From: Rhodoplanes sp.
GTDB taxonomy: Bacteria > Pseudomonadota > Alphaproteobacteria > Rhizobiales > Xanthobacteraceae
Direction: 5' to 3'
Assembly (NCBI RefSeq): GCF_013377085.1
Contig: NZ_JACAAX010000057.1
Span: 1-36,623 of the forward strand
DNA length: 36,623 nucleotides
In this document: positions 1 to 36,623 of the stretch, one piece after another
How the letters are laid out: the number at the start of each line of letters is the position of its first letter
How positions within the stretch are numbered: position 1 is the stretch's first letter
Notes under the pieces: generated by a model
The model's database searches: none
Seen by the model: only the letters and a program-made list of their open reading frames with translations
Told to the model about the DNA's origin: nothing
Translations under genes and position numbers: made by a program

Positions 1-2834
1 GCGTCGATGCACGCGGCGACCGAGGCGAGCTTCACGCCGGGGGCGTCCTTCGCCGCGCCGTCCAGGACGACCTTGGCCATGCCGGCCGGGCACTTCAGCA
101 GCGCGGCCAGGGTGCGGGCGGGCGCCGGGGCGGACGCCGTCGCCGCCGGCAGGCTCGGCGGCGCGGCCGGCACGGTGGCAGGGGCCGACGGCGTCGGCGG
201 GGCGAGCAGCGAGGTCTCGTCCTTGATCTTCGGCAGATGGCGCTCGATCAGCGCCTTGGCGGTCGGCGAGGCGGCGGCCAGGGCGCGGGCGGCCGCGGCG
301 AGATCGGTGGGCGGAACCAGGTCGGCGAGCTTGGCGTTGCTGCGCCCGGCCGTGTCGGCCGGGACGGTCGCGACCGACGCGGTCGTGTCGTCGGCCTTCG
401 GCGCGGGCGCGGCGATCTCGACCGGGCGACCGCCGTCGGGCCCGAAGGAGCGCAGGCCGATCGGCACCAGGGCCAGCGCGATGACGATTACGCTGGTGGT
501 CATGAACAGCGCCTTCACCCGATCGGTGAGCTTGCGGCCGCGGCTGCCCTCGGGATCGCCGAGGCCGGGCGCCGGCATGGCCGGGCCCTGCTGCTCGCTC
601 GCCGCCTGGGCGGCGCGACGGGCCGCGAGGATGAAGTTCGGGCGGGCGCCGGCCGGCGCGGCGGGCTCGGCGGCGGAACCGAGCGCGGCCTGCGAGGCGG
701 CAATGCGGTCGGCGGCGCTGCGGCTGCCGCGCTGCCAGGGCGGCCCGGAGCCCGGCTCGATCGGTGCGTCCGGCGACAGGCCGGTCTCGCCGAGCGGCGC
801 GACCGGCGGCGACAGCATCTCGGCCGGCCGCGGCGGCGGGCCGATCGGGATGGCGAACCCGTTCGCACGCCCCGGAGCGGGAGCGGGAGCGACGATTGCG
901 GCGACAGGCGGCGGCTCGGGCGCCAGCGGCGCCTCCGGCACGCGGCGCGGCGCGGCGCGCAGATCGGTTTCGATGGCGGCGAGCCGGTCGGCCATGCGGC
1001 CGAGAGTGCCGTGGGCGGCGTCGAGCGACTCGCGGGTGCGGCGGTCGGCGTCCTCCTGGGTGTGGCGGATGCTCTCGACGTCGCGGGCAAGCGCCGCGAA
1101 GGCGGGGGTCGCCTCCGGCGTCGCGGTGCGGGCCGTCTGCAGGGCCTCGACATGGCCGAGCAGCTCGGCCATGCCGCGCTCCAGCGCCGGCAGCATCTCG
1201 AGCCGCGACTCCGACTGCTCGATCTTCTGCACGAGCTGGCCGATGCGCTGCTCGAGCGGCGCGAGGCCGGGATGATCGAGCGCCGACCGCTCGATGCGAT
1301 CGAGCTTGTCGGCGAGCATGCGGATGCGGTCCTCGACCTGCGCCACCATGGCGGGATCGAGCCCGCCGGTGTTGATGCGATCGAGCTTGTCGCCGATGTC
1401 GGTGATGCGCTCCTGCAGGGGCCGCAGCACCGCGTCGTCGTCGCGCCCGGCCTGGAAGCGGTCGAGCTTGTCGTCGAGCCGGCTGATCTGCGCCTCGATG
1501 GGGGCGAGCGACGGGCGCTCGTCGGCGGCCATCAGGTCGAACTTTTGCAGCCGCTCGGCCAGCGACGCCATCAGCGGCTCGAGGGTCGGCGGTACGGCCG
1601 GGGCGGCAGACGCCGCCGTCTCGCCGGACACGGGGGCAGCAGCCTGCGCGGCGCTTTGCTTCGCGAGCGTCTCGGCGATGCCGCTGATCTGGCGTTCGAG
1701 ATTGGCGAAGATGTCCGGCGACGATTCGGCCGGAGGCGGCGCGGGCGGCGGCTCGCGCTCGATCTTCTCGGACAGAGCGCGCACCTCGGCGACCAGGGCG
1801 GCGAGCGCATCGCCGGAGGCGACCTGAGAGACGATGCCGCGCAGCGTGTCGACGGCGCCCTGGAGCTGACTCAGCACGGTCGGGTCGAGGCCCTCGGCCG
1901 AGACCTGGTCGATCTTGTGGAACAGCGTGTTGACCGAGCCGGCGAGTTCGCCCGGCGCGAGCCCGCGCAGCGCCTCGCGGACCTCGGCGAGGCCCTGCTC
2001 CAGCGGCGCCAGCGTGGCCGAATCGAAGGCGGCGCCGCGGCTCTCGTCGAGCTTGGCGGCGAGCGCCCGCACCTCGCCTTCCAGCGCCTCGAAAGCATGG
2101 CGCGGAACCAGATCGTGGACGGCGCGGCCAATCTGGCGGAGCTCCTCGCGCAGATCGCCGGCGAGCTCCTCGGCCCGGCAGGGCGAGCGCAACGTCTCGA
2201 TCTGGGCGGTGATCAGCCGGAGCTGCTCCTCGAGCCGCGACAGGTCGGGCCCGCCCGGCAAGGCCGACGGGCTCAGCACGGACGCGAACATGCTCGGCAC
2301 CGAGGGGGCCCCCTCGCCGTCGAGCGCCCGCTGGCGCGCCGCGATCTCGGCGACGACCCGGTCGAACGGATCATCCGTGTAGGGTTCGGCCCCGTTGCCC
2401 TCGGCCTTCGCGGACGCCGATCCGTCACCGCGGCCGGCGGGATCCAGGGTGGTGCGGACCAGCCGCTCGAGCTGCCTGGTGATGCCCTCGAAGCGGTTGC
2501 ACAGTGCGACCAGGTCGCGGTCCGGCATCGACCGCGACGCGGACCGGGCAAAGGGCTGGGCCGGCGCGGCGTCAGCCGAGAAGGGCGTGTGGGACTGCGG
2601 GCGCTCGGGTTGCGGCTCGGTCGGCCCGTATGCGGCGGCGGGGTGGGAGGACGACGGCGAAACGGGCGCCTCCGGCGGCGCGGCGGCAGATGCGGCGGCG
2701 AGATCCTCGTGGGGCTCCGGGATGACCGAATTCAGCCAGCGCCGGAACGACGATCCGGTCCGGCGCGCAGCGTCCGGAGCCGTGTCCCGCGCATCGCGGC
2801 GACTCCCTTTGACGTACCCTGGCGCGCCTGTCAT
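1..2834 (-). CDS. PodJ-like polar localization factor, C-terminus missing
   Basis: The gene starts at the ATG at 2834 and stays open for 944 codons until it leaves the window at base 1, so the C-terminal part is not visible. The N-terminal two thirds is cytoplasmic and acidic, with many repeated Leu/Ile-Asp-Arg heptads typical of coiled coil and Ala/Pro-rich spacers. A segment reading NFILAARRAAQAAS, typical of the PodJ-like family, lies just before a single transmembrane helix encoded near bases 455-515. A Pro/Ala-rich periplasmic part follows. Known PodJ-like proteins often end in Sel1 repeats and a peptidoglycan-binding domain; those would lie beyond the edge. PodJ organises one cell pole in Caulobacter and relatives. 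That role is inferred here from architecture. It is divergent from the thioesterase gene, with a 14-bp palindrome upstream. Confidence 0.8.
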   Translation of the reverse strand, partial: MTGAPGYVKGSRRDARDTAPDAARRTGSSFRRWLNSVIPEPHEDLAAASAAAPPEAPVSPSSSHPAAAYGPTEPQPERPQSHTPFSADAAPAQPFARSASRSMPDRDLVALCNRFEGITRQLERLVRTTLDPAGRGDGSASAKAEGNGAEPYTDDPFDRVVAEIAARQRALDGEGAPSVPSMFASVLSPSALPGGPDLSRLEEQLRLITAQIETLRSPCRAEELAGDLREELRQIGRAVHDLVPRHAFEALEGEVRALAAKLDESRGAAFDSATLAPLEQGLAEVREALRGLAPGELAGSVNTLFHKIDQVSAEGLDPTVLSQLQGAVDTLRGIVSQVASGDALAALVAEVRALSEKIEREPPPAPPPAESSPDIFANLERQISGIAETLAKQSAAQAAAPVSGETAASAAPAVPPTLEPLMASLAERLQKFDLMAADERPSLAPIEAQISRLDDKLDRFQAGRDDDAVLRPLQERITDIGDKLDRINTGGLDPAMVAQVEDRIRMLADKLDRIERSALDHPGLAPLEQRIGQLVQKIEQSESRLEMLPALERGMAELLGHVEALQTARTATPEATPAFAALARDVESIRHTQEDADRRTRESLDAAHGTLGRMADRLAAIETDLRAAPRRVPEAPLAPEPPPVAAIVAPAPAPGRANGFAIPIGPPPRPAEMLSPPVAPLGETGLSPDAPIEPGSGPPWQRGSRSAADRIAASQAALGSAAEPAAPAGARPNFILAARRAAQAASEQQGPAMPAPGLGDPEGSRGRKLTDRVKALFMTTSVIVIALALVPIGLRSFGPDGGRPVEIAAPAPKADDTTASVATVPADTAGRSNAKLADLVPPTDLAAAARALAAASPTAKALIERHLPKIKDETSLLAPPTPSAPATVPAAPPSLPAATASAPAPARTLAALLKCPAGMAKVVLDGAAKDAPGVKLASVAACID

Positions 2835-2891
2835 GTGGTTACCCGGCTTTACGCATCGAAACAGAACCGCAAAGGGACGCGCCGGAGCCGA

Positions 2892-2905
2892 GTTCGTTAA
2901 CGAAC
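2892..2905. promoter_or_regulatory. 14-bp perfect palindrome upstream of the PodJ-like gene
   Basis: GTTCGTTAACGAAC reads identically on both strands and sits 58 bases upstream of the PodJ-like ATG, in the divergent spacer with the thioesterase gene. The spacer also has TTAA at 2971-2974 and TAAT at 2982-2985 separated by seven bases, a partial match to the CtrA pattern TTAA-N7-TTAA. An operator role is inferred. Confidence 0.35.
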
Positions 2906-3036
2906 GGTGGAATCGGGGCGTGATCAGCGATCCTTGTCCCGACTTTCGACGGAGCACGGTAAAGAAGCGGTTAAGCGGGGCTAATCGAGGCGCGATTTAG
3001 GGTCGGTGCGGCATTGCCGCCATGGGAATTCGGACA

Positions 3037-3441
3037 ATGAGCGATCTTTCCCGTCTGATCGTCGGGCTCAAGGGACGCGCTGCCCTGGTGGTCGGCGCCG
3101 AGCACACCGCGGCGCGGGTCGGCAGCGGCGGCGTCGCGTCGCTCGCCACCCCCGTGATGGTCACCCTGATGGAAGCGGCCGCCGTCGACGCGATCGCCGG
3201 CGTGCTGCCGGAGGACCGGCAGAGCGTCGGGGTCCGGCTCCTGGTCGAGCACCACGCCGCCACCCCGGTCGGCATGCGGGTGGAGGCGGAGGCGGAGCTC
3301 GTCGCGGTGGACGGCCGCACCCTGACGTTCCGGGTGACGGCCCGCGACGCCGTCGAGCCGGTGGGCGACGGCACCCATGTCCGCGCCGTGATCGAGACCG
3401 CCCGCTTCGACCAGCGCCTGCAGTCGAAGGCGGCGGGCTGA
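3037..3441 (+). CDS. FlK-like hotdog thioesterase
   Basis: This 134-residue protein fits the hotdog-fold thioesterase group that includes fluoroacetyl-CoA thioesterase FlK. The residues expected for an FlK-type active site are present in order: Thr38 in the LATP segment, Glu46 in LMEAAA, and His72/His73 in VEHH. The surrounding Gly-rich VGSGGVASLATP segment also fits. The likely activity is hydrolysis of a small acyl-CoA in the cytoplasm; the natural substrate cannot be read from the sequence, and most relatives are not specific for fluoroacetyl-CoA. An in-frame ATG at 3022 would add five residues. I prefer 3037 because MSDLSRLI matches the usual start of the family. Neither start has a strong ribosome-binding site. 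Confidence 0.8.
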   Translation: MSDLSRLIVGLKGRAALVVGAEHTAARVGSGGVASLATPVMVTLMEAAAVDAIAGVLPEDRQSVGVRLLVEHHAATPVGMRVEAEAELVAVDGRTLTFRVTARDAVEPVGDGTHVRAVIETARFDQRLQSKAAG

Positions 3442-3505
3442 ATTTCAATCGACCGTTGCAGCCGCCGATCCTCCACGGTTTGACAACTGTAAATTGACGA
3501 TTGAC

Positions 3506-3525
3506 TCGATCGAAAGGACGATCGA
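3506..3525 (+). promoter_or_regulatory. Inverted repeat enclosing the higB ribosome-binding site
   Basis: TCGATCG at 3506-3512 and CGATCGA at 3519-3525 are perfect inverted repeats. The six-base space between them, AAAGGA, is the likely Shine-Dalgarno sequence, and the right arm includes the first base of the higB ATG. A TTGACA hexamer lies upstream at 3480-3485. The element could be a HigA operator or an RNA hairpin that exposes or hides the ribosome-binding site; both are inferences. Confidence 0.45.
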
Positions 3526-3803
3526 TGATCGAGAGCTTTCGGCACAAGGGACTGAAGCGGCTTTTCGAGGACGGCGATCCGAGAGGCGTGAACGCGCAGC
3601 ATGTCGACAAGATCGAGATGATCCTCGGCCTGCTCGATGTCGCGCTGACGGTCGAAGACCTGAACCTTCCGAGCTTCCGGCTTCACCGCCTGACCGGCGA
3701 TCTGAAGGGGCTCTGGTCCGTCACAGTCCGAGCCAATTGGCGGATTGTTTTTCGCTTCGACGATGGCCGCGCCTTCGATGTCGATCTCGTCGACTACCAC
3801 TGA
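3525..3803 (+). CDS. higB: HigB-type toxin of a toxin-antitoxin pair
   Basis: The 92-residue protein has the RelE/HigB layout: a basic N-terminus (MIESFRHKGLKRLFEDGD), the central segment LPSFRLHRLTGDLKG, then WSVTVRANWRIVFRF and a short acidic end, VDLVDYH. Toxins of this family are ribosome-dependent mRNA endonucleases that slow translation when the antitoxin is degraded. The gene lies 12 bases before a HigA-like antitoxin gene, and toxin-first order is typical of HigBA. The ATG at 3525 is chosen because AAAGGA precedes it by six bases; an in-frame alternative start at 3501 would lie upstream of that site. Family assignment is firm; activity is inferred. Confidence 0.88.
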   Translation: MIESFRHKGLKRLFEDGDPRGVNAQHVDKIEMILGLLDVALTVEDLNLPSFRLHRLTGDLKGLWSVTVRANWRIVFRFDDGRAFDVDLVDYH

Positions 3804-3815
3804 AGCAGAACGACC

Positions 3816-4103
3816 ATGCCGATGAAAAATCCCCCGCATCCGGGGCGACTGGTGAAGGATCAGATCGAGACCCTCGGGCTTTCGGTGGCCGAGGCCGCAG
3901 CCGGCCTCGGGGTCACGCGCCAACAGCTCTACAAGGTGATCAACGGCGAGAGCGCTGTGTCTCCGGAGATGGCCGTCCGCCTCGAGCAAGCGATCGGCAG
4001 CAGCGCCGAGGCTTGGCTGCGCCTGCAGGCGGCGCACGATCTCGCTCGCGTACGGCAGCAGGGCACGATCACGATCAAGCGATTGGAGGCAGCGCCCGGG
4101 TGA
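3816..4103 (+). CDS. higA: HigA-type antitoxin, XRE-family DNA-binding protein
   Basis: The protein has 95 residues and begins with the PPHPGRLVKDQIETLGLS signature of HigA antitoxins. A helix-turn-helix of the XRE/Cro type follows at about residues 23-52 (SVAEAAAGLGVTRQQLYKVI), then SPEMAVRLEQAIGSSAEAWL, also typical of the family. HigA binds and neutralises HigB, and the complex normally represses its own operon. The inverted repeat across the higB start is the obvious candidate target. A second in-frame ATG at 3822 would shorten the protein by two residues. The pair lies between unrelated metabolic genes, as addiction modules often do. Confidence 0.9.
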   Translation: MPMKNPPHPGRLVKDQIETLGLSVAEAAAGLGVTRQQLYKVINGESAVSPEMAVRLEQAIGSSAEAWLRLQAAHDLARVRQQGTITIKRLEAAPG

Positions 4104-4216
4104 GGCTGCCCCACGCCCGTGGCGAACCGCTGCGGCGGCCGCTAACATGAGCCGGCCCCCTCGCCGGGCCGCCAAGAGCCCGGGCGCCTTCGCCGCAGGG
4201 GCGGCGGGAGCAGCGG

Positions 4217-5413
4217 ATGCCGGACGCTTTCGTCTACGATCATGTCCGCACCCCGAGCGGCCGCGGCGCGCCGGACGGGACGCTGCGAAGCGTGACCGTG
4301 CTGGCGCTCGCCGCGACCGTGCTGGCCGAGCTCAAGGCGCGCAACCGGCTCGACCCCGGCTTCGTCGACGACATCGTGCTCGGCTGCGTCGATCCTGTCG
4401 GCGAGTGCGCCGCCGGCCTGGTCCGCGCCGCCGCGATCGCGGCCGGCCTCGCCGCCGTGCCGGGGCTGCTGCTCGACCGCTTCGGCGCCTCGGGGCTCGA
4501 TGCCGTGAACCTGGCGGCCGCCGCCGTGATGGCCGGCCAGCACGACATGGCGATGGCCGGCGGGGTCGGCTCGGCGAGCCGCAGCGTTCCAGTGCAGGGC
4601 GCGCTCGCCGTCGATCCGTCCGTCGCGCTCGCCGCCTTTCATGTTCCGCCCGGCATCGCCGCCGACCTGATCGCGACGCGTGCCGGCCTGTCGCGCAGCC
4701 GGCTCGACGCCTTCGCGGTGGAGAGCCACGTCCGCGCCACGGCGGCCTGGGCCGACGGCCGCTTCCGCCAGGCGGTCGCGCCGGTGCGCGACGTCAACGG
4801 CATCACGCTCTTGACCCGCGACGAGACCGTGCAGGCGGACGCTGCGCTCGACACGCTCGCGGCGGCGCCGCCGTCCTTCGCGGCGCTCGGCGAGGCCGGC
4901 TTCGACGCGGTGGCGATCCAGGCCCATCCGGAGGTCGAGGCAGTCGCGCATATGCATCACGCCGGCAACAGCGCCACTGCCGCCGACGGCGCCGGTGCCG
5001 TGCTGATCGGCAACCGCCGGATCGGCCGCCGTTCGGATCTGCGCCCGCGCGCAAGGATGCGCGCCTTCGCGACCGTGGCGACGGAGCCGCGCCCCGGCCT
5101 CGACGGCACGGCCGAGGCCATCCGCAAGGCGCTGCGCCGGGCGCGGCTGATCATCGCCGACATCGACGTGATCGAGATCGACGAGGTTTTCGCCGGGCCT
5201 ACGATCGAGACGATCCGCACGCTCGGCCCCGACCCCATGCGGGTCAATCCCAATGGCGGCGCCATCGCGCTCGGCCGGCCGCTCGGCGCCGTCGGCGCCA
5301 TCATGCTAGGTCGCGCCCTCGACGAGCTCGAGCGCCGCGACCGGACGCTCGCCTTGATCGCCGCCACGGCGGCCGCCGGTATGGCGACCGCCGCCATCAT
5401 CGAGCGGGTATGA
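4217..5413 (+). CDS. Thiolase-fold protein lacking all catalytic residues
   Basis: The 398-residue length and overall sequence match acetyl-CoA acetyltransferases of the FadA type. Conserved landmarks are RFGASGLDAVNLAA near residue 88, HHAGNSA near 247, NPNGGAIALGRPLGAVG near 344 and an IIERV ending. The residues that do the chemistry are changed. The nucleophile Cys of the usual RFCASGL is Gly90. The Asn of NEAF is Asp322. The His of GHPLG is Arg354. The second active-site Cys near the C-terminus is Thr384. The frame is intact and no frameshift is needed to align either end. Claisen condensation or thiolysis is therefore not expected; acyl-CoA binding, a scaffold role or early decay remain possible. 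The start has GGGAG seven bases upstream. The gene leads a same-strand cluster that includes a partly eroded beta-oxidation fusion. Confidence 0.88.
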   Translation: MPDAFVYDHVRTPSGRGAPDGTLRSVTVLALAATVLAELKARNRLDPGFVDDIVLGCVDPVGECAAGLVRAAAIAAGLAAVPGLLLDRFGASGLDAVNLAAAAVMAGQHDMAMAGGVGSASRSVPVQGALAVDPSVALAAFHVPPGIAADLIATRAGLSRSRLDAFAVESHVRATAAWADGRFRQAVAPVRDVNGITLLTRDETVQADAALDTLAAAPPSFAALGEAGFDAVAIQAHPEVEAVAHMHHAGNSATAADGAGAVLIGNRRIGRRSDLRPRARMRAFATVATEPRPGLDGTAEAIRKALRRARLIIADIDVIEIDEVFAGPTIETIRTLGPDPMRVNPNGGAIALGRPLGAVGAIMLGRALDELERRDRTLALIAATAAAGMATAAIIERV

Positions 5414-5454
5414 GCCCGCGACCCCCGCCAGCATCAGCAGGAGACCAACGCCCC

Positions 5455-5913
5455 ATGCCGAAGATCGACATCGATGCCATCCCGCTCGACACCGCCACGG
5501 GCTATCCGGAGCCCTTCCGGGCCGCCGTCGCGGGGCGTGCGCGAAAACGGATCGGGCGAGCCGCCGGCCTCGGCCAGTTCGGCGTCAACATCTGCCGGCT
5601 GGCGCCGGGCGCGGCGTCCTCGCAACGCCATTGGCATTTAGCCGAGGACGAGCTCGTCTTCGTGCTCGAAGGCGAGGTTGTGCTGTGCGAGGACGACGGC
5701 GAGACGGTGCTGCGGCCGGGTGACGCCGCCGCCTGGAAGGCCGGCGCCGAGAACGGCCACTGCCTGGTCAACCGCTCGGACCGCGACGCCGTGTTTCTCG
5801 AGGTCGGCAGCCGCGCCGGCGCCGACAGCGTGCGCTATCCGGACGCCGACCTGCGCGCCGAGCGCGACGCGACCGGCGCACGCTATCTGCACCGCTCCGG
5901 CGAGCCCTGGTGA
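5455..5913 (+). CDS. Cupin-domain protein
   Basis: This 152-residue protein has a single cupin beta-barrel. Motif 1 includes HWHLAEDELVFVLEGE, with His, His and Glu in metal-ligand positions. Motif 2 includes LRPGDAAAWKAG followed by GHCLVN, which supplies a further His. The fold and metal site therefore look intact. Cupins of this size include sugar-binding proteins, dioxygenases and small-molecule isomerases, and the sequence does not decide among them. AGGAG lies 11 bases before the ATG. The stop codon overlaps the start of the following hydratase/dehydrogenase gene by four bases (GTGA), which points to translational coupling and a shared pathway. Confidence 0.83.
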   Translation: MPKIDIDAIPLDTATGYPEPFRAAVAGRARKRIGRAAGLGQFGVNICRLAPGAASSQRHWHLAEDELVFVLEGEVVLCEDDGETVLRPGDAAAWKAGAENGHCLVNRSDRDAVFLEVGSRAGADSVRYPDADLRAERDATGARYLHRSGEPW

Positions 5914-7925
5914 ACCCGGCGGACCACGCCATGGCGGAGCGCAGCTTCACGGTCGCGATCGATCCCGACGGCATCGCGGTGGTGACCTGGGACATGCCCG
6001 GGCGCTCGATGAACGTCATCGACTTCGACGTCATCGACGAGCTCTCCGCCATCCTGGTCCGTGTGACGGCCGACCCCGCGGTGCGCGGCACCGTGCTGTG
6101 CTCCGGCAAGGAGACGTTCTGCGCCGGCGGCGACCTGGTGATGGTCGAGGCCTTCGGGCGCGGCCTCGACGCGTTGGTGCTGCGCGAGGGCGCCGAGGCG
6201 GCGGCCCGCCGCGTGCTCGCGGACGGTCGCAGGCTGTCGGGGCTGGCGCGCCGGATCGAGACCTCGGGCAAGCCGTGGGTCGTGGCGATCGACGGCACCG
6301 CGCTCGGCGGCGGCTTCGAGCTGTCGCTCGGCTGCCATCGCCGCATCGCCGCCGATCACACCCGCACCCGCGTCGGCGTGCCGGAGGTGCGGATCGGCCT
6401 GTTCCCGGGCGCCGGCGGCACCCAGCGCATCGCCCGCCTGACGCCGCTCGCCGACGCGCTCGCCCTGATGCTGTCGGGCGACCACATCGGGATCGAGCGG
6501 GCGCGCGCGCTGCGGCTGATCGACGACATCGTGCCGCCGAGCGATCTGATCACGTCCGCCAAGGCGTGGATTCTGTCGGGCGGCAGCGCCGTGGCGCCGT
6601 GGGACCGGCCCGGCTTTCGTCCGCCCGGCGAGCCGTTGTGGTCGAGCGCCGGCAGCGCCGCCTTCGCGGCCGAGGTGGCGCGCTGCCGCCGCGACACCGC
6701 GAACAACTATCCGGCGGCGCGCGCCATCCTGCAGGCCGTCTACGAGGGCCTGCAGCTCCCCATGGACCTCGCCCTCGACGTCGAGGCGCGGCTGTTCGCG
6801 GCGGTGCTGCGGACGCCCGAGGCTGTCGCGCTGATGAGCGTCCGCTTCGTCTCGGTGCAGGAGCTGAACAAGGGCGCACGGCGGCCGCCCGGCGTGCCGC
6901 ACCGGGCGATGCGCACGATCGGCGTGGTCGGCGCAGACTGCACGGGCGCCGGCATCGCGCAGGCGGCCGTGCAGGCCGGCCTCGACGTGGTGCCAATCGA
7001 CACCGGCCGCGAGGGCGACGATGCCGCGGCCGGATGGGAACGGCTCGCCGGCTGCGACCTGGTCGTCGCGGCGGTCGGCCAGGATCGCCGCGCGGCGGCC
7101 GCCCTGCTGACCCGCATCGACGCCGCGGCCGGCCCGGACACGATGCTGGCCCTCACCTGTTCGACGCTGGCGATCGACGAGCTGGCGACCGGCTGCCGGG
7201 AGCCGGCCCGCGTCCTCGGGCTGCATGTCGGTCCGGCGGAGGACACGCCGCTGGTCGAGATCGTCGCCGGCCTGAAAACCGGCGCGACTGCGCTCGCCGC
7301 CGCCTTCGACCTGGTGCGGGCGCTACGCAAGACGCCGATCATGGTCGCCGGCGCGCCCTACACGCCGCGGCTCGCGATGCGCTATCTCGGCGAAGGCCGC
7401 CAGTTGCTGGCCGAAGGGGTGCCCAAAGCCGTGATCGAGACGGCGGCGCGTTGCGCCGGCATGGCGGTCGGCCCGCTGGCGCTCGCCGAGCGGCTTGGGC
7501 CGACCGGCGCGGTGGGGAGCGAGCCGGCCGGCGGCGGCCGGCCGGCCCCGCGACGATCCTGGCACCGGCCGGGGCCCGCCGACATCACCGAGATCGCGCA
7601 GCGGCTTCTCGCCGTTCAGGTGCTGGAGGCGGTGCGCTGCGTCGAGGAGGGGGTCGTCACGGACGTGCGGGAGGCCGACGTCGCTGCCGTGCTCGGGCTC
7701 GGCTTTCCGTCGTTCACGGGCGGTCCGCTGAGCTGGATCGACCACATGGGCACGGCCGCCTTCGCGGCCCTGTGCCGGCGGCTCGCAGCCAAGGACGGCC
7801 CGCGCTTCGCGCCGGGTGCGCTCCTCACCGAGATGGCGGCGGGCGACGACCGCTTCTATCACCGCTTCGCCCCGCCCCGCTTCCGTAGGACCGCGGCGCA
7901 GGGCGCCCTGCGCGCGGGCGCGTGA
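5910..7925 (+). CDS. FadJ-like enoyl-CoA hydratase/hydroxyacyl-CoA dehydrogenase fusion, dehydrogenase half eroded
   Basis: From the GTG at 5910 the protein has 671 residues; the ATG at 5931 is an alternative. Residues 10-310 are a crotonase domain that keeps both catalytic glutamates, Glu137 in ALGGGFE and Glu159 in VGVPEVRIG, so hydratase activity is plausible. The linker QELNKGARRP at about 317-326 is typical of FadJ relatives. The dehydrogenase half is altered. The NAD loop usually reading GAGxMGAGI is GADCTGAGI at 341-349. The segment after it is about 40 residues shorter than in relatives I recall. The HFFxP motif is LHVGPA, although His439 and Glu450 remain. The usual Arg-Gly-Phe segment is missing after 480. 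Residues 529-558 are a Pro/Gly/Arg-rich stretch in place of a longer conserved region. The C-terminal FadB/FadJ helical region (560-655) is well kept. The protein is probably a hydratase with a weak or inactive dehydrogenase. Confidence 0.83.
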   Translation: MNPADHAMAERSFTVAIDPDGIAVVTWDMPGRSMNVIDFDVIDELSAILVRVTADPAVRGTVLCSGKETFCAGGDLVMVEAFGRGLDALVLREGAEAAARRVLADGRRLSGLARRIETSGKPWVVAIDGTALGGGFELSLGCHRRIAADHTRTRVGVPEVRIGLFPGAGGTQRIARLTPLADALALMLSGDHIGIERARALRLIDDIVPPSDLITSAKAWILSGGSAVAPWDRPGFRPPGEPLWSSAGSAAFAAEVARCRRDTANNYPAARAILQAVYEGLQLPMDLALDVEARLFAAVLRTPEAVALMSVRFVSVQELNKGARRPPGVPHRAMRTIGVVGADCTGAGIAQAAVQAGLDVVPIDTGREGDDAAAGWERLAGCDLVVAAVGQDRRAAAALLTRIDAAAGPDTMLALTCSTLAIDELATGCREPARVLGLHVGPAEDTPLVEIVAGLKTGATALAAAFDLVRALRKTPIMVAGAPYTPRLAMRYLGEGRQLLAEGVPKAVIETAARCAGMAVGPLALAERLGPTGAVGSEPAGGGRPAPRRSWHRPGPADITEIAQRLLAVQVLEAVRCVEEGVVTDVREADVAAVLGLGFPSFTGGPLSWIDHMGTAAFAALCRRLAAKDGPRFAPGALLTEMAAGDDRFYHRFAPPRFRRTAAQGALRAGA

Positions 7926-8044
7926 GTTCTCCGTGCGGCGCTTGCGCTCGCTCCCCGCAGCCGTCAAGATCACGGTTCGAACAACAAGAATTCGTTCACG
8001 TCGGGACGGAAGCAACCCATTGTCGCCCGGGAGGGAGCCCCCGT

Positions 8045-9214
8045 ATGTCCGCTACTCGCCGATTCGTCTTCGCGCTCGCCGCCGCCGTGCTGGCGCTCCT
8101 CGCTCTCGCCGGCGCGCGACCGGCGTTGGCCGAGGTCAGGATCGGTGCCGTCGTCTCGGCGACCGGGCTGGCCGAGTATCTCGGCGCGCCGGAGAAGCGC
8201 ACGCTCGAGCTCTATGTCGCGGCCATCAATGCGGCCGGCGGCGTCAACGGCGAGACGCTCACGCTGATCCTGCACGACGACGGCGGCGACCCGGAGACGG
8301 CGCGCACGCTCGCCACCAGGCTGGTCGAGCAGGACAAGGTGGTCGCCGTGATCGGCGGCACCACCACGGCGACGACGCTCGCGATGATGCCGGTGCTCGA
8401 AGCCGCCCAAATCCCCTTCGTGTCGCTCGGCGGCGCCGTGCAGATCGTCGAGCCGGTGCACAAATGGGTGTTCAAGACCCCGCACACGGACCGCATGGCC
8501 TGCGAGAAGATCTTCGCCGACCTCAAGCGGCGCAAGCTGACGACGATCGCGATGATGTCCGGCACCGACGCCTTCGGCCGCTCGATGCGCGACCAGTGCG
8601 TCAAGGCGGCGCCTTCGGCCGGCATCACCATCGCGCACGAGGAAACCTACGGACCGGCCGACACCGACGTGACGGCGCAGCTCTCCGCCATCAAGCGCAA
8701 GGCCGGGCTGCAGGCCGTCGTGGTGGCGGGTCACGGCCAGGGCCCGGCGATCGTCACCCGCAGCTACCGCCAGCTCGCCATCCCGCTGCCGCTCTATCAG
8801 AGCCACGGCGTCGCCTCGAAGCAGTTCATCGCGCTCGCCGGCCCGGCCGCCGAGGGCGTGCGGCTGCCGGCCGCGCCGCTCCTGGTCGCCGACAAGCTGC
8901 CCGACGGCGACCCGCAGAAGGCGGTGCTGCAGGCCTATGCCAGCACCTGGCAGAAGGCCACCGGGCAGGCCGTCTCGGCCTTCGGCGGCCACGCCTATGA
9001 CGGGCTCATGCTGGTCGTCGAGGCCGCGAAGCGCGCCGGCAGCTTCGAGCCCGCCAAGCTGCGCGACGCGATCGAGCAGACCCGCGGCTACATCGGCACC
9101 AGCGGCGTGTTCACGATGTCGCCGACCGACCACACCGGCCTCGACCTGTCGGCGCTGCGCCTCCTGGAGATCCGCAAGGGCGACTGGGTGCTGGTGTCCG
9201 AGCAGGGCTCCTGA
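8045..9214 (+). CDS. LivK-type ABC transporter substrate-binding protein
   Basis: The protein has 389 residues. A typical signal peptide covers about residues 1-29 (Arg pair, long Ala/Leu core, then ALA before EVRIG). The mature part has the Peripla_BP_6 layout of branched-chain amino acid type binding proteins, with AINAAGGVNGE, VIGGTTTATTLAMMP and a final ligand-lobe segment. Such proteins capture amino acids, aromatic acids or short organic acids in the periplasm for a LivHMGF-type ABC importer. No permease or ATPase gene is nearby, so it must use a transporter encoded elsewhere or act as an orphan binding protein. Its place among acyl-CoA genes suggests an organic-acid ligand. GGGAGGGAG precedes the ATG. 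Confidence 0.88.
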   Translation: MSATRRFVFALAAAVLALLALAGARPALAEVRIGAVVSATGLAEYLGAPEKRTLELYVAAINAAGGVNGETLTLILHDDGGDPETARTLATRLVEQDKVVAVIGGTTTATTLAMMPVLEAAQIPFVSLGGAVQIVEPVHKWVFKTPHTDRMACEKIFADLKRRKLTTIAMMSGTDAFGRSMRDQCVKAAPSAGITIAHEETYGPADTDVTAQLSAIKRKAGLQAVVVAGHGQGPAIVTRSYRQLAIPLPLYQSHGVASKQFIALAGPAAEGVRLPAAPLLVADKLPDGDPQKAVLQAYASTWQKATGQAVSAFGGHAYDGLMLVVEAAKRAGSFEPAKLRDAIEQTRGYIGTSGVFTMSPTDHTGLDLSALRLLEIRKGDWVLVSEQGS

Positions 9215-9454
9215 CCGGACCGGACGACGGCCGAGCCGGCCCGGCGCGATCTCCCGTTGCCGGCTCCAGGGGCCTGGCCAGAACGAGAATTGGTCCAAGC
9301 CGCCAAGCTTTTGACCTATGACAAGGCGATCCGGTCCGCCGCCTGCCCAATCTGCGCGCCGGACCGTTGCGGTCCGCCCGCCCAGTTGCTTCGCCGCGGC
9401 CGCCGACCCGGCGCAGACGCCACGACCGGACCGGCCCGCCGGCAAGGATGATCC

Positions 9455-9784
9455 ATGAACGATCCCGACATCCTGCTCGCCCTCGAGGAGGTCCTCGATC
9501 CCGAGATCGGCATCAGCATCGTCGATCTCGGGCTGGTCTACCGGGCCGACTGGACCAGCGAGGGCATCGTGGTCGAGATGACCACCACGGCGCCGACCTG
9601 CCCGTTCGGCGAGACCATGGCGGCCCAGGCCCGCGACGCGGTGCGGCGCCGCTTCGCCGAGACGCCGCGCGTCCATGTCCGCCTGCTGTGGGACCCGCCG
9701 TGGACGCCGGAGCGGATGACCGAGGCCGGCCGCTTCGCGCTCGGCTGGGAGCCGGGCGACCCGATCTCCGAGCTGAAGCACTGA
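9455..9784 (+). CDS. MIP18-family (DUF59/PaaD-like) protein
   Basis: The 109-residue protein carries the MIP18-family opening DPEIGISIVDLGLVY at residues 15-29 and the TAPTCPFG segment with conserved Cys49. Members include SufT, which helps assemble iron-sulfur clusters, and PaaD, needed for maturation of the phenylacetyl-CoA epoxidase complex. The WDPPWTPERMTEAGR stretch near residue 85 is also typical of the family. An assembly or maturation role for an iron-sulfur or oxygenase partner is plausible, but no such partner is encoded in this cluster. AAGGA lies seven bases before the ATG. A 240-base spacer separates it from the binding-protein gene; it holds a short GGACCG/CGGTCC hairpin at 9361-9375 and nothing else I recognise. 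Confidence 0.85.
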   Translation: MNDPDILLALEEVLDPEIGISIVDLGLVYRADWTSEGIVVEMTTTAPTCPFGETMAAQARDAVRRRFAETPRVHVRLLWDPPWTPERMTEAGRFALGWEPGDPISELKH

Positions 9785-9917
9785 CCTCGCGCCGGCGCTC
9801 GACCGGCCGTTCCCCTCCGTCGTTCGGACCGGTTGCCCTGTCCCGCCCCGGGATGATTGACTGCGCTCGCCGCGACGCCGGCCGGTCCGGACCGCGGTCC
9901 TTGAAGGGGGAGAGCAC

Positions 9918-10133
9918 ATGGCCGAAGAGGTGCGGGCGCCGCTCGCAGGAATCGTGCAGTCGGTGCTGGTCGAGCCCGGCGCCACCGTCGAGGCCGACGA
10001 CGAGCTGGTGGTCGTCGCCACCGGCGCGGCCGAGCATCTCGTCTACGCGCCGTGCGCGGGAGCGATTCTCGCGGTGCGCGTCCAGGAAAAGGACGCCGTG
10101 GCGGCCGGCGACGTTCTGCTGCTGATCGATTGA
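9918..10133 (+). CDS. Biotinyl/lipoyl-like domain protein without the modified lysine
   Basis: The 71-residue protein is one biotinyl/lipoyl-type barrel. VRAPLAGIVQSVLVEPGATV is the first strand set and VYAPCAGAILAVRVQEKDAV the second. In biotin carriers the hairpin between them reads AMKM, and in lipoyl domains it contains DK. Here the aligned stretch is TGAA (residues 35-38), so the acceptor Lys is Ala37. The only lysine in the protein is Lys58, outside the hairpin, so it should not be biotinylated or lipoylated by the usual ligases. The flanking VVV and EH residues align without a gap, so this is substitution rather than truncation. AAGGGGGAG before the ATG is a strong ribosome-binding site. 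The function is unknown. Confidence 0.8.
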   Translation: MAEEVRAPLAGIVQSVLVEPGATVEADDELVVVATGAAEHLVYAPCAGAILAVRVQEKDAVAAGDVLLLID

Positions 10134-10241
10134 TCGTCTGCCCGGCCCGGGCTACCGGTGCGAGACGCCGCGCCCAGCCGCGGGCCGTTTCATCGCGCGA
10201 TGCGCATTCATCCTCGAACGTGACAGTGACACGGAACTCCG

Positions 10242-11402
10242 ATGCAATTCGACCTCAATGACGAACAACGAATGGTCCAGGAGACGGCGCGGCGCTTCGC
10301 CGAGGAGGACATCGCCCCCACCCTCGCCGAGGAGGAGCGCGCCCACGCCTTCAAGCCCGAGCGCGTCGCCAAGATGGGCGAGCTCGGCTTCTTCGGCTGC
10401 GCCGTGCCCGAGGAGCTCGGCGGCACCGGCCTCGGCTTCTTCGAATCCGTGCTGATGGCCGAGCAGATCGCCAAGATCTCGGCGTCGTGGCGGCTGCCCT
10501 TCAACATGCAGAATCTCGGCCCCGCCCTGACGGTGTCGAAGTTCGGCACGCCGGCGCAGCGGCAGAAATACGTTCCCGGCTGGGTCGCCGGCACGCAGCT
10601 CGGCTTCTTCGCCATGACCGAGCCGAACACCGGCTCCGACGTCGCCAGCATGAAGACGCATGCGATCGACAAGGGCGACCACTTCGAGGTCCACGGCAAC
10701 AAGATGTGGATCTCGCAGGCGCATGTCGGCGATGCCGGTCTGCTCTACGCCTACACGGACCGCAGCGCCGGCAACAAGGGCATGACGGCCTTCATCATCG
10801 AGCCGAAGAATTGGGCCGGCGTCTCGGCGCGGCCGATCGAGACCAAGCTCGGCCTGCACTGCGCGCCGACCGGCGAGTTCGTCTTCGACGGCATGAAGGT
10901 GCCGAAGGAGAACGTGCTGGGCCAGCCCGGCGAGGGCTTTCGCATCTGCATGTGGCAGCTCAACCAGACCCGGCTCGGCTGCGCGGCCGGCGCGCTCGGG
11001 CTCGCCGGCGGCGCCCTCGATCTCGCCATCGACTACGCCAACGGCCGCACCCAGTTCGGCAAGCCGATCTCGCAGCACCAGATGGTGCAGGCCCAGATCG
11101 CCGACATGGTGGTGGAGCATCAGGCCGCCCAGATGCTGGTCTATCGCGCCGCCTGGCTGAAGGACCAGGGCAAGCCGAGCCAGTACGAGACCTCGGTCGC
11201 CAAGCTCGCCGCCTCAGAGGCGGCCGTGCACGCCGCCAACGAGTGCATGAAGATCTTCGGCTCCTACGGCTACTCCACCGAGTATCCGGCCGAGCGCTTC
11301 TATCGCGACGCCAAGTCGCTGCAGATCGTCGAGGGCACCTCGAACATCCAGCGCATCATCATCGCCGGCATGGCCTGCGGCTTCACGCCCAACCGCGAGT
11401 GA
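10242..11402 (+). CDS. Acyl-CoA dehydrogenase
   Basis: The 386-residue length is standard for the family. The FAD and substrate segment FAMTEPNTGSDVASM is at about residue 123. The Arg/Phe segment NGRTQFGKPISQHQ begins at about residue 267. The C-terminal QIVEGTSNIQRI includes Glu364, the expected catalytic base. The enzyme should oxidise an acyl-CoA to the 2-enoyl-CoA and pass electrons to ETF in the cytoplasm. The chain length or ring preference of the substrate cannot be read from the sequence. This is the last gene of the acyl-CoA cluster. Unlike the thiolase homologue at the other end, it keeps its catalytic residue. The ribosome-binding site is weak. Confidence 0.92.
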   Translation: MQFDLNDEQRMVQETARRFAEEDIAPTLAEEERAHAFKPERVAKMGELGFFGCAVPEELGGTGLGFFESVLMAEQIAKISASWRLPFNMQNLGPALTVSKFGTPAQRQKYVPGWVAGTQLGFFAMTEPNTGSDVASMKTHAIDKGDHFEVHGNKMWISQAHVGDAGLLYAYTDRSAGNKGMTAFIIEPKNWAGVSARPIETKLGLHCAPTGEFVFDGMKVPKENVLGQPGEGFRICMWQLNQTRLGCAAGALGLAGGALDLAIDYANGRTQFGKPISQHQMVQAQIADMVVEHQAAQMLVYRAAWLKDQGKPSQYETSVAKLAASEAAVHAANECMKIFGSYGYSTEYPAERFYRDAKSLQIVEGTSNIQRIIIAGMACGFTPNRE

Positions 11403-11521
11403 CCCCGACCGCGCGAACACGATCGCGGGATTGTCGAACCATTCTGTCCGCCGCGGCTTCTAAAGGAGCACAACCGCGGCGGGCGGCTCGACGCGTGCGC
11501 CGCAAACCCGTGGAGGATCCC

Positions 11522-11782
11522 ATGCGCTCGGCCTTCCTCGCCCTCGCGGCCCTCGGAGCAGCCTTCGCCCTCGATGCCGCAGCAGCGAGCGCGCAGAGCT
11601 ACCCGGTCTATCCGTGGTGCGCCCAGTACGGCAGCCGCGGCGGCGCCACCAACTGCTACTTCTCCAATCTGTGGCAATGCCGGCAGGCGATCAGCGGCAA
11701 CGGTGGCACTTGCTACGAGAACCCGTTCTACGGCTATGGCGCCGCGCAGCCGCGCGAGCGGCGCCGGGTGCGGCAGAACTGA
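11522..11782 (+). CDS. Secreted DUF3551 protein, copy 1
   Basis: The protein has 86 residues. A signal peptide of about 24 residues ends in ASAQ. The mature part is the DUF3551 core, with PWCAQYG, NCYFSNLWQCRQAI, SGNGGTCYENPF and four cysteines. The even cysteine count and export signal suggest disulfide bonds in the periplasm. No function is established for DUF3551, which is frequent in Bradyrhizobium and relatives. GGAGG lies upstream of the ATG. It is the first of three tandem paralogues; its upstream region differs from those of copies 2 and 3. Confidence 0.85.
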   Translation: MRSAFLALAALGAAFALDAAAASAQSYPVYPWCAQYGSRGGATNCYFSNLWQCRQAISGNGGTCYENPFYGYGAAQPRERRRVRQN

Positions 11783-11854
11783 TCCGGCCCGCCGGCCGGG
11801 CCGGCGCCGTCGACCTCGCCCCTGCACGGGGTCGTGACCGATCGTGATCCGAAC

Positions 11855-11884
11855 GCCTGCCCGCCCGGCGGCCGGCGTGGTAGC
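11855..11884 (+). promoter_or_regulatory. Upstream block shared by DUF3551 copies 2 and 3
   Basis: GCCTGCCCGC followed by GGCCGGCGTGGTAGC occurs here and, with few changes (GGCCGGCGTGATAGC), at 12345-12375 upstream of copy 3. The distances to the start codons differ (about 86 and 50 bases). The block may be a shared promoter or simply a remnant of the duplication. Confidence 0.35.
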
Positions 11885-11955
11885 CTCGTGCGGTCGACCA
11901 CCAACACCAAGCGGACGCTCGCCGAGCGGACCGACACCCAGCCGAGGAGGTCACG

Positions 11956-12237
11956 ATGCGGAGATGGCTCATCGCTCTCGGGCTCGTCGCGGCGGCCTTT
12001 GCCGCCGACATGCGGCAGAACCGCGCCGAGGCCTATCCGATATATCCTTGGTGCGCACAGTACGGCGGCGGCCGCGGCGGCGGCAGCAACTGCTACTTCG
12101 CCAATCTGTGGCAGTGCCGGCAGGCGATCAGCGGCAATGGCGGGACCTGCTACGAGAATCCGTTCTACTGGGCCTACGGCTCGGACTCCGAGCGGCCGGT
12201 GGCGCCGGCGCGCAAGTCGAAGCAGCGCACCCAGTAG
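11956..12237 (+). CDS. Secreted DUF3551 protein, copy 2
   Basis: The protein has 93 residues. An N-terminal hydrophobic signal segment (ALGLVAAAFAADM) is followed by the DUF3551 core beginning YPIYPWCAQYG. It has the same four-cysteine spacing as copy 1 and a nearly identical stretch from WQCRQAI through CYENPF. A Lys/Arg-rich tail follows. The insertion GGGRGGGS after the first motif is the main difference from copy 1. GAGGAGG precedes the start closely. A block around 11855-11884 upstream is shared with copy 3, so the duplication included control sequence. Function is unknown. Confidence 0.85.
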   Translation: MRRWLIALGLVAAAFAADMRQNRAEAYPIYPWCAQYGGGRGGGSNCYFANLWQCRQAISGNGGTCYENPFYWAYGSDSERPVAPARKSKQRTQ

Positions 12238-12410
12238 GATCGAACCCCGCATCGGCGCGGCGACAGACACGCGTCTGCTGCCGGCCGTCGCTCCGGCGTC
12301 CCCGCGTGTGGAGCATGGCCGCTTCCGCATGGGCTCGTGCTCGGCGCCTGCCCGCAGCCGGGCCGGCGTGATAGCGTGGCGGATCGCACCATCAGTGAAG
12401 GAGGTTGCCG

Positions 12411-12701
12411 ATGCGTGCCCTGATGATCACGCTCGGGCTCGTGGCCACGGCATTCGCTGCCGACATGCAGGCGAGCCGCGCCGTCGCCTATCCGATCTAT
12501 CCGTGGTGCGCCCAGTATGGCGGCGCCTTCGATGGCGCCACCAACTGCTACTTCGCCAATCTCTGGCAGTGCCAGCAGACGATCGCCGGCATGGGCGGCA
12601 ACTGCTACCAGAACCCGTTCTTCCTGGCCTACGGACCGGACTCCGAGAGGCCCGCGACGGCAGCTCCCAAGAGCAAGCGGCGGACGACGCAGGACCGATG
12701 A
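12411..12701 (+). CDS. Secreted DUF3551 protein, copy 3
   Basis: The protein has 96 residues, with a signal-like N-terminus (MITLGLVATAFAADM) and the DUF3551 core with all four cysteines. The WQCQQTIAGMGGNCYQNPF stretch is the most divergent of the three copies, and the C-terminal tail is basic. The ATG at 12411 is chosen because a full AAGGAGG sits at 12398-12404, six bases upstream. An in-frame TTG at 12405 would place that site against the start. The shared YGxDSERP segment after the core makes copies 2 and 3 closest to each other. Function is unknown. Confidence 0.85.
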   Translation: MRALMITLGLVATAFAADMQASRAVAYPIYPWCAQYGGAFDGATNCYFANLWQCQQTIAGMGGNCYQNPFFLAYGPDSERPATAAPKSKRRTTQDR

Positions 12702-12750
12702 CGCAGCCGCGCGGCCCCGGGACCCGCCGCCCCGTCGGCCGACCCCGATC

Positions 12751-13566
12751 ATGACGACAATGGTGGTGCGCCTGCTGCTCGCGGCGGTCGCCGTCTATGC
12801 CGGCCTCGTGGTGCTGCTTTTTCTCGGCCAGCGCTGGCTGATGTATCGGCCCGATACGGCCCGCACGGCCCCGACCGCGGCGCACCTGCCGCAGGCCGAG
12901 GAGGTGACGCTCGCCACGGTCGACGGGGAGCGGTTGGTCGCCTGGCATCTGGCACCGCGCGAAAACCGGCCCGTGATCCTCTACTTGCAGGGCAATGGCG
13001 GCGCCCTGCGGCATCGCGGCCCCCGGTTTGCGGCACTGACGAAAGACGGCGTCGGCCTGCTGGCGGTCGCCTATCGGGGCTTCGGCGGCTCGACCGGATC
13101 GCCGAGCGAGGCCGGGCTGCTGATGGATGCCGACGCCGCCTACGCCTTCTGCGCCGAGCGCTACGGGCCGGGCCGCATCGTCGCCTACGGGGAGTCGCTC
13201 GGCACCGGGGTGGCGGTGGCGCTGGCGGCGACCCGCCCGGTTGCCCGGCTGATCCTGCAGGCGCCCTACACATCGACGGCCGATGTCGCCCGCCGCGCCT
13301 ACCCGTTCGTGCCGATCGGGCTGTTGATGAAGGACCAGTTCCGCTCGGATCTGCGCGCGCCGTCCATCACGGCACCGACCCTGATCCTGCACGGCACCGC
13401 CGACGGCACCATCCCGATCGGCTTCGGCGAGCGCCTCTATGCAGAGATCCGGGCGCCGAAGCGCTTCGTGCGGCTGGAGGGCGCCGACCACGAGGATCTC
13501 GACGACTTCGGCGCGCTGGATGCGGTCAAGGCCTTCCTGGCGACGGAGCCCGAGGCGCTGGAGTGA
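12751..13566 (+). CDS. Membrane-anchored alpha/beta hydrolase (BEM46/ABHD13-like)
   Basis: The 271-residue protein starts with one hydrophobic helix at about residues 5-27, probably an anchor that leaves the hydrolase domain outside the cytoplasm. The catalytic triad is visible: Ser149 in GESLG, Asp218 in HGTADGTIP and His247 in ADHED. The oxyanion loop is LQGNGG at 80-84. The YRGFGGSTGSPSE segment and the layout match BEM46/ABHD13-type serine hydrolases, whose substrates in bacteria are mostly unknown. The start at 12751 lacks a clear ribosome-binding site. It lies 49 bases after DUF3551 copy 3 and converges on the TPR lipoprotein gene across a palindromic repeat. Confidence 0.87.
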   Translation: MTTMVVRLLLAAVAVYAGLVVLLFLGQRWLMYRPDTARTAPTAAHLPQAEEVTLATVDGERLVAWHLAPRENRPVILYLQGNGGALRHRGPRFAALTKDGVGLLAVAYRGFGGSTGSPSEAGLLMDADAAYAFCAERYGPGRIVAYGESLGTGVAVALAATRPVARLILQAPYTSTADVARRAYPFVPIGLLMKDQFRSDLRAPSITAPTLILHGTADGTIPIGFGERLYAEIRAPKRFVRLEGADHEDLDDFGALDAVKAFLATEPEALE

Positions 13567-13602
13567 CCTGTGTCTCTCCCGCCGAAGTAAGTATGCACCG
13601 AG

Positions 13603-13682
13603 CCGCTCGTCCCCGCGAAAGCGGGGGACCCAGGAGCCCCGCAAAGAAAGACGTGGATTCCCGCTTGCACGGGAATGAGCGG
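13603..13682. repeat. Palindromic intergenic repeat (two-hairpin type)
   Basis: CCGCTC at 13603-13608 pairs with GAGCGG at 13677-13682. Inside are two hairpins, GTCCCCGCGAAAGCGGGGGAC and TTCCCGCTTGCACGGGAA. The pattern matches a repeat that I recall as common between genes in Bradyrhizobium-like genomes. It lies between two converging genes and could also help end transcription. Confidence 0.6.
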
Positions 13683-13720
13683 AGTATGGATCGATATCGG
13701 CGAAAATTGCGGGCGCGGGT

Positions 13721-14686
13721 TCAGTTGAACGTCGTGTAGGTCTTGCCGACCTCGCCGCCGACCCGCTTGAAGCCGTCGCCGGCGGACTGGTAACCCGGGC
13801 GGATGCTCATCGCGCGGGCGTAGGAGCCGGCCGCCTTCTCCTTGTCGTTCAGCCGCTCATAGGCGAGGCCGCGACTGGCCCAGGCCTGGGCGTTCTCGGG
13901 CTCGACCAGGACGGCGTCGTCGAGGTCGCCGGCCGCGGCCTTGAGATCGCCGACCGCCATGTAGGTGAGGCCGCGCGCGACATACGGCTCGGCCTGCTGC
14001 TGCGACAGCCCGATCGCGGTCGAGAGGTCGTCGATGGCGAACTGGTACTGCCGCTGGCTCTGATAGAGCAGGCCGCGATTGTAGTAGGCCTGGGCGTTGT
14101 CGGGCCGGATCTGGATCGCCTTGTTGAAGTCCTGCAGGGCCTGCAGCAGCTCGCCCTTGTCGCGATGAGCCATGCCGCGACCCACATAGGCGACCGCATA
14201 GGCCGGATCGATCTGCAGGGCGTGGTCGTAGTCGGCGAGTGCCTGATCGAGCTGCCCGGTCTGCCGCTGCGCCAGCCCGCGATTGGCATAGGCCTGGGCA
14301 TATTTGGGATCGAGCGCGATCGCCTTGTTGAAGTCGGCCAGCGCATCCTGGTAGCGTCCGGACTGGCCGAGAACCGAGCCGCGCATGTTGTAGGCCTGCG
14401 GGTCGTTCGGATTCTTGGTGAGGACGGCGGTGAGCGAGGCGAGGTTGGCGGGCGAGGCCGCCGATGCCGAATCGTCGACCGTCGTGGTCGGCATGTTCAT
14501 GATGGTGGAGCAGCCGCCGAGCGCCAGCGCGCCGGCCACCAGCACGGTGGACAGCCAAGCGAGGCGCCGCCCTGGCGATCGCGTGGCGAGGTCACGGTCT
14601 TGTGGGGATCGGTCTTGTAGGGATCGCATCGGAAAATCGGCGCGGCTCAGGCCAGACCAGCCGAGACTCTCGCACCGCGTCGTCAT
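13721..14686 (-). CDS. TPR-repeat lipoprotein
   Basis: From the ATG at 14686 the protein has 321 residues. A lipoprotein signal (LSTVLVAGALALGGC) places the acylated Cys at 59. The rest is a run of about six tetratricopeptide repeats with typical cores such as AYANRGLAQRQTGQLDQAL and AYYNRGLLYQSQRQYQFAI, so it is probably a periplasmic protein-interaction scaffold. GAGGA lies five bases before this ATG. A second ATG at 14629 gives a more usual length before the lipobox but has no ribosome-binding site, so the start is uncertain. A tandem repeat of GATCCCTACAAGACC, once changed to GATCCCCACAAGACC, lies just after the second ATG. No specific partner can be named. Confidence 0.85.
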   Translation of the reverse strand: MTTRCESLGWSGLSRADFPMRSLQDRSPQDRDLATRSPGRRLAWLSTVLVAGALALGGCSTIMNMPTTTVDDSASAASPANLASLTAVLTKNPNDPQAYNMRGSVLGQSGRYQDALADFNKAIALDPKYAQAYANRGLAQRQTGQLDQALADYDHALQIDPAYAVAYVGRGMAHRDKGELLQALQDFNKAIQIRPDNAQAYYNRGLLYQSQRQYQFAIDDLSTAIGLSQQQAEPYVARGLTYMAVGDLKAAAGDLDDAVLVEPENAQAWASRGLAYERLNDKEKAAGSYARAMSIRPGYQSAGDGFKRVGGEVGKTYTTFN

Positions 14687-14825
14687 GATCGTCCTCGTGA
14701 CGCCCAAACAGCCGCCGCGACGACGCGGCAGGCCTTGGGTCACGGACAAAGGCGGCAAGTTTGGGGCGGGCCGCCGCTGTCGAAGAATTTCGCGCGGACG
14801 AGGTTACCGCCCGCGCCGTCGCCGG

Positions 14826-15128
14826 TCAGCGCGGAGCGCTGCTGCGGAAGCCGCCGCCGGCCCCACCCGGGCCGCGGGCGCCACCGGGACCACCGGTCCG
14901 CAGGACGGGCTTCGGCTTGCCGGGGATCAGGCCCTCGCGCTGGGCGCGCTTGCGGGCGAGCTTGCGTGCGCGCCGGATCGCCTCGGCCTTCTCCCGCGCC
15001 TTGCGCTCGGAGGGCTTCTCGTAGTGGCCGCGCAGCTTCATCTCGCGGAAGATGCCCTCGCGCTGCATCTTCTTTTTCAGCGCCTTCAGGGCCTGGTCGA
15101 CGTTGTTGTCACGAACGAGTACCTGCAC
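14826..15128 (-). CDS. rpsU: 30S ribosomal protein S21
   Basis: The 100-residue protein has the S21 core: [20 protein letters not shown], then [21 protein letters not shown] and a basic helix rich in Arg, Lys and Ala. S21 is a small-subunit protein that acts near the mRNA exit and Shine-Dalgarno region. The last 22 residues are a Gly/Pro/Arg-rich tail beyond the usual core of about 70 residues, a form I recall from Rhizobiales. The start is GTG with AGAGGA six bases upstream. It follows purK on the same strand after a 169-base gap, so it probably has its own promoter. Confidence 0.95.
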
Positions 15129-15244
15129 GAAGCGTCCTCTCGAAAGCTTGTCGTTGATCTGGCGGGCGGTCCGCCAGCGGTCGGACGATCGCGCGGGCTC
15201 CCAGGTGGGCGGGCGTGTAGCAGAAACGCGCGGCGAAGTCCATC

Positions 15245-15266
15245 ATGCGTCGCGATATCGACGCAT
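15245..15266. promoter_or_regulatory. Inverted repeat between purK and rpsU
   Basis: ATGCGTCG at 15245-15252 and CGACGCAT at 15259-15266 form a perfect eight-base stem with a six-base loop, CGATAT. It lies just after the purK stop and more than 100 bases before rpsU. No T-run follows on the purK strand, so it is either a weak terminator or an operator. Confidence 0.3.
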
Positions 15267-15297
15267 TCGCGGGACCCTGCCCCGCAGCGATTGCCCC

Positions 15298-16386
15298 TCA
15301 GTCCTGAAACACCCGGTTGACATGGCCCATCTTGCGGCCGGGGCGGACCACCGGCTTGCCGTAGAGGTGCACCGCGGCGCCGGGGACCGCGAGCCAGGCC
15401 TTGTGGTCGTCGACCTCGGCGCCGATCAGGTTGAGCATCTCGGACCGGCCGTGGCGGACCGGCACGGCGAGCGGCCAACCTGCCACCGCGCGGATATGCT
15501 GCTCGAACTGCGACACCGAGCAGCCGTCGAGCGTCCAGTGGCCGGAATTGTGCACGCGGGGCGCGATCTCGTTGACCAGCACCCGCCCGCCGCCCTCCGC
15601 GACCCAGAACATCTCGACGGCGAGGACGCCGACATAGCCGAACGCCTCGGCGATCCGGACCGCAATGTCGCGGGCCGTGGCCGCGACAACGTCGGGCACC
15701 GCCGCCGGCACCCGGGTGACTTTCAAGATGTGGTCGCGGTGCTGGTTCTCGCAGAGATCGAAACTCTGCACCGTGCCGTCGAGGCCGCGCGCCGCCACGA
15801 CGGAGATCTCGCGCTCGAACGGCACGAAGGCCTCGAGGATCGCCGGCTGCTCGCCGATCTCGGCCCAGGCGACCGCGGGATCGTCCCCCGGCCGAATCGT
15901 CACCTGGCCCTTGCCGTCGTAACCGAACCGCCGGGTTTTCAGGACCGCCGGGCGGCCCACGGCCGCCAGGGCGGTTTCCAGCCCAGCCAGGTCGTCGACC
16001 GCGGCGAAGGGCGCCGTCTCGATGCCGAGCGAGGTGACAAAAGTCTTCTCGGCGAGGCGGTCCTGGGTGGTGGCGAGGATTTTCGGATCGGGCAGCACCG
16101 GTTTTCTGGCCGACAGAAACGTCGCGGTCTCGGCCGGGACGTTCTCGAACTCGTACGTGACCACGTCGACATCGTTGGCGAAGCGGTCGAGCGCCTCCTT
16201 GTCGGTGTAGTCGGCCTCGGTCACCCGGCGCACCACGTCGAAGGCGCAGGACTGCGGGTCGGGGCACAGCACGTGGCACTTGAAGCCGAGCCGGGCGGCG
16301 GCGAGCGCCAGCATGCGACCGAGCTGTCCGGCCCCGAGAATCCCGATGGTGGCGTCCGGCCCCAGCGGACGCGGCGGAACGATCAC
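15298..16386 (-). CDS. purK: N5-carboxyaminoimidazole ribonucleotide synthase PurK
   Basis: The 362-residue protein is an ATP-grasp enzyme of purine synthesis. It converts AIR, ATP and bicarbonate to N5-CAIR in the cytoplasm. The N-terminal [16 protein letters not shown] loop, the ATP-grasp segments [12 protein letters not shown] and VEMFWV, and the C-terminal [14 protein letters not shown] with HLYGK are all PurK signatures. The GTG at 16386 is chosen because it overlaps the purE stop (GTGA), and the family starts at this point. The product is passed to PurE, encoded immediately upstream in the same operon. Confidence 0.95.
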
Positions 16387-16880
16387 GCGGAGGCCTCCTC
16401 GGTCGGCGCCTCGGCGACGGCCTCGGTCTGGCGGCGGCGCCAGTCCTCCAGCCGGCCGGCCAGCGCCGCATCGTCGAGCGCCAGGATGGAGGCGGCGAGC
16501 AGCGCCGCATTGATGGCGCCGGCGCGGCCGATGGCCAGCGTGCCGACCGGCACGCCGGGCGGCATCTGGACGATCGAGTAGAGCGAATCGACGCCGGACA
16601 ACGCCTTCGACTCCACCGGCACGCCCAGCACCGGCAGGATCGTCATGGCGGCCGTCATGCCGGGCAGATGGGCGGCCCCGCCCGCCCCGGCGATGATCAC
16701 CTTGAAGCCGGCGGCCCGCGCGCCCTTGGCGAACGCGTAAAGCCGATCCGGCGTGCGATGGGCCGAGACGATGCGCTTCACATGGCCGATGCCGAGCGCG
16801 TCGAGCGTCTCGGCGGCGTGCCGCATGGTGGCCCAGTCGGACTGGCTGCCCATGATGATGGCCACCGGAGTCGCGCTCAT
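16383..16880 (-). CDS. purE: N5-carboxyaminoimidazole ribonucleotide mutase PurE
   Basis: The 165-residue protein is a class I PurE that moves the carboxylate of N5-CAIR to make CAIR. The signatures [12 protein letters not shown] at the N-terminus, [10 protein letters not shown] near residue 40, [15 protein letters not shown] near residue 65 and the final AINAALLAA are all present. The ATG at 16880 begins [15 protein letters not shown], the normal start. The four-base overlap with purK indicates translational coupling. It is divergent from the diguanylate cyclase gene across about 100 bases. I saw no purine riboswitch in that spacer. Confidence 0.96.
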
Positions 16881-16981
16881 CTGAGTCTCTCGGTAACGGG
16901 GACGGCCGCATGCGCGGTCCGGAAGCGCGCGTTTTATAGGTACGGTCGTCCCCCTGGCAAGCAACGCGGCGCACTTCGGCG

Positions 16982-17785
16982 ATGGCCCCGAATCACGTAC
17001 ACCGGTGCGGCCGGGGGATGGCGGCGGCGATGCGGGGCAAATCGGCGGAACGGCGGACGGGGCACAGCGGGCCGATCCGGCGACAGCCGGCCGCCACATC
17101 CGAGGCTGCCGATGCGGAGCCCGCCGTTGCGGCGCGGCCGCCGGCCCGCTCGGGTCCGGGGCGGCTCGCCGGCGAGGTGGAGCGCGTCGAGGTCACGACC
17201 CGGCTCGCCCATGAGGTGGCGCGGCTCGAGGCCGAGCTCGCCGCGACACAGGCCCGGGTCGTCGAGCTCGAGGCGCACGCCCTTCACGACCCGCTCACCG
17301 GCCTCCTCAACCGGCGCGGCTTCGAGCGCGAGCTCGCCCGGGCGGCCGCCCACATGCAGCGCTATGGCGGCCGGCTGGTGCTGGTCTATCTCGATCTCGA
17401 CGGCTTCAAGCCGGTCAACGACCAGCACGGCCATGCCGCCGGCGACGCCGTGCTGCAGGCCGTGGCAGCAGTGCTGCGCAGCCACGTCCGGGTCTCGGAC
17501 CTGCTGGCGCGGCTCGGCGGCGACGAGTTCGCCGTGCTGTTGTGGAATCTCGCCGACGCGGACGCGGCGGCCAAGGCCACCACCCTCGAGACCATGATCG
17601 CGGCGACCCTTGTGCACTGGGGGGAGGCCGAGATCGCGGTCGGCGCCTCGGCCGGCACGGCGCCTCTCGCCGACCCGGCCGATGCCGCGGCTGCCCTGGC
17701 ACGAGCCGACGCCGCCATGTACGCCCGCAAGCGCAGCCGGCGGGAGACCCCGGCCCGGAGCGGACGCGGCCGGCTCAGGCGATGA
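16982..17785 (+). CDS. Diguanylate cyclase (GGDEF protein)
   Basis: The 267-residue protein lacks membrane segments and known sensor domains. Residues 1-60 are Arg/Ala-rich and probably disordered. Residues 62-100 form a short coiled coil, a common dimerisation device. The GGDEF domain (about 100-250) begins [14 protein letters not shown] and has an intact GGDEF at 179-183. RVSD at 170-173 matches the RxxD inhibitory c-di-GMP site at the correct five-residue spacing. It should make c-di-GMP from two GTP and be feedback-inhibited. The start is uncertain: ATG codons at 17018 and 17030 are alternatives, none with a clear ribosome-binding site. Its 3' end overlaps the converging DUF465 gene by 11 bases. 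Confidence 0.88.
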
Positions 17786-17978
17786 TGTCGGGTGTCATCT
17801 GATCTTCGATGAAGGAAATCCGGTCCTTCAGCCAGAGCTTGCGCTTCTTGAGCCGCTGGACTTGGAGAATGTCGGAGCCCGGGGCGTCCTGCAGGGCCGA
17901 GATCGCGACGTCGAGGTCGCGATGCTCTTGCCGCAGGCGTGCGAGCTGTCCCGTCAGGTCGGCTTCGTTCTCGTTCAT
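17775..17978 (-). CDS. DUF465 (YdcH-like) small protein
   Basis: The protein has 67 residues and is almost wholly helical. It carries the DUF465 pattern LRQEHRDLDVAISAL, then VQRLKKRKLWLKDRISFIED. These short coiled-coil proteins are widespread in alphaproteobacteria and have no settled function. The ATG at 17978 (MNENEAD) is preferred over a start six codons upstream. The gene converges on, and overlaps, the end of the diguanylate cyclase gene. A second DUF465 gene lies divergently 324 bases away. Confidence 0.85.
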   Translation of the reverse strand: MNENEADLTGQLARLRQEHRDLDVAISALQDAPGSDILQVQRLKKRKLWLKDRISFIEDQMTPDIIA

Positions 17979-18302
17979 CGGACCGCGTTCGCCCACCGAC
18001 CGCCAGAGTCATCGAGCTCGAGCCGCCGGACTCGAGTCATCACGCTTTCGTCATCGGACCAATCCGGTCCTCGGACCGCTGCACCGGCTGCGGTTCTGTC
18101 ATCACCCGGTCAAACTCGGTCGCGGCCTCTCGCCGCATTGTATCGCGCGCCGACCGCATTTTTTCAAGCTTTCCAACGGGGGCGGTCACGGACCACGACG
18201 CCGTTTCGGTGCGGCGCACAATCAATCACCGTCGACTCGTCGGAATTGTCATGGCACACTATCCGAGTCAGGCAACAATCTGACAAAGAGGAGAATCGCC
18301 AT
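17979..18302. other. Divergent spacer between two DUF465 genes
   Basis: These 324 bases carry no convincing gene. They hold short palindromes, GACTCGAGTC at 18029-18038 and CGGTCCTCGGACCG at 18065-18078, which may be control sites for either DUF465 gene. I found no clear promoter hexamers and no RNA gene. Confidence 0.5.
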
Positions 18303-18479
18303 ATGGCCACGCTCTCGCTTGCTGACCTCGAACAACGGCATCGGATGTTGGAGGCGGAATTATCGGAGGCCCTCCAGCATCCGTCAGTCGATGAACTCCA
18401 GCTCGCCGAGTTGAAGCGTCGCAAACTGCAGCTCAAGGATGCGATCGTCCGGATCAGGCACCAGGGCAGCGTACACTGA
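18303..18479 (+). CDS. DUF465-like small protein
   Basis: The 58-residue protein is a helical hairpin. The first helix reads LADLEQRHRMLEAELSEAL and the second has the LKRRKLQLKDAIVRIRH signature of DUF465. It is shorter and more diverged than the minus-strand copy, from which it is divergently transcribed. AGAGGAG upstream of the ATG supports the start. A hairpin with a pyrimidine-rich tail follows the stop codon. Function is unknown. Confidence 0.8.
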   Translation: MATLSLADLEQRHRMLEAELSEALQHPSVDELQLAELKRRKLQLKDAIVRIRHQGSVH

Positions 18480-18516
18480 GACGTCGTTAGAATTACATCG
18501 TTGTTGTTTCGTAGAT

Positions 18517-18545
18517 CCGCCGGCTCTCGGGAACGAGGCCGGCGG
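18517..18545. terminator. Probable terminator between DUF465 and the padR-family gene
   Basis: CCGCCGG at 18517-18523 pairs with CCGGCGG at 18539-18545. An inner CTCG/CGAG stem and a GGAA loop lie between, and TTCTGCTTTC follows on the plus strand. It lies between converging genes. Confidence 0.5.
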
Positions 18546-18616
18546 TTCTGCTTTCAAGGCCCGCCGATGACCGCCGCCCCCTGGTTTACTCTGCTTCATC
18601 GACCTGCTTGACCTGA

Positions 18617-19240
18617 TCAGATCTTCCGCAGCTCCGCGGCGGCCCGGGCCAGAATGTCGACGATTCGGGCTTCCGCATCCGTATCGGCGGCGAAGCGCTC
18701 GGCCGCGACGTCGCGCAGATTGCCGATCGCCGCATCGACCAGGCGGGTCACGCGTGGGCCCTGCGCCTCCTCGTCCCGCTCCGCGCGGTGCCGCCAGCGC
18801 TCCGCCTTCTCGCCGACCGCCTCCAGCCTTTCGAGCACCGCGTCGACGAAATCGCGGTTCTCGGCCAGGTAGGCGCGGCCTTCTTCGGTAATGGTGTACA
18901 GTTTCTTGCTGCCCTCGGCCTGCCCCGTGACGTAGCTGGCCTCCTCGAGATAGGTCAGGGTCGGGTAGACCATGCCGGGGCTCGGCGCGTACCAGCCGCC
19001 GGTTTTCTCCTCCAACACCTTGATGATCTCGTAGCCGTGCCGCGGCTGCTCGGCGATCAGCGCGAGCGCCAGCAGGCGCAGGTCGCCCTGCGCCAGCATA
19101 CGGCCGACCCGGCCGAAATCACCGCCGCCGAAGCCGCGCCCGCCGCCAAAGCCGGGCGGCCCGCCGAAGCGTCCGCGGCCGTGCCGGCCGGCGGCCGAGT
19201 GGCCTTCGCTCTCATGGGGGGCACAATGTCGTCCAAACAT
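18617..19240 (-). CDS. PadR-family regulator, YqjI-like
   Basis: The 207-residue protein has three parts. Residues 1-27 hold His5, Cys6, His9, His14 and His19, and residues 24-46 are Gly/Phe-rich. The PadR winged helix (about 50-125) includes LLALALIAEQPRHGYEI, GGWYAPSPGMVYPTL and KKLYTITEEGRAYL. A C-terminal helical dimerisation part follows. A His/Cys/Gly-rich start joined to PadR is the layout of E. coli YqjI, a nickel- and iron-responsive repressor, so metal sensing is a reasonable inference. AGAAGGAG precedes the ATG. Two GATATATC palindromes lie just upstream and are probably its own operators. They also face the TctC-type gene. Confidence 0.88.
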   Translation of the reverse strand: MFGRHCAPHESEGHSAAGRHGRGRFGGPPGFGGGRGFGGGDFGRVGRMLAQGDLRLLALALIAEQPRHGYEIIKVLEEKTGGWYAPSPGMVYPTLTYLEEASYVTGQAEGSKKLYTITEEGRAYLAENRDFVDAVLERLEAVGEKAERWRHRAERDEEAQGPRVTRLVDAAIGNLRDVAAERFAADTDAEARIVDILARAAAELRKI

Positions 19241-19253
19241 GTCTTTCTCCTTC

Positions 19254-19304
19254 TTGATATATCGCTAGATAGGATGAGATGAGACATAGCGCAAGATATA
19301 TCTT
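19254..19304. promoter_or_regulatory. Twin GATATATC palindromes, likely PadR operator
   Basis: GATATATC occurs at 19256-19263 and 19295-19302; the second is part of the 12-base palindrome AAGATATATCTT at 19293-19304. On the minus strand a possible promoter, TTGCGC then 17 bases then TATCTA, lies between and into these sites. Binding there would block the regulator gene's own transcription. The AT-rich sites stand out strongly from the GC-rich surroundings. Confidence 0.6.
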
Positions 19305-19447
19305 CAGACAATCTTTGACGTGCCACGCCGGCTCGCTTGCCGCAGCGGCCGCCGGCTGGTTGTTGGAGAGTGCGGGAGAGCGCCCCGGAGAGGACGCCCC
19401 CAAGAAAACGACCCGACGAGCCCCGAGAGGACGACAAGGAGATGCGG

Positions 19448-20458
19448 ATGCACGCACGCGTGTCGCGGCGAGCCAGCTTGGCTTTCGCTGCCCTGCTGCT
19501 GGCCGCCCCGGCCGCGATCGAGACCGCTGCCCCGGCCCTCGCCCAGACGACGGCGCCGGCCTGGCCGACCCGCCCCATCACCCTCGTGGTGCCGTTCCCG
19601 GCCGGCGGCGGCAACGATGCCATGGCCCGCATCGTCGCCGACAAGCTGTCGGCGTCACTCGGCCAGCAGGTGATCGTCGACAACCGCGGCGGCGGCGGGG
19701 GCAATATCGGCACCCGTGCGGTCGCCCGCGCCCAGCCGGACGGCTACACGCTGCTGCTCGGCCATACCGGCACCATCTCGGTCAATCCGAGCCTGTTCGC
19801 CAGCGCCGGCTACGACCCGCGCAAGGACTTTGCCCCGATCGGCCTGATGGCCTCGATGCCGGTGGCGCTGCTGGCGAATCCGTCGTTTCCGGGCAAGACC
19901 ATCGCCGACGTGATCCGGGCGGCCAAGCAGGCGCCCGGCACGCTCGGCATCGGCACCTCGGCGGTCGGCACCGGCGGCTACATGACGGCCGAACTGTTCC
20001 GGGCGAGCGCCGGGGTCGACGTCACGCTGGTGCCCTACAAGGGAACCGGGCCGATGATGAACGACCTGGTCGGCGGCCATGTGCCGGTGGCGTTCGGCGT
20101 GCTGGCGCCGGCGCTCGGCAATATCGAGGCGAAGACCCTGCGCGTCATCGCCGTGATGAGCCGCAACCGCTTCCCGCTGCTGCCCGAGGTGCCGACCGCC
20201 GACGAATCCGGCCTGCCCGGCTTCGAGTCGGTGCTGCATTACGGCCTCTTGGCGCCCGCCGGCACGCCGCAGCCGATCATTTCGCGGCTCAACACCATCC
20301 TGCAGGGGGTGGTGCAGTCCGACGAGGTCAAGGGCCGCATCCGCGCCGAAGGCGGCGAGCCGTTGACCAGCTCGCCGGAGGAGTACGCCGCCGACATCGA
20401 CCGCGAGGAGCAGAAATGGGGCGGCCTGGTGCGCCGCCTCGGGCTGAAGGTGGATTGA
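19448..20458 (+). CDS. TctC/Bug-type tripartite transporter substrate-binding protein
   Basis: The 336-residue protein has a signal peptide to about residue 31 (ending APALA). The Bug-family mature part includes WPTRPITLVVPFPAGGGND, VVDNR-like VIVDNRGGGGGNIG, AQPDGYTLL and a final YGLLAPAGTP segment. Members bind carboxylates such as citrate, malate or aromatic acids for TctAB transporters. No TctA or TctB gene is present here, which is common for this over-represented family. The ATG at 19448 is chosen over 19442 because AAGGAG at 19436-19441 is then six bases away. It is divergent from the padR-family gene and may share its operator region. The ligand is unknown. Confidence 0.88.
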   Translation: MHARVSRRASLAFAALLLAAPAAIETAAPALAQTTAPAWPTRPITLVVPFPAGGGNDAMARIVADKLSASLGQQVIVDNRGGGGGNIGTRAVARAQPDGYTLLLGHTGTISVNPSLFASAGYDPRKDFAPIGLMASMPVALLANPSFPGKTIADVIRAAKQAPGTLGIGTSAVGTGGYMTAELFRASAGVDVTLVPYKGTGPMMNDLVGGHVPVAFGVLAPALGNIEAKTLRVIAVMSRNRFPLLPEVPTADESGLPGFESVLHYGLLAPAGTPQPIISRLNTILQGVVQSDEVKGRIRAEGGEPLTSSPEEYAADIDREEQKWGGLVRRLGLKVD

Positions 20459-20507
20459 CCGGGGGCTGCGATCGGCTCGGGGCGAGAGCAACCAACGTCA
20501 TTGCCCC

Positions 20508-20629
20508 GGGGCTTCCCCCCACCCCCGACCCCTCCCCGCCACTCGCTTCGCGAGCGGGGGGAGGGGAGCTGAGGCGCTTCGACTCCCCTCCCCCCGCGAA
20601 GCGGCGGGGAGGGGTCGGGGGGCAGCCCC
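20508..20629. repeat. GC-rich palindromic repeat, related to the insert in tilS
   Basis: The ends GGGGCTTCCCCCC and GGGGGGCAGCCCC are near-perfect inverted repeats. Inside are CGACCCCTCCCCGCC with its reverse complement and paired CCCCTCCCCCC/GGGGGGAGGGG blocks. The same blocks in the same order occur at 31856-31996. It lies between converging genes and could act as a bidirectional terminator. Confidence 0.75.
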
Positions 20630-20680
20630 GAGCGTTGACGTCAATTGTCCTGGATCCGACCTGATCACTCGGACTTCGGC

Positions 20681-22309
20681 TCACGCCTCCTTGGCCATCT
20701 CGCGCAGCTTGTACTTCTGGATCTTGCCGGTCGAGGTCTTCGGGATCTCGACGAACAGCACGTGGCGCGGGCACTTGAATCCGGCGAGGTGCTGGCGGCA
20801 CCACTGGATCAGATCCTCGGACGTCGCGGTCATGCCCTCGCGCAGCTCGACGAAGGCGCAGGGCGTCTCGCCCCACTTGTCGTCGGGCTTGGCCACCACG
20901 GCGACGGCCGCCACGGCCGGGTGCTTGTAGAGCGCGTCCTCGACCTCGATGGAGGAGATGTTCTCGCCGCCCGAGATGATGATGTCCTTGGCGCGGTCCT
21001 TGAGCTGGACATAGCCGTCTGGATGCATCACGCCGAGATCGCCCGAGTGGAACCAGCCGCCGGCGAAAGCGTCGTCGGTCGCCTTCTTGTTTTTCAGGTA
21101 CCCCTTCATCACCACATTGCCGCGGAACATCACCTCGCCCAGCGTGGTGCCGTCGGCCGGCACGTCCGCCATGGTGGCGGGGTCCTTCACGCTGAGGCCG
21201 TCGAGCGGGATGTAGGGCACGCCCTGGCGCGCCTTCAGGGTGCCCCACTGGTCGACCGGCAGAGAGTCCCAGTCGCGGTGCCAGTCGTTGATGACGGCCG
21301 GCCCGTAGGTCTCGGTGAGGCCGTAGAGATGCGTCACCTCGAAGCCGGCCTCCTTCATGGCGACCAGCACGGATTCGGGCGGCGGCGCCGCCGCCGTGAA
21401 GAACTGCACCGGGCCGGCGAGGATCTTGCGGTCGCCGGGCGCCACATTGAGCAGCGTCGACATCACGATCGGCGCGCCGCACAGATGGGTGACGCCATGC
21501 TCGGCCATCAGCTCGTACATCAGATTGGCGCGCACCTGGCGCAGGCACACATGGGTGCCGACCGCGACCGAGATCGACCACGGGAAGCACCAGCCGTTGC
21601 AGTGGAACATCGGCAGGGTCCACAGATAGACCGGGTGCTTGGTCATGCCGCAGGTGACGACATTGCCCATGGCCAGGAGCGCAGCGCCGCGGTGGTGATA
21701 GACGACGCCCTTGGGATTGCCGGTGGTGCCCGACGTGTAGTTGAGCGAGATCGCGTCCCACTCGTCGCCCGGCCCCTGGCGCGAGAAGCCCTCGTCGCCG
21801 TCCGCGACGAGCTCCTCATAGTCGAGCGCGCCGATCCGCTCGCCCGCGCCCGTGAACTCGGGATCGTCGTAGTCGATCACCAGCGGCTTCACCTTGGCGG
21901 CGTCGAGGGCCGGCTTCATCACCTTTGAGAACTCGCGGTCCGTGATCACCACCTTGGCGTCGGCATGGTCGAGCGAGAAGCCGATGATGGCGGCGTCGAG
22001 CCTGGTGTTCATCGTGTTGAGCACGGCGCCCGTCATCGGCACGCCGTAGTGGCATTCGAGCATGGCCGGCGTGTTGGCCAGCATCACCGAGACGGTGTCG
22101 CCGCGGCCGATGCCGCGCTTTGCCAATGCCGAGGCGAGCTTCTTGGCCCGCGCGTGGAATTCGCGATAGGTGCGGCGCAGCGGGCCGTGCACCACGGCGA
22201 GGTGATCGGGATGCACCCGCGCGGCCCTCTCCAGGAAGACGAGCGGCGTCAGCGGCTGGTGGTTGGCCGGGTTGCGGTCGAGGTCGGTGTCGTAGGCCGT
22301 TTGGCTCAT
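20681..22309 (-). CDS. Acyl-CoA synthetase (AMP-forming, medium/long-chain or methylmercaptopropionate type)
   Basis: The 542-residue protein is an ANL-superfamily ligase that activates a carboxylic acid to acyl-CoA via an acyl-adenylate. The P-loop YTSGTTGNPKG, the YGLTETYGP motif, the HSGDLGVMHPDGY segment followed by KDIIISGGENIS, and the C-terminal KTSTGKIQK with catalytic Lys529 are all present. Its closest resemblance is to the group that includes medium-chain ligases and DmdB-like enzymes, so the substrate is uncertain. The ATG at 22309 is preferred to a TTG two codons upstream; GGGAG lies before it. It converges on the TctC-type gene across a palindromic repeat. The permease gene lies upstream on the same strand. 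Confidence 0.9.
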   Translation of the reverse strand: MSQTAYDTDLDRNPANHQPLTPLVFLERAARVHPDHLAVVHGPLRRTYREFHARAKKLASALAKRGIGRGDTVSVMLANTPAMLECHYGVPMTGAVLNTMNTRLDAAIIGFSLDHADAKVVITDREFSKVMKPALDAAKVKPLVIDYDDPEFTGAGERIGALDYEELVADGDEGFSRQGPGDEWDAISLNYTSGTTGNPKGVVYHHRGAALLAMGNVVTCGMTKHPVYLWTLPMFHCNGWCFPWSISVAVGTHVCLRQVRANLMYELMAEHGVTHLCGAPIVMSTLLNVAPGDRKILAGPVQFFTAAAPPPESVLVAMKEAGFEVTHLYGLTETYGPAVINDWHRDWDSLPVDQWGTLKARQGVPYIPLDGLSVKDPATMADVPADGTTLGEVMFRGNVVMKGYLKNKKATDDAFAGGWFHSGDLGVMHPDGYVQLKDRAKDIIISGGENISSIEVEDALYKHPAVAAVAVVAKPDDKWGETPCAFVELREGMTATSEDLIQWCRQHLAGFKCPRHVLFVEIPKTSTGKIQKYKLREMAKEA

Positions 22310-22415
22310 CTGCAATCACTCCCTGAAAATGCGTCGGAGCGAGGTTAGCGAAGCGCGGCGTGGCCTCCAATACGGCCCGCCTCGAAACAATGTCGCGGCC
22401 CGACCGGGCGCCGCC

Positions 22416-23180
22416 TCAGGCGCGCGCCCAGAGGTGCGACCCGCCCTGCCACAACAGCGCGATCGAGATCAGGAAGATCAGCACGTAGCTGATCTTGTAG
22501 AAAAGGTGGGTCGGGGTCCGGCTGACCAGCCAGATGCCGAGGAAATTGGTGACGACGGCGAGCGGCAGCAGCACGGTCGAGGTGCCCAGCGCCTCGCCGG
22601 TGAAATGGCCGAGCGCGAAGTAGGGCAACACTTTCAGGGCGTTGACGACGGCGAAGTAGATCGTGGTGGTGCCGACCAGGCGCAGCTTGGGCAGCTTCTG
22701 TGGAAGGATGAACACCTGGAAGGGCGGGCCGCCGCCCTGCGACAGGGTCGAGGTGAACCCCGACAGCGCTCCCCAGAACACGCCGGCGACCGGGTTGGGC
22801 TTGCGCATCTCCTTCGGGGTGCGGCCGAACCAGACATTGAGCACGAAGCCGAGCCCGATCAGGCCGACTGCAATGCGGATGGCGTCGTCCGAGACATGCG
22901 CCGCGATCCCCCAGGCGAGGCCGACCCCGAGCGCCGCGCCGGGCAGCAGGATCTTCAGGTTCCACGGATCCCAGTCGCGCCGATAGGCCCAGATCGAGAT
23001 GATGTCCTGGATGATCACGATCGGCAGCAGAATGGCGGCGGCCTGCAGGGGCGGCGCGTAGAGGGCGAGCAGCGGCGTCGCCATGGTGCCGACGCCGGCG
23101 AAGCCGCCCTTGGACAGCCCGATGGCCATCACGGCCGGCAGGGCGACGAGGTAGAAGACGGGATCTTGGATGATGTCCAC
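22416..23180 (-). CDS. TSUP (TauE/SafE) family membrane permease
   Basis: The 254-residue protein is very hydrophobic, with about eight membrane segments in two homologous halves. The family motifs GLSKGGFAGVGT near residue 21 and GFTSTLSQGGGPPFQVFILP near residue 141 are clear. TSUP permeases export or import small anions, mostly sulfite, sulfonates and other organosulfur or carboxylate anions, across the inner membrane. The start is GTG without a strong ribosome-binding site, so an alternative is possible. It is divergent from prpE and lies upstream of the acyl-CoA synthetase gene on the same strand. The substrate cannot be assigned. Confidence 0.88.
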   Translation of the reverse strand: MDIIQDPVFYLVALPAVMAIGLSKGGFAGVGTMATPLLALYAPPLQAAAILLPIVIIQDIISIWAYRRDWDPWNLKILLPGAALGVGLAWGIAAHVSDDAIRIAVGLIGLGFVLNVWFGRTPKEMRKPNPVAGVFWGALSGFTSTLSQGGGPPFQVFILPQKLPKLRLVGTTTIYFAVVNALKVLPYFALGHFTGEALGTSTVLLPLAVVTNFLGIWLVSRTPTHLFYKISYVLIFLISIALLWQGGSHLWARA

Positions 23181-23287
23181 GGTCGACAGATGGCTGAGAG
23201 CGGCGGAACGGCGAGGCGCGGCATCAAAGCCGATCCGCCGCGCCGACGCCAGCTCGGATTAGCCGGATCCATCGCCCGAACGACCAA

Positions 23288-23313
23288 TTGCTAAGCGGCA
23301 ATACTCTTGCAAA
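23288..23313. promoter_or_regulatory. Alternating TTGC/GCAA motif upstream of prpE
   Basis: TTGC at 23288-23291, GCAA at 23298-23301 and TTGCAAA at 23307-23313 alternate within 26 bases in the spacer between the TSUP gene and prpE. TTTGCAAA-like repeats are bound by ScfR-type short-chain acyl-CoA regulators in related bacteria. The spacing here differs from the pattern I recall, so this is only a candidate. Confidence 0.3.
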
Positions 23314-23432
23314 CCAGCGCGAGTGCGGCACAATCACAGGCAAAAGCCCCCGGGACAGCAAATGGCAGCCGCGTCCGGACCTCTCGCCTACGCGCGAGGG
23401 AACCGCGGGCATGCCGATCAGGAGGAAGCGAC

Positions 23433-25382
23433 GTGACGAATTCCGCATCCGCAATGCGTTCCGACGGCTCGACCGCCGCGAGCCGCTATCACGAGGTCTA
23501 TGCCCGCTCGCTCGCCGATCCGACCGCCTTCTGGGGGGAGGCCGCCGAGGCGATCGACTGGTACGAGAAGCCGAAGTCCGTGTTCGATCCGAGCGCCGGC
23601 ATCTACGGGCGCTGGTTCGTCGGCGGCGTGTGCAACACCTGCTACAATGCGGTGGATCGTCATGTGCAGAGCGGCCGCGCCAACCAGCCGGCCGTGATCT
23701 ACGACTCCCCGGTCACCAACACCAAGCGCACCCTCACCTATGGCGACCTCTTGCAGGAGGTGCGCACGCTCGCCGCCATGCTGCGCGATTTCGGCGTCGG
23801 CAAGGGCGACCGCGTCATTCTCTACATGCCGATGGTGCCGGAGGCGTTGATCGGCATGCTGGCCTGCGCCCGCATCGGCGCCATCCATTCGGTGGTGTTC
23901 GGCGGCTTCGCGGCCAAGGAGCTCGCCACCCGCATCGACGACGCCAAGCCGAAGGTGATCCTGACGGCGAGCTGCGGCGTCGAGGGCAACCGCGTCATCC
24001 CCTACAAGCCGCTGCTCGACGCCGCCATCGCGTTCTCGTCCGACAAGCCGTCCGCCTGCCTGGTGCTGCAGCGGCCGCAGGTGCAGGCGGAGCTGATCGC
24101 CGGGCGCGACCACGACTGGGGCATGCTGCGCGCCGCCGCGCTCAAGTCGGGCCGGGTCGCCGACTGCGTCCAGGTCGCCGCCACGGATCCGCTCTACATC
24201 CTCTACACCTCGGGCACGACCGGCCGGCCGAAGGGCGTGGTGCGCGACAATGGCGGCCACATGGTCGCGCTGAAATGGACCATGAAGAACCTCTACGGGG
24301 TCGACCCCGGCGAGGTGTACTGGGCGGCCTCCGACGTCGGCTGGGTGGTCGGCCACAGCTACATCGTCTACGCGCCGCTGCTGCACGGCTGCACCACCAT
24401 CCTGTACGAGGGCAAACCGATCGGCACGCCCGACGCGGGTGCCTTCTGGCGGGTGATCGCCGAGCACAAATGCGTGACCATGTTCACGGCCCCGACCGCC
24501 TTCCGCGCCATCAAGAAGGAGGATCCGGACGCCAAGCTGCTGGCGCAGTACGACCTGTCGCTGCTGCGCGCCTTGTTCCTGGCCGGCGAGCGGGCCGACC
24601 CTGATACCGTGATGTGGGCCGAGCGCATCCTCGGCGTGCCGGTCATCGACCACTGGTGGCAGACCGAGACGGCCTGGGCCATCGCCGGCAACCCGATCGG
24701 CCTCGGCCAGCTTCCGGTGAAGCCGGGCTCGCCCACCGTCGCCATGCCGGGCTACGACGTGCAGATTGTCGACGAGGGCTGCCACGAGCTGCCGGTCAAC
24801 AAGATGGGATCGATCGTCGTCAAGCTGCCGCTGCCGCCGGCCTGCCTGCCGACCCTGTGGCAGCAGGACGACCGCTTCACCGAGAGCTACCTCGTCGACT
24901 ATCCGGGCTACTACAAGACCGCGGATGCCGGCTTCAAGGACGAGGACGGCTACCTCTACATCATGGGTCGCACCGACGACATCATCAACGTGGCCGGCCA
25001 CAGGCTGTCGACCGGCGGGATGGAAGAGGTTTTGTCGTCGCACCCGAACGTCGCCGAATGCGCCGTCATCGGCATCAAGGACGAGCTCAAGGGCGAGGTG
25101 CCGTGCGGCTTCGTCGTGCTCAAGTCCGGCGTCGACAAGAAGCCGAGCGACGTCGAGGCCGAGATCGTCAAGCTGGTGCGCGACAAGATCGGCCCGGTCG
25201 CGGCCTTCAAGATCGCCATCTGCGTCAACCGGCTGCCGAAGACGCGCTCGGGTAAGATCCTGCGCGGCACCATGAAGAAGATCGCCGACCACGACCCGTG
25301 GGTGATGCCGGCCACCATCGACGACCCGTCGGCGCTGGACGAGATCGACGCCGCCCTGAAGGGACACGGCGTCGGGAGCTGA
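23433..25382 (+). CDS. prpE: Propionyl-CoA synthetase PrpE
   Basis: The 649-residue protein is a full-length acetyl/propionyl-CoA synthetase of the ANL superfamily. It opens with the ACAS N-terminal segment SRYHEVYARSLADPTAFW, then YGRWFVGGVCNTCYNAVDRH. The P-loop YTSGTTGRPKG, the substrate motif HWWQTETAW and the C-terminal SGKILRGTM with Lys608 follow. Lys608 is the residue usually acetylated for control. The overall sequence resembles PrpE more than Acs. The GTG at 23433 is chosen because AGGAGG lies seven bases upstream. The product, propionyl-CoA, feeds the methylcitrate or methylmalonyl-CoA route, neither of which is encoded here. A strong terminator follows the stop. Confidence 0.92.
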   Translation: MTNSASAMRSDGSTAASRYHEVYARSLADPTAFWGEAAEAIDWYEKPKSVFDPSAGIYGRWFVGGVCNTCYNAVDRHVQSGRANQPAVIYDSPVTNTKRTLTYGDLLQEVRTLAAMLRDFGVGKGDRVILYMPMVPEALIGMLACARIGAIHSVVFGGFAAKELATRIDDAKPKVILTASCGVEGNRVIPYKPLLDAAIAFSSDKPSACLVLQRPQVQAELIAGRDHDWGMLRAAALKSGRVADCVQVAATDPLYILYTSGTTGRPKGVVRDNGGHMVALKWTMKNLYGVDPGEVYWAASDVGWVVGHSYIVYAPLLHGCTTILYEGKPIGTPDAGAFWRVIAEHKCVTMFTAPTAFRAIKKEDPDAKLLAQYDLSLLRALFLAGERADPDTVMWAERILGVPVIDHWWQTETAWAIAGNPIGLGQLPVKPGSPTVAMPGYDVQIVDEGCHELPVNKMGSIVVKLPLPPACLPTLWQQDDRFTESYLVDYPGYYKTADAGFKDEDGYLYIMGRTDDIINVAGHRLSTGGMEEVLSSHPNVAECAVIGIKDELKGEVPCGFVVLKSGVDKKPSDVEAEIVKLVRDKIGPVAAFKIAICVNRLPKTRSGKILRGTMKKIADHDPWVMPATIDDPSALDEIDAALKGHGVGS

Positions 25383-25414
25383 TCCGACACAGGCTGTCCA
25401 GGATGCGACTGCCG

Positions 25415-25440
25415 AAGGCCGGGGCTCGCCCCGGCCTTTT
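25415..25440 (+). terminator. Rho-independent terminator of prpE
   Basis: AAGGCCGGGG pairs with CCCCGGCCTT around a CTCG loop, and four T residues end the structure. It lies 32 bases after the prpE stop codon. Confidence 0.85.
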
Positions 25441-25493
25441 GCTGTCGAAGATCCGCCGGGGCTGATCATACCAGCCGTCACATGCTCCGACTC

Positions 25494-25585
25494 GTCATAC
25501 GCGGGCTCGACCCGCGTATCCATCTCTTGAAATAGACTTACTTTTCCGCAGATTGATGGATGGCCGAGTCAAGCCAAGCCATGAC
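25494..25585. repeat. Palindromic intergenic repeat
   Basis: GTCAT at 25494-25498 pairs with ATGAC at 25581-25585. ATACGCGGG at 25497-25505 and CCCGCGTAT at 25511-25519 form a perfect nine-base stem. The second half contains a degenerate partner, GCCGAGTCAAGCCAAGCC. The pattern resembles the proline-loop style repeats seen between genes in Rhizobiales. It lies between converging genes. Confidence 0.55.
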
Positions 25586-25614
25586 GCGAGGGGCGAAGCC
25601 AGTGAGGACTGGTA

Positions 25615-26805
25615 TCAAATCTCCTCCTCGGCCTCGACCAGGCCGCGCAGCGACCACGTCTCCCACACGGCGACCACCACCAGCACGGCGTTGCCGGCGG
25701 CCGCGAAGGCGAGCGGCGACAGCACCAGCGCGGCCGGCGCCAGCAGCAGCAACAGGCCGAGCCCGACCATGTGGGACAGCGCCGGGCGGCCGAGCAGGAT
25801 GCGCTTGAACATCAGGTTGCCGACGAGAAAGAGCGCGTTGCCGCCGATCACGGCAGCCGCGGTCTTCAGGTCGGTGTGGCCCGACGGATGCGCCAGCACC
25901 AGCTCGTCGGCCACCGCCGCAACGATGATGCCGGCGATCGGCAGCAGGTGCACGTAGGTGTAGGCGAGCCGCGCCAACCGCCCCGGATCGTCGGACGACG
26001 CGATGCGCGCGGTGCCCTGCTCGGCGCCGATGTTGAAATAGATCCACCACATCGCGATGCTGCCGACGAAGGCCGTGACGGCCGCCGCGACGGTGGGCGC
26101 GGTCCAGTCCATCCGGCCGAACGTCACGCCGGTGACCAGGATCGATTCACCGAGCGCGATGATCGTGAACAGCGCGCAGCGCTCGGCGATGTGATGCCCC
26201 TCCACGTCCCATTCGCCCGTGGCCGAACCACCGAGGCCCGGCGTCCAGAAGCCCGTCGCCGGCGCGATGAAATCCAACGCCAGCGCCGCGCCCCAGCACA
26301 GATATCGCGCCTCGCCGTCGACCAGCGCGCCGGCGATCCACAGCGGCGCGCTGAGCACCGCCCAGGCGGTGATGCGCTTGAAGTTGAGGTAGTTGCCCGG
26401 GCTGGTTCGGCGCGTCGCCCACAGCACGAACAGCGAGCGGCCGAGCTGCATGAGCACGTAGGCGCCCGCGAAGGGAAGCGCACGCGTCTCGAAGGCCAGC
26501 GGGATCGAGGTGGAAAGCACCAGCCCGGCGAGCATCAGCACGAACAGCATGATGCGCACCGGCACGGTCTGCGGGTCGAGCCAGTTGGTCACCCACGAGG
26601 TGTCGATCCACACCCACCATACGGCAGACAGCAGCATCGCGGTCTGCAGCATGCCGAGCGAGGTCGGGTGCTCGAGCAGCAGATGCGAGAGCTGGGTGAT
26701 GGCGAACACGAAGACGAGATCGAAGAACAGCTCGACATAGGTGACGCGCTCGTGCTCGCCGCTGCGGGTGCGCAGCACGCCGGCGCGCGCTTTTGCGGAA
26801 ATCAT
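25615..26805 (-). CDS. LtrA family (low temperature requirement A) membrane protein
   Basis: The 396-residue protein has about ten hydrophobic segments. The LtrA-family opening VTYVELFFDLVFVFAITQLSHLL is at residues 21-43, and the middle motifs HIAERCALFTIIALGESI and WWIYFN are present. The family is named for a Listeria locus needed for growth in the cold; its biochemical role is not established. It is the last gene of a minus-strand operon, 27 bases after the DUF4424 gene. It converges on prpE across a terminator and a repeat. Confidence 0.9.
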   Translation of the reverse strand: MISAKARAGVLRTRSGEHERVTYVELFFDLVFVFAITQLSHLLLEHPTSLGMLQTAMLLSAVWWVWIDTSWVTNWLDPQTVPVRIMLFVLMLAGLVLSTSIPLAFETRALPFAGAYVLMQLGRSLFVLWATRRTSPGNYLNFKRITAWAVLSAPLWIAGALVDGEARYLCWGAALALDFIAPATGFWTPGLGGSATGEWDVEGHHIAERCALFTIIALGESILVTGVTFGRMDWTAPTVAAAVTAFVGSIAMWWIYFNIGAEQGTARIASSDDPGRLARLAYTYVHLLPIAGIIVAAVADELVLAHPSGHTDLKTAAAVIGGNALFLVGNLMFKRILLGRPALSHMVGLGLLLLLAPAALVLSPLAFAAAGNAVLVVVAVWETWSLRGLVEAEEEI

Positions 26806-26832
26806 GCAGGGGTCGCCTTCCGGTCGCGGGCG

Positions 26833-27852
26833 CTAAGGCTCCGGCTTCAGCTTCTTCAAAATCAGCACGGCAAAATCGCCCTGCGGCGTGAAGTCGGTCT
26901 TGCGCATCTCGAAGGTGGTCGGCCCGGTCTTGGTGACGCCGTTGCCGCAGAAGCTCACCAGGCTGTCGGTGTCGCCCTTGTCGATCGTGAGGCGGAAGTC
27001 GCGGATCGGACCGGCCCAGTTGGCGCCGGTCGAGAGGATGTAGTCGATGCGCTGCTCGCTGTAGGGCGGGCCGAACTCGGCCTTGGCCGCCTTGCGGGCG
27101 CGCTCCAGCGTCGCGACCAGATCGCGCTCGATGCAGTATTTGCGCGTGTAGTCGGCGACCCACGGCTCCTTCGCCAGCGACGGCGCGGCGAGCGAGGTCT
27201 GCACGCTGGCGCCGACGCTCGGCTGATAGCGGTGCTCGATCGCGGTCTCGGCGCGGGCCGGAAAGGTCTGCTGCCAGTAGAACGTGGTCTTCAGCGACCA
27301 GCGCGGCGAGAGGTGCTTCTCCATGCCCTGGCCGACGTCGTACTCCTCGATCTCGGCGAGCCTGAGCCTGATCAGCTCGTCCCATTTGTCCCGCGGCACC
27401 TTGTCGAGGACGTCGCTGGTCGAGCGCAGATGCGGGGCGAGCGGCACGCCGAGGCTCTTCAGCAGGGCCGTATGGTCCGTGCCGTTCACCGTGACGCGCT
27501 GCTCGACCTCGGTGCGGACGGCCGCGCCGTTCACCGTGGTGACGAAGCCGAGCAGGTTGACCGGGTCCTCGGTCGGCACCGAGATGTTCTGGTCCGGCCC
27601 GTCGATCTTGATCTCCGGCATCGGAAACGCGACATGCACGGTGACGTCGCGATCGGCCTTGTTGACGAAGCGGTAGCGCACCCGGATCTCGGCGGCGGAG
27701 ACATACAGATCCTCCGACGTCATCTCGACATCGTCGTTCTTGACGAACACCAGCCCGCCGGTGGCGAGCTCGGCCGAGGAGTCGTTGGCGCGCGCCGGCG
27801 CCGGAAGCGTCGCCGCGCAGGCGAGCGCAAAGGACAAGACCGCAATCCGCAT
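26833..27852 (-). CDS. Exported DUF4424 protein
   Basis: The 339-residue protein has a signal peptide of about 22 residues ending ARAND. The typical DUF4424 opening SSAELATGGLVFVKNDDVEM is followed by SEDLYVSAAEIRVRYRF, and VHVAFPMPEI follows. The family is predicted to be periplasmic or surface-exposed and has no known function. GGAGG lies five bases before the ATG at 27852; an ATG three codons upstream is less likely. It sits between the AzlCD exporter genes and the LtrA-family gene with gaps under 50 bases, so all four are probably co-transcribed. It could be an exported partner of one of these membrane proteins, which is inference. Confidence 0.88.
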   Translation of the reverse strand: MRIAVLSFALACAATLPAPARANDSSAELATGGLVFVKNDDVEMTSEDLYVSAAEIRVRYRFVNKADRDVTVHVAFPMPEIKIDGPDQNISVPTEDPVNLLGFVTTVNGAAVRTEVEQRVTVNGTDHTALLKSLGVPLAPHLRSTSDVLDKVPRDKWDELIRLRLAEIEEYDVGQGMEKHLSPRWSLKTTFYWQQTFPARAETAIEHRYQPSVGASVQTSLAAPSLAKEPWVADYTRKYCIERDLVATLERARKAAKAEFGPPYSEQRIDYILSTGANWAGPIRDFRLTIDKGDTDSLVSFCGNGVTKTGPTTFEMRKTDFTPQGDFAVLILKKLKPEP

Positions 27853-27896
27853 GGTCGCCTCCATCCGCGCCGGCGGTTCGGGCCGGCCGCGGAATG

Positions 27897-28247
27897 CTAC
27901 CCCAGACCAGCGGCGCGGGCGATGGCGGCGACCGCCATGCCGGCCGCGACGGCGAGAAAATCGTTGCGCGCCGTGAGCATCACGGCGACGCCGGCGCCGA
28001 CCGCGAGCGCCACCACGGCGCCGCCGTTGACCATCAAGGGCAACACGGTCGCGGCGACGATCGATCCCGGCAGCGCCGCCAGCATGCGCTGCACCGGCGC
28101 CGTCAGCGGCACCCGGCCCATGATCCAGAAGCCGCCGGCCCGCATCGCATAGGTGACGGCCGCCATGGCCGCGATCGCGATCCACACGCCGAGGTCGGTC
28201 CCGAGAGCCGGCCCGAGGCCGGTCCCGAGCTCAGTCGCGCCGGTCAT
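27897..28247 (-). CDS. azlD: AzlD-family small subunit of a branched-chain amino acid exporter
   Basis: The 116-residue protein has about four membrane helices. The AzlD pattern TYAMRAGGFWIMGRVPLTAPVQ is followed by LAALPGSIVAATVLP. AzlD works with AzlC to export branched-chain amino acids or their analogues across the inner membrane. The ATG at 28247 lies 17 bases inside the end of azlC, as is usual for coupled azlCD genes. The first 18 residues form a short polar leader before the first helix. Confidence 0.88.
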   Translation of the reverse strand: MTGATELGTGLGPALGTDLGVWIAIAAMAAVTYAMRAGGFWIMGRVPLTAPVQRMLAALPGSIVAATVLPLMVNGGAVVALAVGAGVAVMLTARNDFLAVAAGMAVAAIARAAGLG

Positions 28248-28980
28248 CCACAAAGCCTCCCGTGACGGCGCCGGCGATCGCCCCGGCCACGATGAAGTAC
28301 CAGCCGCCGACGAGCCGCTCGACCGCGAGCGCGACGGCTCCGGCGACCACCCACGGGACGGCATTGCGCCGGCCCCGCCACAACGGCACCAGCATGGCGG
28401 CGAAGAACACCGGCATGATCAGGTCGAAGCCCCAGCGCCTCGGCTCGCTCACCAGTGCGCCGAGGACGAAACCGAGCTGGGTGAAGCACAGCCAGAACGA
28501 GGCGAGCAGCACGCTGGCGCCGAAGAACACGCCCGCGTCGGTGCCGCCCTCGTTGCGGTAGCGCATCGAGACGATCCAGCTCGGATCCGAGGTGAGGTGC
28601 AGGAGCGGATAGATCCAGGCCGGCAGGCCGCCCATCCAGGGCCGCAGCGACGCCGTGATCAGCAGCATGCGGGCGTTCACGGTGAGGGCGATCAAGGCAA
28701 GGCCGAGCACGGCGTCCGGCGTGAAGCGGTCCGGCCACAGCTCGAACACCACGAGCTGCGAGGCGGAGGCGAACATGGTGGCGCACATCACCAGGTTCTC
28801 GCCGAAGGACAGGCCGACCCGCGCCGCACTGGCGCCGGTGGCGAGCGCAATCGCCATCATGCCGGGCATCACCGGCAAGGCGAGCCGCGCCCCGCGCAGA
28901 AAGCCGGCGCCCGTCACCAGCGGCGGTGCGCGGCCGGGCCTTTGGTGATGGTGCTCGGGAGAGGACGGATGTTCGGTCAT
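28231..28980 (-). CDS. azlC: AzlC-family large subunit of a branched-chain amino acid exporter
   Basis: The 249-residue protein is hydrophobic throughout, with a short His/Pro-rich start. The AzlC motifs GFLRGARLALPVMPGMMA near residue 26, MFASASQLVVFELW near 68 and LTVNARMLLITASLRPW near 97 are present. It should form an inner-membrane exporter with AzlD. It leads a four-gene minus-strand operon, azlC-azlD-DUF4424-ltrA. A strong terminator for ftsH lies about 85 bases upstream, so the operon needs its own promoter in the interval 28981-29060. Confidence 0.9.
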   Translation of the reverse strand: MTEHPSSPEHHHQRPGRAPPLVTGAGFLRGARLALPVMPGMMAIALATGASAARVGLSFGENLVMCATMFASASQLVVFELWPDRFTPDAVLGLALIALTVNARMLLITASLRPWMGGLPAWIYPLLHLTSDPSWIVSMRYRNEGGTDAGVFFGASVLLASFWLCFTQLGFVLGALVSEPRRWGFDLIMPVFFAAMLVPLWRGRRNAVPWVVAGAVALAVERLVGGWYFIVAGAIAGAVTGGFVDDRRD

Positions 28981-29014
28981 GGCAAATCGGGCTTACGGGC
29001 CGGTGCTGGGTTCA

Positions 29015-29039
29015 CCTCTCCCCGGCTGGCGGGGAGAGG
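29015..29039. repeat. Short hairpin repeat
   Basis: CCTCTCCCC at 29015-29023 pairs with GGGGAGAGG at 29031-29039. The same nine-base arms recur in the structured repeat between pal and tolB, at 34598-34620. It is probably a fragment of that repeat family. Confidence 0.5.
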
Positions 29040-29064
29040 GAGGGCAGACGCCGTGCATTCAAAA

Positions 29065-29093
29065 GAAAACGCCCGCGACCGGCGGGCGTTTTC
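29065..29093 (-). terminator. Rho-independent terminator of ftsH
   Basis: GAAAACGCCCGC and GCGGGCGTTTTC form a perfect 12-base stem around a five-base loop. On the minus strand it is followed by TTTTG. It lies 20 bases after the ftsH stop. Confidence 0.85.
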
Positions 29094-29112
29094 GTGTCGA
29101 TACGGCCTCGCC

Positions 29113-31041
<1,929 letters not shown>

Positions 31042-31237
31042 CAGGTGTCCTCGTGCCCCGGGGGCGGTGACCGATGCGGCGCAGGCGGTGGACGTGGACC
31101 AGACAGACATGGACCAGGAGCCCGCACGACACCGGTGTGTCGGAGCATATCGGCCAATGTAGGAGCCTCGCCCCCGCCCCACAAGCACGGTGGCCCCCCT
31201 GCGACGACATTGCCGGACCGTGGTGAACGGCTTTTCG

Positions 31238-32524
31238 TCACGTTTCCGTGGGGGTTGGCACCGCCGGCGCGACGATTTGCGCGCTGCGGCGCGGCGGGGC
31301 AGGCTCGACCGTCAGGACGCCGGCCGCCAGCGTGACCATGGCGCCAGCAAGCGTGCGGCGAAACCGCGCATCCGGTCCGCTGCCGGCGCATGCCGCGGCC
31401 AGCGCCGCTGCGAGGGTCTCGAGCTTGCCGAGCTCGACCGCTCCCCCATTGCCGACGCGGCCGATCAGCCGGCCGAGCAGGCGCAGCCGCAGCTCGGCCG
31501 GCGCCCGCACCCAGCCGGCGGCGTCGAGCCGGGCCGGCTGGGCGGGATCGGCATGCGCCGCCCCCAAGCCGTCGAGACTGAGGCCGAGATCGCCGGCGAG
31601 CCGTTCCACCGCGGCCTCGAGAGCCGCGTCGGCGCGGCGCATGCGGGCGGCGAGCTGGGCCAGCCGGGCGGCCGACAGGCCCTCCGTGGCAAGGCCAGGC
31701 AGCAAGGTGCGAAGCCGCGCCCGGGTAAAGCGTGAATCACGGTTCGACGGATCATCGGCAAACGGGATCCCGGCGACCGCGAGCGTCGCGATCAGCCGGG
31801 TTTTGGGGATGTCCAGGAACGGACGGACCAAAAGCAGCACCTCGTTCGTGGCCTGCCCCCCACCCCCGACCCCTCCCCGCCACGAGCTTCGCTCGCGGGG
31901 GGAGGGGAGCCAAAGCGCCTCGGCTCCCCTCCCCCCATTCGCGTCAGCGAATGGCTGGGCGCGCACTTGCGCGCCAAAGGGGTCGGGGGTGGGGGGATCT
32001 TCCTTCCGAAGCGATAAAGGCACGGCCGCCACCCGGGCCATGCCGGCGAGGCCCGACAGGCCGCTGCCGCGGGCGAGGCGGAACAGCACCGTCTCGGCCT
32101 GGTCGTCGCGGGTGTGGGCGGTGAGCACATGGCGGGCGCCGGCCTCGCGGGCGGCCTGCGCGAGCAGCCCGTAGCGCGCGGCGCGGGCCGCCTCCTGCAG
32201 GCCGGCGGCGGGCTTTTTGCCGGTCCAGCGCAAGGTGTGGTGGGGAAGCCCGAGCCCGCCGGCCAGCTTACGCACCACTGCCGCCTCGGCGGCCCCCTCC
32301 GGCCGCAGGCCGTGGTCGACGGTCGCGGCGATCAGGCGCGGACCGGCGAACAGGCCGGCGCGCCAGCGGGCGGCGAGAATCAGAAGTGCGGTCGAATCGG
32401 GGCCGCCCGAGACGGCGAGCAGCAGAGCGGGCAAAGCCACGAGGTCGGAGAACAGAGCCGCCGCCTCGGCCTCGCCGAGCGGCGCGACAGCGCCGGGCGT
32501 CGGACCGTCGTCAGCAGTGGACAC
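31238..32524 (-). CDS. tilS: tRNA(Ile)-lysidine synthase TilS with a repeat-encoded insert
   Basis: The 428-residue enzyme modifies the wobble cytidine of tRNA-Ile(CAU) to lysidine using ATP and lysine, so it should be essential. The PP-loop SGGPDST is at residues 39-45, followed by [13 protein letters not shown], the [20 protein letters not shown] motif and, further on, [12 protein letters not shown]. Between the last two, at about residues 177-223, is a Pro/Gly/Arg-rich stretch absent from the family. It is encoded by a 141-bp palindromic repeat at 31856-31996. The insert is 47 codons, in frame and without a stop. The start is GTG, 14 bases inside the end of cpoB. Both sides of the insert align normally, so the enzyme is probably functional. 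Confidence 0.92.
31856..31996. repeat. In-frame palindromic repeat inside tilS
   Basis: CCCCCCACCCCCGACCCCT at 31856-31874 and its exact reverse complement at 31978-31996 are 19-base terminal inverted repeats. The inner blocks GGGGGGAGGGGAG and CTCCCCTCCCCCC match the intergenic copy at 20508-20629 in the same order. The length of 141 bp is a multiple of three. Confidence 0.88.
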
Positions 32525-33626
32525 GCTTCTGTTCGCGCTCGACGGCCTGCTTCACATTGACGGAGGCGCGCGGATAGCGGCGGGCCACCTCGGCGAAGCT
32601 CGAGCAGGCGAGCTCCTTCTGGTTGAGGGCGGCGAGCGACTGGCCGAGCCGCAGCAGCGCGTCGGCCCCTTTCGGATTGGCGCCCGGCCGCTGGCTCACG
32701 GCCAGGAAGGCGTCGGCCGCATCCTTGTAGGACTGGCGCAGGAACAGGCTCTCGCCGAGCCAGTACTGGGCGTCGGGGGCGAGCCTGTCGCCGGGGTATT
32801 TGCGCAGGAACTCGCGAAACGTCTGCTCGGCCAGGACGTAGTCGCGCCGCAGCACGTAGCCGTAGGCGAGGTCGTACTCGTCCTTGGCCGACTGGCCGGG
32901 CGGCAGGGTGGCGAGCTGGTCGCCGGTCGGGACGCCGGTGGCGTTCGGATTGCGGGGCGGCGGCGCCGGCAGTCCGGCGGCGGGCTGGCCGCGGGCGAGC
33001 GCCGGATCGGCGGCGGCGGCCCCGGCCATGCTGGCGAGGTCGAGCGGCGCCCCGGGCTGACCGAGAACGCGCGGGGTGCCGGGCGCATCGGGCCGCTGAG
33101 TCGGATCGAAGGCGTCGCCGCGCCGGCCGCGACCGGACGGCGCCGGAGCGGGCGCGGCATCGGCGGCCGCATAGGCCGGACCGCCCGAATAAGCCGGCTG
33201 GGGCGGTGGAGACGGCAGCTCGGTCGCCCCCGGGGGCGGCGCATAGGCCTGCTGCGGCGGCGGAGCGGCGACGGGCGCCTCGCCGCGTCGGCCCGGAATG
33301 CCGCCGGGCGCCGCCGCGGGCGCGCCGCGGCCACCGCGGCCGAGCTCCTGGAAGCGGAACTCGACGTCCTCACCCATCCGCTTGAGCTGCTGCTCGAGCT
33401 GCTGGTTGCGGTACTGGAGCTGCTCGAGGTCGCCGGTCAGCCGGCGCATCTGGCTCTCGATCTGGTTGAGCCGCACCACCAGCTCGGACTCCGTCATCTG
33501 CGCGGAGGCCGGCATCACGCCGGCAAGCGCGATCACGCCGGCCAGCAGAAGGGTCGACAAGACTCCGGACGGCGCGGGCCAGAAGGCGCCGCGCCCGACA
33601 AAAGGCCGATCGTTTCGCTTGGTCAT
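32511..33626 (-). CDS. cpoB: Cell division coordinator CpoB (YbgF)
   Basis: The 371-residue periplasmic protein has a signal peptide ending ASAQ at about residue 43. A trimerising coiled coil follows at about 46-95 (ESELVVRLNQIESQM and LEQLQYRNQQLEQQL). A long Pro/Ala/Gly-rich linker spans 97-245, and C-terminal TPR repeats from about 250 begin EYDLAYGYVLRRDYVLAEQ. CpoB links Tol-Pal to peptidoglycan synthesis at the septum. The linker is longer than in enterobacteria but is a usual form in Rhizobiales. It lies in the order pal-cpoB-tilS and overlaps tilS by 14 bases. Confidence 0.93.
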   Translation of the reverse strand: MTKRNDRPFVGRGAFWPAPSGVLSTLLLAGVIALAGVMPASAQMTESELVVRLNQIESQMRRLTGDLEQLQYRNQQLEQQLKRMGEDVEFRFQELGRGGRGAPAAAPGGIPGRRGEAPVAAPPPQQAYAPPPGATELPSPPPQPAYSGGPAYAAADAAPAPAPSGRGRRGDAFDPTQRPDAPGTPRVLGQPGAPLDLASMAGAAAADPALARGQPAAGLPAPPPRNPNATGVPTGDQLATLPPGQSAKDEYDLAYGYVLRRDYVLAEQTFREFLRKYPGDRLAPDAQYWLGESLFLRQSYKDAADAFLAVSQRPGANPKGADALLRLGQSLAALNQKELACSSFAEVARRYPRASVNVKQAVEREQKRVHC

Positions 33627-33729
33627 GGTCGCATCATAGCGCGGGGGACGTCGAAAATGCGACCGCCCCGCCCGCTGGTCGCCCGCGGCCGCTGTGCCGG
33701 CGCGCGGGGCGAAACAGGCGATCAGGCGG

Positions 33730-34221
33730 TCACGAGCTCGCGTTCAGCACCGTGACGGCACGGCGGTTCTGCGACCAGCACGAGATGTCGTTGCAGACCG
33801 CGACCGGGCGCTCCTTGCCGTACGAGATCGTGCGCATGCGCTGGGCCGAGATGCCGCGCGAGATCAGATAGTCGCGCACCGACTGGGCGCGCCTGGCGCC
33901 GAGCGCGATGTTGTACTCGCGGGTGCCGCGCTCGTCGGCATGGCCTTCGATCACGAAGGCGTACTGGCTGTAGTTCTGCAGCCACTGCGCCTGCTTCTCC
34001 AGCGTCTGGCGCGCCTGCGGCGTGAGGTCCGTCTGATCGCTCTCGAAGAACACCCGGTCTCCCACATTGACGACGAAGTCCTGCTGGCTGCCCGGCACGG
34101 CGGCGCCGGCGAGGCCTGCATTGGGATCGTTCGGCTTGTTGGCGCATGCCGTGATCAGCAGCACGCATGCGAGCGCAGCCGCGATCCTTGCACCGGTGCG
34201 GAGACGAGAGACATTCGGCAT
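33730..34221 (-). CDS. pal: Peptidoglycan-associated lipoprotein Pal
   Basis: The 163-residue protein has a lipoprotein signal with the acylated Cys at 26 (LLITAC). Its OmpA-type C-terminal domain includes VFFESDQTDLTPQARQTL and VIEGHADERGTREYNIALG with ARRAQSVRDYL, the peptidoglycan-binding motif. Pal anchors the outer membrane to the cell wall and works with TolB and TolA during constriction. The ATG at 34221 is chosen because AGGAG lies seven bases upstream and the lipobox is then at a normal distance. A start 33 codons upstream is unlikely. Cys residues near the end (CNDISC) are typical for this group. Confidence 0.96.
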   Translation of the reverse strand: MPNVSRLRTGARIAAALACVLLITACANKPNDPNAGLAGAAVPGSQQDFVVNVGDRVFFESDQTDLTPQARQTLEKQAQWLQNYSQYAFVIEGHADERGTREYNIALGARRAQSVRDYLISRGISAQRMRTISYGKERPVAVCNDISCWSQNRRAVTVLNASS

Positions 34222-34656
34222 GCCGTAACTCCTTTCAACTGCTCGGCGCCGGATGTGCCCCCCGGCTTGAAGCGTGCCTAACGGAATAGCCCCTGTTTCG
34301 TTAAGCGAAGGTTCCGTCAACCTTGATGCGGCGTTGCCGCGTACCCCGGGAGATATGGAATCGGCGGAAACCGTTTGGAATGGTTAATGGGTCGTGAAGG
34401 CGGCGGCAGCGTGGCAGAGAGGCTCTTCGAAGCGCGTGAAGGCTCGCTTCGCGCCTCGGGCACGGCGGCGGCTCTCGTTCTCCCCGCTTGCGGGGAGAAG
34501 GTGGCTCGCCGCGGAGCGGCGAGACGGATGAGGGGGCGTCGCGGCAGGATCGAAGCGCCCCCTCACCCGGAGTCCGCGCATTCGCGCGAACTCCGACCTC
34601 TCCCCGCGTGCGGGGAGAGGTTAAAGAGGAGCCGCAGTCGTGGGTCGGGGCGTCGC
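34222..34656. other. Gene-free spacer between tolB and pal
   Basis: These 435 bases carry no gene I can support. They hold a structured repeat (34479-34620) and, nearer pal, TTCGTTAAGCGAA at 34297-34309, which is the podJ-upstream palindrome with one base inserted. The length of the gap suggests pal has its own promoter. Confidence 0.6.
34479..34620. repeat. Multi-hairpin structured repeat between tolB and pal
   Basis: Successive stems are TTCTCCCCGC/GCGGGGAGAA, CTCGCCGC/GCGGCGAG, GAGGGGGCG/CGCCCCCTC and CCTCTCCCCGC/GCGGGGAGAGG. The outer arms are related to each other and to 29015-29039. This composite repeat style is common in Rhizobiales spacers. Confidence 0.65.
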
Positions 34657-35991
34657 CTACGACAGCAACGGCGACCAGGCCGGGTCGGAGGCGAAGCTCG
34701 GGGTGCGGACGCGCTGCTCGTTGCGGCCGGTGACGTCGATGGTGTAGAGGGCCGGTCCCGAGCCGGGGTCGCGGAAGAACATCACGACGCGGCCGTTCGG
34801 CGCAAAGGTCGGGCCTTCGTTGTGGTAGCCGTCGGTCAAGAGGCGCTCGCCCGAGCCGTCCGGTTTCATGATGCCGATGCCGAAGCGGCCGCCGCCCTGC
34901 TTGGTGAAGGCGATGAAGTCGCCGCGCGGCGACCACACCGGGGTGGAATAGCTGCCGTCGCCGAAGCTGATGCGCTGGGCGCCGCCGCCGCTGGCCGACA
35001 TCACATAGACCTGCTGCTTGCCGCCGCGGTCGGACTCGAAGCAGATGCGCGCCCCGTCCGGCGAGAAGCACGGCGCCGTGTCGATCGCCGGCGTGTCGGT
35101 GAGCCGGGTCGTCGCCTTGGAGCGCAGATCCATCACGAACAGGTTGGAGTTGCCGCCCTGCTGCAGGCTCATGATGACGCGCTGGCCGTCCGGCGAGAAG
35201 CGCGGCGAGAAGGTCATGCCGGGGAAATTGCCGACGATCTCGCGCTGCCCGGTCTCGACATTGAGCAGGTAGACGCGCGGCTCGCCCTGCCCGAACGACA
35301 TGTAGGTGATCTCCTGGGAGGTCGGCGAGAAGCGCGGCGTCAGCACGAGGTCGTCGCCGCGGCTGAGATAGCGCACATTGGCGCCGTCCTGGTCCATCAG
35401 GGCGAGCCGCTTGACCCGGCGCTCCTTCGGCCCGGTCTCGTCGACGAAGACGATGCGGGTGTCGAAATACCCCTTCTCGCCGGTGAGCCGCTCGTAGATC
35501 GCATCCGAGATGATGTGGGCGATGCGGCGCAGATTGTCGGGCGAGGTGAAGTACTGCTGGCCGGTGAGCTGGGCGGCGCCGAACACGTCCCACAGCCGGA
35601 ACTCGGCCTTGAGGCGGCCGTCGGCCTGGCGGGTGAGGCGGCCGGTCACCAGCGCCTGGGCGTTGATGGCGCGCCAGTCGGGAAAGCGCGGCTGGGTGTC
35701 GATGGTGGTGATCTTCTCGATATAGGCGGCCGGGTCGATCGGGGCGAACAGGCCCGAGCGGCGCAGGTTCGAGGTGATGATCTGGCTGATGCCGCGCGCC
35801 GCCTCGACGTCGGCCGGGCTGCCGCCGACGAAGTCGGGAATCGCGATCGGCACCGGCTGGACATTGCCCTGGGTGACGTCGATCGACAGCACCGCATGGG
35901 CCTGACGGCTCGGCCAGCCGGCCAGCGCTCCCGCGCCCGCCGCAGCGGCTGAGGCGAGCAGGAGACGGCGACGGGTGACGCGCTCGAGCAT
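34657..35991 (-). CDS. tolB: Tol-Pal system protein TolB
   Basis: The 444-residue periplasmic protein has a signal peptide with a TRRRLLL start, close to a twin-arginine motif, ending at about residue 33. The N-terminal TolB domain covers about 35-200 ([29 protein letters not shown]). A beta-propeller follows with repeated SPDG/SPRFSP blades such as [24 protein letters not shown] and [11 protein letters not shown]. TolB shuttles between Pal and TolA. The gene follows tolA on the same strand after 107 bases. The possible Tat signal is unusual compared with Sec-exported E. coli TolB, although Arg-rich starts are common in this group. Confidence 0.96.
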
Positions 35992-36098
35992 GGGAATTCT
36001 TCCTCTTCACGCCCGGAGGGCGGAGCCGCGGGGCAGCGGCTGCAATCGGACCTGAATCTGGACTCGGACCTTGACTCGGGCCCGGGCCGGACTGGCCG

Positions 36099-36623
36099 TC
36101 AGCCCCGGAACATATCGCGGGGATCGAACGTGACTTCAACATCCTTCCACACATCGTACTTGGCGATGGGGAGCTTGTAGGGCTGGCAGCGCTTGATGGC
36201 GCGCATCGCCGCCTCGGCGGCGATCTGGAACGACGGGTGGCCGCCGCGGTTCATCACGGTCGGGTCGACCGAGAGCGAGCCGTCCTGGCGGAGCTGCAGC
36301 CGCACCTTGACGACCAGCTCCTTGGCCTCGATGGCGCCGGCGGGCGGGTTCCAGCAGGCCTGGATCTGGGCCCGCAGCGCGTCGATCTCGCTCTGCGACA
36401 GGGTGGCGGCGCGGCCGGTCGGCAGGCCGAGCGAGGCGGTCTGGTTGATGGTGTCGCCGATCGCGGCCTGGCGCTGTGGGGTGCGCTTGTCGAGCAGAGC
36501 GGCAATCTTGCTCGGGTCGAAGGCCGGCTGGTTCTTCAGCGCCTCTTCCTTGCGCTTCTGCTCCTCGGCCTTCTTCTTCTGTTCCTCGAGCTTCTTCTTC
36601 TGCTCCTCGGCCTTCTTCTGGTC
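36099..36623 (-). CDS. tolA: TolA, C-terminal part
   Basis: The gene enters from the right edge and 174 residues are visible. The first 30 or so are a charged Lys/Glu/Gln helix (KKAEEQKKKLEEQ) from the long TolA coiled coil. The rest is the globular C-terminal domain, with QSEIDALRAQIQACWNPPAG, VKVRLQLRQDGSL and RCQPYKLPIAKYDVWKDVE. TolA spans the periplasm, linking the TolQR motor to TolB and Pal. The membrane helix and most of the coiled coil lie beyond the window. It precedes tolB, as in the standard tolQRAB-pal order. Confidence 0.93.
   Translation of the reverse strand, partial: DQKKAEEQKKKLEEQKKKAEEQKRKEEALKNQPAFDPSKIAALLDKRTPQRQAAIGDTINQTASLGLPTGRAATLSQSEIDALRAQIQACWNPPAGAIEAKELVVKVRLQLRQDGSLSVDPTVMNRGGHPSFQIAAEAAMRAIKRCQPYKLPIAKYDVWKDVEVTFDPRDMFRG

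Follow-up and report, generated by a model that had tools for sequence, protein, structure and literature searches.

In the 36.6-kb stretch of Rhodoplanes DNA analysed here (the window), a gene related to the β subunit of the MtTFE-type trifunctional enzyme (TFE) of fatty-acid oxidation has all four catalytic thiolase residues replaced. The gene for its FadB-like partner, located in the same operon, retains both hydratase glutamates and carries an eroded dehydrogenase part, so that two of the three activities (thiolase and dehydrogenase) seem, by sequence comparison, to have been eroded, with the hydratase spared. We tentatively favour, at slightly less than an even chance, a hydratase-only complex in which the dead thiolase is kept for assembly. 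The gene would then be a vertically inherited β subunit, in a lineage where thiolase catalysis would be gone, the dehydrogenase site most probably gone as well, and the enoyl-CoA hydratase site of the α subunit kept. The non-catalytic FadA would supply the core on which the α chains assemble, without making or breaking any bond, and completing the oxidation of the 3-hydroxyacyl-CoA product would fall to separate dehydrogenases and thiolases, which are also encoded in the genome. We infer from the features described below that the complex is made and assembled with an active hydratase, and that FadA has been retained for the sake of assembly.

The thiolase gene and its replaced sites are the following:

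4217–5413, + strand: FadA-type thiolase β subunit with replaced catalytic residues, 398 amino acids (Pfam, nearest structure, NCBIfam)
4484–4486, + strand: Gly90 (GGC) in place of the nucleophilic Cys (alignment)
5180–5182, + strand: Asp322 (GAC) in place of the NEAF Asn (alignment)
5276–5278, + strand: Arg354 (CGG) in place of the GHP His (alignment)
5366–5368, + strand: Thr384 (ACG) in place of the second Cys, of C-x-G (alignment)

The protein matches both Pfam domains of the thiolase superfamily, Thiolase_N and Thiolase_C, and its best solved relative is MtTFE FadA (Rv0859, E 3.6e-90); kinship to the β subunit of MtTFE-type complexes is found in the sequence as well as in the operon. The top NCBIfam model, NF006090 (an acetyl-CoA C-acetyltransferase equivalog, PRK08242), is matched with 457.9 bits, below its curated cut-off of 514, and the acetyltransferase annotation would be wrong whether the gene is kept for assembly or is decaying. 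Acyl transfer by thiolases requires Cys, His, and Cys. In all 81 distinct FadA relatives that were aligned (98 were found, and rows shorter than 380 residues or identical to others were removed), the four catalytic columns read Cys/Asn/His/Cys; in the window they read Gly/Asp/Arg/Thr, with DEVF at the position of NEAF, GRP at GHP, and TAA at C-x-G. A further check, counted by eye, took in 25 loci in 20 genomes with lower scores, including second, more distant thiolases and possibly overlapping in part with the first set of genomes; 21 of these loci carry all four canonical residues, and the other four, which are partial or masked, are unaltered at the sites that they cover. The preliminary description of this DNA, which reported a full-length thiolase in an open frame with every active-site residue replaced, is therefore borne out. 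Its view that more than one chance mutation must be involved also holds, since all five thiolase fingerprint positions are altered relative to the relatives, with the VMG fingerprint mapped, by our assumption, onto M-L-T-G-P of the relatives. The five fingerprints are C-x-S, VMG, NEAF, GHP, and C-x-G, as given in part of PMC3406046. Thr384 would by itself be at least two amino-acid-changing steps away from a Cys codon.

Conservation around these sites is less complete than was first described. The motifs HHAGNS and NGGAIA are kept, but the next conserved segment, S-G-I-V, reads A-T-A-A. The Ser that follows HHAGNS, replaced here, is presumably a pantetheine contact; in addition, the equivalent of Mt Gln149 is Pro145, and the M-L-T-G-P loop is replaced. 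Of 154 near-invariant columns (conserved at 98.5% or more), 111 are kept and 43 are lost, 22 of the latter to Ala, Gly, Thr, or Arg. In the structure model the predicted thiolase fold is intact, with active-site loops of low confidence. No working second copy of the FadA-type thiolase was seen in the genome, in which the next listed thiolase match has an E value of 2.5e-26 and the remaining PF00108 matches belong to other thiolase types. Another thiolase-like protein of the same genome (L153, G000:C36:21490-22116), possibly of the SCP2 type, keeps the first Cys, has GEP for GHP, and is without NEAF in a loose alignment.

The preliminary description had missed the FadB-like partner, which changes the picture. 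Its features are as follows:

5910–7925, + strand: FadB-like α subunit, 671 amino acids (start overlapping the stop codon of the cupin gene; 5931 offers an alternative ATG)
5910–6809, + strand: enoyl-CoA hydratase (crotonase) domain, with 49 of its 51 near-invariant columns retained
6318–6320, + strand: hydratase catalytic Glu137, present
6384–6386, + strand: hydratase catalytic Glu159, present
6912–7922, + strand: 3-hydroxyacyl-CoA dehydrogenase (HAD) part, eroded, 52 of 88 near-invariant columns kept
6936–6938, + strand: Gly343 replaced by Asp, second Gly of the GxGxxG dinucleotide loop (Gly in all 76 relatives)
7068–7070, + strand: Glu387 replaced by Ala, first Glu of I-E-A-V-F-E in the HAD part (alignment)
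7365–7367, + strand: Asn/Ser486 replaced by Pro in the HAD part, matching Mt Ser512 (alignment)

Columns conserved at 98.5% or more in 76 distinct relatives were counted separately for the hydratase (residues 1–300) and the dehydrogenase (residues 335–671). Retention in the hydratase differs from that in the dehydrogenase (p = 8.5e-7) and from that in the thiolase (p = 1.4e-4), and both catalytic glutamates are Glu in the window and in 76 of 76 relatives; in the linker, four of eight near-invariant columns are kept. The protein is shorter than its full-length relatives, which mostly have 734–751 residues, and the HAD part has a 32-codon gap past residue 371, as well as four gaps after residues 528–552 that together remove about 47 codons. 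Kept in the HAD part are His439 (Mt His462), Glu450, and Ser418 (Mt Ser441), where the Mt numbering is a manual count on the alignment with the Mt structure chain, so that the death of this site is probable, but not proven. The roles of Glu387 and Glu450 are taken here by assumption. When each aligned protein was left out in turn and scored on columns conserved at 97%, the window kept 72% in both the thiolase and FadB; the next lowest rows kept 88% and 89%, and the medians were 100% and 99%, respectively. The structure model of FadB is too poor to be relied on (pLDDT 69, pTM 0.46).

Between the two genes lies a third member of the operon:

5455–5913, + strand: Cupin_2 protein, 152 amino acids, in the same operon (Pfam; inherited within the genus)

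The fadA–cupin–fadB operon recurs in related alphaproteobacteria. Among 86 loci, the window copy included and many of them with short flanks, a cupin match was found in 24 and a FadB match in 83; Cupin_2 sits between fadA and fadB in related TFE operons too, for example at L046, L041, and L040. In the cupin tree, the protein of the window groups with three genus mates (support 100/98), on an ordinary branch of 0.23 compared to a median of 0.29. Its position inside the genus clade makes it most likely that the operon was present in the ancestor of the genus and that the mates have since lost fadA and fadB. Directly upstream of fadA (3501–4101) are a HigB-like toxin gene and, after it, an ORF that is again paired with a HigB-like gene in genus mate G002 and is therefore probably an antitoxin; in several relatives, an acyl-CoA dehydrogenase gene takes the place of this pair upstream of fadA. 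A protein of the FlK type (fluoroacetyl-CoA thioesterase family, 3022–3441) adjoins the locus in G001–G004 as well. Farther downstream, a stretch of about 100 bases at 13595–13710 matches very many places in genomes of the genus and is a dispersed repeat, and similar short repeats occur across the latter half of the window.

No relative more than 58% identical to the window FadA was found in the family, order, and class samples (391, 397, and 385 genomes, respectively), among which the best matches are 54–56% identical; the two best at the order level keep the canonical thiolase motifs. The protein is 42–58% identical to canonical TFE subunits and has so far been seen in one genome. Conservation of the same four substitutions in orthologues had been proposed earlier as a check, and none with these replacements was found among the score-sorted best matches of the sampled genomes, a search in which a strongly diverged dead orthologue could be missed further down the ranking; the relatives inspected carry Cys/Asn/His/Cys. 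Selection in favour of the dead form is thus a supposition.

Within the genus, no fadA match at E ≤ 1e-60 was found in five genus mates, of which G005 is only 58% complete, and no FadA or FadB match at E < 0.05 in eight fetched stretches of their genomes. Cupin_2 outlasts fadA and fadB here, being kept without them in three of four judgeable loci: the order is thioesterase–cupin–transporter protein in G001, thioesterase–cupin in G003, and cupin–transporter protein in G002, with the thioesterase on another contig. G004 has the thioesterase and the transporter protein with 1.9 kb between them and no cupin match. An unrooted tree of five shared genes, in which G003 and G005 are without some of the genes and one gene (15298–16974) is an unverified ORF, joins G001 with G002 (support 100) and G003 with G005 (85), and places the genome of the window (G000) among them; with a root near G003/G005, fadA and fadB would have been lost at least twice. 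A contaminating or mis-binned contig was considered and rejected: to either side of the operon, the greater part of the contig aligns with genus mates at about 70–90% DNA identity, and the genome is rated 99.6% complete and 0.7% contaminated.

Constraint on the thiolase has been relaxed, as indicated by a long branch and a high GC content at the first two codon positions. The window branch in the FadA tree measures 3.56 changes per column, compared to a median end branch of 0.083 (about 40 times), although the row is long and of odd composition, which makes the length rough and the placement unsure. GC1 and GC2 of the thiolase (0.776 and 0.553) exceed the maxima of canonical genes (0.767 and 0.525, n = 95), as does GC2 of the HAD part (0.585, maximum 0.576, n = 77), whereas GC1 of the HAD part and both values of the hydratase lie under their maxima; a high GC content is also seen in FlK and the cupin gene nearby. 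In an eight-taxon codon model, ω on the window branch is 0.115 for the cupin, 0.054 for the hydratase, and 0.173 for the HAD part, the last not significantly raised over the background (2ΔlnL 2.7), while for the thiolase the branch is at its upper bound with dS saturated, so that its ω cannot be read. For all four, ω = 1 across the whole branch, which averages the time before and after loss, fits worse. The optimiser was iteration-limited, and the window row was placed by hand after the cupin tree, next to a fork with a support of 41 in a free search.

The reading frames have nevertheless stayed open, with no stop or frameshift over the 3.2 kb of fadA–cupin–fadB and with one frame running on through 10 alignment gaps (three in fadA, seven in fadB, some of which may be one event split by the aligner). 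Hidden pairs of frameshifts were looked for and rejected, since tblastn of canonical FadA and FadB against 4151–8000 gave one continuous frame each; the only other match was on the minus strand (27 residues, E 0.71). A neutral simulation that replaced the same share of invariant residues and counted stops needed about 175–185 substitutions in the thiolase and 287–307 in the HAD part. At equilibrium GC of 0.5, 0.7, and 0.9, zero stops were left in 6, 11, and 48% of runs for the thiolase and in 1, 4, and 22% for the HAD part; in so GC-rich a gene, the absence of stops is weak evidence, too weak to be set against decay. At a ratio of indels to substitutions of about 1:10, dozens of indels would be expected under decay from the simulated substitution load, and no frameshift is present.

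The preliminary description had offered a kept scaffold or a decaying gene, and this was the right pair, since both readings survive. An assembly role is made plausible by the structure 7o1g, in which, according to part of its record, MtTFE mutated at all three sites was solved with its α and β chains, and by human cells, in which truncating variants of either TFE subunit lower both subunits (PMC11385086, in part). Against it may be counted, from the alignments, the 43 thiolase columns and the four FadB linker columns that were lost, along with the very long branch, the GC1 and GC2 values like those of a relaxed gene, and the five genus mates lacking fadA. Decay before deletion, in which the TFE is dispensable in the genus and its genes are drifting but are not yet deleted in the sampled species, is a serious contender that we hold to be possible and that stands close behind, because the genus plainly tolerates the loss. 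It would account for the cupin genes left without fadA or fadB in G001, G002, and G003, for two or more losses should the tree be rooted near G003/G005, and for the branch length and composition of the thiolase and the GC2 of the HAD part, and zero stops are not rare in the neutral thiolase runs. Canonical relatives combined with relaxed selection had been named in advance as the mark of decay, and this is borne out by half: selection is relaxed here, but the open frame, the fold as predicted, and the operon's hydratase have all persisted. The hydratase has hardly drifted, unlike the HAD part that the same gene encodes farther downstream, and the missing frameshifts also argue against decay.

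Two further readings give the thiolase pocket a use. It could have been remodelled for new chemistry on the hydrated acyl-CoA, such as retro-aldol cleavage, which we consider improbable; hydration kept, with the sites for oxidation and thiolysis lost, is the remnant expected of a hydratase–aldolase route, and aldolases with a thiolase fold are known in Sal of proteobacteria and Ltp2 of actinobacteria, CtSal acting as a complex with its hydratase (PMC12329534, in part). However, the catalytic motif of Sal and Ltp2 (YDCY/YDHF) is absent, D-E-V-F standing at the NEAF position, which is taken as equivalent; none of the four replaced sites has gained a Tyr or Cys, DUF35 is absent among the eight locus proteins scanned with Pfam, about half of the invariant columns that were lost now have Ala, Gly, Thr, or Arg, and the active-site loops are modelled at low confidence. 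A new reaction in the pocket is possible in principle, but it finds no residue-level support in the sequence. Slightly less probable still is a non-catalytic carrier of acyl-CoA or CoA, or a substrate-channelling surface for the hydratase. Much of the sequence between FDAVAIQAHPEVEAV and HHAGNS is kept, and MtTFE has CoA-binding subsites at the α–β boundary (PMC11301753, in part), but neither the S-G-I-V that follows HHAGNS, nor the residue equivalent to Gln149, nor the M-L-T-G-P loop has been retained, which weakens the acyl-CoA binder proposed earlier. We can speculate further that a trifunctional complex cut to a hydratase on a dead thiolase core may also have gained, in the remodelled thiolase pocket, a new carbon–carbon lyase bypassing oxidation and thiolysis, although this is unlikely.

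Compared to MtTFE FadA (Rv0859; 4b3h, 7o4r) and alphaproteobacterial FadA, the window protein differs in the replaced Cys, Asn, His, and second Cys, in the loop that follows SEP and the region around 124–140, and in its far longer branch. As in MtTFE FadB (4b3h), the hydratase of the window FadB precedes the dehydrogenase and both hydratase glutamates are present; unlike MtTFE FadB, it has Asp for the Gly of the NAD loop and has lost Glu387 and Asn/Ser486, and it is some 65–80 residues shorter than its relatives. Thiolase-fold proteins without the thiolase residues are already known in MsTLP1 and in SLP/Sal/Ltp2, which are distinct conserved families. MsTLP1 shares the fold and the altered fingerprints and, in the part of PMC3406046 used here, is without thiolase activity, but it is 15% identical to the Z. 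ramigera thiolase, monomeric, and equipped with an extra C-terminal domain, with conserved motifs of its own (YSCF, GGL, NGG), as befits a conserved family and not a recently dead TFE subunit; the window thiolase has 398 residues, no extra C-terminal domain, and DEVF, not YSCF. The steroid aldolases Sal and Ltp2, as well as TbSLP, likewise show the thiolase fold in the absence of canonical thiolase chemistry and work beside a hydratase, but Sal and Ltp2 are of the SCP2 type, with a DUF35 partner and a YDxF/Y motif (PMC12329534, in part), none of which was seen here. A dead subunit retained in a β-oxidation enzyme is also found in BbsCD, a short-chain alcohol dehydrogenase of a different fold with inactive pseudoenzyme subunits (cited in PMC10818641, seen in part). 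The present case appears, from its sequence, to differ in being a TFE-subunit thiolase still 42–58% identical to canonical ones, alongside the erosion of the neighbouring dehydrogenase site; no description of a TFE with a dead thiolase was found in the literature searched, which covers few subscription journals.

If the complex is made, it would be a natural separation-of-function TFE, in which the structural role of the thiolase outlives its catalysis, and it would indicate that a substrate-channelling complex can be stripped down to its first step. If the genes are instead decaying, they would form a graded series, from the intact operon in the family, through the eroded one here, to its loss with the cupin kept in the sister species, and this series would show how a multienzyme complex gets dismantled.
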